A DNA stretch of 64,000 bases from an uncultured Oscillospiraceae bacterium (lineage in GTDB: Bacteria; Bacillota; Clostridia; Oscillospirales; Ruminococcaceae), in NCBI GenBank assembly GCA_949741215.1, contig CATJLA010000189.1:1-64000 (forward strand). The letters are read 5' to 3'. Positions 1 to 64,000 of the stretch are shown piece after piece. The notes under the pieces are model-generated. The model saw only the letters and a program-made list of their open reading frames with translations. It did no database searches and had not been told where the DNA came from. Within the stretch, counting starts at the first letter, position 1, and the number at the start of each line of letters is the position of its first letter. The translations under genes were made by a program, and so were the position numbers.

Positions 1-1608
1 GATGCCTTTAAGATTGGTGATACCGGTGCTGTTGACGCAGTTCCCGGTGCTGACCTGACCAGCAAATTGACTCTGCCTAATGACGGCACTGCTGGTGCTA
101 CTAATGATGCTTTCCATCTGGGTAGTGCCAGTACTACTCAAGTCAATCCTTCTTTCGCCATTGATTTTGCTGATCTGGAATTGACTCCGAATGTTGCCAA
201 CAAAACCTTTACTGTTGCAGTTGGTGGTGCTACTGTTACTGTAAACGCTGGCGCGGCGGACACTAAGATGGATGCAGCGGCAATTGCAAGTGCATTTGTT
301 GCTGCAGGTACTGCAGGTAATGATGCCGCTTATGCTGGTACTGGGCTTGCTGCAACTGATAAAGTTGTAGATGTAGGCGGTGCTGTGTTCAAGGTTACAG
401 CAGATGGTACCAAGGTTAACTTTGAGTATGTAGCTCAAAAGACTGGTGCTAATGCTGCTGCTACCCTTGATAAAGAAATTGACGACACTAAGGCAACCGC
501 TATTAACAATGTAATTGGTTCTGGTGTTACTGTTACCGCTGCCGCAGCTGATTTTACTGAATCCGGTGCAGTTCACCATAACACCATCAAGGTAACCCAG
601 GCTGTAGCTAAGGCCGATGGCGCTCGTGCTGGTATGGATGTTACTTTGACTGCGGATGTTGTTAAGCCTGGCCAGTCCATCACCATTGATGGCAAGACCT
701 TCAATTTTGTAGAGTGGGACGGCAAGTCTACTCTGGCTGCAGACCAAATCGGCATCAACAAGAAGTATGACCTCTCCACTACTGCTGGTCAAAATTCTGC
801 TATTGATGATGTGGTAAACCAGCTTTCCCACAAGGAAACGGATAACTTTGTTATTGAGGCAAAGAATGCTACTACTATCCACATTGGTCAGAAGGTTGGC
901 AACACCGAAGTTTTCGATACCGAAGCTAAGCTGAAGGCTGTTGTTTCCGCTAAGGGCGCTGGCACCGAGGCTGGTACTGAGCTGGAGATTACTGCTGCCA
1001 ATATTAAGGATGGCGATTCTATCCGTGTTGGTGACAAGACCTACACCTTTGGCGATGGCGATGATAAGGTTGCTCTGGGCACCAATAATGCTGACGCTGT
1101 TACTAATCTGACCAAGGCTCTTGAGGATGACGGCTTTACTGTTACTGCAAACGGCAATAAGCTGGTTATTTCTGCTCCTGCCGGCCAAGATTCTCCCGCT
1201 ATCATCGGCGGCGGCTTAACCCTGCAGATTGGCGATACCGCTGACAGCTTCAACAAGATGACTGTTGCTGTTGCTAACATGAGCGCTAAGGGTCTGGGCC
1301 TGGATGGTCTGAAGATCACTAGTGAGACTGAGGCCAGCAACTCCATTGATAAGATTAAGACCGCTATCAACAGCGTTTCTACCGCTCGTGCCTCCATGGG
1401 TGCTCTGCAGAACCGTCTGGAGCACACCATCAACAACCTGGATGTAGCTGTTGAGAACCTGTCTGCTGCTAACAGCCGTATCCGTGACACCGACATGGCC
1501 AAAGAGATGATGAACTACACCAAGATGAACGTTCTGGTACAGTCCGCTCAGGCTATGCTGGCTCAGGCTAATCAGCAGCCTCAGAGCGTACTCCAGCTGC
1601 TGCAGTAA
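1..1608 (+). CDS. Flagellin, 5'-truncated by window edge
   Basis: Open frame continues to base 1. C-terminus NSIDKIKTAINSVSTARASMGALQNRLEHTINNLDVAVENLSAANSRIRDTDMAKEMMNYTK...VLQLLQ is a classic flagellin C-terminal D0/D1 domain. Confidence 0.96.
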   Translation, partial: DAFKIGDTGAVDAVPGADLTSKLTLPNDGTAGATNDAFHLGSASTTQVNPSFAIDFADLELTPNVANKTFTVAVGGATVTVNAGAADTKMDAAAIASAFVAAGTAGNDAAYAGTGLAATDKVVDVGGAVFKVTADGTKVNFEYVAQKTGANAAATLDKEIDDTKATAINNVIGSGVTVTAAAADFTESGAVHHNTIKVTQAVAKADGARAGMDVTLTADVVKPGQSITIDGKTFNFVEWDGKSTLAADQIGINKKYDLSTTAGQNSAIDDVVNQLSHKETDNFVIEAKNATTIHIGQKVGNTEVFDTEAKLKAVVSAKGAGTEAGTELEITAANIKDGDSIRVGDKTYTFGDGDDKVALGTNNADAVTNLTKALEDDGFTVTANGNKLVISAPAGQDSPAIIGGGLTLQIGDTADSFNKMTVAVANMSAKGLGLDGLKITSETEASNSIDKIKTAINSVSTARASMGALQNRLEHTINNLDVAVENLSAANSRIRDTDMAKEMMNYTKMNVLVQSAQAMLAQANQQPQSVLQLLQ

Positions 1609-1660
1609 TTGTAGTGGTACTTTGAGTACAAATTCCATTGTGTTATACCTATGGTTTATA

Positions 1661-1694
1661 AAAGGGGGACGCTTAGGCGTCCCCCTTTCTTTTG
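1661..1694 (+). terminator. Rho-independent terminator after flagellin
   Basis: Perfect stem GGGGGACGC-TTAG-GCGTCCCCC followed by TTTCTTTT. Confidence 0.9.
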
Positions 1695-1823
1695 GTAGAT
1701 AAAACTTGGGGAAAAGTGAGGCGAATTGAGCCCATTTTAAGCAAAACTGAGGGCAAAATTATGCTTTTTTTACCCAATTTTCTGCCGAAAATAATAAGTA
1801 AGTGTAAGGGAGGTAGAGCTTGT

Positions 1824-2411
1824 ATGCGCACTAGCGGAACAGTCCAAAACTATGTGAAAACCCTGGAATTACAGCAAAAATGGCAAAAAAAGCAGGCAGA
1901 ATCCTACAGTGAGGACATAGCCCGCTTAGAGGAGGCGATTTCCTCCCCTGCCCTGCCCGAAAATATGGCCCAAACCTCCGCGGAAGGGGCTTCTACTACG
2001 GCGCAAAAAGCGCGTCAAAATGCCATTTCCAGCAAGTTGAAGTCCGGCAAACGTTTAGGCCCTTCGGATATGGCCTGGCTGCAGCAGAATGCCCCCCAGC
2101 TCTACACCCAGGCACAGCAAATTGAACAGGACCGGATCCGTCATAAAAGCCTGTTGTTACGCGCAAAATCTAAGGATCAGGCTACCCGGATGTACCACAA
2201 TTCCGCCCAATGGTTAGCTTGCGGAGCGGTTACGGCTGTCCGCAATGCTTCTACAACTGACGAGGCAATGTCTATCAATGACGGATTACAGATGCGTCAA
2301 TCTGCCCTACGGGATGAATACAGCGCTTTTAAGCGTACTGCTCGCTGGAAAAAGCTGCCTCAAACCCGTGTTTTGAAGCCGTTTGGCAGGTGGAACGGCC
2401 GTAAAGCTTAG
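1824..2411 (+). CDS. Hypothetical helical, basic protein downstream of flagellin (195 aa)
   Basis: ATG at 1824 preceded by AAGGGAGGT RBS; start revised from ORF track 1692. No recognised family. Confidence 0.7.
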   Translation: MRTSGTVQNYVKTLELQQKWQKKQAESYSEDIARLEEAISSPALPENMAQTSAEGASTTAQKARQNAISSKLKSGKRLGPSDMAWLQQNAPQLYTQAQQIEQDRIRHKSLLLRAKSKDQATRMYHNSAQWLACGAVTAVRNASTTDEAMSINDGLQMRQSALRDEYSAFKRTARWKKLPQTRVLKPFGRWNGRKA

Positions 2412-2552
2412 GGCGGCATTCTATTCTCTTCCGGACGAAGTGGGCGTTTAGGGGGCAATGCTTTGTGGGGAAATAACCTCATAATCAAGCTGCTTTTTGG
2501 TGGGGCGCAGTTGTTTGCAGCAAAGGGAAGCGAAAGGATCTGGAGTGGTGCT

Positions 2553-2725
2553 GCTGAATAGACTTGTGCTGTTTCGTCCTGGTTTATTTTGCAGGAAGAA
2601 GAGTATTTTGACTATGAGCAAGAAGGCTTTTTTGACGGTTGGATTGCTATTGCTGCCAAAGGGACCGAAATTGCGGAGGAGGTTGGGTAGGGCCGCTGAA
2701 TAGATGGGTGCGGTTATGTCCTGAA
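2553..2725 (+). repeat. Two diverged copies of a ~30-bp unit GCTGAATAGAnnnGTGCnGTTnnGTCCTG
   Basis: GCTGAATAGACTTGTGCTGTTTCGTCCTGG (from 2553) versus GCTGAATAGATGGGTGCGGTTATGTCCTGA (from 2695), both carrying the dispersed GTCC motif. Confidence 0.5.
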
Positions 2726-2985
2726 GGCGGAAATAAATTTGAGAAAGTTTTTGGGATCAGGCGCATATTTATGGAAAAAAGCTTTTAACACTGTTTGAAT
2801 TGGAAGGAAGAAAATTTTGTTGACTTTTTTTCAAAAATACAGTTGGCTTTTTTGAAATGTTGTCGAAAAACATGTATATAGGGTTTGAACAAAATACATG
2901 AGTTTTTTGTTCCTGCTCTAAATAGCTCGCCCCCAAAACCGGGCGGGAATGTACGAAACATAAAAACGAGAGGAGCTTAGGGCTT

Positions 2986-4749
2986 ATGTTCAAGAACATG
3001 AAGATAAGGATGAGCCTGATTCTGGGGTTTGGGTCAAGTACGCTGGTTTCTGCCATTATCATTATTGCGGCGTTATTTACCATGAACGTGCAGCAGAAAA
3101 ATTTCAATGAAGTCCTTACAAATGAGGTTCGGGCCAGTGAGATTATCAAGGAGTGCCGCCTGGATGTGCGCAACGCCGTTGTGGATGGTTTTGAGATGTT
3201 GCTTAGCACAGACAGAAGCAGCGATGCTGCCACAAAAAGCAGTATTGAGAGTGCGATGAATGATATTGATGCTTTGCTGACTGAGTTGAGAGGGATTTAT
3301 CCCTTAAAGGACAGTAGACTGGATGATTACTCCAGACAATTAACTGAGTGGGAAAGCATAATGACGCAGGTGATGAATCAGATAACGGCGGGGCAGACGA
3401 ATGAAGCGGCTATTGTCATTCGCAATGAGATTAGCCCGATGCTGAGCGCTATGACGCAGACTGCGGCTGATATTACAAATTCTCTGGAGCAAAGCAAGGA
3501 AGCAGTTATAGAAAGCAATGAGCTGAGCAGCCAGATTGCTATTGGTGCGTTCTCTGCGATTTTGGTTCTTACAGTGATTTTCATTATGTTGGCATCTACT
3601 AAGATTATTCATAGTATTACTGCCCCTACAGAGCAGGTTCGGGCTGCGCTGGTTGGCTTTAGCGAGGGTAACCTGTCTGTTCCTGTGAATTTTGAGGGCC
3701 GCAATGAGCTGGGTGAAATGTGTAATGCTTTGCGGAAGAGCCAGCATATTTTGAGCAGCGTTATTGCTGATGAATGTGATTTGCTGGATAAGATGGCTGG
3801 CGGCGATTTTAATGTACATACAAAGGATGAATCGATGTATGTTGGCGAGCTGCGGCCGATGATTGAGTCTTTGAAGAAGATTAAGACAAAGCTGAGCACT
3901 GTATTGGTGCAGATTCGTCTGGCAGCCGACCAGGTTTCTGCCGGCTCTGACCAGGTTTCTGCCGGTGCGCAGGCACTTTCTCAGGGGACTACACAGCAGG
4001 CTTCCTCCATTGAGGATTTGGCTACTACTATTACCAAGATTTCTGATCAGATTGCGTTCAGTGCTGAGAATGCTGAGCAGAACAGCCAGTTTACCAATAG
4101 TGTTGGTGTTGAGATTCAGCGCAGCAACGAGCAGATGCAGGCTATGAAGGCTGCTATGGATGAGATCAATGAGAAGTCTCAGGCGATTGGTAAGGTTATC
4201 AGCACCATTGAGGATATTGCTTTCCAGACAAATATTCTTGCTTTGAATGCGGCAGTTGAGGCTGCTCATGCCGGTGCGGCCGGTAAGGGCTTTGCTGTTG
4301 TGGCCAGTGAGGTTCGTCAGTTAGCAAGTAAGTCTTCCGAGGCTTCGAAGGATACTGCAGACCTGATTGAGAGTTCGATTAAGGCTGTGGAGGGTGGTAA
4401 TCGGATTGCTACTGAGACAGCTCAGATTCTGGAGAAGGTTGTACAGGATTCCAGCTCGATTGTGAAGACATTTAATGAGATTGCTGAGGTTTCTCGTCAG
4501 CAGGCTGATGCTGTTGCTCAGATTACTCAGGGTATGGATCAGATCTCCAGCGTGGTACAGACCAACTCTGCTACTGCTGAGGAATCTGCAGCTGCCAGTG
4601 AGGAGCTTTCTGGTCAGGCGAATATGCTGAAGGATCTGGTTGGTCAGTTTGTTTTGGAAGAGGGCGGAAGCAGCAGCAGTTCTTCCATGAATGATAATTT
4701 TGGTTATCAGGAGGATGCTGGCAACTTCTATAGCAGCGATAAGTATTAA
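2986..4749 (+). CDS. Methyl-accepting chemotaxis protein
   Basis: N-terminal TM, HAMP region, and signalling hairpin core [40 protein letters not shown]. Confidence 0.97.
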
Positions 4750-4879
4750 GGTTTAATTATAGCAAAGAAAAGCAGGTTTTGTCTATCATTACATAGGATA
4801 TAAGGCTGCAGGGAGATGGGGTACAGGATTTGTTGACTTCTTTTTGCAGTACAGTCCGACAGAGAAAGGATGGAGAGAA

Positions 4880-5071
4880 ATGGATGTTATGTTAGCAGGG
4901 GCGATGAGTATTGCTATGAGTCAGTCTCAGGTACAGCAGGCGGCAAATATGTCGATTATGAAAAAGGCGATGAATTTGCAGGAATCTCAGGCGGCTGCTT
5001 TGGTGGAAAACCTGGAGAAATCGGTTCCTACGCCTCCGCCCAGTACTCATAAGCTGGATATTCTGGCGTAA
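4880..5071 (+). CDS. YjfB-like putative motility protein (63 aa)
   Basis: MDVMLAGAMSIAMSQSQVQQAANMSIMKKAMNLQESQAAALVENL resembles the YjfB motility family; ATG 4880 after a GGA-rich RBS. Confidence 0.75.
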   Translation: MDVMLAGAMSIAMSQSQVQQAANMSIMKKAMNLQESQAAALVENLEKSVPTPPPSTHKLDILA

Positions 5072-5147
5072 ATGCAGACGGCTTTGAAAAAACGCAGGGC
5101 ATATTGACGTCCTTTTTGCAAAACCTTCTGACAAAACGTATTGTATG

Positions 5148-5192
5148 CGCATAGAATGTGCCCGGAGCTTTGGCGCATTCTATGCGTTTTTT
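5148..5192 (+). terminator. Rho-independent terminator
   Basis: CGCATAGAATGTGCC ... GGCGCATTCTATGCG then TTTTTT. Confidence 0.9.
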
Positions 5193-5296
5193 GCAGAAGT
5201 AGGGTTTGCTTTTAGTGTGTTTTTTCGGGAGACGGAATGTACAGAAAAGTAAATTTTGCCTTTTCTTAAAACTTTGCTTTATTTTTGAAATTTTAT

Positions 5297-5304
5297 GCCG
5301 ATAA
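5297..5304 (+). promoter_or_regulatory. Possible sigma-D/sigma-28 -10 element upstream of cheV
   Basis: GCCGATAA matches the sigma-28-type -10; no well-placed TAAA -35 seen. Confidence 0.35.
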
Positions 5305-5367
5305 TTCTAATTAGGATATACTAGAAACCGCTGGTTGAAACAGCGGGGCGAATGGAAGGGCTGTACC

Positions 5368-6285
5368 ATGCAATTGGAAATGCAATCGGAGATTTTGTTG
5401 GAATCTGGAACAAATGAAATGGAAATCATGCAGTTCATGATTGCGGATCAAACCTATGGCATTAATGTGGCTAAAGTGAAAGAGATTAAAATGATTTGCC
5501 CTGTGCAGCCAATGCAGAAGGCACAGGCAAATATTGAGGGGATTTTTAAGTCTCGGGAAAAGATTGTTACGGTAATTAACCTTGCCAACTATTTAACGCT
5601 GCCGGAGTCTGAAAATCCGGAGCGGGATATTTTTATTGTGACGAACTTTAATAATACGGAGTTTGCTTTTCATGTCCACCAGATTGTGGGGATTAAAAAG
5701 ATTTCCTGGAAGCAGATTAAAAAGCCGGATAAAATCATTTATGGCGGAAAGGACGGAGTGGCTACCGGTATTGCCGAGGTGGAAGGCGGTATTTTGGTAA
5801 CGATTTTGGACTTTGAGAAGATTGTTTCGGAAATCAGCCCGGATTTGGGGATTCAGTACTCCGACCTGGAGAAGCTGGGAAAAAGGGAGCATAGCGATAA
5901 GCCGATTTTGCTGGCGGAGGATTCTATGTTGCTTTCTAAGATGGTTGCTGAATCGCTGAGAAGGGCGGGTTATGATAATCTGATTAAAACGAATAACGGA
6001 CAGGAGGCTTGGGATTTTCTCTCAGAAGTAAAAAATGCTAATGATCCTCTGCGGGATCATGTGGCCTGTGTGGTTACTGATATTGAAATGCCTTTAATGG
6101 ATGGGCATCATTTGACCAAGCTGATTAAAGATGATCCGGTGCTGAAGGATTTGCCGGTTATTCTGTTCTCTTCTCTGATTAATGAGGAAATGCGGCGGAA
6201 AGGCGAGCAGGTGGGGGCAAATGCACAAATTACAAAGCCAGAAATTGCCCGGTTAGTGACTTTGGTGGATGAGCTTATTCTCTAA
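5368..6285 (+). CDS. cheV: CheV-type chemotaxis protein (CheW domain + receiver)
   Basis: CheW-like N-terminus (MQFMIADQTYGINVAKVKEI) followed by receiver motifs (LLAEDSML, VVTDIEMPLMDG). Confidence 0.93.
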   Translation: MQLEMQSEILLESGTNEMEIMQFMIADQTYGINVAKVKEIKMICPVQPMQKAQANIEGIFKSREKIVTVINLANYLTLPESENPERDIFIVTNFNNTEFAFHVHQIVGIKKISWKQIKKPDKIIYGGKDGVATGIAEVEGGILVTILDFEKIVSEISPDLGIQYSDLEKLGKREHSDKPILLAEDSMLLSKMVAESLRRAGYDNLIKTNNGQEAWDFLSEVKNANDPLRDHVACVVTDIEMPLMDGHHLTKLIKDDPVLKDLPVILFSSLINEEMRRKGEQVGANAQITKPEIARLVTLVDELIL

Positions 6286-6304
6286 AAAGATAAAATAATT
6301 AAAG

Positions 6305-6346
6305 AAAGCGACAAAATGCTGCCAATTGCAGTTTTGTCGCTTTTTT
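6305..6346 (+). terminator. Rho-independent terminator after cheV
   Basis: AAAGCGACAAAA ... TTTTGTCGC TTTTTT. Confidence 0.92.
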
Positions 6347-6636
6347 AAGTTAATTTGTGGGCTTTGATAGGTTGTAAAGCGAAAATTCCATGAAGTGGCA
6401 TACGGTTTTGTTTAGCTGCATATTAAATAACAATATAGATGGAAAAGAGTGCTGACTTTCAAAGAAGGGCTCTTATTTGTTGATTTTTACCGGATAAAAC
6501 GGGCCGTGAGAATCAAGGCTATAGTGCTGTAAAATGGGAGTGGCTTAAAGAGGGAAAATAAGGAAAACAATACGGCGTCATACAAGAAAAAGTAGGAAAT
6601 TTGCAGAAAAAAGTGGTTTTTGATAAAGATTTTTAC

Positions 6637-6665
6637 TTGACAGCAGATTTTGGATAAAATAAAAA
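6637..6665 (+). promoter_or_regulatory. Candidate sigma-A promoter for the fliE operon
   Basis: TTGACA, 17 nt, TAAAAA; about 150 nt upstream of fliE. Confidence 0.35.
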
Positions 6666-6813
6666 TCGGATATTTTCTGATTTATGGGCTTTACAAGAAG
6701 GGAGATATTATGTATAATTATAAAGAATCGGTGTAGCAAAAATCTATTCTGCCGGTTTTTGACATCGCTTTGAGGGCTTTATTTTTGATACAAGATTTTT
6801 GGAGGGATGACTC

Positions 6814-7122
6814 ATGTACTTGGTGCCGTTAAGCAGTTTGCCTGCCTTGTCCAGCATACAGGATTCCCAGCAGAGCAGTTCGATTACAGCAGATTCTGCG
6901 GCAGGTTCCTTCGCCAGCATTATGCAGGAGGCTATTGAAACCCTGGAGAAAAGCCAGCAGGCCTCTCAGATGGATTCCTACGATTTGGCTATGGGGGATA
7001 TTTCAAGTTTATCCACTATAATGATTAACGCTGCGATGGAAACCACTGCAGTGGAAACTGTTGTTCAGCTGACCTCCCGGGCTGTAAGCGCCTATAAGGA
7101 AGTTATGCAGATGCAGATTTAA
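6814..7122 (+). CDS. fliE: Flagellar hook-basal body complex protein FliE
   Basis: SFASIMQEAIETLEKSQQASQ...VETVVQLTSRAVSAYKEVMQMQI; immediately upstream of fliF. Confidence 0.93.
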   Translation: MYLVPLSSLPALSSIQDSQQSSSITADSAAGSFASIMQEAIETLEKSQQASQMDSYDLAMGDISSLSTIMINAAMETTAVETVVQLTSRAVSAYKEVMQMQI

Positions 7123-7166
7123 GAAAAAGGGATGAGACTGCGTGTTTCGTATGGGTGTAATGCTAT

Positions 7167-8771
7167 ATGAAGATTGATTTTAAGGAAATTTGGGAAAAGG
7201 TGAAAACCTTTTGGAAAAACCTCTCTCAAAAAGCAAAGAGATTGATCTTGGCGGGGGGAGGGGCAGCACTGGTTCTGATTATTGGCTTGGTGATTTACCT
7301 GAATGTGGCAGGGTCTCAGTATCGGGTGATTTTTCCCGGAATGAGCAATGCCGAAGCAACCCAGGTGTATGCCGCCTTGCAGGAAATGGACGTGCAGCCC
7401 CAAATTAACAACAGCGGGCAAATTTTGGTTCCCCAAAGTGAGTGGGATAATCTTGTATACCAATTGAATGCTCAGGGGTATCCTAAGTCCACCCTGAGTT
7501 ATGATACCTTTAATAACGCTTCCGGGTTTACTTCTACAGAATTTGAAAGAAAGACAGCGCTGCTGTTCCAGCAACAGGACCGTACCCAACAGACGTTACT
7601 GCGGAATGAAGGAATTGCAGACGCAACTGTGACCTTTTCTGTGCCGGAAAGCAGCAATTACATATGGGACCAGTATAACCAGCAGAAAAGTACTGCAAAT
7701 GTTACAATACGGATGAAGCCCGGCTATGAGTTGACGCCGGAGCGGGTTTCTGCAGTCAAGCATCTAACAGCTACCTCTATTCCTAACCTTGCGATTGAAG
7801 ATGTAGTGGTGATAGATGCTTCCACTGGTGTGCAGGCAGTTAGCTTGGAGGATGCGGAGGCTGCCGGCTACTACAGTGTACAGCGGCTGGATTATGAGAA
7901 GCAGATCAGCAAGAGCATTGAGGATAAGGTGATGCGGTTGCTTTCCGCACGGTATGGGGCGGATGGCGTCACTGTTGTCGCCACGGTTTCGCTGAACTAT
8001 GAGAAGATGGCCTCAGAAACCAAGCAGTATCTGCCCAGGAGCGATGACAGCGAGAGCGGCGTGCTGAACCACTATGAGGAAAGCTACAATACCAACTCCG
8101 TCGAAGCAGCTGGAGGGGTTGTGGGAGAGGAAAACAATACCGACAACCCGCCGATTTACCCTAACCTGGACGATGTGGGCGAGGGGAATACCAGCAGCTA
8201 TCACAGAGAAGCGGATTATGACGTAGGATATATATTGACCCAGATTGAAAAGGGTGAGCCTGTACTGGAGCGGGCAACAGTGGCGGTTATTGTAAACGAC
8301 CCCCAGTTTGACGCCGAAGTGGAGAGCACTCTGACCAGCCTGATTTCCCGGGCAGTGAATATTGACACCAATAATATCCGGGTGACGAACCTGAACTTTG
8401 ACACCTCCTCTCAGCCTGCAATTAATCCGAATCCTGACGAGAATGCCGGTTTGTCCATGCGTCAGTGGCTGTTAATCGGTCTGGGTGGATTGCTGCTGTT
8501 GATTATCCTGATTGTGGTGATTGTGATTCTGGTTCGCCGGGCTAAGAAGCGTAAGGCTGAAGAGGAAGCGGCCCTGCAGGCAGAGGAAGATCGCCAGCAG
8601 CAAATGGAGCTTGACCAGAAGCTGGAAGAGCACAAACGTCAGCTGCAGAACGAGGCTATGGCTGCTGTTAAAACGGAAGAAAACGCTATTGCGGATGAAA
8701 TTCGGCACTTTGCGCAGGAGAATCCTGAGATTGCGGCGGCTTTGCTCCGCTCAATGCTGAGGGAGGAATAG
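7167..8771 (+). CDS. fliF: Flagellar MS-ring protein FliF
   Basis: YscJ/FliF-type periplasmic region, two TM segments, position before fliG. Confidence 0.97.
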   Translation: MKIDFKEIWEKVKTFWKNLSQKAKRLILAGGGAALVLIIGLVIYLNVAGSQYRVIFPGMSNAEATQVYAALQEMDVQPQINNSGQILVPQSEWDNLVYQLNAQGYPKSTLSYDTFNNASGFTSTEFERKTALLFQQQDRTQQTLLRNEGIADATVTFSVPESSNYIWDQYNQQKSTANVTIRMKPGYELTPERVSAVKHLTATSIPNLAIEDVVVIDASTGVQAVSLEDAEAAGYYSVQRLDYEKQISKSIEDKVMRLLSARYGADGVTVVATVSLNYEKMASETKQYLPRSDDSESGVLNHYEESYNTNSVEAAGGVVGEENNTDNPPIYPNLDDVGEGNTSSYHREADYDVGYILTQIEKGEPVLERATVAVIVNDPQFDAEVESTLTSLISRAVNIDTNNIRVTNLNFDTSSQPAINPNPDENAGLSMRQWLLIGLGGLLLLIILIVVIVILVRRAKKRKAEEEAALQAEEDRQQQMELDQKLEEHKRQLQNEAMAAVKTEENAIADEIRHFAQENPEIAAALLRSMLREE

Positions 8772-8775
8772 TAGT

Positions 8776-9780
8776 ATGGCAGAACAAAAGCTTACTTCCA
8801 TTCAAAAAGCGGCGGCTGTTATCGTTGCTATGGGCTCGGACTGCGCCTCCGAGGTATATAAGTACCTGAAGGATGAGGAGATTGAGCAAATTTCTTTAGA
8901 GCTTGCCAAGCTGGAACGCCTTTCTTCTGAGGATATGCAGAAGATTATTGAGGACTTTTACGGGCTGTGCGTTACCCAGAAGGTAATTAACGAAGGCGGT
9001 GTAATGTACGCTAAGGACGTACTGGAAAAGGCATTCGGTACGCAGATGGCGGCCTCTTATATGGCAAGGCTGTCGGAATCTCTGCACACCAAGCCCTTTG
9101 AGTTTGTTCGCAAGGCGGATTATAAGAGCTTATGGATGGTTTTGCAGAATGAGCATCCACAGACGATTGCCTTGATGCTTTCTTATGCGAAATCGGAGCA
9201 GGCGGCCCAGGTAATTGCGGAGCTTCCCCGGGAAACCCAGCTGGAGGTAATCGAACGGATTGCCGGGATGAACCGGGTTTCGCCCGAAATGATCAGCATT
9301 GTGGAACAAAATATGGAGAAACGGTTCTCCACCATCATTTCCTCCGATCAGCTGGAGGTGGGCGGCGTACCTTATATCGCAGAGATTATGAACCGGGTGG
9401 ACCGCTCTACCGAAAAATATATCTTCGATTCCCTCAGCGAGCGGGATGCTGCTTTGGCAGACGAGATCCACAAGCTCATGTTTGTGTTCGAGGACATCGT
9501 TGGGCTGGACAGTATGTCTATCCAGCGCTTTATTCGGGAGGTGGACTCCAAGGATATGGCTATCGCCCTCAAGGCGGCCAACGAGGATGTCAAGATGGTT
9601 ATTTTCCGCAATATGCCTTCCAGAATGCGGGAGACCATCGAGGAAGATATTATGTACCTGCAGAATATTCGTATGAGCGACGTCGAGGAAGCCCAGCAGA
9701 AGATTGTCGGTATTATCCGGCAGCTTGAGGAAGCGGGCGAAATCGTTATCGCTAAGGGAGGGGAGGACGTACTCGTTTGA
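8776..9780 (+). CDS. fliG: Flagellar motor switch protein FliG
   Basis: FliG N/M/C domains: NEHPQTIALML, FVFEDIVGLDSMSIQRFIREV. Confidence 0.98.
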   Translation: MAEQKLTSIQKAAAVIVAMGSDCASEVYKYLKDEEIEQISLELAKLERLSSEDMQKIIEDFYGLCVTQKVINEGGVMYAKDVLEKAFGTQMAASYMARLSESLHTKPFEFVRKADYKSLWMVLQNEHPQTIALMLSYAKSEQAAQVIAELPRETQLEVIERIAGMNRVSPEMISIVEQNMEKRFSTIISSDQLEVGGVPYIAEIMNRVDRSTEKYIFDSLSERDAALADEIHKLMFVFEDIVGLDSMSIQRFIREVDSKDMAIALKAANEDVKMVIFRNMPSRMRETIEEDIMYLQNIRMSDVEEAQQKIVGIIRQLEEAGEIVIAKGGEDVLV

Positions 9781-10553
9781 TGAGACAGTCCTTTGTGATC
9801 AAGTCCGGCAGAGCAGTGGCTTCGGATCAGGTAGTGTGCATCCCAGATGCGCCTGCGTCCATAGAGGAGCAGAAGGAAGTTGTTGGGACGGAAGCGCAGC
9901 TTGATGTTCAGGCGCCTGAAATAGACCCTGAGGTGGAAAGGGAGCGGCTGCACCAGGCTATGGTGCAGGAAGCTACCCTGAAAGCTACAGAGGCGGCCAA
10001 TAAAATACTGCAGAACGCGCGGTTGGAGCAGGATAAGATCATTGCCCAGGCGAGGGAGGATTCCCAGCGTATTCGCACTGAGGCGCAAAAGGCCGCTTAT
10101 GAAGAAACCTTGAACCAGAAAAGCGGTGAGATTACTGCCTGTCTGGAAAAAGTAGACCGGTTGATGAACGAGATGCAACAACAGCAGCAAAGCTTTTTGA
10201 AGCAGTATGAGGAAGGACTTTTCAGCTTGGCTATGAGTATTGCGGAAAAGGTGCTGAACAGGGCTATTCCGGAGCATGAGGAGCTGATGGTGCCGCTGGT
10301 GAAGGAAGCAGTTTCTGCTGTAAAAAACGCCAGCTGGATCAGCGTGGAGGTTTCCAGCCAGCTGCCCGGCCTGATTGAGGCATTGAAGCAGGAGCTTGCC
10401 AACTGGCAGGCTGTTCAGCAGGTGGAAATTTCAGGGACGAATCTGCCGGTGGGTGGCTGTGTGGTAAACACCTCTTACGGCGTGGTGGATGCCTCGGTTT
10501 CAGTCCAGCTGGAAAACCTGCAGGAGCAGTTTGATAAGCTGGAAAAGCAATAA
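9777..10553 (+). CDS. fliH: Flagellar assembly protein FliH
   Basis: Coiled coil plus FliH-type C-terminus; 4-bp overlap with fliG; before fliI. Confidence 0.88.
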   Translation: MMRQSFVIKSGRAVASDQVVCIPDAPASIEEQKEVVGTEAQLDVQAPEIDPEVERERLHQAMVQEATLKATEAANKILQNARLEQDKIIAQAREDSQRIRTEAQKAAYEETLNQKSGEITACLEKVDRLMNEMQQQQQSFLKQYEEGLFSLAMSIAEKVLNRAIPEHEELMVPLVKEAVSAVKNASWISVEVSSQLPGLIEALKQELANWQAVQQVEISGTNLPVGGCVVNTSYGVVDASVSVQLENLQEQFDKLEKQ

Positions 10554-10582
10554 CCGGGAAAAACGGGAAGGAGGGCGGAGCT

Positions 10583-11908
10583 TTGGAAACAGCCGCAGTC
10601 AATTTGAATATATCGGCTTACAAGCAGATGATCCGCCTGAGCGACCTTTATACCCATAAGGGGAAAATCAGCAAGATCATGGGTATGACGGTGGAGGCCA
10701 CCGGGCTCATTTGCAATATTGGCGACATTTGTGAGATTATTATTGACGAAAACAACACCATCCTGGCGGAAGTGGTGGGGCTGAAGGAGAATGTCGTTCA
10801 GCTGATGCCATACCAGGAGATAGAGGGTATTGGATCGGACAGTATCGTCGTAAACACCGGCAATAAGCTGGAGGTTGGCATCAGTGACGAAATGACCGGC
10901 AGAGCCATTGACGCATTAGGTAATGTGATAGACGGCGGCCCGCCGGTTAAGGCAACCGCCTGGTACCCCATTAACGGAACCCATTCCAACCCTATGAACC
11001 GGCCTCCTATCTCGGAGGTAATGGAACTGGGGGTTAAGGCCATAGACGGGCTGCTGACCATGGGCAAGGGGCAAAGAATGGGAATCTTTGCGGGCAGCGG
11101 CGTAGGCAAAAGTACTTTGATGGGTATGATTGCCCGAAATGTAAAGGCAGATATTAACGTGATTGCCCTGGTAGGGGAGCGTGGCCGTGAGGTTGTGGAG
11201 TTTATCAACCGGGACTTAGGGCCGGAGGGCATGAGCCGGACAGTTTTGGTGATTGCTACCTCTGATCAGCCTGCTATGATGCGCTCCAAGTGCGCGCTGA
11301 CGGCTACGGCTATTGCGGAGTATTTTAGGGATCAGGGCAAGGACGTTCTGCTAATGATGGACTCTTTGACCCGCTTTTGTATGGCACAGCGGGAGATCGG
11401 TCTTTCTACCGGGGAGCCTCCGGTGGCAAGGGGCTATACCCCTTCCATCTATACCGTGCTGCCTAAGCTGCTGGAGCGGTCCGGCAATTTTGAAAAGGGC
11501 TCCATTACCGGGATTTATACAGTGCTGGTAGAAGGCGATGACACGAATGAACCGATTTCTGATACGGTCCGGGGTATTGTAGACGGCCACATTGTGCTTT
11601 CCAGAAAGGTGGCAATGCGCAACCATTATCCCGCTATTGATGTACTGGCGAGTATCAGCCGTTTGATGAGCAGCATTGCTGCCCCAGAGCATCAAAAGTC
11701 TGCCGGAGCGATTCGGAGAATGATGTCCACTTACCAGGAAAATACAGACCTGCTTTCTATCGGCGCTTATAAAAGCGGCAGCAACCCAGAGCTGGATGAG
11801 GCGATCCGCCATATTGACGCCATTAACGGGCTGCTTCAGCAAACGGTGGAAACAAAAGAATCCTTTGGAGATACCGTTGCCAGAATGAAGGAAATCGTAG
11901 AATCGTAA
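10583..11908 (+). CDS. fliI: Flagellum-specific ATPase FliI
   Basis: Walker A GIFAGSGVGKST, Walker B VLLMMDSLTRF; TTG start. Confidence 0.98.
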   Translation: METAAVNLNISAYKQMIRLSDLYTHKGKISKIMGMTVEATGLICNIGDICEIIIDENNTILAEVVGLKENVVQLMPYQEIEGIGSDSIVVNTGNKLEVGISDEMTGRAIDALGNVIDGGPPVKATAWYPINGTHSNPMNRPPISEVMELGVKAIDGLLTMGKGQRMGIFAGSGVGKSTLMGMIARNVKADINVIALVGERGREVVEFINRDLGPEGMSRTVLVIATSDQPAMMRSKCALTATAIAEYFRDQGKDVLLMMDSLTRFCMAQREIGLSTGEPPVARGYTPSIYTVLPKLLERSGNFEKGSITGIYTVLVEGDDTNEPISDTVRGIVDGHIVLSRKVAMRNHYPAIDVLASISRLMSSIAAPEHQKSAGAIRRMMSTYQENTDLLSIGAYKSGSNPELDEAIRHIDAINGLLQQTVETKESFGDTVARMKEIVES

Positions 11909-11935
11909 TAATGAAAACAGGAGGCCATTCCTTTC

Positions 11936-12385
11936 ATGAAGAAATTTCAGTTTTCTTTAAGCCATATGCGGGATTACAAGGATCGGATTTTGGATGAGGA
12001 GATGGGGGTTCTGCAGCGCTTAAAGGCGGAGCGGGACCAGATTCAGGACCATATTGAGAGGTTGGAGAAGGAGTTTAAGCGGCTTTCTCAAAAAATGAAG
12101 GATGCTCAGGAGAAAGGCACTACTGTCCTCGCCATGCGGGGGTTCAGCATGCAGCTGGAGAATTTGCGGCTGCAGTTGCGGGACCTGAAAATGTCGTTAA
12201 AGCTGGCGGAACGCCGGGTAGGTGATCAAACCAAAGTGGTAATTGCCGCCAATCAGGAGGTTTCCAAGCTGGATAAGCTGCAGGACAGGCAGTATGAGGA
12301 ATATCAGCATCATATGGCCAAGGCGGAGGAGGAGCGGATTGAGGAGCTTGTCACCTTGGGGCTTACCCGCCAAACCGCCGGCTGA
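11936..12385 (+). CDS. fliJ: Flagellar export protein FliJ
   Basis: Coiled-coil protein of about 150 aa, MKKFQFSLSHMRDYKDRILDEE; follows fliI. Confidence 0.9.
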   Translation: MKKFQFSLSHMRDYKDRILDEEMGVLQRLKAERDQIQDHIERLEKEFKRLSQKMKDAQEKGTTVLAMRGFSMQLENLRLQLRDLKMSLKLAERRVGDQTKVVIAANQEVSKLDKLQDRQYEEYQHHMAKAEEERIEELVTLGLTRQTAG

Positions 12386-12727
12386 TATACCAGGTATTTG
12401 CTTTTGGGACGCCGAAATTTGAGGCCCTGTGGCTTCAGGGCAAAACAGCAGAGCTTGAAATTTTGACGTCTAAGAAATAAGGCTGTTATGAAAGCAATGC
12501 TTCAATAAAAACCAGCCTGATTTTGGGGCGAACTGAAGCAGTTTTAAGCCAAAACCACTCCATTTTGAGCAAAAACAGAGGCATTTTACCTATTAAAATT
12601 ACAGGACACCGCAACTTTGGAGCTTGCTTTTCATAAGATAGAATGGGATGCTTTGGCAGCTTTTAATCACACTATTTGTCGGGTTGTACCGGTTGAATAG
12701 AAATTTCTTGAAAGGAGGTGAAAAAGA

Positions 12728-13816
12728 GTGGAGAATATTTCAGTGGCACAGGCTATGGGTACGCAGTCTGCCGGCCTGAGGAGTATGCTGGGATTGGGCG
12801 GAGGACAGCAGATTTCCGGTGATCCTTTTGCGATGATTTTTCAGCAGATGACCGATGGGGACGGTGAAAATGTTCTTGATATGCTGTTCAGTCAGCTGAC
12901 CGGAGAGGATAACAAGAAGGACGCCAACCAAATGGCCATGCAGATGATGGCGGAAATGCTGTTCAGCAACCCTGCGCTTCTTCCCATGCTGCAGGCGGAA
13001 CAGCCGGCAGTGGCAGAGGCGATGCTTGCAGAGCTGGGCAATGTTAGAGGAATTACAGATATTGTAGGAGAGCTGGTGGAGCAGCAGATCCTCACAGATG
13101 CTCAGCCGGAGGAAAACCCGCTGGAAAGCAAGGAGAATATGACGCAGCAGGAGTTCTATTCCGTGCTGCAGAATGCCTGGAAGGAAGAGCAGCAGCCTAC
13201 TACTATGGGCTTTAGTTTGCAGCATAACGCTGTGCGGGAAGCAAAGCAGCTGCTGGCGCAAAGGCCGAAAGAGGAAAACACCCAGGCTTTGGATGTGGAA
13301 AGCTTACAGGCTGCCGTTGACCAGAATCGGTTCTCGCCTTTTGAAAAGGTGCTGGAGCATAAGGAATTCCAGCTGCCGGACACCAATGAGATTGCTCAGC
13401 AGGTAAAGGGCGGGATTCTGGATAATGTGGCAAAGGGCAAAAACGAGTTTATTGTAAAGCTGGAGCCCGAGGGTATTGGAGAGATTGTGGTAAAGCTCTC
13501 AGAGAATAAGGACAGAATCTCCCTGACTATCTTTACCGCCAGCGAGCAGACCGCCAAGATGATTTCCAACGAGGTTGCGGCGCTGCAGAACTCTTTGCGG
13601 CCGTTGAACGCACAGGTGGAGCAGATCATTACTGCGCCGGACGCCCAGAGTGCAGCTTTTGCGGCTCAAACCGCTTTGGCTGACCAGAACAGCCAGTCTA
13701 ACCGGCAGTTTATGGAGGATTGGCAGCGGTATCAGGGCAGTGAACAGCAGCAGGACGGCGAGGAATTCAGCGATATGGTGGTTCAGCCTGAGGACAGGCT
13801 GGATACCTATATTTAG
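12728..13816 (+). CDS. fliK: Flagellar hook-length control protein FliK
   Basis: C-terminal Flg_hook-type core KNEFIVKLEPEGIGEIVVKLSENKDRISLTIFTASEQTAKMISNEVAALQNSLR. Confidence 0.9.
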   Translation: MENISVAQAMGTQSAGLRSMLGLGGGQQISGDPFAMIFQQMTDGDGENVLDMLFSQLTGEDNKKDANQMAMQMMAEMLFSNPALLPMLQAEQPAVAEAMLAELGNVRGITDIVGELVEQQILTDAQPEENPLESKENMTQQEFYSVLQNAWKEEQQPTTMGFSLQHNAVREAKQLLAQRPKEENTQALDVESLQAAVDQNRFSPFEKVLEHKEFQLPDTNEIAQQVKGGILDNVAKGKNEFIVKLEPEGIGEIVVKLSENKDRISLTIFTASEQTAKMISNEVAALQNSLRPLNAQVEQIITAPDAQSAAFAAQTALADQNSQSNRQFMEDWQRYQGSEQQQDGEEFSDMVVQPEDRLDTYI

Positions 13817-13855
13817 TGCTTTTGTCCGAAACAACAGTGGAAAGGAGGAATTTAT

Positions 13856-14848
13856 ATGGTTGACGGCATTACCAGCTATAATTACAACAGCTACCGCAAT
13901 CAGTGGCAGAACAAGGTAACTGAGGATACTGATGAAACCGACGAAACAGAAGAAACCGATAAAACGCAGGTTTGGGACGCAGTGTTTACTGATGAGAAAG
14001 AGAATGGCGTTTCGGTAGACGACTTTTTGAACCTGATGGTGGCTCAGCTGCGGAATCAGGACTTTATGAACCCGGTGGACGATACCCAGTATGTTACTCA
14101 GTTGGCCCAGTTTGCCTCCATGCAGCAGATGCAGGAGATGGCAACCTACATGAAAACCAACTATGTGATGTCTTTGGTAGGCAAAAATGTTACAGCAGCC
14201 AAGTTTACTGTAGGCGGCGAGTTGCAGAAGGAAACCGGTGCGGTGGAGAGAATTACTCTGGCTAATAACGAGTTTGCCATTTATGTGAATAAAAAGAAGT
14301 TCACTTTGGAGCAGATTATGGAGATTCACAACGGCACTGTTACCCCCGGTGACGATCCGGATGCCCCGGATGACAGCACAGAGGGGAACAACCCCGGAAG
14401 CTTGGAGTACTTGACCTCCTTGATCGGCAAAAAGGTTACGGTAAATCGCTTTGACGAGGACGGCGAGCCTTTGAACCAGCTGGCGGGCTATGTGGAAAAG
14501 ATTTCTACGGCGGACGGCAAGTATCAGGTGTTTATTGACGGCGAGTGGTATCCCTTGAAGGACGTGGTGGAGGTCAGCGAGGATGACTCCAGCGGCGTGC
14601 AGATGAACGGGATTCATGGCGGCAGTACGGTAACAGATCCGGACGATTCCGGCACACAGACCCCTGCAGACCCGAATGCTCCTGTGGATGGCACCGACCC
14701 AACAACCCCTGGAGGCTCGGACACTGAAAATCCGGAGAACCCCGGCGGTGAGATAGTGGAAAACCCCAATGGACCGGGTCACTCTCAAACAGAGGGCGGG
14801 GACACTGGCAGCACTGACGTCCCAAACCCGGATGAGGTTACCCAATAA
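13856..14848 (+). CDS. flgD: Flagellar hook assembly protein FlgD with extended acidic tail
   Basis: DFLNLMVAQLRNQDFMNPVDDTQYVTQLAQFASMQQMQEM is the FlgD N-terminal signature. Confidence 0.95.
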   Translation: MVDGITSYNYNSYRNQWQNKVTEDTDETDETEETDKTQVWDAVFTDEKENGVSVDDFLNLMVAQLRNQDFMNPVDDTQYVTQLAQFASMQQMQEMATYMKTNYVMSLVGKNVTAAKFTVGGELQKETGAVERITLANNEFAIYVNKKKFTLEQIMEIHNGTVTPGDDPDAPDDSTEGNNPGSLEYLTSLIGKKVTVNRFDEDGEPLNQLAGYVEKISTADGKYQVFIDGEWYPLKDVVEVSEDDSSGVQMNGIHGGSTVTDPDDSGTQTPADPNAPVDGTDPTTPGGSDTENPENPGGEIVENPNGPGHSQTEGGDTGSTDVPNPDEVTQ

Positions 14849-14878
14849 GCAAGATTTTTAAGAAAGGAATGAGGGCAA

Positions 14879-15277
14879 ATGGATAATCTGCTGATACGGC
14901 GCAGAATGAGCGTACCGGTTACAACAGGAATCCCGGAAGCTGCCGGCAGCCAAAAGCAGAAGGCGGTTTCTTCCCAGAATGTCCCTTCCTTCCGACAGGT
15001 TTTAGAGCAAACGGCGCAGGCCGAAGGGATTTCTTTTACAAAGCACGCGGCAGAGCGGGTTGTAACAAGAGAGATCCAGCTTACGGCGTCCAGCATGGAA
15101 CGGCTGAACGAGGGATTAAAAATTGCGCAGGAAAAAGGCATGGAGGACGCCCTGATTCTGATGGATGGCTCGGCATTTATTGTGAACGCCAAAAGCGGAA
15201 GGGTAATCACTGCGCTGGACAATCGGGAAACAAACGGAAAAGCAATTACAAATATCAGCGGGGCCGTGATTATTTGA
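14879..15277 (+). CDS. Flagellar operon protein, TIGR02530-like
   Basis: SFTKHAAERVVTREIQLTASSMERLNEGLKIAQEKGMEDALILMDGSAFIVNAKSGRVITAL; between flgD and flgE. Confidence 0.88.
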   Translation: MDNLLIRRRMSVPVTTGIPEAAGSQKQKAVSSQNVPSFRQVLEQTAQAEGISFTKHAAERVVTREIQLTASSMERLNEGLKIAQEKGMEDALILMDGSAFIVNAKSGRVITALDNRETNGKAITNISGAVII

Positions 15278-15373
15278 CTGGACCACACAGCCGAAATCGG
15301 CTGCAAGGAGGTCAAACGGGGCTTTGAATGACAGAAAAGCCCCCCACGGCCCGGAAGGGAGACTTGTTTTAAT

Positions 15374-17158
15374 ATGGTTAGATCTATGTACTCCGGTGTA
15401 GCAGGCATGAAAGCCAATCAGAGCAGAATGGACGTTATCGGTAACAATATCTCCAACTCCAATACTTACGGCTTCAAATCCAGCCGGGCAACCTTTAGAG
15501 ATATGTATTACCAGCAGTTGAAAGGTGCTTCTGCCGGTACTCAGACCCGGGGCGGCGTAAGCCCCTCCATGGTAGGTTACGGCGCGCAGCTTTCCAGCGT
15601 TGACCTGCTGATGACCCAGTCCTCCATGACGTCCACCGGTAACCCGCTGGATATTGCCATCACCGGTGAGGGCTTCCTCCAGGTAATGGATCCGGACGGA
15701 AATATCTACTACACCAAGGCTGGTATGTTGGACATCGACGCCGCCACAGGCGCTGTAATCGACTCCAACGGTAACTTTGTGCTTGGTACCGGCGCCACCA
15801 ACGGTAAGCTGGACAGTACTACCCCCGGCAGCAATAAGATTTTCATCCAGGTAGACCCGGTGCAGGCCAGCGTGGCCAGTGTAGAGAAGGAAGTAAGCGG
15901 AAGAATGATCCGTATTTCCTCCACCGAGCAGGTAAAGGACGCTAACATCAGCTTTACCTTTACCAAGTCCACCAGTATGCCTGACGGGCAGTTTGTGCAG
16001 GCTATTATGGACGGCACCACCTCGGTTATCAATATTCAGCTGAATGCCAACGAGACCTTTGAGAGCGTAAGCCAGCTGAATAACCTGATTAACGACGCTA
16101 TTACCGATGCTTATGGCGGCCAGCACCCCGGCGGCAGCTACAGCTTTGAGTTCGATCCTGATCCCTTTACGGACGGCGGGCTCACCGGTGCGGAGATTAT
16201 TGATGTAGCATCCTCTGATTACGAGGGCGGCGGTGTAGAAGTAGCGCCCGGCGGAACCGTTACTTTACCCGGCGGTGTTGACGCTTCTATCGGTGCTATT
16301 GATGCCAACGGCAGATTTTTGAACGGCTTTAAGTTCAACAGCATTGGTTCCGCATTTTCCGGCGCAGGCGAGGGTACTATTCAGATTACCAAAAATGCGG
16401 CTACTGCGGATGCGGAGGAAAGTTACACCATCACCTTTACCACTGCCGGCGACCCCAATAACAATAATGAGGGTGCAATGACCTACACCGGCACCATCAC
16501 CAAAAACCGTGCAGATGCTTCTACTGGCGGCAATACCATTAAGCTGGAGATAGATTCTGCAAATTCCGCTAATCAGGGACGGGGCGCAAACGATTACATC
16601 GTGTTCTCTTACCCCAACACTACCAATATTGAGGCTGTGCTTGGCGCTACCACAACCGGCGGAACCACCACTCCTGCTGCGGGCGGAGCAACGGCAAGCG
16701 CTGTTATTGGTACTGCAACCGCTCAGGAGCCTACCAGGAGCGTTGGTTTGGGCAAAGGCACCTTCACCTTGGAGGGCGGCACCGCTTACACCACTCAGGA
16801 TATCAGCGACCTGACCGGTATCTCCATCGGCCCGGACGGTACCATCATGGGTACCTCTGAGGCGGGGCTCCAGGTACTGGGCAGAATCGATTTGGCAGCT
16901 TTCGGCAATGCGGCCGGCCTGATGCAGAGTGGCAACAGCTACTTTGTGGAAAGCGCTAACTCCGGCGCGCCTCGGGTCTCTATTGCTGGCGAAAACGGCA
17001 CCGGTGCTATCAAGAACAGTTCTCTGGAGATGTCCAACGTTGACCTTTCTCAGGAATTCTCCGACATGATTGTTACCCAGAGAGGCTTCCAGGCCTGCTC
17101 TCGTTTGATCACTGTATCCGATACCATGCTGGAAGAGCTGATCAACCTGAAGAGGTAA
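15374..17158 (+). CDS. flgE: Flagellar hook protein FlgE
   Basis: MVRSMYSGVAGMKANQSRMDVIGNNISNSNTYGFKSSRATF and C-terminal VDLSQEFSDMIVTQRGFQACSRLITVSDTMLEELINLKR. Confidence 0.97.
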   Translation: MVRSMYSGVAGMKANQSRMDVIGNNISNSNTYGFKSSRATFRDMYYQQLKGASAGTQTRGGVSPSMVGYGAQLSSVDLLMTQSSMTSTGNPLDIAITGEGFLQVMDPDGNIYYTKAGMLDIDAATGAVIDSNGNFVLGTGATNGKLDSTTPGSNKIFIQVDPVQASVASVEKEVSGRMIRISSTEQVKDANISFTFTKSTSMPDGQFVQAIMDGTTSVINIQLNANETFESVSQLNNLINDAITDAYGGQHPGGSYSFEFDPDPFTDGGLTGAEIIDVASSDYEGGGVEVAPGGTVTLPGGVDASIGAIDANGRFLNGFKFNSIGSAFSGAGEGTIQITKNAATADAEESYTITFTTAGDPNNNNEGAMTYTGTITKNRADASTGGNTIKLEIDSANSANQGRGANDYIVFSYPNTTNIEAVLGATTTGGTTTPAAGGATASAVIGTATAQEPTRSVGLGKGTFTLEGGTAYTTQDISDLTGISIGPDGTIMGTSEAGLQVLGRIDLAAFGNAAGLMQSGNSYFVESANSGAPRVSIAGENGTGAIKNSSLEMSNVDLSQEFSDMIVTQRGFQACSRLITVSDTMLEELINLKR

Positions 17159-17170
17159 AAATTTTCTCTG

Positions 17171-17243
17171 TTTTCCGTTTCAGGGACGTCCTGCAGGCGA
17201 TGCGCCGGACGCACCGCAGCAGTGCCGTCCTGAAACGGGAAAA
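17171..17243 (+). terminator. Large imperfect hairpin between flgE and flbD built from inverted motif copies
   Basis: TTTTCCGTTTCAGGGACG ... CGTCCTGAAACGGGAAAA with TTTCAGGGACGTCCTGC / GCAGTGCCGTCCTGAAA arms. Confidence 0.65.
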
Positions 17244-17447
17244 GCAGGAAAAAAATTTTACTTGCATCTCGTACAAAATAGTTGTAAACTAAAGTGTAAA
17301 CTGTTTTCGTTCTCTTGCTTTATTTTTAAGGCGGGGGGAGCGGGGCAGCTTTCGGGCATTCTGTTGCTGCCTGAGGAATGGCGGTCATCCTTGTGGGGGG
17401 AAGCCGGTATTCCTTTGGCAGAAACATATAAAGAAGGAGGGGTTTGC

Positions 17448-17672
17448 ATGATTGTTCTGAATACCCTGAAGGGCGGACCCTTTGCTCTGAACTGCGATAT
17501 GATTGAAACTGTTTTGGAAAATCCGGATACGACCATTACCCTGACCAATGGCAAAATTTATATTGTGCGGGAATCTATGCAGGAGGTTATTGAGAAGAGT
17601 ATCGCCTATCACCGACAGATTTTCCAGAGAAAAACCGAGACAGAAACCACAAGCAGAGAGAAGGATGAGTAA
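17448..17672 (+). CDS. flbD: Flagellar protein FlbD
   Basis: MIVLNTLKGGPFALNCDMIETVLENPDTTITLTNGKIYIVRESMQEVIEK; AAGAAGGAGG RBS. Confidence 0.95.
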   Translation: MIVLNTLKGGPFALNCDMIETVLENPDTTITLTNGKIYIVRESMQEVIEKSIAYHRQIFQRKTETETTSREKDE

Positions 17673-17675
17673 AGA

Positions 17676-18503
17676 ATGGATATATTTACGTTACTTGGAT
17701 GGTTAGTGGCCATCGTCGTTGTTCTGTTTGGTATTTTGTTTGATAAGAATGCGGGTTTTGTAATGGATAACCTGCAGAACTTCTGGGACTCGTCCAGTGT
17801 CGTAATTGTAATAGGCGGCGTAGTTTCTGCCTTGATGGTTGCGTATCCCCTTAAGACCTTTGCGAAGATTCCTAAACATCTGAAAATACTCTTTTTGCCC
17901 CCTAAGTGGGATCCCAAGCAGTATATTGTTCAGATTGTGGATATGGCCAAGGAGGCTCGTATCAACGGCCTGCTCTCTTTGGAAAGCAAGCTGGCGGAGA
18001 CAAAGGATCAGTTTTTGAAAACCAGCATGATGATGGTGGTTGATGCTGTGGAGCCGGAAAAGGTGAAGCAGGTGCTGGAGGCAGAGCTGGACGCCTTGGA
18101 TGACCGACATTCTCAGGATCGTAGCTTTTATGACAGAGCCTCTGCGTTCGGCCCTGCGTTTGGTATGATTGGTACCCTGATGGGACTGATTAACCTGATG
18201 AAGTCACTGGATAACCCGGACGCCATTGCGCCGGCTATGGCCGTTGCGCTGGTTACTACCTTCTACGGTAGTATTTTGGCGAATGTTATCTTTACACCTA
18301 TTTCCAGTAAGCTGAAGGCCCGCCACGATGAGGAATACCTTTGTAAGCTGATTATTGTAGAGGGTGTGCAGTCTATCCAGGCCGGTGACAATGCCCGCTT
18401 TATTGAAGAAAAGCTGACCCAGATGCTGCCTGCCTACACCTTGAAGAAGGGCCTGCCCGGCGGCGGCGCAAGCTCCGGCGGAGACGGCGGCGGTAAGGAG
18501 TAA
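17676..18503 (+). CDS. motA: Flagellar stator protein MotA
   Basis: MotA/TolQ-type channel; GPAFGMIGTLMGLINLMKSLDNPDAIAPAMAVALVTTFYGSILAN. Confidence 0.96.
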   Translation: MDIFTLLGWLVAIVVVLFGILFDKNAGFVMDNLQNFWDSSSVVIVIGGVVSALMVAYPLKTFAKIPKHLKILFLPPKWDPKQYIVQIVDMAKEARINGLLSLESKLAETKDQFLKTSMMMVVDAVEPEKVKQVLEAELDALDDRHSQDRSFYDRASAFGPAFGMIGTLMGLINLMKSLDNPDAIAPAMAVALVTTFYGSILANVIFTPISSKLKARHDEEYLCKLIIVEGVQSIQAGDNARFIEEKLTQMLPAYTLKKGLPGGGASSGGDGGGKE

Positions 18504-18547
18504 AGAACTCTGCGAGCTGTAATGTCTGAGGAAAGGAGAGCCTGCAT

Positions 18548-19402
18548 ATGAGCAAAAAACCGGAAGAATCAATAGATGCCGGTTCATGGATGAATACATA
18601 TTCCGACATGGTTACCCTGCTGCTTTGCTTTTTTGCACTGCTGCTGAGCTTTTCCCAGGTAAATGCGGAAAAATGGGAGCAGATTGTAAAAGCCTTTGTA
18701 AACCCAGGCGACGAAACCTCTCAGGTTGTCATCATAGACCCTGATAAGGTAGAGCCGGGCGACGAACCGCTGCCAAATCAGTCAGATGCAGAGCAGATAG
18801 ACCCTGGGGTATCTGCTACGGAGTCCCCTCTGCCGGTAGACTTTGATGATCTGTTTGAGTACCTGGATAATTTTATTAAAGAGAATAACCTGAGCGATTC
18901 CGTTGAAGTAACCAGCGGTGGCGACAATGTGGTGTATATCCGGTTCCAGAACAATGTCTTTTTTAGCCCCAACGAATACACGCTTTTGCCTGCGGCGAAT
19001 GAAATACTGGGCTTTTTAGGAGATTGTGTCCATAATGTAGAGGATCAGATCTACATTATCAGTATAAACGGGCATACTGCAGCAGTGGATTGGGGCGATT
19101 ATGGGGTGTCCGACTGGATGCTTTCAGGAGAACGCGCCAGTACTGTTGCGATATACCTAGAAGAGAAAAAAGGGGTAGATCCCAAGAAACTGCGTCCCAT
19201 GGGTTATGGCAGAAACTACCCGATTGCCGACAACGATACTCCGGAAGGCAGAGAGCAAAACCGTCGGGTAGATATTACCATTATCCGGGATACACAAGGG
19301 GCCGGGGACGGTTCTGTAACCGACGAGCTTGCCAGTCTGTTTGACCCCGCACAGTTCCCACGCTCTGGCGGCGTTACCGATATTATGACGCCAGGCTCTT
19401 AA
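18548..19402 (+). CDS. motB: Flagellar stator protein MotB
   Basis: WMNTYSDMVTLLLCFFALLLSFSQV and OmpA-like peptidoglycan-binding C-terminus. Confidence 0.96.
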   Translation: MSKKPEESIDAGSWMNTYSDMVTLLLCFFALLLSFSQVNAEKWEQIVKAFVNPGDETSQVVIIDPDKVEPGDEPLPNQSDAEQIDPGVSATESPLPVDFDDLFEYLDNFIKENNLSDSVEVTSGGDNVVYIRFQNNVFFSPNEYTLLPAANEILGFLGDCVHNVEDQIYIISINGHTAAVDWGDYGVSDWMLSGERASTVAIYLEEKKGVDPKKLRPMGYGRNYPIADNDTPEGREQNRRVDITIIRDTQGAGDGSVTDELASLFDPAQFPRSGGVTDIMTPGS

Positions 19403-19435
19403 CTCGGGAAAAAAGTAAATCAAAGGAGTAAGATT

Positions 19436-20464
19436 ATGCCAGAGCAACTGTCACAAAGCCAGATAGATGCGCTGCTTCAAAAGATGAGCTCCGGAGAGGC
19501 CCATGAAGTTCAGGAAGAAACGACCAAGGTTCGGGAATATGACTTTCGGTCCCCGAAAAAGTTTACCAAAGAGCAGTTAAAGTCGTTAGACAGCCTGCAT
19601 GAAACCTTTTCCCGGATGCTTTCCCCTTATTTCTCCGGTCTGCTGCGAACAGCCTGTGAAATAGAGGTAGCGCAGATTGAGGAGCAAAGCTACTATGAGT
19701 ACAGCAACGCCCTACCAGATACGGCTCTGATTGGAATGCTGGATCTAAAGCCGGTTAATCACAACTATGACGAAGCCCGCATGATTGTGAATCTGCCTAT
19801 GTCCATTGGGTTTTACCTGGTAGACCGTGTGCTGGGCGGGCCAGGTACGGGTATTGATTATGACAGGGACTACACTGATGTTGAGATTGCAATTCTCTCC
19901 ACGGTTTTGCAGAATATTACACAGCGTTTGCAGGATACCTGGAGCAGCAATTTGGATCTCGAAATAAAAATGGACGGGATTGAAACCAACTCCCGCCTGC
20001 TGCAGGTGTTTGCCCCGGGGGACGTCGTGGTTATCGTAGTGCTGAACGTTAAGTTTGACAACAAGATGGACGGTTTGATGAACATCTGTATTCCCGGTGA
20101 GTTTTTGGAGCAGGTGTCGGATACCTTCAATATTCGGTATGCTCATGCCAGCAAGCGGCAGGACCCATCCAAGGAGGAATCCAAAAAACGGCTGATTCTG
20201 GAAAATGTCTGCTCTTCCAACATGGAGGTTCAGGCGATCTTCGATCAGTTCCAGATGTCGCTGAAGGATATTATGCAGCTGCAGCCGGATGATATTATTC
20301 CCCTTAGCAAGCCCATCAACAGCGATATTCTGGTAACCATCGACAAAACCCCCTGGTTTACCGCCAAGCTGGGCGAAACCAAGCAGAAAAAGGCTATCAA
20401 GCTGCAAAATATAGTGAGTAATGGAGATGAAAATATCCAATGGAAGAGCGTAACCAGCCAGTAG
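19436..20464 (+). CDS. fliM: Flagellar motor switch protein FliM
   Basis: LSQSQIDALLQKMSSGE ... YDFRSPKKFTKEQLKSLDSLHETFSRMLSPYFSGLLR. Confidence 0.97.
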   Translation: MPEQLSQSQIDALLQKMSSGEAHEVQEETTKVREYDFRSPKKFTKEQLKSLDSLHETFSRMLSPYFSGLLRTACEIEVAQIEEQSYYEYSNALPDTALIGMLDLKPVNHNYDEARMIVNLPMSIGFYLVDRVLGGPGTGIDYDRDYTDVEIAILSTVLQNITQRLQDTWSSNLDLEIKMDGIETNSRLLQVFAPGDVVVIVVLNVKFDNKMDGLMNICIPGEFLEQVSDTFNIRYAHASKRQDPSKEESKKRLILENVCSSNMEVQAIFDQFQMSLKDIMQLQPDDIIPLSKPINSDILVTIDKTPWFTAKLGETKQKKAIKLQNIVSNGDENIQWKSVTSQ

Positions 20465-21714
20465 AGAGCACCATCTTGACCGGAATGGAAAAAGATACAA
20501 TTGGAGAAATTTTGAACATCAGTATGGGTTCGGCGGCTACGGCGATCTCTACCATGTTGGATAAACAGGTGGTGATTTCCACTCCCACAGTAGAGGTACG
20601 GAAGTTCAGTGCGCTGGACTATGCCTCTCTGGAACCTGCCATGCTGGTGAAGATCAGCTATGTGGAGGGCATTTCCGGCTCAAACATGATGATTTTTCGC
20701 CAGCGGGATATGCAGGTTATTTTAAACCTGCTGATGGGCAATACTGATCCGCCTAGTGACGATTTTGTGTTTGACGAGCTGAGCATGAGCGCCGCCTGTG
20801 AGGTAATGAACCAGATGATGGGTGCTTCAGCTACAGCTCTTTCCGATGTTTTGGGCAGGGTGGTTAATATTTCCACTCCTGAAGCCAAAATTGTGGAATC
20901 AGAAAGCAGCTACAGCGAGGCTATCAATGTAAAGGAAGGGGACGAGGTTGTTGCTGTATCCTTCCAGCTTACCATTGATGATGTAATGGACAGTAGCTTT
21001 GCCAGTATTTTAAGCCATGATCTGGTAAGAGAAATTGTGGCACAGGTGGTAGGCGACCAGGCAGAAGAGCCTGCCCCCGAGCCCGCCCCAGCGCCTGCAG
21101 AAGCTGCACCCCAGCCTGCCGCTGCAGAGGTTTCCGCCCCCGCCCAACCGGCTCCTGCTCCTGCGACGTCACCGGTACCACCGGCTATGCCACAGAACCC
21201 TCAGCCTGGTGCGGCAGTTCCGTCTTACGACCCTGCTGTGGCAGGCCAGCCCCCTTATCAACAGCCGGCTTACCCCGGTTATCCCCCTTATCCGCCCTAT
21301 GGTTATCCGGGTTACCCGCCTTATCCGGGATATGGAGCCCCTGCACAGGAAACCGGTGGTACGGTTCGTCAGCCTATTGTGAATGTGCAGACTCCACAAT
21401 TCCCCCAGTTTATTCCTCAGGGCGCCGCAGTGCCTAACGTAAACGGGAATATTGACCTTTTGATGGGCGTTTCCCTGGATGTTTCGGTAGAAATCGGCAA
21501 AGCGAAGCGGAAAATCCGGGAGATTGTGGAGTTTGGCCAGGGCACTGTTATTGAGCTGAATAAGCAGGCCGGCGCACCGGTAGACATCGTGGTGAACGGA
21601 CGTCTTCTGGCAAGAGGCGACGTCGTGGTAATTGACGATAACTTCGGCGTTAGGATCACAGAAATTTTAGGCACCAAAGAGCTTATGGAAAGTCTGAAAG
21701 AGGAACAGCTGTAA
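20440..21714 (+). CDS. fliY: Flagellar motor switch phosphatase FliY / FliN-type
   Basis: CheC-like N-terminus, Pro-rich linker, SpoA/FliN C-terminus (LMGVSLDVSVEIGKAKRKIREIVEFGQGTVIELNKQAGAPVDIVVNGRLLARGDVVVIDDNFGVRITEIL); 25-bp overlap with fliM. Confidence 0.95.
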   Translation: MEERNQPVESTILTGMEKDTIGEILNISMGSAATAISTMLDKQVVISTPTVEVRKFSALDYASLEPAMLVKISYVEGISGSNMMIFRQRDMQVILNLLMGNTDPPSDDFVFDELSMSAACEVMNQMMGASATALSDVLGRVVNISTPEAKIVESESSYSEAINVKEGDEVVAVSFQLTIDDVMDSSFASILSHDLVREIVAQVVGDQAEEPAPEPAPAPAEAAPQPAAAEVSAPAQPAPAPATSPVPPAMPQNPQPGAAVPSYDPAVAGQPPYQQPAYPGYPPYPPYGYPGYPPYPGYGAPAQETGGTVRQPIVNVQTPQFPQFIPQGAAVPNVNGNIDLLMGVSLDVSVEIGKAKRKIREIVEFGQGTVIELNKQAGAPVDIVVNGRLLARGDVVVIDDNFGVRITEILGTKELMESLKEEQL

Positions 21715-21793
21715 GCTGCAAACAACCACAGTATAGCGCAGCTATAATGTAATAGAAAAATCCCCACTATGTTTTTAAGGAGATTGGTGAAAA

Positions 21794-22156
21794 ATGGGTA
21801 AGAAGATTATGCTTGTAGACGACGCAGCGTTTATGAGAATGACCATCAAAAATACGCTGACAAAAGCTGGCTACACCGAGCTGATTGAGGCCTCTGACGG
21901 CCAGCAGGCGGTGGAAACCTATGAGCGGGAGCACCCTGACCTGGTAATTATGGATATTACCATGCCCAACATGGACGGTATCCAGGCGTTGGAGGCTATT
22001 AAATCCAAGGACAGCAGCGCTAAGATTGTTATGTGCTCCGCCATGGGCCAGGAGGCTATGGTTGTGCAGGCTATTCAGTTAGGCGCACTGGACTTTATTG
22101 TAAAGCCCTTTAAGCCTGACCGTGTTCTGCAGACTGTAACCAAGGTTTTGGGCTAA
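21794..22156 (+). CDS. cheY: Chemotaxis response regulator CheY
   Basis: Single receiver domain KKIMLVDDAAFMRMTIKN...LVIMDITMPNMDG...KPF. Confidence 0.95.
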   Translation: MGKKIMLVDDAAFMRMTIKNTLTKAGYTELIEASDGQQAVETYEREHPDLVIMDITMPNMDGIQALEAIKSKDSSAKIVMCSAMGQEAMVVQAIQLGALDFIVKPFKPDRVLQTVTKVLG

Positions 22157-22297
22157 AAAGCTTTCTGAAGTCCGGCAGAAATGGGGCGAAATTGAGGACT
22201 ATAAACCACAATTTTGTCTAATAGCCTGTACAAAAATCTCTGTTTTCAGTTTTTTGGTATGCATGGCTTTTGAAGAAAAATTTGGAGGAAGACAAAG

Positions 22298-22714
22298 ATG
22301 CCTCAGGAACAGGGTTCGGCGATACTATCTCTGGTGGGCGGGTTGCTCCTGTTTGTGCTGATCCTGTTTTTGGCATGGTTCTGCACCCGCTGGATAAGCA
22401 AAAATTATGGCGGTGGCCAAAAGGTGAGGGGCAGAATCAAGGTTTTAGAACGAACCGCCCTGGGGCCGGACCGTTCTTTGGTGATTGTACAGTTTGAGGG
22501 CAGGTTCTGGCTGCTGGGGGTTACTGCCCACCAGATCAGCAAAATTGAGGAGCTGAGCTCGGACCTGTTTGAAGAAACGGAAACCGCCCAGGGAGAAGGC
22601 TCTCAGGGGATTTCCGCTATGTTGTCCGGCTCGTCCGGCTTTGCCGATATTCTGAAAAGTGTGGTAAAAGGACGGGCGGACAAAAAAGAGGAAAAGGATA
22701 AGTTGGATGAATGA
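22298..22714 (+). CDS. fliO: Flagellar biosynthetic protein FliO
   Basis: Single TM then FliO-like domain (IKVLERTALGPDRSLVIVQFEGRFWLLGVT); immediately upstream of fliP. Confidence 0.85.
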   Translation: MPQEQGSAILSLVGGLLLFVLILFLAWFCTRWISKNYGGGQKVRGRIKVLERTALGPDRSLVIVQFEGRFWLLGVTAHQISKIEELSSDLFEETETAQGEGSQGISAMLSGSSGFADILKSVVKGRADKKEEKDKLDE

Positions 22715-23525
22715 AGTCATCGAAAAAAAGAAGGAATTGCGCCAAAATGTGAAAAAGCTGCTGATTTCAGCGTCCTTTGCGGTGTTGCTGGTGTTGCTGT
22801 TTTGCACGGTAACGGCTTATGCCGCCCCTATTGTTACGGTGGATCTGGGTTCCGGCGAAACCGGCGGACAGGGGCAGTTTGGCGTTCTGGAAGCGCTTTT
22901 GACCGTGGTTCTGCTGGCGCTGGCCCCCTCAATCCTGATTATGATGACCAGCTTTACCAGGATCGTCATCGTGCTTTCCTTTTTGCGCAACGCTATGGGT
23001 ACTCAGCAGTCCCCGCCCAATCAGGTGCTGGTGGGGCTTGCTTTGTTTTTAACTTTGTTTATTATGTCCCCGGTTATTTCGGACATCAACGAGACGGCTT
23101 ACCAGCCTTATCATGCCGGGGAGATTGACGCTCAGCAGGCGGTGGAACGGGCGGTTGTTCCTTTAAAGGAGTTTATGATCCGCAATGTTTATGCCGACGA
23201 TCTGAATTTGTTTATCTCCATCTCTAACGAGAAAACAGAGGAACATATTGAACTGGGTACCAGCCAGGAGGATTTGATGGAGTTGGGAATGCAGATTGTA
23301 GTTCCGGCCTTCATAACCAGTGAGCTGAAGCGGGCGTTTTTGATGGGCTTCCTGCTGTTTATCCCGTTTTTGATTATCGACATGGTGGTTTCCAGCACAT
23401 TGATGTCCATGGGTATGGTAATGCTGCCGCCTTCCACCATTGCGTTGCCCTTTAAGATTATGACCTTTGTAATTGTGGACGGCTGGAGCCTGCTGATTGG
23501 GACGCTGGTAAGCAATTTCAAGTAG
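22707..23525 (+). CDS. fliP: Flagellar export protein FliP
   Basis: SILIMMTSFTRIVIVLSFLRNAMGTQQSPPNQVLVGLALFLTLFIM. Confidence 0.98.
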   Translation: MNEVIEKKKELRQNVKKLLISASFAVLLVLLFCTVTAYAAPIVTVDLGSGETGGQGQFGVLEALLTVVLLALAPSILIMMTSFTRIVIVLSFLRNAMGTQQSPPNQVLVGLALFLTLFIMSPVISDINETAYQPYHAGEIDAQQAVERAVVPLKEFMIRNVYADDLNLFISISNEKTEEHIELGTSQEDLMELGMQIVVPAFITSELKRAFLMGFLLFIPFLIIDMVVSSTLMSMGMVMLPPSTIALPFKIMTFVIVDGWSLLIGTLVSNFK

Positions 23526-23631
23526 CTTTCAGGCTGCGGACGAACTGCGCCCTTTGGCCTGCAAGCCGTAAAGCAGCAGTTACGTCCCCCAAAAAAGCTG
23601 TATAGGAAAGCGGAAAAGAAAGGATGGTTTT

Positions 23632-23895
23632 GTGACCCAGGATCAGGTAATGGGTGTTTTTCGGGAAGCTTTGCTGGTAGCTTTTAAGTTGGCGGGGCCT
23701 CTTTTGCTGGTGAGCATCCTGATCGGGCTGGTAATTGCCATTTTTCAGGCTGCTACCCAGATCCATGAGCAGACCTTGACCTTTGTGCCCAAGGTGCTGG
23801 TGATTGCGCTGATTCTTTTGGTTTCCGGCTCCTGGATGATGACCATGATCAGCGAGCTTGTTCATGACCTGTTTAACCTGATGGCGGGGCTGTGA
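23632..23895 (+). CDS. fliQ: Flagellar export protein FliQ
   Basis: 87-aa two-TM protein, VISILIGLVIAIFQAATQIHEQTLTFVPK-type core; GTG start. Confidence 0.95.
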   Translation: MTQDQVMGVFREALLVAFKLAGPLLLVSILIGLVIAIFQAATQIHEQTLTFVPKVLVIALILLVSGSWMMTMISELVHDLFNLMAGL

Positions 23896-23896
23896 T

Positions 23897-24667
23897 ATGG
23901 TAAGTTCCATTGTAACGAATACTCCGGTGTGGGCCCTTACCTTTGCTCGGATCGGGGGACTTTTAGGGTTAAATCCTCTTTTTAACCGCAGAAATGTGCC
24001 TTCTATGGTGCGTATGGGGCTGGTTTTTTTGGTAACGGCACTGTTGGCGCCGGGGATTGCTATGTCCCAGAGTTTTACTGGTAACTCGCTGGATTTGCTG
24101 TTGGGAATTTTGCGGGAGGTTTTTGTGGGTTTTGCCTGTGGGTTTGTGTTCCAGGTATATTATTACATGCTGTTTTTTGTTGGGGACATGATGGATATGC
24201 AGTTTGGCATGTCCATGGCCAAGGTGTTTGACCCTGGAACTAATATTCAGATGTCGGTTTCCAGCAACTTGCTAAACATTATGCTGGTAATGTTCATCTT
24301 TACAACCAACAGTCATCTGTTATTGATCCGTATTTTTTCAACATCCTTTGAGATTCTGCCCATTGGAGGAGCAGTATTTTCTGACCAAAGCGCTCAGTTT
24401 TTTATTGAGCTGTTTGTTTCAGTTTTTTCGCTGGGGTTACGGCTGATTTTGCCCTTTATGGCGGCGGAATTTGTGCTGGAGCTTTCTATGGGCGTGCTGA
24501 TGAAGCTGATTCCCCAGATTCATGTGTTTGTCATCAACGTCCAGTTTAAGCTGGTGCTGGGTTTTTTGCTTTTGCTTGCATTCTCCAGCCCCATAGCCTC
24601 TTTTATCGACAATTATATGCGGACGATGCTGGAGAATCTGCAAAGGGCATTTATGGCTTTGCAATAG
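23897..24667 (+). CDS. fliR: Flagellar export protein FliR
   Basis: Multi-TM protein between fliQ and flhB with FliR-like core. Confidence 0.94.
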   Translation: MVSSIVTNTPVWALTFARIGGLLGLNPLFNRRNVPSMVRMGLVFLVTALLAPGIAMSQSFTGNSLDLLLGILREVFVGFACGFVFQVYYYMLFFVGDMMDMQFGMSMAKVFDPGTNIQMSVSSNLLNIMLVMFIFTTNSHLLLIRIFSTSFEILPIGGAVFSDQSAQFFIELFVSVFSLGLRLILPFMAAEFVLELSMGVLMKLIPQIHVFVINVQFKLVLGFLLLLAFSSPIASFIDNYMRTMLENLQRAFMALQ

Positions 24668-24706
24668 GAGCCCTAACCCGTTTGGCCGAAAAAGGGGGGA
24701 TGAACT

Positions 24707-25771
24707 GTGGCCGGTGAGAAAACCGAGAAAGCAACACCCAAACGAAAACAGGATGAACGGAAGAAAGGTAACGTCTTCCAAAGCCGGGAAGCTACGGTGG
24801 TATTATCCCTGTTGGCCACTTTTTATGGGCTAAGCTTTTTGGGACCTTACATTATGACTTCTCTGCAGAATTGCATGGTAAATTACATTGATCGTGCAGG
24901 TGCTGTTACCCAGTTTACGACGTCGGAGCTCCGCTCCACCTTTTTGGATGGCTGCCTGGTATTTGTGATTGCGGCGCTGCCTATGCTTTTTATCTGCAGT
25001 TTCGTCACTATTATTTGTACCGTAGCACAGACGAAAGGCTTGTTTACCATGAAGTCTCTGGTGCCTAAGTTTAGCCGGATGAATCCCTTGCAGGGTATAA
25101 AGCGGATGTTCTCCATGCGGGGAATTGTGGAGCTGCTGAAATCTGTTGCGAAAATTATCGTTTTAGGATATATTATCTGGAATGTGTTTGTGGGGGAATT
25201 TTGGAACTTTCCCAAAATGATGGATATGACCTTGGAGCAATCTATGGCTGCAACCGGTAATATGGTGCTGGAAATAGCCAAAAATGCCGCTATCGTCATG
25301 GTGTTTGTGGCGGCGGCGGATTACTTTTACCAATGGTGGGATTACGAGAAAAACCTGAGGATGTCCAAACAGGAGATTAAGGAAGAATATAAGCAGACCG
25401 AAGGCGATCCCCAGGTAAAGGGGAAGATTCGGGAACGGCAGCAGGCCCAGGCTCGTCAACGTATGATGCAGCAGGTGCCCAGTGCCGATGTAGTGATCCG
25501 TAACCCTACCCATTACGCCGTGGCAATTAAGTATAATCCGGAGCGGAACAACGCCCCTGTGGTAATTGCTAAAGGTATGGATAGCTTAGCCCTGCGGATT
25601 GTAGCAGTGGCTGAAGAAAATGACGTGTTTGTTACTGAGAACAGACCGCTGGCGCGGGGCCTTTATGAAACGGTGGATCTGGACCGGGAGATTCCCGACC
25701 AGTTTTACCAGCCTGTGGCTGAAGTGCTGGCGTTTGTATATAGCTTAAAAAAGAAGAAGGAGCGAAAGTAG
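24707..25771 (+). CDS. flhB: Flagellar export protein FlhB
   Basis: EKTEKATPKRKQDERKKGNVFQSRE and autocleavage site NPTHYAVAIKY. Confidence 0.98.
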   Translation: MAGEKTEKATPKRKQDERKKGNVFQSREATVVLSLLATFYGLSFLGPYIMTSLQNCMVNYIDRAGAVTQFTTSELRSTFLDGCLVFVIAALPMLFICSFVTIICTVAQTKGLFTMKSLVPKFSRMNPLQGIKRMFSMRGIVELLKSVAKIIVLGYIIWNVFVGEFWNFPKMMDMTLEQSMAATGNMVLEIAKNAAIVMVFVAAADYFYQWWDYEKNLRMSKQEIKEEYKQTEGDPQVKGKIRERQQAQARQRMMQQVPSADVVIRNPTHYAVAIKYNPERNNAPVVIAKGMDSLALRIVAVAEENDVFVTENRPLARGLYETVDLDREIPDQFYQPVAEVLAFVYSLKKKKERK

Positions 25772-25772
25772 C

Positions 25773-27824
25773 TTGAAGCTTTTTAATAACGTGGTTTCTG
25801 CCTTCGTGGTAGCGGTTATTTTCCTGCTGATTGTACCGCTCCCCACCTGGCTGTTGGACTTTATGTTCATCACCAACCTTACCATTTCCTTTGTAATCCT
25901 GCTGACTACCATGTACATCAAGGAGTCGCTGGAATTTTCCATTTACCCTTCACTGCTGTTGATCACCACCCTGTTCCGGCTGGCACTGAATATTTCCTCC
26001 ACCCGGCAGATTCTGATGAACAACGGCAACGCCGGTAAGGTAATTGAAACTTTTGGTAATTTCGTAATTCAAGGCAATGTGGTAATCGGCTTGATTATCT
26101 TTCTGATTATCGTTTTGGTGCAGTTTATTGTAATTACCAAGGGTTCTGAGCGTGTGGCTGAGGTTTCCGCTCGGTTTACGCTGGACGCAATGCCCGGTAA
26201 ACAGATGGCTATTGATGCCGACCTGAGTTCCGGTATTATTGATGAGGAAACCGCCAGAATCCGCCGGTCCAAAATCCAGCGGGAGGCTGATTTCTTTGGT
26301 TCTATGGACGGTGCCTCTAAGTTTGTAAAGGGCGACGCTATTATGTCGCTGCTGACGACCTTTATCAACCTGATCGGCGGTATTATTATGGGGTTCCTCA
26401 ATAATGTGGGAGATTTTTCCACCATTATGGAGATTTATTCTACCGCTACCGTCGGTGACGGACTGATGTCTCAGATTCCCGCGCTTTTAATCTCGGTTGC
26501 CACCGGTATGATTGTTACCCGATCAGCCTCCGAAAGCAACCTGAATGACGATGTAGTGCAGCAGTTTTCTTCTCAGCCTATGGTGTTGATTATGGCTGCG
26601 CTGGCGATGTCTATGACCTGTTTTATCGGATTCCCTATCCCGCAGGTATTGACGATGTCTGGCGTTTTACTGGCACTGGGCCTGATTTTGCTGCGCCGCG
26701 GCCCCAAAGCTGCTTTGGCCGCCGCCGCGGAAGCTCCGCCGGTTACCGAGGAGGTTACCAGTGAGGCGGATTACTATAAGAACATTGACAACGTATATAA
26801 CCTGCTGAATGTGGATCAGATATCCATGTCCTTTGGATACAGCTTGATTCCCTTGGTGGATGAGGCCAGCGGCGGCAATTTCGTCGATAGGGTGGTAATG
26901 TTCCGAAAGCAGTTTGCTACAGAGATGGGGCTGGTTTTTCCCTCTGTTCGTTTGAAGGATAGCGGGCAATTTAACCCCAACCAGTATTCTATTAGTATAA
27001 AAGGAGAGCAGGTGGCTACCGGAGAGGTGCTTGTAGACCATTATTTGGCCTTGGCGCCCGACCCGGATCATGACACAATAGAAGGCATAGAGACGGTAGA
27101 GCCTGCCTTTGGCATTGCTGCCAAATGGATTAGCGAGGATCGCCGAGTGAAGGCTGAGCTGGCTGGTTATACTTTGATTGATCCTACCTCGGTGATCATT
27201 ACCCACCTTTCGGAAGTGATCAAAAATCATGCTTATGAGCTGCTGAACCGGCAGGAAGTCAACAATATCCTCACGAACATGCGTAAGGTAAATGAGGCTA
27301 TTGTCAACGATACCGTCCCAACTATTATTTCGGTTGGCACACTGCAGAAGATTCTTTGTAACCTGCTGCGGGAAGGGGTGCCTATCCGGGATACCGAGAC
27401 GATTTTGGAAACTCTGGCGGACTACGGTGTTACTGTAAAGGATATGGATATGCTGACAGAGTACGTCCGGCAGTCCCTAAAGAGAACCATTACCCACCGG
27501 TTTGCCGAGGCAGGCCAGCTTAAGGTAATTGGGCTGGATGCGAACATTGAAAACCAAATTATGGGCGCCGTGAAAAAGATGGACACCGGCTCCTACCTGG
27601 CGCTGGATCCTCAGACGATCCAGGGGATTGTAACAGCGGCTACCCGGGAGATCGACAAAATCAAGGACGTGGTTGCTACCCCGATTGTGATTACGTCACC
27701 TATTGTGCGGGTGTATTTTAAGAAGCTGATTGACCAGTTCTATCCCAACATCACAGTGCTTTCCTTCAATGAGATTGACCCGGATATTAAAATCCAGGCG
27801 CTGGGAAATATCGCTTTATCTTAA
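25773..27824 (+). CDS. flhA: Flagellar export protein FlhA
   Basis: FHIPEP-family sequence of 683 aa, TLFRLALNISSTRQIL, RFTLDAMPGKQMAIDADL; TTG start. Confidence 0.98.
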   Translation: MKLFNNVVSAFVVAVIFLLIVPLPTWLLDFMFITNLTISFVILLTTMYIKESLEFSIYPSLLLITTLFRLALNISSTRQILMNNGNAGKVIETFGNFVIQGNVVIGLIIFLIIVLVQFIVITKGSERVAEVSARFTLDAMPGKQMAIDADLSSGIIDEETARIRRSKIQREADFFGSMDGASKFVKGDAIMSLLTTFINLIGGIIMGFLNNVGDFSTIMEIYSTATVGDGLMSQIPALLISVATGMIVTRSASESNLNDDVVQQFSSQPMVLIMAALAMSMTCFIGFPIPQVLTMSGVLLALGLILLRRGPKAALAAAAEAPPVTEEVTSEADYYKNIDNVYNLLNVDQISMSFGYSLIPLVDEASGGNFVDRVVMFRKQFATEMGLVFPSVRLKDSGQFNPNQYSISIKGEQVATGEVLVDHYLALAPDPDHDTIEGIETVEPAFGIAAKWISEDRRVKAELAGYTLIDPTSVIITHLSEVIKNHAYELLNRQEVNNILTNMRKVNEAIVNDTVPTIISVGTLQKILCNLLREGVPIRDTETILETLADYGVTVKDMDMLTEYVRQSLKRTITHRFAEAGQLKVIGLDANIENQIMGAVKKMDTGSYLALDPQTIQGIVTAATREIDKIKDVVATPIVITSPIVRVYFKKLIDQFYPNITVLSFNEIDPDIKIQALGNIALS

Positions 27825-27866
27825 CGCTTTGTGTGAACAATCCTATGGAAAGGAGGCTTGGGACCC

Positions 27867-28649
27867 GTGGTATCGTCAGATCTGTACCGTGAAAAGTTTA
27901 CGGCCGAAGAGGCGGAACGGCTGGTGCGGGAGTATAAGAAAAACGGTTCCCAGGAGCTCCGGAACCAGCTGGTGCTGCATTACAGCTATATTGTAAAGGG
28001 AATTGTTTCCAAAATGGCTAACACCTTTTACCGTTATGCCTCGGCAGAGGAGATGCTTAATCAGGGTGTAATCGCCATTATCGACAGCTTAGAGAAGTTT
28101 GACCCCAGCCGGGATGTGAAGTTTTCTACCTATGCCTTTACAAAGGTGCGGGGCTCCATTATTGATTATGTCCGTAAGCAGGATTGGCTGCCCCGGCGGG
28201 TAAGGCAGGCAAATATTCGCATCAGCAACATTGAGCGGGACCTGACCGCAAAGTTGGGCCGTACCCCCACCCGCAGCGAGATGGCTAAGGAAGCAGGCAT
28301 GTCCCTGCAGGAATATGACGACTGCATGGTGGAGATGTCCGGGGATAATATGACGTCCTTTGAAGCCCTGCTTGCGGTACCTTCTCAGATGCACCCTTCC
28401 ACTTCATATGGCGATGAATTTGACCCTCAACAGAATGTAGACCGCCAGGAGCTGAAACAGGCTTTGGCAGATGCTATAGATGAGCTGAACGACCAGGAGC
28501 GTACGGTTTTGTCCCTGTACTATTACGAGAATTTGACGATGAGGGAAATCGGGCAGACGATGGGAGTCAGCGAGCAGCGGATCGGGCAGATTAACCGGAA
28601 GCTGATTAAAAAATTACGGGAAAAATTAACCCAATATATGGGAGGTTAA
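27867..28649 (+). CDS. RNA polymerase sigma factor, FliA/SigD (WhiG) type
   Basis: Region 2 DPSRDVKFSTYAFTKVRGSIIDYVRKQDWLPRRVR and region 4 LSLYYYENLTMREIGQTMGVSEQRIGQI; GTG 27867 after AGGAGG. Confidence 0.94.
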   Translation: MVSSDLYREKFTAEEAERLVREYKKNGSQELRNQLVLHYSYIVKGIVSKMANTFYRYASAEEMLNQGVIAIIDSLEKFDPSRDVKFSTYAFTKVRGSIIDYVRKQDWLPRRVRQANIRISNIERDLTAKLGRTPTRSEMAKEAGMSLQEYDDCMVEMSGDNMTSFEALLAVPSQMHPSTSYGDEFDPQQNVDRQELKQALADAIDELNDQERTVLSLYYYENLTMREIGQTMGVSEQRIGQINRKLIKKLREKLTQYMGG

Positions 28650-28654
28650 CGGTT

Positions 28655-29434
28655 ATGCTAAGAGGCTTTTATACCATAGCGTCAGGCATTTTAACCCAGC
28701 AGAGGGTGCTGAATGTGCTGACCAACAATTTGTCCAATGTGGAAACGCCGGGGTTCCGGGCTTCCAGGGTGGTATCTACCACCTTTGAGCATGAGTACCT
28801 TGCCCGGATTGAGGGGGCCAACACTGCCAGAATCGGTACAGGTACCCCTATCCGTATGGTGGAAGAGGTGCTGACCCAGTATGATCCCAGCTCTTTGGAG
28901 GAGACTAACCGTCCTTATGACATTGCTATTGACGGCCAGGGCTTTTTCAACATCCAGACTACCACAGTGGGCGAGGATGGAGAGGAGCAGGTTGGAGGGC
29001 AGTATCTTACCCGTAACGGCTGCTTCGACTTAAATGAGCAGAATCAGCTGGAGCTTCCCGGCTATGGCCTGGTGTTAGGGGAAAAGGGCCCCATTACCCT
29101 GCCTACCTCATACTTTACTGTGGAGTCAGACGGTACTATTTACGACGAAACCGGCAATCTGGTGGATAAGCTGTTGGTTACGATTCCGCCGGAGGGAACT
29201 GAGATCAAGCAGATGACTAATGGCATGTATCAGGTGGAGGATATGGAGGCCAATCTGCCGGTGGACCGCAGCACTAACATTGTACAGGGCTGGTTTGAAC
29301 GCTCTAACATTGATATGAACCGGGAGTACACTTTGGCGATGGAGGCTCAGCGGGCGTTCCAGGCCTGCAGTACTGCACTGCAGATTATTGACCAGATTGA
29401 TCAGAAAGCGGCTACCCAGATTGCTGCACTGTAA
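28655..29434 (+). CDS. Flagellar rod protein, FlgF/FlgG family (copy 1)
   Basis: MLRGFYTIASGILTQQRVLNVLTNNLSNVETPGFRASR and NREYTLAMEAQRAFQACSTALQIIDQI. Confidence 0.92.
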   Translation: MLRGFYTIASGILTQQRVLNVLTNNLSNVETPGFRASRVVSTTFEHEYLARIEGANTARIGTGTPIRMVEEVLTQYDPSSLEETNRPYDIAIDGQGFFNIQTTTVGEDGEEQVGGQYLTRNGCFDLNEQNQLELPGYGLVLGEKGPITLPTSYFTVESDGTIYDETGNLVDKLLVTIPPEGTEIKQMTNGMYQVEDMEANLPVDRSTNIVQGWFERSNIDMNREYTLAMEAQRAFQACSTALQIIDQIDQKAATQIAAL

Positions 29435-29441
29435 TTTATGC

Positions 29442-29478
29442 TTTTAGGACGTAACTGCGCAGTTATGTCCCTGAAAAA
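29442..29478. repeat. Inverted motif pair, no spacer
   Basis: TTTTAGGACGTAACTGC immediately followed by GCAGTTATGTCCCTGAAAAA. Confidence 0.8.
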
Positions 29479-29504
29479 TGGCTGTAAACGGCCTTGTTTT
29501 TGGC

Positions 29505-29537
29505 TTTTAGGCGTCAGCAGGCAGTTGTGTCCCCAAA
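29505..29537. repeat. Second, degenerate inverted motif pair
   Basis: TTTTAGGCGTCAGC AG GCAGTTGTGTCCCCAAA. Confidence 0.6.
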
Positions 29538-29624
29538 CTTTTACCGGAGAGGGGAGGCAGTGCCTGAGCAAATAGAAGCGCCCTGACCGGCGCGGAAGCT
29601 TTTAGAAAGGGTGAGGAGAAGAGA

Positions 29625-30380
29625 ATGAATATTTCCTTTTTCAACGGTGTTTCCGGCATGATCGCCTACCAGGAAAGCATGAACCGCATTTCACACAATG
29701 TGGCAAACAGCAACACGGTGGGGTATAAGCCCAGCAAGTCCACCTTTAGTGACCTGCTGTATACTCGTATGGCGGTGAATAGCGCGGAAGAGCCGTTGGT
29801 AGGGCACGGGGTGAAGATTGAAGACACCCAGCTGCTTTATGAACAGGGTCCTGTTCTGCAAACCAACAGTACCCTGGATTTCGCCCTGATGGGCGATGGG
29901 CTTTTTGCCCTCAGTCTGCCGGATGGCAGCATTCAGTATACCCGTAATGGCTCCTTTGACATCAGCATGGAGGGGGAGAACGGCTATTTGGTAAATGCCT
30001 ATGGCTACCATGTGCTGGACGCCCAGGGCCGTACCATTCAGCTTACCCGCAATGCGCAGAGCGGCTTGTTTGATTTGGAGGGGCTGAAGGATCGGATTGG
30101 CATTTATGATTTCCCCAATCCGTATGGGCTGGAGACCACACCGGGAGGATTCCGGGAAACGGCTACCTCCGGCGCGGCAGTTTCGGTAAATGGCGGGCAG
30201 AATACTACCGCTAATTTTGATAGAACCTATCAGGTGATCCAGAATGCGCTGGAGCAGTCCGGCGTACAGTTGGCGGATGAGATGGTGGATGTTATTGTTA
30301 CCCAGAAGGCGTTCCAGGTGAATGCCCGGATGGTGCAGACCGCTGATGAAATGGAGCAGATTATCAATAATCTGCGGTAA
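29625..30380 (+). CDS. Flagellar rod protein, FlgF/FlgG family (copy 2)
   Basis: FFNGVSGMIAYQESMNRISHNVANSNTVGYKPSKSTF and C-terminal VDVIVTQKAFQVNARMVQTADEMEQIINNLR. Confidence 0.92.
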   Translation: MNISFFNGVSGMIAYQESMNRISHNVANSNTVGYKPSKSTFSDLLYTRMAVNSAEEPLVGHGVKIEDTQLLYEQGPVLQTNSTLDFALMGDGLFALSLPDGSIQYTRNGSFDISMEGENGYLVNAYGYHVLDAQGRTIQLTRNAQSGLFDLEGLKDRIGIYDFPNPYGLETTPGGFRETATSGAAVSVNGGQNTTANFDRTYQVIQNALEQSGVQLADEMVDVIVTQKAFQVNARMVQTADEMEQIINNLR

Positions 30381-30411
30381 ATGGGCTTATTTTGGAAGGA
30401 AGGGATGACGC

Positions 30412-31035
30412 TTGGCATTTCATACTTATGATGACCTGAACGATACCCATATCGATGTGCTTCGGGAGATTGGTAATATCGGGGCAGGTAATGCAGCTTC
30501 GGCTCTAGCGTCCATGCTGGTCACCCCAGTGGACATCAGCGTACCAGAAGTCAGTTTTCTGGACTATGGTGAGGTGGAAGAGCGGCTTGGCGGGCCGGAG
30601 CAGATGATCGTAGGCCTTCTGCTGTTCCTGGAGGGAGATGTAGAGGGCATGATTATGTTCCTGCTGCACCAGGATTTTGCCAATTCCCTGCTTACCTCCC
30701 TGCTGGGGCAGACTCTTCCGGAATCGGGTGAGTTTGACGAAATGAGCTATTCGGCAATCCAGGAGGTTGCCAACATTATGGCAGGTTCCTATGCCAACGC
30801 AATTTCTGATCTGACCGGGTTGTCCCTCAACATTACCGTACCCTCCATGTGCGTGGATATGGTGGGGGCCATCCTCAGTGTGCCGGCGGTGCATTTTGCT
30901 GACATTAGCGATAAAATCCTTTTCATTTCCGACGAATTTTCGGGACGGGACTTAAATGCCCCCAACCATGTATTGTTAATGCCTGATATGGTTTCCTTGG
31001 AAAAAATTATGACGAACCTGGGGATAGAACTATGA
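30412..31035 (+). CDS. cheC: CheY-P phosphatase CheC
   Basis: DVLREIGNIGAGNAASALASML and a second EVANIMAGSYANAISDLTG motif; TTG start. Confidence 0.93.
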   Translation: MAFHTYDDLNDTHIDVLREIGNIGAGNAASALASMLVTPVDISVPEVSFLDYGEVEERLGGPEQMIVGLLLFLEGDVEGMIMFLLHQDFANSLLTSLLGQTLPESGEFDEMSYSAIQEVANIMAGSYANAISDLTGLSLNITVPSMCVDMVGAILSVPAVHFADISDKILFISDEFSGRDLNAPNHVLLMPDMVSLEKIMTNLGIEL

Positions 31036-31517
31036 GTCAGCTTATCAAGGTTGGAATTTCTGACTTGAATGTTGCACGTGCGCCGGATACCTTGGTAACC
31101 TTCGCACTGGGGTCCTGTATCGGGATCTGCTTATATGATAATGTCACGAAGGTTGCAGGCCTTTCCCACATCATGCTTCCTACCAGTGGAGGGAAAGCGG
31201 ACGGACAGGCTTACCGTTATGCGGATACGGCAATTCCCATCCTGGTGCAGAAGATGCTGGCGATGGGAGCAAGTAAGGCAAGGATGAAGGCGAAGATTGC
31301 AGGGGGGGCCCAGATGTTTGGCTCTGCCACGTCAAACAGTGCAATCGGAAATATCGGAAAAAGAAACGTGGACGCGGTGCATCAGGCTTTGGCCCGGCAG
31401 GGCATCCAGATCATCGCGGAGGACACCGGCAAAAACTATGGCCGGACAGTTTATTTTTACGCAGATACCGGTATTATGCAGGTAAAAGCGGCGAATCGGG
31501 GCGAGTGGAATTTTTAA
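31032..31517 (+). CDS. cheD: Chemoreceptor glutamine deamidase CheD
   Basis: VTFALGSCIGICLYDNVTKVAGLSHIMLP...KAKIAGGAQMF; 4-bp overlap with cheC. Confidence 0.96.
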   Translation: MSQLIKVGISDLNVARAPDTLVTFALGSCIGICLYDNVTKVAGLSHIMLPTSGGKADGQAYRYADTAIPILVQKMLAMGASKARMKAKIAGGAQMFGSATSNSAIGNIGKRNVDAVHQALARQGIQIIAEDTGKNYGRTVYFYADTGIMQVKAANRGEWNF

Positions 31518-31658
31518 GACGTCCCGGAACAGGGTTTTTCATGAAAAAGACAAAGGGACGGTGCAAGGCTTATTCTTGTACTGTCTTTTTGTTTTGAGGG
31601 ACATGACAGCGCTTTGTGTTCAGGAGGCTTTATTTAGGACATACAGAGCGGAAAAACG

Positions 31659-31766
31659 TTTCGTCCACCTTTTTGCAAAGGTGGCGGGGGTTCAGGGGGC
31701 AAAGCCCCTTGGCGCTTTTCGTTTGCAGAGGGTTTATTCAGGAGGATGGGCTCCCTCCCATCCTCC
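31659..31766. repeat. Multi-hairpin intergenic element
   Basis: Stems CCACCTTTTTGCAAAGGTGG, GGGGGCAAAGCCCC, GGAGGATGGG-CTCCCT-CCCATCCTCC, with GTTTCGTCC at the left end. Confidence 0.5.
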
Positions 31767-31821
31767 ATATGTTGGAATAAGATTGCAGAATAACAAAAAA
31801 CTGGAATCTGGAGGAACTGCG

Positions 31822-32328
31822 GTGAAAGAAATATCTCTGTGCGTTATGACAAAAGGCATTTGCCACCAATTATATAAGGGTTGGGAGAATGATCCGGATA
31901 TATACATGGATATGAATCTGTTCAAAACCTATCAATATGATGAAAATGCGGTGAACAGGTATTTTGAAGCAAAGCAAAACCCATCCCGTGTTCTGCTGGC
32001 AATTATGAAGGACAATGTACCGATTGGAGAGCTTCAACTGAAACAGATAGACTGGGAGAGCAAGGAGTGTACATTAAGTATCCATATGCAGAATGATACG
32101 GTAAAAGGGCATGGATACGGAACCTGTGCAGAACGTCTGGCCTTGCAATACGCTTTTGATGTTTTGGGAATGGCCGCAGTAAATGCTGATACAATAGAGA
32201 AAAACAAACGAAGCCAGCACGTGCTTGAAAAGGTTGGATTCCGATATATTAAGGAGGAAAACGGTTTTCGATATTACCGGTATGAGCGGCAGCTTTCGGA
32301 CTTGAAAGGACGTCCCTGCAAAAAATAG
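31822..32328 (+). CDS. GNAT family N-acetyltransferase
   Basis: VKGHGYGTCAERLALQYAFDVLGMAAVNADTIEKNKRSQHVLEKVGFRY; GTG 31822 after GGAGG. Confidence 0.88.
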   Translation: MKEISLCVMTKGICHQLYKGWENDPDIYMDMNLFKTYQYDENAVNRYFEAKQNPSRVLLAIMKDNVPIGELQLKQIDWESKECTLSIHMQNDTVKGHGYGTCAERLALQYAFDVLGMAAVNADTIEKNKRSQHVLEKVGFRYIKEENGFRYYRYERQLSDLKGRPCKK

Positions 32329-32565
32329 ACAACTGCCAACATATTTTGTGGCAAAAAAGCGGAATGACAGAATATATAAAGGAATTTTGTTTTTCCGCCG
32401 GTATTTCGACAAAGCATCCCCACGCTGTATCAGGCTTTGGAGAGCAGCGGCCCAACGACGTCCCAAAAGAAAAGGAGTGTGGGGGCAAATTTTTCCTTGC
32501 CTTTCCGGCAAATTTATAGTTTAATAGAAGGGTACAAAAGTTTGCGCCGATACGCTGGGGAGGGT

Positions 32566-33090
32566 TTGAATACGAAACAGCTGAATATTGTTTTGGTGGA
32601 GCCGCAGATTCCCCAAAACACCGGGAATATTGCCAGAACCTGCGCCGCTACTGGAGCAAGGCTGCATCTGGTGGGGCCGCTGGGCTTTCAAATTGATGAT
32701 AAAAAGCTGAAAAGGGCGGGCCTGGATTACTGGCACCTTTTGGACATTACCTGTTATGAAGGCTGGCAGCATTTTTGGGAACAAAACCGGCAGTATCAGG
32801 AGCAGTTTTTTTATTTTACGACCAAGGGAAGAAGCCTTTATAGCGGGGAGCATTACCCCGGCCTAGAGCAGGTATACCTGCTGTTTGGCAGAGAGGACAA
32901 GGGTTTGCCGGAGGAGCTGCTGTATGCCCATCCAGAGCGCTGTGTCCGCCTGCCCATGATTGAGGGGGCACGAAGCCTGAACCTCTCTAACACTGTGGCA
33001 ATCGGTGCGTACGAGGTGCTGCGGCAGTGGGAGTTCCCCACCTTGCAAAGAAAAGGCAGTTTAACCAAATTTAACTGGGAGGATGCGTAA
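32566..33090 (+). CDS. trmL: tRNA (cytidine(34)-2'-O)-methyltransferase TrmL
   Basis: LNIVLVEPQIPQNTGNIARTCAATGARLHLVGPLGF ... LPMIEGARSLNLSNTVAIGAYEVLRQ (SPOUT). Confidence 0.95.
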   Translation: MNTKQLNIVLVEPQIPQNTGNIARTCAATGARLHLVGPLGFQIDDKKLKRAGLDYWHLLDITCYEGWQHFWEQNRQYQEQFFYFTTKGRSLYSGEHYPGLEQVYLLFGREDKGLPEELLYAHPERCVRLPMIEGARSLNLSNTVAIGAYEVLRQWEFPTLQRKGSLTKFNWEDA

Positions 33091-33092
33091 CT

Positions 33093-33971
33093 GTGGAAAA
33101 AATTAAAATCATTACCGATTCGGCCTGTGATATACCCTTTGAAGACGAAAAAAAGTATCAAAATTTGAAAATTTTCCGAATCCCCATTACAGTGGACGGC
33201 AAAAGCTGCTATGAGCGGGAGGATTTCGGCTTTGAAGATTTCTACAGGATTCTTAACGAGGCGAAGGAAATTCCCGCAACCAGCTTTGTTTCTCACCTGC
33301 AGTTTGCCGAAAGCTACCTGGAGGCGGTAAAAGAGGGCTACGACAGTATCATTGTGGTAACCATCAACAGCAAGGGTTCCGGGATGTATAACTCCGCCAA
33401 TATGGCAAAGGATCTGTTCTATGAGGAAAACCCGCAGTATAAAAATGTGCAGATCAACGTAGTGGATTCCCTTAGTTATACCATTGCCTACGGCCACGCT
33501 GTTTTAACCGCTTTGGAGAAGATAGAGGCCGGCGCTCAAACCCGGGAGATTTTAGGCTATCTGGAGGACTATTTCAGCTCAGTTGAGATTTATTTTGCCC
33601 CTTATACCCTAAAGTTTGCCAAAAAGTCCGGCAGAATTAACTGTGCTGCCGCTTTTGTGGGGGAGGTGCTTGGCCTGCGCCCAATTATCAGCATTATCGA
33701 CGGGGAAATGAAGATTGTGGAAAAGGTTCGGGGTGACCAGAACGTGCCTGCTGCCCTGATCAAATGGTTTACCCAGCGCAGCAAGCAGGAGGGTCAGCCT
33801 TACCTGCTGCTGAACGGCGAGAGCAAGGAGCACGGCGCCGCTTTCCAAAAATTGGCGGTCAAGCAGCTGGGCTACAGCCCTGTGGGAATGTACCAGATCG
33901 GGGCTTGTATTTCCATCAATGCCGGGCCGGATGTAAACGCCATTGTAGTAATGGGCGAAAAACGCCGGTAA
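33093..33971 (+). CDS. DegV family protein
   Basis: IKIITDSACDIPFE ... ATSFVSHLQFAESYLEAVKEGYDSIIVVTINSKGSGMYNSA. Confidence 0.94.
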   Translation: MEKIKIITDSACDIPFEDEKKYQNLKIFRIPITVDGKSCYEREDFGFEDFYRILNEAKEIPATSFVSHLQFAESYLEAVKEGYDSIIVVTINSKGSGMYNSANMAKDLFYEENPQYKNVQINVVDSLSYTIAYGHAVLTALEKIEAGAQTREILGYLEDYFSSVEIYFAPYTLKFAKKSGRINCAAAFVGEVLGLRPIISIIDGEMKIVEKVRGDQNVPAALIKWFTQRSKQEGQPYLLLNGESKEHGAAFQKLAVKQLGYSPVGMYQIGACISINAGPDVNAIVVMGEKRR

Positions 33972-34188
33972 CCCCATTTGCCTTTGGGACGTCGCGCATC
34001 GCTGCATTCCTGGGCATTGCCTGAAGGCCTGCCGGTAGCAGAGGCTTTACGACGTCCCATGAAAAAGCTTTACATTTTGTTTTTTAGAGGAACAATAAAA
34101 CAGAATGTATAGCTTTTTCGATGCAAAGGGTAGGAGAAATTGGTAGTTTGCACAAATATAGTACTGCGATTTATGGCAAAATCTATAG

Positions 34189-34217
34189 TTGGAAATCTGT
34201 GGCTTTTATGCTATAAT
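34189..34217 (+). promoter_or_regulatory. Sigma-A-type promoter for sortase gene
   Basis: TTGGAA-N17-TATAAT. Confidence 0.75.
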
Positions 34218-34302
34218 ATACACGTTATTGGGGTTTTAGGCCCTTTTTGGTGTATCCTTTTGAGTGGAAGCAATGAGAAAAATCATTTGGAGGGGAAGTC
34301 AA

Positions 34303-35352
34303 ATGAGCAGTAAGCAGAAGTCCGGTTTGTTTAGAAGGCTGATTGCGGCAGTACTGGCAACAGCAGCCGTCAGCTCTATGTTTGTAAGTGCCCAGGCTTT
34401 GTATATTCCTACAGATGAGGAGCGGGAGCAGAGGGAAAAGGATCGTCTGGAATGGAGCGATTGGAACGAGGATGAAGACGAGGACGATGAGGAAGAATCC
34501 GACACTCGTACCGGTACTACTATTCGGATTAACGGCGGCACCAGCAGCTCCAGTTCCAGCAAGAGCAGCAGTTCCAGCAGATCGGGTGAGATTATCATAA
34601 TTGGTGGCAGCAAGGATAATAGCTCCAGCTATACTACACCAGCCGGCACAGTGTCCAGAATCAGTTCCATTCAGGCTTGGAAAAAAACCAACTCGGATGT
34701 TACTGCGTGGATTCGAATTCCCGGTACTAACATTGACTACGCAGTGGTAAAAAGCCCGAAAAATGATAATGACTACTATACCCAAAAGGGCTACGATAAG
34801 AAATACAGCTATAATGGTGTAATCTGGGGTGACTGCCGGAATAAATACGGCAAGTCCACTCAAATTTCCAAAAACATGGTGTTGTATGGGCACAACTGGA
34901 CGAATCCCTGGGCCAAGGCTTATGTCAACCGGGATACAGACGTGATGTTTGCCCAGCTGATTGCCTTTAAAAACCTGGATTTTGCCAAAAATAACCAGTA
35001 TCTCTATTATTCCACGGAGGAGCAGGATCTGGTGTATCAGGTATTCGCTGTGTTTGTCTGTGAGCAGGAGCTGGACTACTATACCCCCAATCCTGGCACC
35101 AAGGCTTACCAAACCCTGTTGGACGAAGCCAAAAAGCGCAGTCTTCATAACTATGATGTTGAGGTTACCACTAACGATAAAATCCTGACCCTTTCCACCT
35201 GCACGGACGCTTACCGGACCGCCAGCGGCGCCAACCGCAGTGACGACCGGTTTGTGGTAATGGCAAAGCTGGTATCTGGCGACGAAGCCAAAAAAACTGT
35301 AACCGTTACCAAGAATCCTAACCCCAAGGCCCCGCAGTTCAAAACCAAGTAG
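34303..35352 (+). CDS. Class B sortase with Ser-rich N-terminal linker
   Basis: Catalytic elements LYGHNW, LSTCTDA, DDRFVVMAKL; signal/anchor followed by SSSSSSKSSSSSRSG. Confidence 0.92.
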   Translation: MSSKQKSGLFRRLIAAVLATAAVSSMFVSAQALYIPTDEEREQREKDRLEWSDWNEDEDEDDEEESDTRTGTTIRINGGTSSSSSSKSSSSSRSGEIIIIGGSKDNSSSYTTPAGTVSRISSIQAWKKTNSDVTAWIRIPGTNIDYAVVKSPKNDNDYYTQKGYDKKYSYNGVIWGDCRNKYGKSTQISKNMVLYGHNWTNPWAKAYVNRDTDVMFAQLIAFKNLDFAKNNQYLYYSTEEQDLVYQVFAVFVCEQELDYYTPNPGTKAYQTLLDEAKKRSLHNYDVEVTTNDKILTLSTCTDAYRTASGANRSDDRFVVMAKLVSGDEAKKTVTVTKNPNPKAPQFKTK

Positions 35353-35362
35353 TAAAAAATTA

Positions 35363-35412
35363 CCCGCAGCAGTTTCGTCCTTTTAGGGGACGTGACAGCT
35401 GCGGGATTTTTT
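35363..35412 (+). terminator. Rho-independent terminator after sortase; loop holds inverted motif pair
   Basis: CCCGCAGC AGTTTCGTCC TTTTA GGGGACGTGACA GCTGCGGG ATTTTTTT. Confidence 0.88.
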
Positions 35413-35536
35413 TGCGCATTTTTCCAAAGCCACCCAGGCAGGCGGGCCTTTTTATAAGCGCTTGCACAGCGGGCAGCAGCTTCGTCCCTGAAAAAAGTAA
35501 AGTTTGTGAAACCTTTGTGAACAAATAAAATTCCTA

Positions 35537-35565
35537 TTGACAAACGGAAAAAACTGTGATAAATT
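35537..35565 (+). promoter_or_regulatory. Sigma-A promoter of the hrcA operon
   Basis: TTGACA-N17-TAAATT immediately upstream of CIRCE. Confidence 0.7.
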
Positions 35566-35569
35566 AAGT

Positions 35570-35596
35570 TTAGCACTTAATCAATGAGAGTGCTAA
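35570..35596 (+). promoter_or_regulatory. CIRCE operator (HrcA binding site)
   Basis: TTAGCACTT-N9-GAGTGCTAA; one mismatch to TTAGCACTC-N9-GAGTGCTAA. Confidence 0.96.
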
Positions 35597-35666
35597 ACTT
35601 ATAAAACCAGGCATCTGAAAAGCAAACAGCGCCCTGGCAAAAGGGGAAAGATGAAGGAGAAAACCC

Positions 35667-36707
35667 ATGAAACTGGATGAGAGAAAGCTGAAGATTTTGG
35701 ACGCTATCGTCCGCATCTATACGGTAAACGGGGAGCCTGTGGGCTCTAAGGTACTCTCGGAGCAGCTGAATATTGGGGTTTCGCCTGCCACTATCCGCAA
35801 CGACATGGCGGTGCTGTTTGAGATGGGTCTGCTGGAGCAGCCTCACACCTCTGCCGGCAGAATCCCTTCTCATCTGGGGTACCGGATTTATATTGACAGC
35901 CTGATGCAGCCTGTACCCCTGACCCAGCGGGAAAAAAATGAGATTGAGGCTATGTTCAATGTCCGTAATCCGGACCCGGAACAGCTGCTGAAATCCTCCG
36001 CCCAGGTTTTGGCTGAATACACAGGCTGTGCCGCTGTGATTTCTACCCTGACGCCCCGTCAGGTGGTGGTCAATCGGATTGCGGTAATCCCTGCAGGGGA
36101 GCGCACAGCGGCCATTTTGCTGATTGCCTCCAACGGCATGATCAAAACGAAGGTTTGCCGGGTGGATTTCCAGGTAACCCCTCAAATTGCGGAGTTTTTT
36201 AACCAGTATGCCAACGGCAGGCTGGGCGGTATTTCACTGAATGAGATTACCTCCCAGTATTTAAGCGCGGTGGCTATCCCGCTGGGGGATTATTCCCAGA
36301 TTTTTACTCCGGTGCTTTCGGCAATTTATGAGCTTTGCCGGGAGATCAACGAGGGCCAGTTTTATGTGGAGGGCTTTACTAATCTGCTCTCCTACCGGGA
36401 ATTCTCTCCGGTGGCCTACGAGTTGCTTACCTTCCTGCAGAACAGGGAGGAGCTAACCCGAATGATTCTGCGGGGAAATACCAAAACTACCCTGACGATC
36501 GGCAGGGAAAACACCCGAGAGGAGCTTACAGGCTCTGCTGTGGCAGTAACCAGGTACGCTATTGGCACTCGGGGCGGCGGGGCGGTAATGCTGGTAGGGC
36601 CAGTAAGGCTTAATTATCCCAGGCTGATCCCTCACATGGAATATTTTGCTGATACCCTGGGAAAGCTTCTGGCAGAAACCTTCGGTCGGTTTGATACCAT
36701 AAGCTGA
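35667..36707 (+). CDS. hrcA: Heat-inducible transcription repressor HrcA
   Basis: LDERKLKILDAIVRIYTVNGEPVGSKVLSEQLNIGVSPATIRNDMAVL...LLEQPHTSAGRIPSHLGYRIYID. Confidence 0.98.
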   Translation: MKLDERKLKILDAIVRIYTVNGEPVGSKVLSEQLNIGVSPATIRNDMAVLFEMGLLEQPHTSAGRIPSHLGYRIYIDSLMQPVPLTQREKNEIEAMFNVRNPDPEQLLKSSAQVLAEYTGCAAVISTLTPRQVVVNRIAVIPAGERTAAILLIASNGMIKTKVCRVDFQVTPQIAEFFNQYANGRLGGISLNEITSQYLSAVAIPLGDYSQIFTPVLSAIYELCREINEGQFYVEGFTNLLSYREFSPVAYELLTFLQNREELTRMILRGNTKTTLTIGRENTREELTGSAVAVTRYAIGTRGGGAVMLVGPVRLNYPRLIPHMEYFADTLGKLLAETFGRFDTIS

Positions 36708-36770
36708 AAGCCGGCGGCAGATACAACAAATGCTTTGCGCATGTTGCGCTTGATGAAAGGGGATTTGAAG

Positions 36771-37373
36771 GTGCCCAACCAAGAGGATGAGAAGAAAACC
36801 GGGTGGGACGTCCCGGAAGAGATGGAGCAGGAGGCAACGCCTGAGGCGGAAATGCCTGTCGATTCCACCGAGCCGGCGGCTGACCCGGCAGAGGTTCAGA
36901 CAGAACCGCAGCCGAAGGAAGAGCCAAAGGAACCGGATGAGCTGACACGTCTGAAAGAGGAAAACGCGGCCCTTACCGACAGGCTGCTGCGTACCATGGC
37001 GGAGTATGATAACTTCCGCAAGAGGTCTCAGAAGGAAAAGGACGCTATCTACCCCGGCGCTGTAGCGGATACTGTAGCCAAGCTGCTGCCGGTGTGCGAT
37101 AACATTGAGCGGGCACTGGCTTGTGAAACCCAGGATCTGGAGTTCCGCAAAGGGGTGGAGATGATTTACAGTTCTTTCCAGGAGATTATGGGTAAGCTGG
37201 AGGTAGTTTCCTTTGGAGAAGCGGGGGAGGAGTTTGACCCTGCCCTCCACAATGCGGTGATGCATTTGGAGGATGATACCGTAGCGGATAACACCATTAC
37301 CCAGGTGTTCCAGAAGGGCTATAAAATCGGGGACAGGGTGCTCCGGTTTGCAATGGTTCAGGTAGCAAATTAG
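36771..37373 (+). CDS. grpE: Nucleotide exchange factor GrpE
   Basis: LLRTMAEYDNFRKRSQKEKDAIYPGAVADTVAKLLPVCDNIERAL; GTG start chosen after GAAAGGGGA. Confidence 0.96.
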   Translation: MPNQEDEKKTGWDVPEEMEQEATPEAEMPVDSTEPAADPAEVQTEPQPKEEPKEPDELTRLKEENAALTDRLLRTMAEYDNFRKRSQKEKDAIYPGAVADTVAKLLPVCDNIERALACETQDLEFRKGVEMIYSSFQEIMGKLEVVSFGEAGEEFDPALHNAVMHLEDDTVADNTITQVFQKGYKIGDRVLRFAMVQVAN

Positions 37374-37448
37374 CCGCAGGCAGCCTGCCTGTATTCCGGT
37401 TGATTTTCAATAAATTTACAGTACAAAAGGATATGGAGGAATAGAATT

Positions 37449-39272
37449 ATGGGAAAGATCATCGGCATTGACCTTGGTACAACAAACTCCTGTGTTTCTG
37501 TAATGGAGGGCGGAGAGGCTGTGGTAGTAGCTAACGCAGAGGGTGCGAGAACTACCCCTTCTGTCGTTGCTTTTTCCAAGACAGGAGAGCGTATGGTGGG
37601 CCAGGTAGCAAAGCGCCAGGCTATTACCAACCCGGAGCGGACTGTAAGCTCCATTAAGCGCCATATGGGCAGCGATTATAAGGTTTCTATTGACAGCAAG
37701 GGCTATACCCCTCAGGAAATTTCTGCAATGATCCTGCAGAAGCTGAAGGTGGATGCCGAGGCTTACCTGGGTGAAAAGGTAAGTGAGGCGGTTATCACGG
37801 TGCCCGCTTACTTTACCGACGCACAGCGTCAGGCTACCAAGGACGCAGGCAGAATCGCCGGCCTGGATGTAAAGCGTATTATCAACGAGCCCACCGCTGC
37901 TGCTTTGGCTTACGGCGTGGACAAAGAGCAGGACCAAAAGATTATGGTGTACGACCTGGGCGGCGGCACCTTTGACGTTTCTATCATTGAAATGGGCGAC
38001 GGTGTGCAGGAGGTTCTTGCAACCGCCGGCAACAACCGCTTGGGCGGAGACGATTTTGACGAGCGGGTAATCAACTACCTGGCCTCTGAGTTCCAGAAGG
38101 ACAGCGGGATTGACCTGCGGAATGATAAAATGGCGATGCAGCGGCTGAAGGAAGCGGCTGAGAAGGCGAAGATCGAGCTTTCCGGCGTAACCACTGCCAA
38201 CGTAAACCTGCCCTTTATCACTGCGGATGCTACAGGCCCCAAGCATCTGGACGTCACCCTGACCAGAGCTAAGTTCAACGAGTTGACTGCCGATTTGGTA
38301 GAGGCTACTATGGGCCCGGTTCGTCAGGCATTGAACGACTCCGGACTGAAAGCCACTGACTTGGATAAAATCCTGCTGGTAGGTGGTTCCTCCCGTATTC
38401 CTGCCGTGCAGGACGCTGTAAAGGGAATTACCGGCAAGGATCCCTTCAAGGGCATCAACCCGGACGAATGTGTCGCCATTGGTGCGGCGCTTCAGGGCGG
38501 CGTGCTGGGCGGTGATGTCAAAGGTATCCTGTTGCTGGATGTAACCCCCCTCTCCCTTGGTCTGGAGACCTTGGGCGGCGTGTTCACCAAGCTGATTGAC
38601 CGGAATACCACCATCCCCACCAAAAAGTCTCAGGTGTTCTCCACCGCTGCTGACGGCCAGACTTCCGTTGAGGTTCATGTTCTTCAGGGCGAGCGTGAAA
38701 TGGCAAGAGACAACAAAACCCTGGGCATGTTCCATCTGGACGGCATCCCCGCTGCTCCCAGAGGAGTACCGCAGATTGAAGTAACCTTTGATATCGACGC
38801 CAATGGTATTGTAAACGTATCCGCCAAGGATATCGGTACCGGTAAGGAGCAGCATATCACCATCACCTCCTCCAGCAATATGTCCAAGGATGATATTGAG
38901 AAGGCCGTGAAGGAAGCCGAGCAGTTTGCGGAGGAAGACAAAAAGCGCCGGGAGGAAATTGACACTCGCAACGGCGCCGACCAGATGGTATACCAGTGTG
39001 AAAAAACCATCAAGGATCTGGGCGATAAGCTTTCCGGCGATGAAAAGTCTGACCTGGAAGCGAAGATCAACGACCTGAAGGAAGCCTTGAAGGGTACTGA
39101 TATGGACGCCATCAAGTCAAAGCAGGAGGCCCTGCAGAACAAGCTGTATGAGGTTTCTGCCAAGGTATACCAGCAGGCAGCCCCCCAGGGTGAGGATGCG
39201 CCTCAGGATACCGGAGCCCCCAAAGAGGACTATGTGGATGCTGACTTCCGGGAAGCTGAGGACGACAAGTAA
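37449..39272 (+). CDS. dnaK: Molecular chaperone DnaK
   Basis: [42 protein letters not shown]. Confidence 0.99.
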
Positions 39273-39364
39273 AACCAGCCAGTATATTTTAACGGGGGAA
39301 TCCCTGCGAGTTCCGCAAGGGTTCCCCTTCCGGTGTTTTTCATTCCTATAAGGCACATAAGCGC

Positions 39365-39398
39365 TTTTTGGGACGTAAGCGGGCAGTTTCGTCCTGAA
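39365..39398. repeat. Inverted motif pair between dnaK and dnaJ
   Basis: TTTTTGGGACGTAAGC GG GCAGTTTCGTCCTGAA. Confidence 0.75.
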
Positions 39399-39430
39399 TG
39401 CTTACAACGAAGCTTGAGAGGGTTGGTTTT

Positions 39431-40591
39431 ATGGCAGAAAAAAGAGATTATTACGAGGTTCTTGGGGTAGCCAAGGGCTGTTCGGACGATGAGCTGAAAA
39501 AAGCGTACCGGAAGCTGGCAAAGCAGTATCACCCTGACTTAAACCCCAACGACCAAAACGCGGCGGAGAAGTTTAAGGAGGTCAACGAGGCTTACGAGGT
39601 ACTTTCCGACAGTCAAAAGCGCGTCCGGTACGATCAGTTCGGCCATGCGGGAGTAGATCCTTCCTATAATGCAGGGGGGGGCGGCGCCTACGGAGGCGGC
39701 TTCGGGTTTGATGTTGGGGATATCGGAGATATTTTTGAGAACTTTTTTGGCGGCGGAGGGTTTGGCACCCGTACCCGTAATCCCAACGGGCCGATTCGGG
39801 GCAACCATGTTTCGGTGCAGATTCCTCTTTCCTTTATGGAAGCGGCCAAGGGCTGTAAAAAGGAGATTTCTATCCAGCGGCTGGAACGGTGCGAGCACTG
39901 TAAGGGCACCGGCGCGGCAGAGGGTACCCAGCCCGAAACCTGCTCTGTTTGTAACGGAACCGGCCAGGTACGGGTGCAGCAGCGTACTCCCTTTGGTGTG
40001 GTGCAAAGCAGCCGTGCCTGTGACCGATGCGGCGGCAAGGGCAAGGTAATTAAGGAGCCCTGTACCGCCTGCCGGGGTATGGGCCGGGTGCGGCGTACCC
40101 AAACGATTTCGGTTTCTATCCCAGCCGGCATTGACGACGGCCAGACCTTTGTTATGTCCGGCCAAGGGGATCACGGTGTGAACGGCGGCCCTGCAGGGGA
40201 CCTGAATGTTACTGCATCCGTCCGCCCGGACCCGATTTTTGAGCGGGACGGCTTCGACGTCTGGTGCGAGGTGCCAATCACCTTCACCCAGGCAGTGCTG
40301 GGGGATTCAGTCACCGTGCCTACGATTGACGGCAAGGTTACCTACGACGTGCCGGAGGGAACACAGCCCGGCACCACCTTCCGGCTGCGGAACAAGGGCA
40401 TCAGCTACGTCAATGGACGAGGGCGAGGGGATCAGTATGTTCGGGTTTCTATTGAGGTGCCCCGCAACCTGAGCAACAAGCAAAAGGAGGCCCTCAAACA
40501 GTTTGAGAACCTCTCCTCCGATAAAAATTATGAAAAGCGGAAAAACTTTTTTGATAAGCTAAAAGACTTTATGAACAATAAGGAGGGCTGA
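39431..40591 (+). CDS. dnaJ: Molecular chaperone DnaJ
   Basis: J-domain with HPD and four CxxCxGxG zinc motifs. Confidence 0.99.
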
Positions 40592-40602
40592 GCCCTTCCC
40601 AA

Positions 40603-40657
40603 AAAAGCATCTGCCCCCGCCGGCGTTTTTAGGACGTAAGCGGGGGCAGATGCTTTT
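40603..40657. terminator. Strong terminator after dnaJ; dispersed motif in the loop
   Basis: Perfect 18-bp inverted repeat AAAAGCATCTGCCCCCGC / GCGGGGGCAGATGCTTTT, loop CGGCGTTTTTAGGACGTAA. Confidence 0.93.
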
Positions 40658-40666
40658 GCGCCCAAA

Positions 40667-40720
40667 TAAACGCCAAACAGCCTGCCGGTGTTCTCTTCCC
40701 GGCAGGCTGTTCGGCGTTTT
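40667..40720. terminator. Second tandem hairpin/terminator
   Basis: AAACGCCAAACAGCCTGCCGG ... CCGGCAGGCTGTTCGGCGTTTT. Confidence 0.8.
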
Positions 40721-41229
40721 CTAGGGGTTATTACAAAAACTGGGGCTATTGGCGCCAGTTTTGTAACCAAAAAATTGTAGCTGCCGGCACACTCCGGCAA
40801 GCAGTAAGCCGCTTCCAAAACAATAGCAGTTTTGTGAGATAAAACCGAAAGATTTCTGGGCAAATAAAAGCTCATGTGCTTGGAAAACCTATCGTTATAG
40901 TGTACTATAGTTCCGGTATTATTGCGGAATGACATCTATATATTACAACATTAGTTCCTGAATGTCAATGATTTTTTGAACAATAATTCATGATAAATTT
41001 CGACAAAATTCGGTAACATAGGGTATAGAAAAGAACAGCGGTTATTTAGCATTTTTTTCATATATTTTGCACAATCTATATATTTGATATGTAGCAAAAA
41101 ACACAATGAGGCAGTTCTGTCCCTGCTTATTACAAAGAAGAACCACCATCCAAAAGATTATAACATACCTGTGCCCTGTACCAAAAGCACGGTTGTTTGC
41201 CCACGAGATGCCAAAACAGGAGGAAAGCA

Positions 41230-41574
41230 ATGAAGGAAAAGAATGTGTTTAACTGTGAGGTGGGGGAACGAATTGCCCGGCTGCGTACCATCCGGAAGCT
41301 TTCTCGGGAGAAGTTGGCAGCCAAGGCTGAAATTACCGACCGTTTTTTGTATGATATTGAAAGCGGGAGGAAAGGCTGCTCGGCGGAAGTGCTATATCAG
41401 CTGGCTCAGGCCTTGGAGGTCTCTGCCGACCTGCTGTTGACTGGAAAAATGGCGCAGAATCAATCGATTCGAGGAGATTTAATGGTGCTGATCTCCCAGC
41501 TTCCGGAGGATAGCCTGCCCTATGTGCAAACCATGATTGAGAGCTTTGGAGATTATGCCAGAGGTAAAAAGTAG
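41230..41574 (+). CDS. XRE-family transcriptional regulator
   Basis: VGERIARLRTIRKLSREKLAAKAEITDRFLYDIESGRKGCSAEVLYQLAQALEVSADLLL. Confidence 0.88.
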   Translation: MKEKNVFNCEVGERIARLRTIRKLSREKLAAKAEITDRFLYDIESGRKGCSAEVLYQLAQALEVSADLLLTGKMAQNQSIRGDLMVLISQLPEDSLPYVQTMIESFGDYARGKK

Positions 41575-41827
41575 GCTGCTGCAATGTGAACATATAAGAA
41601 TGAATTTTGGATTATAGCTAATATTTGTGCAATTCGTTTTCATTTTTACTGTAAAACAAAGTGGATTTTAACAGGAAATGAGACGGTTTCAGCGCAAAAT
41701 GCTATAATTTTTTTATTAAAACAGCAATCAGCTTTAACTTCAAAGTAATTTTGGGCGCCCCGCTGACAAGGGCGCCCTATTTTTGGCCTGGAATTATAAA
41801 CTTGCAGGACGTCCCCCAAAAGCCTGA

Positions 41828-43078
41828 CTACCGGGCGTACTGCTGTACAAGATAGAGGATTTTCTGTTCCACCAGGCATTGCGCTAATATGCCCTCTGGG
41901 GTATATCCCTCCGAGAGGACTTTGCCCTCCTCCCGCACCTTTGCCAGCAGCCCCGCCTGATCATAGGGGAGCAGCAGCGTCATGTTTACCTGAGAGGGAC
42001 GGAGGTTTAAGGCAATTTTCCGCAGCAGCTCCTCAAAGCCGAAACCTGTCTTGGCGGAAATTAAAGCAACCTGATCGTTCACCGGCAGAGGAATCTGCTC
42101 CACCTTATCACACTTATTCAGGACAGTGAGCACCGGGGTATCCGCCGCGCCAAGCTCCGCCATCAGCTGCTTGGTAATAGCAAGCTGCTCCTCTACCTCG
42201 TCAGAGGAAATATCGCAGACATTCAGCAGCAGGTCAGCGTGAGAGGCCTCCTCCAAAGTGGAACGAAAAGCCTCCACCAAATGATGCGGCAGCCGGCGTA
42301 CCAGGCCCACAGTGTCAATCAGCATAACGGTTCTGCCGTCCGGCAGGGTAAGGGCCCGGGCGGTAGGGTCCAAGGTTGCAAAAAGACGATCCTCCGCCAG
42401 CACCCCGGCCTGGGTTAAAGCGTTCAGCAAAGTGGATTTACCCACGTTGGTATATCCTACAATCGCAGCGGTGATCACCCCGTCCTTAGCCCGGCGGCGA
42501 TGAGTAAGCTCCCGCCGGTTGGAAAGCTTCTCCAACTGCTCCTCCAAATAGGTAATTCTTCGACGAATGTGCCGGCGGTCGCTCTCCAGCTGAGACTCAC
42601 CAGGCCCCCGTGTACCAATGCCGCCCCCCAGCCGGGAGAGCGCAAGCCCTTGCCCTCCTAATCGGGGCAGGCGGTACTTCTGCTGGGCAAGCTCTACCTG
42701 CAGCCTGCCCTCACTGGTACGGGCCCGCTGGGCAAAGATGTCTAAAATCAAAGTGGTGCGGTCCACTACCGGCAGGTTGGTTATCTGCTCAATGTTCCGC
42801 TGCTGGCTGCCGGAAAGCTCATGGTCAAAAATCAGCAGGTCAATGTTCTCTGCTTTGCAGAACTCCTTAATTTCCTGCAAACGCCCCGGCCCCATACAGG
42901 TAGCCGGGTCAAACTCCGGCCGCTTTTGAGAAACCCTCGCCACCACTTCCGCCCCGGCCGAACGGGCCAGCTCCGCAAGCTCCTCCAACGAAACCTCTGC
43001 GTCATATTCGCCCAAATCTACAGCGGCCAGCAGGGCGCGCTGGGGCTGGGCCTCGGTTATTTCATGTATTTCGTGCAT
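41828..43078 (-). CDS. hflX: GTPase HflX
   Basis: HflX N-domain (CMGPGRLQEIKEFC...LIFDHELSGSQQRNIEQ) and G1 AIVGYTNVGKSTLLNAL; start revised to 43078. Confidence 0.96.
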   Translation of the reverse strand: MHEIHEITEAQPQRALLAAVDLGEYDAEVSLEELAELARSAGAEVVARVSQKRPEFDPATCMGPGRLQEIKEFCKAENIDLLIFDHELSGSQQRNIEQITNLPVVDRTTLILDIFAQRARTSEGRLQVELAQQKYRLPRLGGQGLALSRLGGGIGTRGPGESQLESDRRHIRRRITYLEEQLEKLSNRRELTHRRRAKDGVITAAIVGYTNVGKSTLLNALTQAGVLAEDRLFATLDPTARALTLPDGRTVMLIDTVGLVRRLPHHLVEAFRSTLEEASHADLLLNVCDISSDEVEEQLAITKQLMAELGAADTPVLTVLNKCDKVEQIPLPVNDQVALISAKTGFGFEELLRKIALNLRPSQVNMTLLLPYDQAGLLAKVREEGKVLSEGYTPEGILAQCLVEQKILYLVQQYAR

Positions 43079-43457
43079 ATAGTTCCTTTCTCTGTTTCTA
43101 TTCCAGTAAAGCGGTGTTCCTTTCTTCTTTTTGGGACAAGACTGCTCCCATATATCTTCTGATGCGCATTTGAAATCCGTGCCTCCTTTAGTTTTTTTGG
43201 CACAGCGGGCTTTCTTTTCCGCTGCTTTCCTTATTATATATGGGTTTAGAGGAAAAAGCAATAGAGTCCGTCGCGCTTGTCTTTCAAAATACCTTCTGCC
43301 GTTTTATTCCACTGCGCTTTTGTCAATAACACCTTGCACCGGATGCGTTTATTATGGTATACTTAACGCAGGCAAGTATGTATAAATAGGAGACGGTCGT
43401 CCTATGGACATGGCCGATGATAAGATGATAAACCGATCATTTTGAGGAGGAATCCAC

Positions 43458-43670
43458 ATGGTAGAGCCTATTGTTGGAGGAATTATTTTTGCTGCAATCG
43501 GAATATTCCTTTTTTTGAAGCCTGCCTTATTTTGGGAGCTAACAGAAAAATGGAAATCCTATCGAGCAGACGAACCGTCTGATTTCTATTTATTCAGCAC
43601 AAAATTTGGCGGTATTTTATTTATAGTATTTGGAATCGTGATGATCGTTCTTCCTTTCATAATAGAGTAA
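43458..43670 (+). CDS. Small two-TM membrane protein, possibly DUF6199-like
   Basis: GAGGAGGAATCCACATGG RBS; MVEPIVGGIIFAAIGIFLFLKPALFWELTEKWKSYRADEPSDFY. Confidence 0.7.
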   Translation: MVEPIVGGIIFAAIGIFLFLKPALFWELTEKWKSYRADEPSDFYLFSTKFGGILFIVFGIVMIVLPFIIE

Positions 43671-43679
43671 CCGCTCTTT

Positions 43680-44582
43680 CTATAAAACCAAGCTCAAGGC
43701 CATAGCCTCCCGCAGCTTGCGGTAAATAGCGGGCAGGTCTCCGGCAGGCAGGGGATTTTTGCCGCGCCCCACCTCCAAAGTAAAGCCGGGGCGGGCAAAC
43801 TCCTCAATAAACCAGTCCTTTAAGCCGCCGTGAGAAGCAGTCCCCTCCGGCTTGCAAACCGTGTACCCGCAGGACGCCGCCAGCAGGGAAGCAATCAAGG
43901 AAGCCCGCCCCGGGGTGTTGTTCCCGTACTGATAATAAATCTCCTCCCCCTGAGAATGATAGGCGTACAGTTGACGTGGGCGGTATTTGCGGCAAAAGCG
44001 CACTACAGCAGAGGATTCCGGCTCACTTTCCGGCCCGGGACCGCCGTACTTACCCGGGGCCGGGCCGGTAATGCCCTGCTGCTGCTCCATCTTGCGGAGA
44101 AGCTTCCACCCGGCGTCAAAATTATGGTTCAGGTCCACCCCCCGGGCATTGGCCTGCCATACGGCGCCGGGGTTTGCCTCCAGCAGCTGTTGGATGCCCT
44201 CCCCCTGGCAAAGCCCCGCCTCCGGGCCGAAAACCGCAATCGCTGTGCCGTCCGGATTAAGGCATGGGATTATGGTAAAAGGGCGCCCCGTTAAAGCCCG
44301 GGGCAGAGAGATGCCGCCAAAGTCCCGTTCACTGCCTGGGGGGATGTGGGCAAGCTCCTGGGCAAACTGGAGCAGCAGCAGGGTGGTAATCCACTCGGAC
44401 CCATGAACCCCCCCTACCAGAAGAGTACAGTTTTCCGGCGCGCCGTGGGAGAGAGCGAACAGCTCCTTGCCCAAAAAGGAGCGTCCAATGGTGCTTAGGG
44501 TAAAAAAGCCGGTGGAGCTAAGCTCCCGGCATTTTTCGGCGAGGGATGAGTACTCCGGGGCTTTTTCAAAAAAGATTTCCAT
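43680..44582 (-). CDS. M14 family zinc carboxypeptidase
   Basis: LVGGVHGSEWITT (HxxE), GVDLNHNFDAGW, YAYHSQGEEIYY, GFTLEVGRGKNPLP. Confidence 0.9.
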   Translation of the reverse strand: MEIFFEKAPEYSSLAEKCRELSSTGFFTLSTIGRSFLGKELFALSHGAPENCTLLVGGVHGSEWITTLLLLQFAQELAHIPPGSERDFGGISLPRALTGRPFTIIPCLNPDGTAIAVFGPEAGLCQGEGIQQLLEANPGAVWQANARGVDLNHNFDAGWKLLRKMEQQQGITGPAPGKYGGPGPESEPESSAVVRFCRKYRPRQLYAYHSQGEEIYYQYGNNTPGRASLIASLLAASCGYTVCKPEGTASHGGLKDWFIEEFARPGFTLEVGRGKNPLPAGDLPAIYRKLREAMALSLVL

Positions 44583-44828
44583 AAACTGAGCCTCCCTGTT
44601 TTGTATATTTTTTTGAAAATGCGCAGCGGTCTTTTAGGCCTTGCTTGGAAACCAAAAATTGATTTTCAAGACACACTGTACAAAAACAGCAAAGTGTGCT
44701 ACACTGTTTATAGCTTGTTTCAACAAGAGCTTTGAGGGAACCTTCCCTTTCAGTTTATGACGTTACAGCTGTCCTTTAGCCCTGAGGACAAGGACGGCAG
44801 ATTTGCAAAGAAAGGAATGGCTGTGATT

Positions 44829-45485
44829 ATGGAAACGACCATGGATACCCAACGGATTTATGAAGGGAAAATTTTGAACCTGCGCCGGGATACCGTAGAG
44901 CTGCCCAACGGCAACACTGCCAAGCGGGAGATTGTGGAGCATGCCGGCGGGGTTTGCGTAGTGGCTATTGATAGGGAGGATAACCTGCTGATGGTAAGCC
45001 AGTACCGCCACCCCTTTGAGCGGGAGGTTCTGGAGCTGCCTGCCGGTAAGCTGCTTCCTGGGGAGGATCCCGCCGTATGCGGCCGCCGGGAATTAAAGGA
45101 AGAAACCGGCTACGAGGCAGGGCAGTATGAGTTTTTATGCGAGCTGCTGCCTACCCCGGCCTATGATACTGAAGTCATCCGGATCTTTTTTGCCACCGAT
45201 TTAAGCTATGGAGAGCAGGAGCTGGACCCGGACGAGTTTTTGGACGTGATCAAGGTGCCCTTTGACCAGGCGCTGCAGATGGTTCTGGATAACCGGATTA
45301 AGGACGCCAAAACACAAATCGGCATCCTGAAATATAAGCTGCTGCGGGATAGCGGCCAGCTGCTGGGGAACTTTCTCTCCCACCCCTTCTCCATCACCAT
45401 GGCGCCGGGGGATACCTTAACGCTGCCCCACATTGAGGAGGACCCGGATTGGGTAGAGGAAGCCTCCAAAACCCCTGTAGAGTAA
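44829..45485 (+). CDS. NUDIX hydrolase, ADP-ribose pyrophosphatase-like
   Basis: Nudix box within GKLLPGEDPAVCGRRELKEETGYEAG. Start uncertain (44817 or 44829). Confidence 0.92.
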   Translation: METTMDTQRIYEGKILNLRRDTVELPNGNTAKREIVEHAGGVCVVAIDREDNLLMVSQYRHPFEREVLELPAGKLLPGEDPAVCGRRELKEETGYEAGQYEFLCELLPTPAYDTEVIRIFFATDLSYGEQELDPDEFLDVIKVPFDQALQMVLDNRIKDAKTQIGILKYKLLRDSGQLLGNFLSHPFSITMAPGDTLTLPHIEEDPDWVEEASKTPVE

Positions 45486-45489
45486 AATA

Positions 45490-45550
45490 AAACACCCCTG
45501 TGCCGGCCGCATCCCATTGTTTTCAGGACGTCCTGCAGAGGGGTTGTTTT
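45490..45550 (+). terminator. Terminator hairpin with motif copy in the 3' part of its loop
   Basis: AAAACACCCCTGTGC ... TTTTCAGGACGTCCTGCAGAGGGGTTGTTTT. Confidence 0.65.
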
Positions 45551-45628
45551 GCGTTTTGTGGGCAGCCTGTGAACAACCAAACCTGCAGCCCTGTCCCCTG
45601 AAAATAGAAAAAAAGGGAGGAGCACATC

Positions 45629-45946
45629 ATGGAACACGTTGCCTGGAAAGGCAGAGTCAAGCCCGGCTGTAAAGAGGAATACCAGCGCCGCCATGCGGAA
45701 ATTTGGCCCGAGCTGGTAGAGGTGCTGCAGCAGGCGGGCATCTGCAACTACAGCATTTTTTACTGCGGCGGAGAGCTTTTCGGCTATTATGAATGCGCAA
45801 AGGGCATCGCCTACGCCCAGCAGGTGCAGGCGCAAAGCCCGGTGGTAGCCCGCTGGAACGAATACATGCAGGACGTCCTGGAGCTGGAAATGGACCCCCA
45901 AACCGGCGCGCAGCCCCAGCTGGAGCAGGTGTTCCGGCTGGACTAA
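45629..45946 (+). CDS. rhaM: L-rhamnose mutarotase
   Basis: RVKPGCKEEYQRRHAEIWPELVEVLQQAGICNYSIFY...MDPQTGAQPQLEQVFRLD. Confidence 0.93.
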   Translation: MEHVAWKGRVKPGCKEEYQRRHAEIWPELVEVLQQAGICNYSIFYCGGELFGYYECAKGIAYAQQVQAQSPVVARWNEYMQDVLELEMDPQTGAQPQLEQVFRLD

Positions 45947-46002
45947 ACAGCTTTTCCCAACTCCCCCGGCGCCATAAGCACAGCATTCGTCCTGATAAAA
46001 AC

Positions 46003-46050
46003 AACCCCCTTCCCGCCGTCTTTTGGGACGTAAGCGGAAAGGGGGTTTTT
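46003..46050. terminator. Bidirectional terminator between rhaM (+) and thiT (-); motif in loop
   Basis: AACCCCCTTCCCGC / GCGGAAAGGGGGTTTTT with loop CGTCTTTTGGGACGTAA. Confidence 0.88.
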
Positions 46051-46061
46051 GCAGCCTTGTT

Positions 46062-46679
46062 TTAGGCCTGCTCTGGGGCGGGGGCCACAGGGCGCTTCAG
46101 GGTTTTAAAGTCAATGCACTTGGCCAGCAGGCAGAACACCACTGTGTTCAGCACCAGCTCCGGCAGGCAGTAAGTACCGTTGTATACCAAAGAATACCAC
46201 CACACATTCATACCCTCCGGCGCATAAGAGGCCCACAGCAGCACGCCCGAAAGAATGTGGGAGATATATTTGAGGAACATCCCCCCTGCAGTGCCCACGC
46301 CAATGCTGACAATCCTGCCGCCCTTGCCGCTTTTTTCCAGCAAACCGCTGATAGCAGGAGCCACACATACCAACATAGAGGGCAGCAGGTAGTCCAGCAA
46401 AATCATCAGGGTATAGTAGAAAAAACTGGGTACAGCAGGGGTTGCAACGGAGTGAAGCAGCATATTCAGCACCGAGTACACAAAGCTGTTAAACAGCCCC
46501 CACTTCCAGCCGTAGCGGTAGGCGATAAAAATCAGCGGCACCATACTGCACAGGCTGATATCCCCTCCCTGGGGCAAAGCAGGCAGATGAAGGTAGGAAA
46601 GCACAATGGACATAGCAATCATCAGTGCGCTTTCAATAAGCATCCGGGTTTTCTGGTTTCTTGTCATCTGGTTTTTCAT
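46062..46679 (-). CDS. thiT: ThiT-like energy-coupled thiamine transporter substrate-binding protein
   Basis: Multi-TM ThiT-like sequence (ALMIAMSIVLSYLHLPALPQGGDISLCSMVPLIFIAYRYGWKWG) under a TPP riboswitch. Confidence 0.93.
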   Translation of the reverse strand: MKNQMTRNQKTRMLIESALMIAMSIVLSYLHLPALPQGGDISLCSMVPLIFIAYRYGWKWGLFNSFVYSVLNMLLHSVATPAVPSFFYYTLMILLDYLLPSMLVCVAPAISGLLEKSGKGGRIVSIGVGTAGGMFLKYISHILSGVLLWASYAPEGMNVWWYSLVYNGTYCLPELVLNTVVFCLLAKCIDFKTLKRPVAPAPEQA

Positions 46680-46736
46680 TTTGAAGTTCCGCCTTTCGTT
46701 TTGTTTTTTGGAGAAAGGCGGAAGGGGGTTGTTTAC

Positions 46737-46773
46737 AAAAAAAGCGCCCCGTTCTCCGTAGGAAAACAGGGCG
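46737..46773 (-). terminator. Expression-platform terminator of the TPP riboswitch
   Basis: On - strand CGCCCTGTTTTCC TAC GGAGAACGGGGCG CTTTTTTT. Confidence 0.85.
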
Positions 46774-46796
46774 AAATTGTGCAAAAAGCTTCTGCC

Positions 46797-46890
46797 AATT
46801 CTCCCTGCGCCGGTATTACCCGTATCAGGTTAAAGGGTTTGAAGCAAGGAGCTTCCTCTCAGCCGGGCCATTCCCCAGCACCCCTGAATC
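46797..46890 (-). ncRNA. TPP riboswitch (THI element)
   Basis: On - strand GGGGTGCTGGGGAATGGCCCGGCTGAGAGGAAGC...ACCCTTTAACCTGATACGGGTAATACCGGCGCAGGGAG. Confidence 0.97.
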
Positions 46891-47054
46891 TGGCCTTCTC
46901 TGCCGTTTTTGCCGGAGAGAAAGCGGCGGACAAAATCTGTCCGGAATTATCATAGCACAGCGGCAGGCGATTGTCAATCCATTTTCCGGCAAACTTCCCC
47001 CTTATTCGCACCCCCCAAAGCGCTGTGACGTCCTGCCGTTTTATAAAACAATAC

Positions 47055-47113
47055 TTGACAAAGATACATCGCGGTGCTATAGTTATATTAAGCAGTGCGA
47101 TACATTGTAGTGC
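47055..47113 (+). promoter_or_regulatory. Promoter TTGACA-N17-TATAGT with direct repeats GATACATCGCGGTGC / GATACATTGTAGTGC
   Basis: TTGACA 47055-47060, TATAGT 47078-47083; repeats at 47063-47077 and 47099-47113. Confidence 0.75.
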
Positions 47114-47157
47114 GTATCTATTAAGAAGGTGATAAAACGGACGCTCACATCAAAAAA

Positions 47158-47460
47158 GTGTATGTGCCCATGACAGAAACCGGCTTCTATATCCTGCTTG
47201 GTATGCGGCAGGAGGCCCACGGCTACAGCATTATCCGGCAGGTAGAAGCGCTCACCCAAGGGGAAATCCGGCTGAGCCCCGGCACCATGTACGGCAGCCT
47301 TTCCAAAATGGAAAGGGATGGCCTGATCCGTTTTGTGCGGGAGGAAGAGAAACGAAAGCTGTATCAAATTACCCCCTTGGGGGAACAGGTGCTGGAGCTG
47401 GAAATGAAGCGAATCCGTCGTTTGTACCAGAATATGCAGGAGGTGTGTGAAAATGGCTGA
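47158..47460 (+). CDS. PadR family transcriptional regulator
   Basis: MTETGFYILLGMRQEAHGYSIIRQVEALTQGEIRLSPGTMYGSLSKMERDGLI. Start uncertain (GTG 47158 or ATG 47173). Confidence 0.93.
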   Translation: MYVPMTETGFYILLGMRQEAHGYSIIRQVEALTQGEIRLSPGTMYGSLSKMERDGLIRFVREEEKRKLYQITPLGEQVLELEMKRIRRLYQNMQEVCENG

Positions 47461-48022
47461 AAAGAAAGAATTTCGCTACTTTACCATTGCGGATGTAGAA
47501 CGGGAGCAGGAGTATCTCCGCTGGCAGCACCGTAGAGGATGGCGGTTTACCGGGGTAACCGGAATCGGAACCTACCATTTTGAAAGCTGTGAGCCGGAAG
47601 AGGTGGTTTACCAGCTGGACTACAGCCCCAGCCGCAAAGCAAATTTTTCCGAATACGTCCAGATGTACCGGGACTGCGGCTGGGAGTATCTCCAGGATTT
47701 TGCAGGCTTCAGCTACTTCTGCAAGCCCGTAAGCCAAATGGAATCCCCGGAAGAAATTTTTTGCGACGACGATTCCCGCCGGGAGATGATTGGAGCAGTG
47801 ATCAGGCACCGGCTGCCGGTTTTGGTAATAAGCGTGGCATTCCCCCTGTGCTACCTTCTGCTTTTTCTGCTGCCCCAGCTGATACAGGGCTACAGCCCGG
47901 CCCTTACCTACGCCGCAGTTACTATGACGATAGTGCTGATACCCCTTTGGGTGGTTATTATCGTAACCTTCAGCAGGCTGTGGAAATACTGGCGCTCGCT
48001 GCAGGACGACCGGTGGGAATAA
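47453..48022 (+). CDS. DUF2812 domain membrane protein
   Basis: FRYFTIADVEREQEYLRWQHRRGWRFTGVTGIGTYHFESCEPEEVVYQLDY; two C-terminal TMs; partner of PadR. Confidence 0.88.
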   Translation: MAEKKEFRYFTIADVEREQEYLRWQHRRGWRFTGVTGIGTYHFESCEPEEVVYQLDYSPSRKANFSEYVQMYRDCGWEYLQDFAGFSYFCKPVSQMESPEEIFCDDDSRREMIGAVIRHRLPVLVISVAFPLCYLLLFLLPQLIQGYSPALTYAAVTMTIVLIPLWVVIIVTFSRLWKYWRSLQDDRWE

Positions 48023-48064
48023 ATGCCGGCAGTGGGCGGTAAAATTGTAGTGGAGGATGGAAAT

Positions 48065-48193
48065 ATGGTCAGTGATTTTCTCGGAGCGGCATTTCCGTGG
48101 ATTGTAATCAGTTTATTCGTGGCAATCAGCTGTTCTTTGATGGGTAACAAGAAAAATAAATTCCCAAAACCCACCAAAAAACGGCAGGGATAA
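48065..48193 (+). CDS. Small membrane protein, 42 aa (absent from ORF track)
   Basis: GTGGAGGATGGAAATATG RBS; MVSDFLGAAFPWIVISLFVAISCSLMGNKKNKFPKPTKKRQG*, one TM then basic tail. Confidence 0.6.
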   Translation: MVSDFLGAAFPWIVISLFVAISCSLMGNKKNKFPKPTKKRQG

Positions 48194-48276
48194 ACCCCCT
48201 GCAAAGGAACCATACTACCCATGAGGGAACAGGTATTTTCCGCCCCTACGTACAGATAAGAAAGGAATGGTTCCAA

Positions 48277-48459
48277 ATGAACAAAACTCTAACCTCTGCG
48301 ATGACAGGCGTAGCCCTTACCGCCGCTGTAGGCACCGCCGCTTACCTGGCCTCCGGCCGCAGCTCCGCCTCCCGCAGAAAAAAGTTCCAAAAGAACGCCG
48401 GCAAGGCTGTTAAGGCAGTTGGCGCTGTGGTGGATAACCTCTCCAGCATGATGCGCTGA
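48277..48459 (+). CDS. Hypothetical small protein (60 aa)
   Basis: AGAAAGGAATGG RBS; N-terminal hydrophobic stretch then basic SRRKKFQKNAGKAVKAVGAVVDNLSSMMR. Confidence 0.65.
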   Translation: MNKTLTSAMTGVALTAAVGTAAYLASGRSSASRRKKFQKNAGKAVKAVGAVVDNLSSMMR

Positions 48460-48490
48460 ACCCGCCCCGCTTTCTCCCGGCAGTGAAATC

Positions 48491-48528
48491 GCTGTGCAGA
48501 AGTTCTGTCTTCTGCGCAGCGCTTTTTC
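48491..48528 (+). terminator. Rho-independent terminator
   Basis: GCTGTGCAGAAG / CTTCTGCGCAGC then GCTTTTT; followed directly by motif TTAGGACGGCACTGCC. Confidence 0.85.
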
Positions 48529-48546
48529 TATTAGGACGGCACTGCC
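48529..48546 (+). repeat. Dispersed motif copy
   Basis: TATTAGGACGGCACTGCC, continuing GGTTTACAGCC; compare 51711 TTTAGGGACGTAACTGCCGATTTACAGTC. Confidence 0.75.
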
Positions 48547-48745
48547 GGTTTACAGCCGCGGGCCCGTCCCCATTACCGCAAAAACACGAAAATCCCCCCA
48601 AAAAGCCGCAGAAAACAAATCTGCTGTTACGTCCCAAAGCCATACAAAAAAGGAATAGCGGCATATAGGCAGAGAGTATTTGCTATTTTCCCGGTTTTAT
48701 GCTATACTAATGCCAATCGATATCTGTTGAAAGGGGATTTATCAA

Positions 48746-49876
48746 ATGATTTACAGGAAATTCCAAAATCTGGAGCTTTCTGCTTTGGGCATGGGCGCCA
48801 TGCGTTTGCCGGTGGTGGATGGAAACGACAGTGTCATTGACGAGGCCGCTGCCGCCCAAATGGTGGACTATGCCATGAGCCACGGAGTAAATTACTACGA
48901 TACCGCCTGGGGATATCACGAGGGGAATTCCGAGCTGGCAATGGGCAGAGCCTTGGCGAAATATCCCCGCAGCAGCTTTTATCTTGCCACCAAATTCCCG
49001 GGATATGATCTTTCCAACATGGATAAGGTGGAGGAAATTTTTGAGCAGCAGCTCCGTAAATGCGGGGTAGAGTACTTTGACTTTTACCTGTTCCACAACG
49101 TATGTGAGATGAATATCGACGCTTACTTAGACGAAAAATACGGCATTTTTGCCTACTTAACCGAGCAGAAGAAAAAAGGACGGATTCGTCACCTGGGCTT
49201 TTCCGCCCACGGCAGCCAAGAGGTGATTGAACGGTTTTTGGAGAAGTACGGCAGCGCTATGGAGTTCTGCCAGCTGCAGATCAACTACATCGACTGGAAC
49301 TTCCAGGACGCCAAGGAAAAGGTGGAGCTGCTGCAAAAGCACAACATCCCTGTGTGGGTGATGGAGCCGCTGCGGGGCGGCAGGCTGGCAAAGCTTTCTC
49401 CCCAGAACGCCGCGCGTCTGCAGGCGCTTCGTCCGGACGAAACTGCGGCAGGGTGGGCCTTCCGGTTTTTACAAAGTATTCCGGGGGTAACGGTCATTCT
49501 TTCCGGTATGTCTAACCTGGAGCAGCTGCAGCAGAATATCGCCACCTTTGAAAAGGACGCTCCTTTGAGCAAGGCCGAGACAGAAACGCTTTTGGATATT
49601 GCCGACGGGATGCTGAAAAACACCCTGCCCTGCACCGCCTGCCGCTACTGTACCACCCACTGCCCCAAAGGGCTGGATATCCCCTGGCTGCTGGAGCTGT
49701 ACAACGAGCACAGCTTTACCGAGGGCGGGTTTATCGCCCCCATGGCGCTGATGGCCATTGCGCCGGAAAAGCAGCCCTCCTCCTGTATAGGATGCCGGAG
49801 CTGTGAAAAGGTTTGCCCGCAGCAAATCCATATCTCTGAGGCTATGAAGGATTTTTCCGCCAGACTGAAAGGATAG
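48746..49876 (+). CDS. Aldo/keto reductase with C-terminal 4Fe-4S domain
   Basis: AKR-like barrel plus CTACRYCTTHCPKGLDIP and CIGCRSCEKVCPQQIHI. Confidence 0.93.
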   Translation: MIYRKFQNLELSALGMGAMRLPVVDGNDSVIDEAAAAQMVDYAMSHGVNYYDTAWGYHEGNSELAMGRALAKYPRSSFYLATKFPGYDLSNMDKVEEIFEQQLRKCGVEYFDFYLFHNVCEMNIDAYLDEKYGIFAYLTEQKKKGRIRHLGFSAHGSQEVIERFLEKYGSAMEFCQLQINYIDWNFQDAKEKVELLQKHNIPVWVMEPLRGGRLAKLSPQNAARLQALRPDETAAGWAFRFLQSIPGVTVILSGMSNLEQLQQNIATFEKDAPLSKAETETLLDIADGMLKNTLPCTACRYCTTHCPKGLDIPWLLELYNEHSFTEGGFIAPMALMAIAPEKQPSSCIGCRSCEKVCPQQIHISEAMKDFSARLKG

Positions 49877-49896
49877 CGCCCTCCTCTGCCTAAAAT

Positions 49897-49912
49897 TGTT
49901 TCACGTGAAACA
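49897..49912. promoter_or_regulatory. parS site (ParB/Spo0J binding site)
   Basis: TGTTTCACGTGAAACA, exact fit to TGTTNCACGTGAAACA. Confidence 0.92.
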
Positions 49913-49967
49913 ATCGTTCTTTTTAAGACGGCACTGCCGATTGATTTTCCCGTGCTTCCACCAAAAG

Positions 49968-50010
49968 CCCTGCCCCTTTTTCCACAGAAAATGGGGCAGG
50001 GTTCTTTACT
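49968..50010. terminator. Terminator-like hairpin
   Basis: CCCTGCCCC / GGGGCAGGG then TTCTTTACTTTTT. Confidence 0.75.
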
Positions 50011-50083
50011 TTTTCCGGTTCTCCCAGTATACTTATCTTTGAGAAAGATCTCTCAGCTCAATTTACAGAAAGGATGACTCAGA

Positions 50084-50797
50084 TTGGCCAAGCTTGCCGC
50101 GATTTTAGGAAACCGCCTTACCAGCCATTTTGGAGAAGGCCCCTCTGTCTTCCGGGAATACATCAACCGCAGCTATATAGAAGCGGTGATGAACGCCGGC
50201 GGGGTTCCGCTGCTCCTTCCCTGCTACGATCAGCCCGAGCAGCTTTATACCGCGCTGGAAAAAGCGGACTGCCTGCTGGTTTCCGGCGGAGTGGATATTG
50301 ACCCTGCCTTTTACGGCCAGCAGCCTGCCCCCCTGATGGGAGACTGGGACCCCCAGCTGGATGCCAACGCCCTGTGGGCCATGCAGTATGCGGTCAAAAA
50401 TCATCTGCCGGTGCTGGGCATCTGCAGGGGCTTACAGCTGATCAACGTAGCCTTTGGCGGTACCCTGCATCAGGACTTAAGCTATAAGGAGGGGGAACGT
50501 CTGCTCCATGTCCAGCATGGCAGCCGGGATAAATACTGCCACACCGTCACCCTAACGCCCGGCAGCATCCTTCAGGAGCTTTATGGGACAGATGTGATCC
50601 GGGTAAACAGCCTGCACCATCAGGCTATCCGGCAGCTGGGGCAGGGCCTTGCGGTAAGCGCCGTTGCTCCCGATGGCGTTATAGAAGGGATTGAAACCCA
50701 GGACGGCGCCGTCGTCGGGGTACAATGGCACCCGGAGGAGCTTACCCAAAAGGACCCCCGCACCTGCCGCCTGTTTGAATACTGGTTAGGGCAGTAA
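50084..50797 (+). CDS. Gamma-glutamyl-gamma-aminobutyrate hydrolase family protein (class I glutamine amidotransferase)
   Basis: LPVLGICRGLQLINVAFGGTLHQDL and GVQWHPEEL; TTG start. Confidence 0.93.
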   Translation: MAKLAAILGNRLTSHFGEGPSVFREYINRSYIEAVMNAGGVPLLLPCYDQPEQLYTALEKADCLLVSGGVDIDPAFYGQQPAPLMGDWDPQLDANALWAMQYAVKNHLPVLGICRGLQLINVAFGGTLHQDLSYKEGERLLHVQHGSRDKYCHTVTLTPGSILQELYGTDVIRVNSLHHQAIRQLGQGLAVSAVAPDGVIEGIETQDGAVVGVQWHPEELTQKDPRTCRLFEYWLGQ

Positions 50798-50817
50798 AGC
50801 AGGGGGCCGCAGCTCTG

Positions 50818-51174
50818 TCACACAGCGGGAACAAGGCCGTAGATGGGCAAAAAGCTCCAAATGCAGCAGATAGCCCCGGCGGCGATAAAAATAAGCCCTA
50901 TAGCGATTTTCTTTTTGCGCTTGTTCATCTCCTGCTTTTGTTCCGGAGAAACAGATACCACCGGGTGATTTCTTCTGCCGATCAGGTAAAGCAGCACGCC
51001 GGAGCTTTGGTTGCCCCCCGCGCCAATTACGCCCCAAAGCCCGGGGTGCTTTAATCCCCGGCAGGCGGCGTCTGTTCGGATCAGCTGATATAACTGCCAG
51101 GTACAAAAGCCAGCGCCCACTATTACGGCGGCCGCCCCGATGATGCCAGCAGCCTGTAAAATCAATAATTCCAT
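50818..51174 (-). CDS. Hypothetical membrane protein downstream of XRE regulator
   Basis: TM segments; GLKHPGLWGVIGAGGNQSSGVLLYLIGRRNHP. Confidence 0.7.
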   Translation of the reverse strand: MELLILQAAGIIGAAAVIVGAGFCTWQLYQLIRTDAACRGLKHPGLWGVIGAGGNQSSGVLLYLIGRRNHPVVSVSPEQKQEMNKRKKKIAIGLIFIAAGAICCIWSFLPIYGLVPAV

Positions 51175-51183
51175 AATAACACC

Positions 51184-51591
51184 TCAAATTCTTTTTACAA
51201 TCTGGTACAGCAAAAACGCTACTCCGATTACCGAAAGGCTGAACAGACAGACCACCACATAAACATTTGTGGGAAAAGCCGCAGTAAGCAGTATCAAAGC
51301 CAGCAGCACCACAATATTCAGGACGATTGCGGAAATTAAATGCCTGTTGCTTTTTACAATGTCGGTAGATTCCTCTAAATGCTCCATCATTTTTGCATCT
51401 CCTTTCAAAAGCTGGTCCAGGCTGACGGAATACAAATCCGAAAGCCTGATCACACTGACAATATCGGGATAGGACCTTTCGTTTTCCCAGTTAGAAATCG
51501 TCTGACGGGAAACAAGCAGCTTTTCCGCCACCTGCTCCTGTGTCAAGCCGGACTTTGCCCTGGCGTCCTTCAGCTTTTTCCCGATCTCCAT
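51184..51591 (-). CDS. XRE-family regulator with C-terminal TM segments
   Basis: MEIGKKLKDARAKSGLTQEQVAEKLLVSRQTISNWENERSYPD; start revised to 51591. Confidence 0.9.
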   Translation of the reverse strand: MEIGKKLKDARAKSGLTQEQVAEKLLVSRQTISNWENERSYPDIVSVIRLSDLYSVSLDQLLKGDAKMMEHLEESTDIVKSNRHLISAIVLNIVVLLALILLTAAFPTNVYVVVCLFSLSVIGVAFLLYQIVKRI

Positions 51592-51710
51592 AGTACGTTG
51601 CCTCCCTTCGCCCTTATTCTCCCAAAAAAGCGGCGGTTTGTCTATCAAACAGCTTTTCCATGGGGCAATTTGGGGCGTCAAAATTCTTTTCCATCGGCAA
51701 ATTTTCCATC

Positions 51711-51728
51711 TTTAGGGACGTAACTGCC
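51711..51728 (+). repeat. Dispersed motif copy
   Basis: TTTAGGGACGTAACTGCC. Confidence 0.8.
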
Positions 51729-51891
51729 GATTTACAGTCTCAAGCTTTTTCCATTGTTTGCAAAAAAGTTAAGTTGCCCATAACGTTTTGATTGCCTCCG
51801 GCACACCTAACTTTTTCCAATCCGTCCCGAAGGGACACCTTCCTTATTCACTATTCACTATTACTTTTTACTTCTAAAAGGAGATTCTTCC

Positions 51892-52758
51892 ATGCTTTCA
51901 AGCGGACCTAAACGCGTTGCCGCAATTCATGATCTTTCCGGCTTTGGCCGGTGCTCTCTTACAGTGATCCTCCCGGTGCTTTCGGCTATGGGGGTGCAGG
52001 CTTGTCCTGTGCCTACAGCGGTGCTCTCTACCCATACCGGCGGGCTGGGGGAGGTGGTTACCCGGGATTTAACCGATTTTATCCGGCCCTGCTTAGAGCA
52101 CTACCGTCAGCTGGAACTGAGCTTTGACGCCGTATACAGCGGGTTCCTCAACAGCGAGGACCAAATTGACCACTGCCTGGAGTTTTTTAAGGCTTATCCG
52201 GATTCTTTAATTGTAGTAGACCCGGTTATGGGGGACCACGGCAAAGCCTACCGTACCTGTACCAAACAGCTGCAGGAGCGGATGTCCGAGCTGGTTGCCC
52301 AGGCCAGCCTGATTACCCCCAACCTTACCGAAGCGGCTATTCTGCTGCGGGAGGATTATTGCTACCAGCCCCTTACCCGTTCTCAGGCCAGAAGTATGCT
52401 TGCCAAGCTGAGCGAGATGGGCCCCGGCATGGTGGTGATCACCGGTGTGCAGCTTTCCACCGGAGAAATTGCCAATTTGGGGTACGATAGAAACCGCAAC
52501 GCCTATTGGTATACCCCCTGCGACCAGGTTCCCGCCTCCTACCCCGGCACCGGGGATATGTACGCCAGCGTGCTGGTAGGGGGGCTGCTTACGGGGGACA
52601 GCCTTTCGGTAGCAATGGCAAGGGCTACCAGCTTTTTGGAGCTGGCGGTAAAAACCACCTTCAGCTATGGTACCGACCCTCGGTACGGCGTGATGCTGGA
52701 AACAGCTCTTTCCTGGCTGACCCATAAGGAAATTTTGAAAAACTATAAAATCTTATAA
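51892..52758 (+). CDS. Pyridoxamine kinase (PfkB/PdxY-like)
   Basis: RVAAIHDLSGFGRCSLTVILPVLSAMGVQACPVPTAVLSTHTGG ... PGTGDMYASVLVGGLL. Confidence 0.94.
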   Translation: MLSSGPKRVAAIHDLSGFGRCSLTVILPVLSAMGVQACPVPTAVLSTHTGGLGEVVTRDLTDFIRPCLEHYRQLELSFDAVYSGFLNSEDQIDHCLEFFKAYPDSLIVVDPVMGDHGKAYRTCTKQLQERMSELVAQASLITPNLTEAAILLREDYCYQPLTRSQARSMLAKLSEMGPGMVVITGVQLSTGEIANLGYDRNRNAYWYTPCDQVPASYPGTGDMYASVLVGGLLTGDSLSVAMARATSFLELAVKTTFSYGTDPRYGVMLETALSWLTHKEILKNYKIL

Positions 52759-52841
52759 AAATCCAGCGAAAAATTTGCTTTCCACCACCGCTGCTTCCAA
52801 GTATAATAATACCATCCACAAAGAATAAGAGCAATCGGGCT

Positions 52842-52882
52842 GCAGTTACGTCCCAACATTTTTATTTTAGGACAAGGCTGCC
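52842..52882. repeat. Inverted motif pair
   Basis: GCAGTTACGTCCCAACATTTTTATTTTAGGACAAGGCTGCC. Confidence 0.75.
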
Positions 52883-52922
52883 CTTGTTGTTCTCAACCTC
52901 TTAGGAAAGGAGCGGCTGGCTT

Positions 52923-53387
52923 TTGAAGATTCAGGTTGTGCCCATGGAGCGGCGGCATACCCCTGCCCTGGCGGCGCTGGAGAGAAAATGCTTCTCCGAG
53001 CCTTGGAGCCAGGCCTCTTTAGAGGAGGAGCTGACAAACCCCGCGGCGGTTTTTTTGGTGGCCTTGGGGGAAGGCGGCGAGGTACTGGGCTATGCCGGTA
53101 TGCACGATATTGTGGGAGAAGGGTATGTCAGCAATATTGCGGTGTTCCCGGAGTTTAGGCGGATGGGCGCAGGCAAAGCGCTGGTGGAGGCTTTGCTCCG
53201 TTACGGCATGGAGCACCGCCTGGACTTAATTACCCTGGAGGTACGCTGCTCCAACCAGCCGGCAATCCGGCTGTATGAGCAGTATGGCTTTTGCGTGGAG
53301 GGGATTCGCAAGCGGTTTTACCGCTCCCCTGACGAGGACGGATATATTATGACGCATCGGTTTTCTTTATTCTCCTCTTTGCAATAA
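52923..53387 (+). CDS. rimI: Ribosomal-protein-alanine N-acetyltransferase RimI
   Basis: ERKCFSEPWSQASLEEEL ... YVSNIAVFPEFRRMGAGKALVEALL ... RCSNQPAIRLYEQYGF. Confidence 0.93.
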   Translation: MKIQVVPMERRHTPALAALERKCFSEPWSQASLEEELTNPAAVFLVALGEGGEVLGYAGMHDIVGEGYVSNIAVFPEFRRMGAGKALVEALLRYGMEHRLDLITLEVRCSNQPAIRLYEQYGFCVEGIRKRFYRSPDEDGYIMTHRFSLFSSLQ

Positions 53388-53390
53388 AAA

Positions 53391-53406
53391 TGTTTCACGT
53401 GAAACA
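53391..53406. promoter_or_regulatory. parS site (ParB/Spo0J binding site)
   Basis: TGTTTCACGTGAAACA, exact, inside a 20-bp perfect palindrome AATGTTTCACGTGAAACATT. Confidence 0.92.
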
Positions 53407-53583
53407 TTTGTTCTTTGATCATCATGAAGAAACAAAGCTTCTTCCCGGTGGGGAGGAAGCTTTGTTTTTGAGTGATGCAGCATTCTGCTTAAAAATGGCG
53501 CTATGCAGTGACAGTACTTTTTTTGAAAAAAACAGGAATTTTCCCCCCGCCTCTCTGCATAGAAATGCAGAGAGGTGAGGCGA

Positions 53584-54228
53584 ATGCAGCAAACGTCAAT
53601 TCTGAACAGCCCGGTATATCCCCCCTCCACCGGCGGGTACAACCGGCAGAAATCGGTGGACTACGCCCGGCTTTGGGCTTACCGCAGAAATCCCGCCTAT
53701 CTGGATTTTCATGGCCTGGGGGGAGACAGCACCAACTTTGTCTCTCAATGCCTGTATATTGGCGGGGAGATTATGAATTACACCCCCTTATACGGATGGT
53801 ACTACATCAGCGGAAACGACTGTTCCGCCGCCTGGACAGGGGTAGAGTTCCTGTACAGCTTTTTAACCCAAAATGAAGGCCCGGGCCCTTATGGCAGGCT
53901 GGTATCTATTGAGCAGGCCCTGCCCGGAGATGTGATTCAGTTTGGGGATGAAAACGGCAGCTTTTACCACACCGCCCTGCTTACAGAGGTGCCAGAAGTT
54001 CCCAGTGTGGAAAATATGCTGGTTGCCGCCCATTCCAGCGACTGTGACTGCAGGCCGGTATCCAGCTATCAGCTTTCCCAGTTCCGGATCATCCATATTG
54101 AGGGATTCCGTGCCCAGGCGCCCCAGGGGATTCCGGATCAGCCGCCTATTCCCCAAAACCCACAAATGCCGCCCCAGCAAATGCCCTCTACTCTGCAGCA
54201 AATGGTGCAGAGCCTGGAAAATTCTTAG
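53584..54228 (+). CDS. Amidase-domain protein (Amidase_6-like)
   Basis: DYARLWAYRRNPAYLDFHGLGGDSTNFVSQCLYIGGEIMNYTP...PGDVIQFGDENGSFYHTALLTEV. Confidence 0.88.
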   Translation: MQQTSILNSPVYPPSTGGYNRQKSVDYARLWAYRRNPAYLDFHGLGGDSTNFVSQCLYIGGEIMNYTPLYGWYYISGNDCSAAWTGVEFLYSFLTQNEGPGPYGRLVSIEQALPGDVIQFGDENGSFYHTALLTEVPEVPSVENMLVAAHSSDCDCRPVSSYQLSQFRIIHIEGFRAQAPQGIPDQPPIPQNPQMPPQQMPSTLQQMVQSLENS

Positions 54229-54464
54229 CTTTGTAAAAGGAATCGCAGGCTTCAAGTCTCACAGCAGGCTTGGAGCCTGCGTTTTTCTTTGTGACGAAGT
54301 GCAGGTTAGAGTTTTAGGGCATAACCCTAACCGAGCAGAAACATCTATTTCTTCTAATTTGCCTACAAGGCAAAACCGCCGCTTGGGGTTCCTTGTGAAA
54401 AAAAGCGTGGGGATTTACCCAGGCCTATGCACCACAAAGCTCCGCGACGTCCCGAAAAATGCCA

Positions 54465-55289
54465 TTACTCCAGCCGATTGACACCAATCAACAGCTTTGC
54501 CTCAATGGTAAGCTCGGCAACCTGCTCCCAGGGAATCGATTCCTTATTTACATGAAAAAGCAGCGGAGTCATGTTTACAAATGCCTCCAGCTCTTCCCGG
54601 TCAATCGGCGTTGTTGAGCTGCAAATCCGGCTTTCCGCCAGGGTAAAACGCTGCTTAAAGTACTCCGACACCCGGCTGCTGCTGTACTCCCCGGCCTGCA
54701 GCTGACCGCTGGCCAGTTGCCTTAGCTCCTGTAAGTGCCGCTCTCCTGGTATCACCTTGATCAGCATTCCGCCCGGCTTTAACACCCGGCTGAATTCCCC
54801 ATAATTTGCGGGAGAAAAAATGTCCAGAACACAGTCAACACAGTGGGGTTGCAGTGGGATATGAGCCAAATCTCCCACAAACCACGCAACATCATGGGTG
54901 CTGTCACGTCGGCTGCCAATTTGTACTCCGTCCTTTGAGAGATCAAACGCCAGCATTTGGCATCCCAAAGCTTTGCTTACGGCCAAGGAGTAATACCCGT
55001 TTCCGCACCCGGCATCCAATAGGACATTTCCGGGCCGGTATTGTGCTAAAACCTCCAGAATAGCCTGCAGCACCGGCTGATACCGCCCCCGCTGCTGCAC
55101 CAGCTCCCGGTTTTGAAAGCTTTGTTTGCTGTAATTTTCCGCTTTGCTCCGGTTCATAAACAGGTTGACGTAACCGGATTTTGCCAAATCAAAGCAATGA
55201 TTCTTTTTGCAGCGCAGGCTGTTTTGCTCCTGCGCCAGGCTGCCGCCGCATACCGGGCAGCTAAAAAGCTTTATGCTGTTGTGGTTCAT
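54465..55289 (-). CDS. RlmA-like 23S rRNA (guanine) methyltransferase
   Basis: Zn ribbon CPVCGGSLAQEQNSLRCKKNHCFDLAKSGYVNLFM; SAM motif VLLDAGCGNGYYS. Confidence 0.9.
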   Translation of the reverse strand: MNHNSIKLFSCPVCGGSLAQEQNSLRCKKNHCFDLAKSGYVNLFMNRSKAENYSKQSFQNRELVQQRGRYQPVLQAILEVLAQYRPGNVLLDAGCGNGYYSLAVSKALGCQMLAFDLSKDGVQIGSRRDSTHDVAWFVGDLAHIPLQPHCVDCVLDIFSPANYGEFSRVLKPGGMLIKVIPGERHLQELRQLASGQLQAGEYSSSRVSEYFKQRFTLAESRICSSTTPIDREELEAFVNMTPLLFHVNKESIPWEQVAELTIEAKLLIGVNRLE

Positions 55290-55633
55290 CTGCTGTTCTC
55301 CTGTTCCATATGCTTATTCAGCGCCACCTGGGCGGCCCTGGCCAAATCGGTAATTACCCGCAGCTGTGGGGTTGTGCAGCTTTCTAACACCTCGGCAATT
55401 TCATCCAGAGAGGCCTTCCGGCTGGATGCCTCCTCGCAAAGCAGATCGTCTGCCGGTACCTCCAGCGCCTGAGCCAGCGCCGCAAATACCGGCAGGCTCA
55501 GCTTGGTGTTGCCTGTTTCAATATGACTCATATGGGTAATGGAAATTCCTGCCTGTTCCGCCAGCCGTTCCTGAGAGAAGCCCCGCGCCTTCCGGAATTT
55601 CCGGATTTTCTGCCCGATTTTATAGTAATCCAT
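55286..55633 (-). CDS. XRE-family transcriptional regulator
   Basis: IGQKIRKFRKARGFSQERLAEQAGISITHMSHIETGNTKLSLPVFAALAQALEVPADDLL; overlaps RlmA-like gene start. Confidence 0.9.
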   Translation of the reverse strand: MDYYKIGQKIRKFRKARGFSQERLAEQAGISITHMSHIETGNTKLSLPVFAALAQALEVPADDLLCEEASSRKASLDEIAEVLESCTTPQLRVITDLARAAQVALNKHMEQENSR

Positions 55634-55816
55634 CCTCTTGCCCCCCAATTTTTCAAATTTTCGATTTCTTACTTGAATTGTATAGGCAGAAATGCTATTA
55701 TAAAATAAACTGCAAGGGCTATTTTATGCCTATTATATTCATAAAATTCTGGGGAAGCTGCATTTTTTTATAAAAAAACCGCTTTATATAAGCAATATTT
55801 TCAGAGGAGGATTTAC

Positions 55817-56317
55817 ATGAACGGTATAGACAATCATTACCGCATACGTCCCATAGAGCAGCAGGAAAGCCACGGCAGGTTTTTCTCTTATGGGGGATGG
55901 GCCTTATTGCTTTTTATTCTGGCAGTTTTGTTTGGGGCAGAGGAGCAGTATGCCGCCCAGGCCGGCTCCGGCAAGGAGGAGCTGTTGGTATCCACCCGGG
56001 CTGAACAGGGGGAGAATGGTATGAGCTGGGTAATTTCCTTGGACGGAACAGCAATTGGTGAAGTAAGGGGGCTGGAGTTTATTCTCGCCCCAGCCGAAAA
56101 TGCCCGGGGCGAAGAGCAGAGCTTTTGGCTGACAGCCCTGCCGGGCCAGGAACTCCAACAGGCTGAGGCCGGGGAGCAGGAGAGTGTCCGGCTGCGGGTT
56201 ACTCTCTCCCGCATTTTTTTATCGGACGGCAGCTCCCGCTTGCCGGAGCAAAGGCCCCGGGGCCTTTTGGGCAGGCTGTATGATTGGATACACAGGGCTG
56301 TTTTTGGCAATAAGTAA
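55817..56317 (+). CDS. Hypothetical membrane protein (166 aa)
   Basis: AGAGGAGG RBS; single N-terminal TM GGWALLLFILAVLFG. Confidence 0.65.
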   Translation: MNGIDNHYRIRPIEQQESHGRFFSYGGWALLLFILAVLFGAEEQYAAQAGSGKEELLVSTRAEQGENGMSWVISLDGTAIGEVRGLEFILAPAENARGEEQSFWLTALPGQELQQAEAGEQESVRLRVTLSRIFLSDGSSRLPEQRPRGLLGRLYDWIHRAVFGNK

Positions 56318-56402
56318 AGCGAAAGCCGCCCAAAAAGGCGGCTTTGGTTGGAAAAAGCAGTTTAAGCCGCCTTTTGGGGCGGCGTCGCAGCGATGTCCCC
56401 AC

Positions 56403-57050
56403 TTACTTATAATAATTGCGGAAATTCTTGCGGGAGTCTTTATACTTCCACCAATCCCGGATTTTTCTGATAAAGTCCCCTCCAAAAAACAGGAAAAAGT
56501 TTACCAGCGACATTACAATAGCCGCCCGGGTAGACCAGCTGCCGAAAATAAAGGAGATCGCAAAGAGAATCCAGTCCAGATAAGCCAGGTACTTGATTTT
56601 AATGGGGATGATAAAGAAAAGCATTACCTGCTGATCGGGAAAAAGCTGAGCAAACGCCAAAAACAACGAGAGGTTCAGATAGGTGTTGGTAGCCGCCCCG
56701 GAAAGAACCCCCGCAATGATAGTGCCCAAAATGCCCACCAGATAATACACGTTAAACTGGAAGGTTCCCCAATACTGCTCTAAGGAGCTGCCGATCCAGT
56801 AATTAAAATACAGGGCGAACAGGATGGTAATTATAGAAGAAGCCGGCGGCAGAAAAATAAAGGTAATCAGCCGCCAAACCTGCCCCTGCAGCACCAAACC
56901 GGAGTCAAAGTACAAATACTGGCTTACCCCAAGCCCCAGCACGGCGTCACAGATTACCACAAACAGCATGGTGGTTACAATATACAGCATCAGGTTGGTA
57001 ATGGCAAAGCGGCCAAACTTCCGCTCCATCCGGTAAAGCCAGTTTCTCAT
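56403..57050 (-). CDS. Rhomboid-like multi-TM protein, apparently lacking catalytic motifs
   Basis: Rhomboid-like topology and the FFIIPIKIKYLAYLD segment; the expected GxSG position reads GAATNTYLNLSL. Confidence 0.7.
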   Translation of the reverse strand: MRNWLYRMERKFGRFAITNLMLYIVTTMLFVVICDAVLGLGVSQYLYFDSGLVLQGQVWRLITFIFLPPASSIITILFALYFNYWIGSSLEQYWGTFQFNVYYLVGILGTIIAGVLSGAATNTYLNLSLFLAFAQLFPDQQVMLFFIIPIKIKYLAYLDWILFAISFIFGSWSTRAAIVMSLVNFFLFFGGDFIRKIRDWWKYKDSRKNFRNYYK

Positions 57051-57225
57051 GGAAATTCTCCTTTTTTCAGTTATCTGTCTGTGCATCCTCCGTTTTGGGG
57101 GACGTAAGCGGGCCAATATGGCAGGTTGTTCTAACCAGGTTCCCTGCTCCGTTATTTTGGGGGTGGATTTACTTGAAACAGCCTTAAAACACCTTAATTT
57201 TGCCCGGCTTTGAACAGATTTTCAC

Positions 57226-57750
57226 TCATTTAAGATAAAAAATGCGATTTTCCTTTCTCGGTGCAGGCTGGGGATACTCCCCGTCCACATAGCCCAGGAT
57301 ACAGTGCCCAATGCCCTCATACTCCTCTGTAATCCCTAACGACTTCAGGAGGGCTTTGCCTTCGTCGGTTTCAAACTCCTCTTTTGCCCGGTGAATCCAG
57401 CAGCTGCCAAGCCCCAGATCATGGGCGGCCAGCATCAGGTTGCCCATAGCCAGGCTGCCGTCATAAACCCCGGTACCGCCTTTTTTTGCCAGGACGATCA
57501 ACACCGCGGGAGCCCCATAAAAAGGATCAGAGCCATCTGCCCGCCCCATTACAGCGGCATTGGCGGCGGAAAGCTTATCCCGTATCTCCTTGTTTGTCAC
57601 CTGAATGATAATGGCGGACTGCCTGCCCATGCCGCTGGCGGCGTAGGCGCCGGCTTCAATAATCTGATCCAGCAGCTCCTGAGGCACAGGGTCCGGCTTA
57701 AAGCGGCGAATGCTTCTTCTGCTTTTGATTTTCTCTAATACCTCACTCAT
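57226..57750 (-). CDS. Nitroreductase family protein
   Basis: LEKIKSRRSIRRFKPDPVPQELLDQIIEAGAYAASGMGRQ ... GSCWIHRAKEEF. Confidence 0.94.
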   Translation of the reverse strand: MSEVLEKIKSRRSIRRFKPDPVPQELLDQIIEAGAYAASGMGRQSAIIIQVTNKEIRDKLSAANAAVMGRADGSDPFYGAPAVLIVLAKKGGTGVYDGSLAMGNLMLAAHDLGLGSCWIHRAKEEFETDEGKALLKSLGITEEYEGIGHCILGYVDGEYPQPAPRKENRIFYLK

Positions 57751-57925
57751 GGGAATCCCCTCCGTTACTTCTTGTATCTATACCATATAAAATGCCTGCC
57801 GGGAAGCGCCAAGCCTTACCAAAAGCAGCAAGCCTAACGACGTCCCGGAGCTTTATAAGGCTATTATACAATAATTTTGAACAGAAGAAAAGGGAGATTT
57901 TGTAAACAGCGCCGGTCCTTTTCTA

Positions 57926-58789
57926 TCAGGACATCAGGTAGCTCAGGTCCTCTGCCGAAAGCCCCGGCTGCAGCGCCCGATTGATTGCCATGGAAATCAC
58001 CTGGGCTCCCCGGTCAATCAGCTGGTCTATTTCCCGCGGGGTGACGATCATCTGGTTCAGCTCACCGCTTTTGGGGGGCTGCTCCTTTCCCGAAAGCTGC
58101 TGGGCCAGGCTCCAGGCGTCCACCACAGTGGGAATGCCCACCGAAAGCACCGGAATGCCCAGGGTATGGCGGCTTAGCTCCTTGCGGCGGGTCATTAAGC
58201 CGGAGCCGGGGGAGATGCCGGTATCCGAAAGCTGGATGGTACACCCCAGGCGGGAAACCTCCCGGGCCGCCAGGGCGTCCACCGCAATTACTGCCACGGG
58301 CTTTAGGTCCTTTACCAGGCTGTGAATCATCTCCCAGCTTTCAATACCGGTTTGGCCAAGCACACCGGGGGCCACCGCGGCCACGGGGCGCAGCTCGTCC
58401 AAAAGAGGGACTTGGGTTGCACCCATAAGGTGCCGGGTTGCCAGGATTTTGCTTGCCATGCGGGGGCCCAGGGCATCCGGGGTGATGGCGATGTTGCCTA
58501 AGCCCACCACCAGCGCCAGGCCCTTTGGCGGAAGCAAAGGGGCAAGCTGGCTGCGCAGGGCTTCCGCCTGGTCGTCACAGCAGGAGGCGCTTTCCAGCAG
58601 GGGCGGCATGGAAAGGGTAACATACCGCCCCTGAGGCTTGCCAAAGGCTTTTGCGCCCTCCTCGCCGGTAATTTCCACCGTTTGGATTTCCACCTCGTTT
58701 AGCTGCTGGGTATGCAGGGTAACCCCCTTGGGAAGCTTTTGGGAGAAGGTTTCCGCCGTTTCCAGGGCGAGATCAGTTCTCGGGCTCAT
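57926..58789 (-). CDS. gpr: GPR endopeptidase (spore germination protease)
   Basis: PRTDLALETAE ... VVGLGNIAITPDALGPRMASKILATRHL; start revised to 58789. Confidence 0.95.
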   Translation of the reverse strand: MSPRTDLALETAETFSQKLPKGVTLHTQQLNEVEIQTVEITGEEGAKAFGKPQGRYVTLSMPPLLESASCCDDQAEALRSQLAPLLPPKGLALVVGLGNIAITPDALGPRMASKILATRHLMGATQVPLLDELRPVAAVAPGVLGQTGIESWEMIHSLVKDLKPVAVIAVDALAAREVSRLGCTIQLSDTGISPGSGLMTRRKELSRHTLGIPVLSVGIPTVVDAWSLAQQLSGKEQPPKSGELNQMIVTPREIDQLIDRGAQVISMAINRALQPGLSAEDLSYLMS

Positions 58790-58838
58790 AAAAATGCTCC
58801 TTTTTTCAAATAAATTTTGAGTTTGTGCGGAAAAATAG

Positions 58839-58867
58839 TTGCAATTTTCAAAAAAAGATGGTATCAT
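58839..58867 (+). promoter_or_regulatory. Sigma-A promoter for rpsT
   Basis: TTGCAA-N17-TATCAT upstream of AGAGGAGGTG RBS. Confidence 0.7.
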
Positions 58868-58906
58868 AACTTGTAATGTCTGTTAGGGTAAGAGGAGGTG
58901 TAATGT

Positions 58907-59158
58907 ATGCCGAACGTAAAATCCGCAAAGAAGAGAGTTAAGGTTATTGCAACCAAAACTGCTCAGAACAAGGCTTTGAAGTCCAACCTGAAGACTGTAT
59001 TGAAGAAAGCCGATCTTGCTATTGCCAATAACGCTGCCGACAAGAGCGAGGCTGTAAGATATGCAATGAAGACTCTGGATCAGGCTTGTGCAAAGGGCCT
59101 GCTGCACAAGAACAGCGCTGCCAGAAAGAAGTCTACTCTGGCCCGTGCCTGCCAGTAA
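58907..59158 (+). CDS. rpsT: 30S ribosomal protein S20
   Basis: MPNVKSAKKRVKVIATKTAQNKALKSNLKTVLKKA. Confidence 0.97.
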   Translation: MPNVKSAKKRVKVIATKTAQNKALKSNLKTVLKKADLAIANNAADKSEAVRYAMKTLDQACAKGLLHKNSAARKKSTLARACQ

Positions 59159-59417
59159 TTTTGCCGGGGTTTTAGCCCTTTTGGCAAAGGACAAAAGCCG
59201 ATGGAAGCAGCTCCAATTTGCAAAAATTGGGTCTGCTTTTCTTTTTACCGGCAAAAGCCCCCGCTGCGCCGGATTAAAGGGGCGCTGTCTTGTCCTGCCG
59301 CTTTGTTTTTGCGGACGTCGCTCATCCCGGTTGTGCTCCGCTTTTTAGTATGGCTGACTTTGGGGCGTTTTATCGGCCGTTTTGGGTATGCTGATTTTAT
59401 TTTGGAGGTGCTTTTTT

Positions 59418-59630
59418 GTGAAAACTGTAATCCTTGATGCAGTGAAAATTGTGATAGAAGATACTGCAAAAACCATAAAAAGGATGCTGCCCTTTATTGT
59501 GGCGGTAGGTTCGCTGCTGTTTACCATAGCTTCACTGGTACTTTCCGCTTCCTATCTGGCTTACCGCCTGGCGGACGAGCGGGCCCACCGGGAAAAGTGG
59601 GAGGAATATGACGACTGCGGCCTGGCTTGA
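59418..59630 (+). CDS. Small membrane protein (70 aa)
   Basis: GTG start after TTTGGAGGTG; one TM segment. Confidence 0.6.
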   Translation: MKTVILDAVKIVIEDTAKTIKRMLPFIVAVGSLLFTIASLVLSASYLAYRLADERAHREKWEEYDDCGLA

Positions 59631-59667
59631 TTTTACCTGCCGGTTTCTGTTTTCTTTTAGGGACGTT

Positions 59668-59738
59668 AAAACCCCCGGCAATCCGCCGGGGGTTTGCTGC
59701 CTGCTTTGACCGAAGCTGCTGCTTCGGTTATTTTTTTG
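59668..59738 (+). terminator. Two adjacent terminator-like hairpins after 70-aa gene
   Basis: AAACCCCCGGC/GCCGGGGGTTT and CCGAAGCTGCTGCTTCGGTTATTTTTTT; first is preceded by motif TTTTAGGGACGTTAA. Confidence 0.75.
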
Positions 59739-59786
59739 TCTTTTCCCGCATAGCTTGTAAAAGAGCAGCCAAATCCATGCGGAGGG

Positions 59787-61157
59787 ATGAAAATGAACAG
59801 GACCGAAAATACTTCCGGAAAAAGCCGTATCAAACGCCTTACCCGCATCTTTTTCAGCAGGCGCCGCCTGTCTGCCGCCCTTTTGGGCCTGCTTCTTACC
59901 GGGGTTGTTCTCCGGTGGGAGCAGCTTTCCCCTTGGCTGCGGCAGGGAGCGGCCCAAACCGCCGCGCTTTCCGCCGCGCTTGCGATGCCTGAAGTTACCA
60001 TAGACTACCTAAAATCCCGCTACAGCACCGAGCTTGTGCCTCCGTCCCAAACGGAACAGCCATCTATACCGGTTTTGCCCCAGGACGAAACTGCAAGCCA
60101 ATCTTCTTCCGCCTCCCGGCCTCTTCCGCCGGACACTTTGGTGCCGGAACAGGAAATAACCTCCTCTTCCGCCCCTCAGGAACCGCCGGAGCAATCCTCG
60201 TCCTCCTCCCAAAGCCAGCAGACAGAAAACGGGCCTTCTATAACGGATATTCCTGCAGCCCAGCGCGGCCGGCTTGTGGAAAAGCAGTATACTGCCACAG
60301 CAGGCGGACGCTATATCTCTTATGGTGACGGCCTGATCCAAAATACCACCACCCTTTCCAATGAGGAAGTGTTGGAAATTTTGGAAACCCCAGCCCGGCT
60401 GAATCCTACGGAGGAGGGTGAGCCTCAGGTGCTGATCTACCATACCCATGCCACCGAGGCCTTTGAGCCTTACGACCGTACCTTTTATGACAAACGGTAT
60501 AATTGGCGTTCCCGGGATAATACTAACAACATGGTTGCGGTAGGCACTGTGCTTGCCGAAACGTTGGAGGAAAACGGCATCAGCGTCGTCCATATAGAAA
60601 CCCAGCACGATTACCCCTCGTATAACGGAGCTTATGAAAAAAGCGCCCAGACCATCCAGGAGGTGCTGGAGCAGTACCCTTCTATTCAGGTAATTCTGGA
60701 TGTGCATCGGGATGCTATTCAGGAAGACAGTTCTACCATTGTAAAGGCAGTGGCAGAGATTGAAGGGGAAAAAACCGCCCAGCTGATGATTATTGCCGGC
60801 TGTGATGACGACGGCAGCCTGGGAATGCCCCGCTGGCGGGAAAATCTGCGGTTTGCTGCAGCGCTGCAGTCTCGTCTGGAAGGGGCTTACCCCGGGCTTA
60901 CCCGGCCGGTGCTGTTCAGCTACCGGAAGTACAACATGGACCTTTGCCCTAACGGGGCGCTGATTGAGTTTGGTTCCCACGGCAACACATTGGAGGAAGC
61001 CAAGCGGGCCGCCCGTATGGTGGGGGAGCAGCTGGCGGCTTTGTTGAAAGGGGAGGACAAGGCTGATCAAAAGGAAGAAGAAAGCGAAGGCGCAGCATTA
61101 CCGCAAAACCAGGAGGATCTCGACAGAACGGGGGCCGAGGCCGGCGCTGGTTTATAA
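59787..61157 (+). CDS. spoIIP: Stage II sporulation protein P
   Basis: VLIYHTHATEAF ... VLDVHRDAI ... TRPVLFSYRKYNMDLCPNGALIEFGSHGNTLEEAKRAARMVGEQLA. Confidence 0.96.
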   Translation: MKMNRTENTSGKSRIKRLTRIFFSRRRLSAALLGLLLTGVVLRWEQLSPWLRQGAAQTAALSAALAMPEVTIDYLKSRYSTELVPPSQTEQPSIPVLPQDETASQSSSASRPLPPDTLVPEQEITSSSAPQEPPEQSSSSSQSQQTENGPSITDIPAAQRGRLVEKQYTATAGGRYISYGDGLIQNTTTLSNEEVLEILETPARLNPTEEGEPQVLIYHTHATEAFEPYDRTFYDKRYNWRSRDNTNNMVAVGTVLAETLEENGISVVHIETQHDYPSYNGAYEKSAQTIQEVLEQYPSIQVILDVHRDAIQEDSSTIVKAVAEIEGEKTAQLMIIAGCDDDGSLGMPRWRENLRFAAALQSRLEGAYPGLTRPVLFSYRKYNMDLCPNGALIEFGSHGNTLEEAKRAARMVGEQLAALLKGEDKADQKEEESEGAALPQNQEDLDRTGAEAGAGL

Positions 61158-61533
61158 AAGGACGTCGAAAGCCCCCCTGCCGGGGGGCTGGAAGGCAGCT
61201 CTGGCTACAGGGGCGGCAACACTGCTGGCCTTTGGGCTGTGGTTTGGGTTTGGCGGCGTAAACCTGATCATGCAGGAATATGATATTCCCGAGCCGAGGG
61301 AGCTGCTGGAGGTACGGCATCCCCAGGAGATGATTTGGGAGGCCAGCTGTATGGGATACACCCTGCAGGTAAACCTGGAGCCGCTGAACCAGGCTGTAGG
61401 AGCAGGGCAGCGTTTTTTTGCCTTGATTCCCGCAAAATACCGGTTTGGGGCGCAGCTATGGCGGTTAGGGGAGCTGGAGTGGCAGGAGCAGCAGCGGCAG
61501 CAGCGGGTGCGGGAGTTTGAGCAGGGGGTGTAA
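61063..61533 (+). CDS. Hypothetical single-TM protein overlapping the spoIIP 3' end, probable non-ATG start
   Basis: Frame open from 61048 with no ATG/GTG/TTG before 61270; reads LIKRKKKAKAQHYRKTRRISTERGPRPALVYKRTSKAPLPGGWKAALATGAATLLAFGLWFGFGGVNLIMQEYD...; AAGGGGAGG lies 6 nt before CTG 61063. Confidence 0.6.
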   Translation: MIKRKKKAKAQHYRKTRRISTERGPRPALVYKRTSKAPLPGGWKAALATGAATLLAFGLWFGFGGVNLIMQEYDIPEPRELLEVRHPQEMIWEASCMGYTLQVNLEPLNQAVGAGQRFFALIPAKYRFGAQLWRLGELEWQEQQRQQRVREFEQGV

Positions 61534-61546
61534 AAATAGCCGCAGG

Positions 61547-62014
61547 CTAAAATGTTGGGATCTCTCCGGGATAACATTTTGCTTTTTCCAGCAAGGGGCC
61601 TTTTGCCCCCATGGTAAAGGCAATATCGCTGCTGCGGATGGAAAGCAGCTCTATCCCCGGCCTGATTTGCAGAAACTCCATCATTGCCTTTGTCAAAACA
61701 ATCCGCCCGGCTTGGGAGATATCAACCCAGCAATAAAACCGCCCCTTATACCGGACAAACTCTCCGCGGGGGGCGGTATAATTCTGCAAACCGGGGTTTT
61801 CTGTGAGAATATGGTTCAGCCGTGAAGGCTCCAGCAGGCCTTTTCTGGTAACACAAAAGCCGCCGGTGCTTTTGCTTCCGGTAAACAGGTACACGTTTTT
61901 GTCTGCTGTTATGGCGTATTCTTCCATGGCCTGGGGCGGAATTTGGAGTGCTCCGTCCTTTTGAATGACGGATTTTCCAAAAATAAACTTGCCTCCCTTG
62001 TTCATTTGCGGCAT
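61547..62014 (-). CDS. Hypothetical conserved-looking protein, possibly AbrB-like fold
   Basis: GCAGCCGGAGG-like AGGAGG RBS on - strand; KFIFGKSVIQKDGALQIPPQAMEEYAI and SIRSSDIAFTMGAKGPLLEKA. Confidence 0.65.
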   Translation of the reverse strand: MPQMNKGGKFIFGKSVIQKDGALQIPPQAMEEYAITADKNVYLFTGSKSTGGFCVTRKGLLEPSRLNHILTENPGLQNYTAPRGEFVRYKGRFYCWVDISQAGRIVLTKAMMEFLQIRPGIELLSIRSSDIAFTMGAKGPLLEKAKCYPGEIPTF

Positions 62015-62235
62015 TGCGGCAGCCTCCTTATAAAAATAGAATAGGTTTCTTATCATATCACAAATTATTAGTCAGGACAAGCTCTGCCGCCGGGAAATTG
62101 CCCTGCCTTAAAACAGCCTGCTGCAAATTCCGTTTGCATACCGCCGTGTGCTTGTGTTATAATGGAAATGTTTGATCGCGATAAAAATGCAGCAGGCTAA
62201 ACGACGTCATAACATAAAAGGAAAAGGTGAGTAGA

Positions 62236-64000
62236 TTGTCGGGAAACCGGGAGAATATCAGGAATTTTTGTATTATTGCCCATATCGACCACGGCAAATC
62301 CACGCTGGCGGACCGGATTTTGGAGAAGACCAGCGCTGTTTCCCTGCGGGAGATGGAGGACCAGCTGTTGGATAATATGGATATCGAGCGGGAACGGGGC
62401 ATTACCATTAAGGCCCGGGCGGTTCGGCTGAATTATAAGGGCCAGGACGGCCAGGATTATATTTTTAACCTGATTGACACCCCCGGCCATGTGGACTTCC
62501 ACTATGAGGTTTCCCGGTCGCTGGCGGCATGTGAGGGGGCGCTGCTGATTGTGGATGCCTCCCAGGGGATTGAGGCCCAGACCCTGGCAAACACTTACCT
62601 TGCCCTGGAGCATGATCTGGAGATTCTGCCGGTAATCAACAAGATCGACCTGCCCTCTGCCGAGCCGGAGCGGGTTTGCCAGGAGGTAGAGGACGTCATC
62701 GGCATCCCGGCTATGGACGCCCCCCGGATCTCTGCCAAAAACGGCGTGAATATCGAGGCGGTGCTGGAGGACATTGCCGCCAACATCCCCGCCCCCAAGG
62801 GCAACCCGGACGCCCCCCTGAAGGCGCTGATTTTTGACTCGGTGTATGACAGCTACAAGGGAGTTATCGTCTATATTCGGGTTATGGACGGAACCGTTAA
62901 ACCCGGCATGGTGATCCGTATGATGTCCACCGGGGCAGAGTTTTCAGTGGTGGAAACCGGCTACATGGGGGCTACCAACCTGGTGCCCAGCCCCGGATTA
63001 AGCGCCGGGGAGGTTGGCTACATTACGGCAAGCATCAAAAATGTAAAGGAGACTGCGGTAGGCGATACCGTCACCGAGGCGGAAAACCCTGCGGCAGAGC
63101 CCCTGCCCGGCTACCGGAAGGCAAACCCCATGGTTTTCTCCGGCATTTATCCGGCGGACGGAGCGAAATACCCTGATCTTAGGGACGCGCTGGAAAAGCT
63201 GCAGCTGAACGATGCTTCCCTTTCCTTTGAGCCGGAGACGTCGGTTGCTTTGGGGTTTGGGTTCCGGTGCGGTTTTTTGGGGCTTTTGCATATGGAAATT
63301 ATTCAGGAGCGGCTGGAGCGGGAGTATAACCTGGATTTGATTACCACTGCCCCCAGCGTTATCTACCAGATTACCCTGACCAACGGGGAAACGGTTTTTA
63401 TTGATAACCCCACCAATTACCCTGACCCTGCCGTAATTGCCAACGCCCGGGAGCCTTATGTAAAGGCCAGTATTTTTACCCCCACCGCCTACATCGGCAA
63501 CATTATGGAGCTGTGTCAGGACCGCCGGGGGATCTACCACGATACCAAATATTTGGATACCGACAGGGTAGAGCTCCATTATGAGCTGCCCTTAAACGAG
63601 ATTGTATACGACTTTTTTGACGCGCTGAAGTCTCGCACCAAAGGGTATGCCTCCTTTGACTATGAGCTTTCCGGCTATCAGGATTCCAAGCTGGTAAAGC
63701 TGGATATTCTGCTGAACGGCGAAACGGTGGACGCCCTTTCCTTTATCGTCCATGCGGACAAAGCCTACCCCCGGGCCCGCAAAATGGCGGAAAAGCTGAA
63801 GGAGCATATTCCGCGCCAGCTGTTTGAGGTGCCTATCCAGGCGGCCATCGGCGGCAAGGTAATTGCGCGGGAAACTGTAAAAGCCATGCGTAAGGACGTA
63901 CTTGCCAAGTGCTACGGAGGAGACATCACCCGGAAGAAGAAGCTGCTGGAAAAGCAGAAGGAGGGCAAAAAGCGGATGCGTCAGCTTGGCACGGTGGAGG
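62236..64000 (+). CDS. lepA: Elongation factor 4 (LepA), 3'-truncated by window edge
   Basis: TTG start; [64 protein letters not shown]; missing from the ORF track because it runs off the window. Confidence 0.98.

Follow-up and report, generated by a model that had tools for sequence, protein, structure and literature searches.

The spoIIP-lepA region of the window

The window analysed here is a stretch of 64,000 nucleotides from an uncultured Oscillospiraceae bacterium. It carries spoIIP and, directly downstream, a small gene hereafter called X. The features discussed below are the following.

59787-61157, + strand: spoIIP, encoding the engulfment peptidoglycan hydrolase, 456 residues in this assembly (Pfam SpoIIP, 4.8e-68; TIGR02867 over cut-off)
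61048-61056, + strand: Shine-Dalgarno sequence AAGGGGAGG of X (predicted duplex -10.9 kcal/mol)
61063-61533, + strand: X, small membrane protein gene, 156 codons counted from the CTG (homologues directly 3' of spoIIP; AlphaFold2 pLDDT 83)
61063-61065, + strand: CTG with an A after it, the strongest candidate start if the sequence is taken as given (preceded by the Shine-Dalgarno sequence; CTGA recurs in loci L051, L045 and L050)
61066-61068, + strand: ATC, second candidate start (Shine-Dalgarno spacing)
61066-61185, + strand: predicted basic cytoplasmic tail, low model confidence (AlphaFold2; net charge count)
61147-61149, + strand: CTG, third candidate start; the spoIIP stop ends 11 nt further on (weaker Shine-Dalgarno site, -8.6 kcal/mol at spacing 11)
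61186-61278, + strand: predicted transmembrane helix, model residues 41-71 (AlphaFold2; lost if translation starts at 61270)
61306-61530, + strand: predicted extracytoplasmic domain of three strands and two helices (AlphaFold2; the strand-strand-strand-helix order is also found in the model of distant homologues)
62227-63999, + strand: lepA, the conserved downstream neighbour, which runs off the window (TIGR01393, 3e-299)

A mechanical ORF list reports only 61270-61533 for X. The first-pass annotation had proposed a longer, hidden gene in the same frame, and its sequence details are all correct. Region 61048-61533 of the + strand is open from stop to stop over 161 codons, and ATG 61270 is the earliest ATG, GTG or TTG in it. 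The basic peptide LIKRKKKAKAQHYRKTRR... followed by a hydrophobic stretch reads as described. The announced overlap with spoIIP of about 95 bp is also found, position 61063 lying 95 nt inside the spoIIP ORF.

Several side observations concern the surroundings of X. A convergent ORF of 169 amino acids (61547-62056, - strand) is located between X and lepA and interrupts the usual spoIIP-X-lepA order. Neither Pfam nor NCBIfam gave an above-threshold match for it; two AbrB-like stretches, GALQIPPQAMEEYAIT and GRIVLTKAMMEFLQIRPG, were noticed by eye. On the other side, rpsT (58907-59158) and, divergent from it, a gpr-like spore protease ORF (57926-58867, - strand) were also recognised by eye. The order gpr-like gene, rpsT, spoIIP, X, lepA resembles the Bacillus neighbourhood. 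Within the N-terminal coding part of X, a perfect 8-bp GC-rich inverted repeat (AGCCCCCC TGCC GGGGGGCT) spans 61170-61189 (+ strand). Its folding is not significant against shuffled sequences (z -1.32), and a hairpin that would present the Shine-Dalgarno sequence in its loop is too weak to claim (z -1.83 against shuffles). An Rfam search gave no match over a gathering score.

A clostridial family encoded downstream of spoIIP

No Pfam or NCBIfam model matches the X protein. A single-protein scan of genome contigs found no relative, X being too divergent for short exact peptides. A whole-genome search detected distant relatives in the same family as the window. We then used a profile (A1) built from nine sequences, whose eight seed relatives each follow a SpoIIP-like ORF directly. 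A1 matches 80 of 398 genomes in the family, belonging to 41 of its 126 genera (E ≤ 0.01, the weakest matches being uncertain). All A1 relatives for which a SpoIIP ORF was detected on the same strand are located 3' of that ORF. Among the first 30 loci, the window's own included, tblastn places spoIIP upstream at the expected position in 28; L019 shows it as an ORF and not by tblastn, and L022 is at a contig end. The same gene arrangement recurs, with exceptions, at 40 further loci and at 33 named spoIIP loci from public genomes (uncultured Oscillospiraceae, Merdimmobilis, Provencibacterium, Soleaferrea and Caproiciproducens). For 11 of these 33 a match to the small gene is undetectable, and one more locus stops at a contig edge. 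A class-wide search returned 16 matches outside the window's genome, 15 of which sit 3' of spoIIP, most with lepA next. Matches in other clostridial families are also found between spoIIP and lepA. Profile-profile comparison with ten of these distant homologues gave 96.7%, a value obtained with homologues that had been found using the same profile.

By sequence homology, X represents in this genome a clostridial family that is not catalogued and whose members are encoded immediately after spoIIP. We define here this spoIIP-X-lepA small membrane protein family by homology, by position directly 3' of spoIIP and by an architecture of basic N-tail, one transmembrane helix and three strands plus a helix outside; X shows all of these. 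With homologues in so many genomes, the hidden gene announced by the first-pass annotation is almost certainly real.

AlphaFold2 modeling with 38 members gave a low-confidence tail (residues 1-40), a helix (41-71), strands (81-103) and two helices, with a pLDDT of 83. A second AlphaFold2 model, calculated with ten distant members, comprises a transmembrane segment, three strands and a helix. Search for structural similarities with the X model using Foldseek against the PDB revealed no match at E ≤ 0.001. The net charge from the CTG to the transmembrane core is +15 in X; it is positive in 93% of the relatives, with a median of +3. In the closest genus, the protein begins with MRVKKKK, MRAKKRR or MRKKRRK right after spoIIP, comparable to IKRKKK after 61063. 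The basic tail and membrane helix are conserved in relatives, in agreement with the positive-inside membrane protein initially suggested, and the predicted topology of X is N-in/C-out with a single membrane helix.

A canonical start before the transmembrane helix, usual though not defining in the family, is present in 81 of 83 members; X and L051 are the two that lack it. Because of this distribution, the N-terminal part with the helix belongs to the gene, and the product is longer than 61270-61533, as had been claimed. Orthologues starting at the equivalent of 61270 would have spoken against that claim; the relatives start before the helix. Translation of 61270-61533 only, as in the mechanical list, is therefore extremely improbable. 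ATG 61270 is the first canonical start codon in frame, but it falls inside the end of the transmembrane helix, so that this start would remove a segment common to the relatives, and it is preceded by a weak Shine-Dalgarno site (-4.8 kcal/mol at spacing 11). The topology also bears on the idea that programmed frameshifting joins SpoIIP and X into a single fusion protein. A purine-rich stretch of 95 nt is indeed shared by the two frames. However, the C-terminus of SpoIIP is outside the membrane whereas the basic tail of X should be inside, and in the relatives the two are distinct proteins, separated by stop codons. We give this fusion hardly any credence.

The start of X and the end of SpoIIP

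The sequence AAGGGGAGG had been described as well placed for initiation at CTG 61063 or ATC 61066, and the predicted duplex agrees with this. Its -10.9 kcal/mol, at spacings of 5 and 8 to the CTG and the ATC respectively, compares with a median of -8.55 kcal/mol for 42 ORFs of the window. Since no more than about 6% of the CTG or ATC codons at internal positions attain -8 kcal/mol, this signal is more than expected by chance. Translation of X quite probably starts at 61063/61066. Whether CTG or ATC truly serves as the start codon is a separate matter, on which we see the chances as equal.

The family offers a second case. L051 (G295:C15) has only a CTG as start (CCC CTG AAG), with a Shine-Dalgarno sequence, GGAAGGAG, of -9.4 kcal/mol. 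At this junction (about 1470-1500), spoIIP ends in GAG ATC CCC TGA and its stop overlaps CTG AAG CGG as CTGA. The CTGA is retained in the sister species L045 and L050, in which an ATG found nine bases later is too far from the Shine-Dalgarno sequence. CTG initiation is therefore plausible in the X family, and L051 raises the rate of CTG starts within it. On the other hand, CUG starts are very rare in general, only 2 of 61,358 ancestral AUG starts having switched to CUG (PMC5622118), which counts against a CTG start in X. Further CTG-only members were sought in the order and none is clear. At L144, the frame has no listed start before the transmembrane call, and that call is misplaced at position 0.

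The end of SpoIIP is unusual in the window. Its conserved part ends near 61056 and is followed by a tail of about 33 residues that is not seen in 70 relatives, where at most 13 residues (mean 5) extend past the conserved part. In 58 relatives with curated starts, the downstream gene begins at most 4 nt inside spoIIP, so that the 95-nt overlap of the window is itself anomalous. Most family members have no overlap with spoIIP at all (median gap 24.5 nt), and only 17% lie within -8 to +10 nt of it.

Codon usage in the overlap was then considered. Plain codon scoring favors the SpoIIP frame (+9.2 vs -0.7 bits) but is also positive beyond the SpoIIP stop. Because it is confounded by amino-acid composition, it was set aside and synonymous codon use was adopted. 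The synonymous score of the SpoIIP frame over the overlap is -5.4, a value as low being found in 2.8% of true-frame windows and one as high in 40% of off-frame windows. Cumulatively, this score climbs to 61062, then falls. Over 61066-61112 it is -6.0 in the SpoIIP frame vs +2.0 in the X frame. These tests draw on only 15-30 codons; taken over the entire overlap, the score of the X frame is uninformative. The pattern in the SpoIIP frame suggests that SpoIIP formerly ended near 61064-61066, at a TGA overlapping the CTG in another frame.

One way to account for this is a one-base slip at the spoIIP/X junction, either an assembly error or a recent real deletion. In the intact form, TGA 61064-61066 would terminate SpoIIP and be overlapped by an NTG start codon of X. 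A base missing between 61063 and 61064 would give an ordinary ATGA-type overlap and no unusual start would be needed. A single event would thus explain both the over-run of SpoIIP and the absent canonical start. The off-frame look of the codons in the SpoIIP tail, with a break near 61063, points in the same direction. Moreover, -4 nt is the commonest overlap in prokaryotes (PMC10666635), and the assembly is fragmented (192 contigs, 87.9% complete). However, the fact that one indel repairs both anomalies is not diagnostic, since it is possible at 83% of simulated random junctions with the same constraints. We therefore rejected it as proof of an error, and the argument for a slip is carried by the length and codon use of the SpoIIP tail. 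Against a slip stands L051, a CTG-only member without SpoIIP over-run; in addition, a slip elsewhere upstream would still leave the CTG as start. Genuine CTG/ATC initiation and a one-base slip come out about even, and we put the slip itself slightly below one chance in two.

Alternatively, the long SpoIIP tail could be real and X could start at CTG 61147, with a short basic tail, VYKRTSKAPLPGGWK, before the membrane helix. Tail length and overlap would then be nearer to those of the family, and the codon is preceded by a Shine-Dalgarno-like site. However, this site is weaker and more distant than that of 61063/61066, the KRKKK block after 61066 that resembles the start of the closest relatives would be left as a coincidence, and codon use in the SpoIIP tail looks off-frame. 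We regard a start at 61147 as improbable.

Taken as a whole, the explanation that we favor, with modest rather than strong confidence, is that of a real gene at 61063-61533, starting at 61063/61066 and not at 61270, and encoding an N-in/C-out membrane protein, a probable partner of SpoIIP. In the sequence as given, translation would begin at CTG 61063 (or ATC 61066) behind the strong Shine-Dalgarno sequence, and SpoIIP probably once ended at the TGA overlapping this CTG. A more ambitious version, in which an uncatalogued clostridial engulfment membrane protein repeatedly has CTG as its sole start (the window, L051, possibly L045 and L050), placed there for low synthesis tied to spoIIP translation, appears rather doubtful to us. 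Should CTG starts prove genuine here, annotation programs that do not consider this codon would miss the membrane anchor or the whole gene.

Putative role and comparison with known systems

Once inserted, X would keep its basic tail in the cytoplasm, its one helix would cross the membrane and its small three-strand/helix domain would lie on the outer side. During sporulation, this outer side would be the space where SpoIIP works. X, presumably co-expressed with spoIIP, would then most likely be a partner of SpoIIP in engulfment. Our best inference, drawn from neighbourhood and topology, is that the protein is either a partner of SpoIIP in the membrane or a regulator of it. Subunits of complexes are over-represented among genes separated by short distances (PMC10666635), although only the 17% of members mentioned above lie that close to spoIIP. 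A 2012 comparative study reported clostridia that lack both of the factors known to direct SpoIID/M/P to the septum of Bacillus (PMC3533761). The engulfment papers searched do not refer to any gene located downstream of spoIIP. Engulfment is a core sporulation step. A widespread membrane protein that is encoded beside spoIIP and is not covered by any family model readily suggests itself as a candidate partner.

Stop-start gene pairs of the NTGA type (-4 nt) are represented in the family by L051 (CTGA) and by L073, L079 and L108 (TTGA). The window differs from them: the spoIIP frame does not stop at TGA 61064-61066 but passes it and stops at 61157. Most relatives have a short gap instead.

B. 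subtilis YqxA (DUF3679, PF12438) is, like X, a small protein with a single transmembrane segment near the N-terminus, encoded between spoIIP and lepA; in the window, the convergent minus-strand ORF also intervenes before lepA. The first-pass annotation had pointed to this shared position without claiming homology, a caution that was justified, kinship at the sequence level being only suggestive. PF12438 has no match in the X protein at E ≤ 1, and its only match at E ≤ 1 in the window's genome lies elsewhere, below cut-off. Two genomes (L121 and L122) have a PF12438 match at the same position as X. With hhalign, comparison of the X profile (A2) with the YqxA-type profile (A3) gave 37%, and that of distant clostridial members (A4) with A3 gave 65%. 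In other clostridial families, the proteins encoded between spoIIP and lepA at L123 and L125 have sub-threshold DUF3679 scores (E 0.0016 and 0.0037); they may connect YqxA with the clostridial family. Unlike X, YqxA-type proteins have no strongly basic tail, and their domain lengths are different. In the literature searched, DUF3679 was not mentioned, and yqxA appeared with spoIIP or sporulation only in passing.

Pfam and NCBIfam searches gave no match of X to the families of SpoIID, SpoIIM or SpoIIP, the components of the DMP machinery. Its resemblance to this machinery is one of place: X is likewise found at spoIIP, directly downstream, and is predicted to be N-in, its domain facing the outer side of the membrane.
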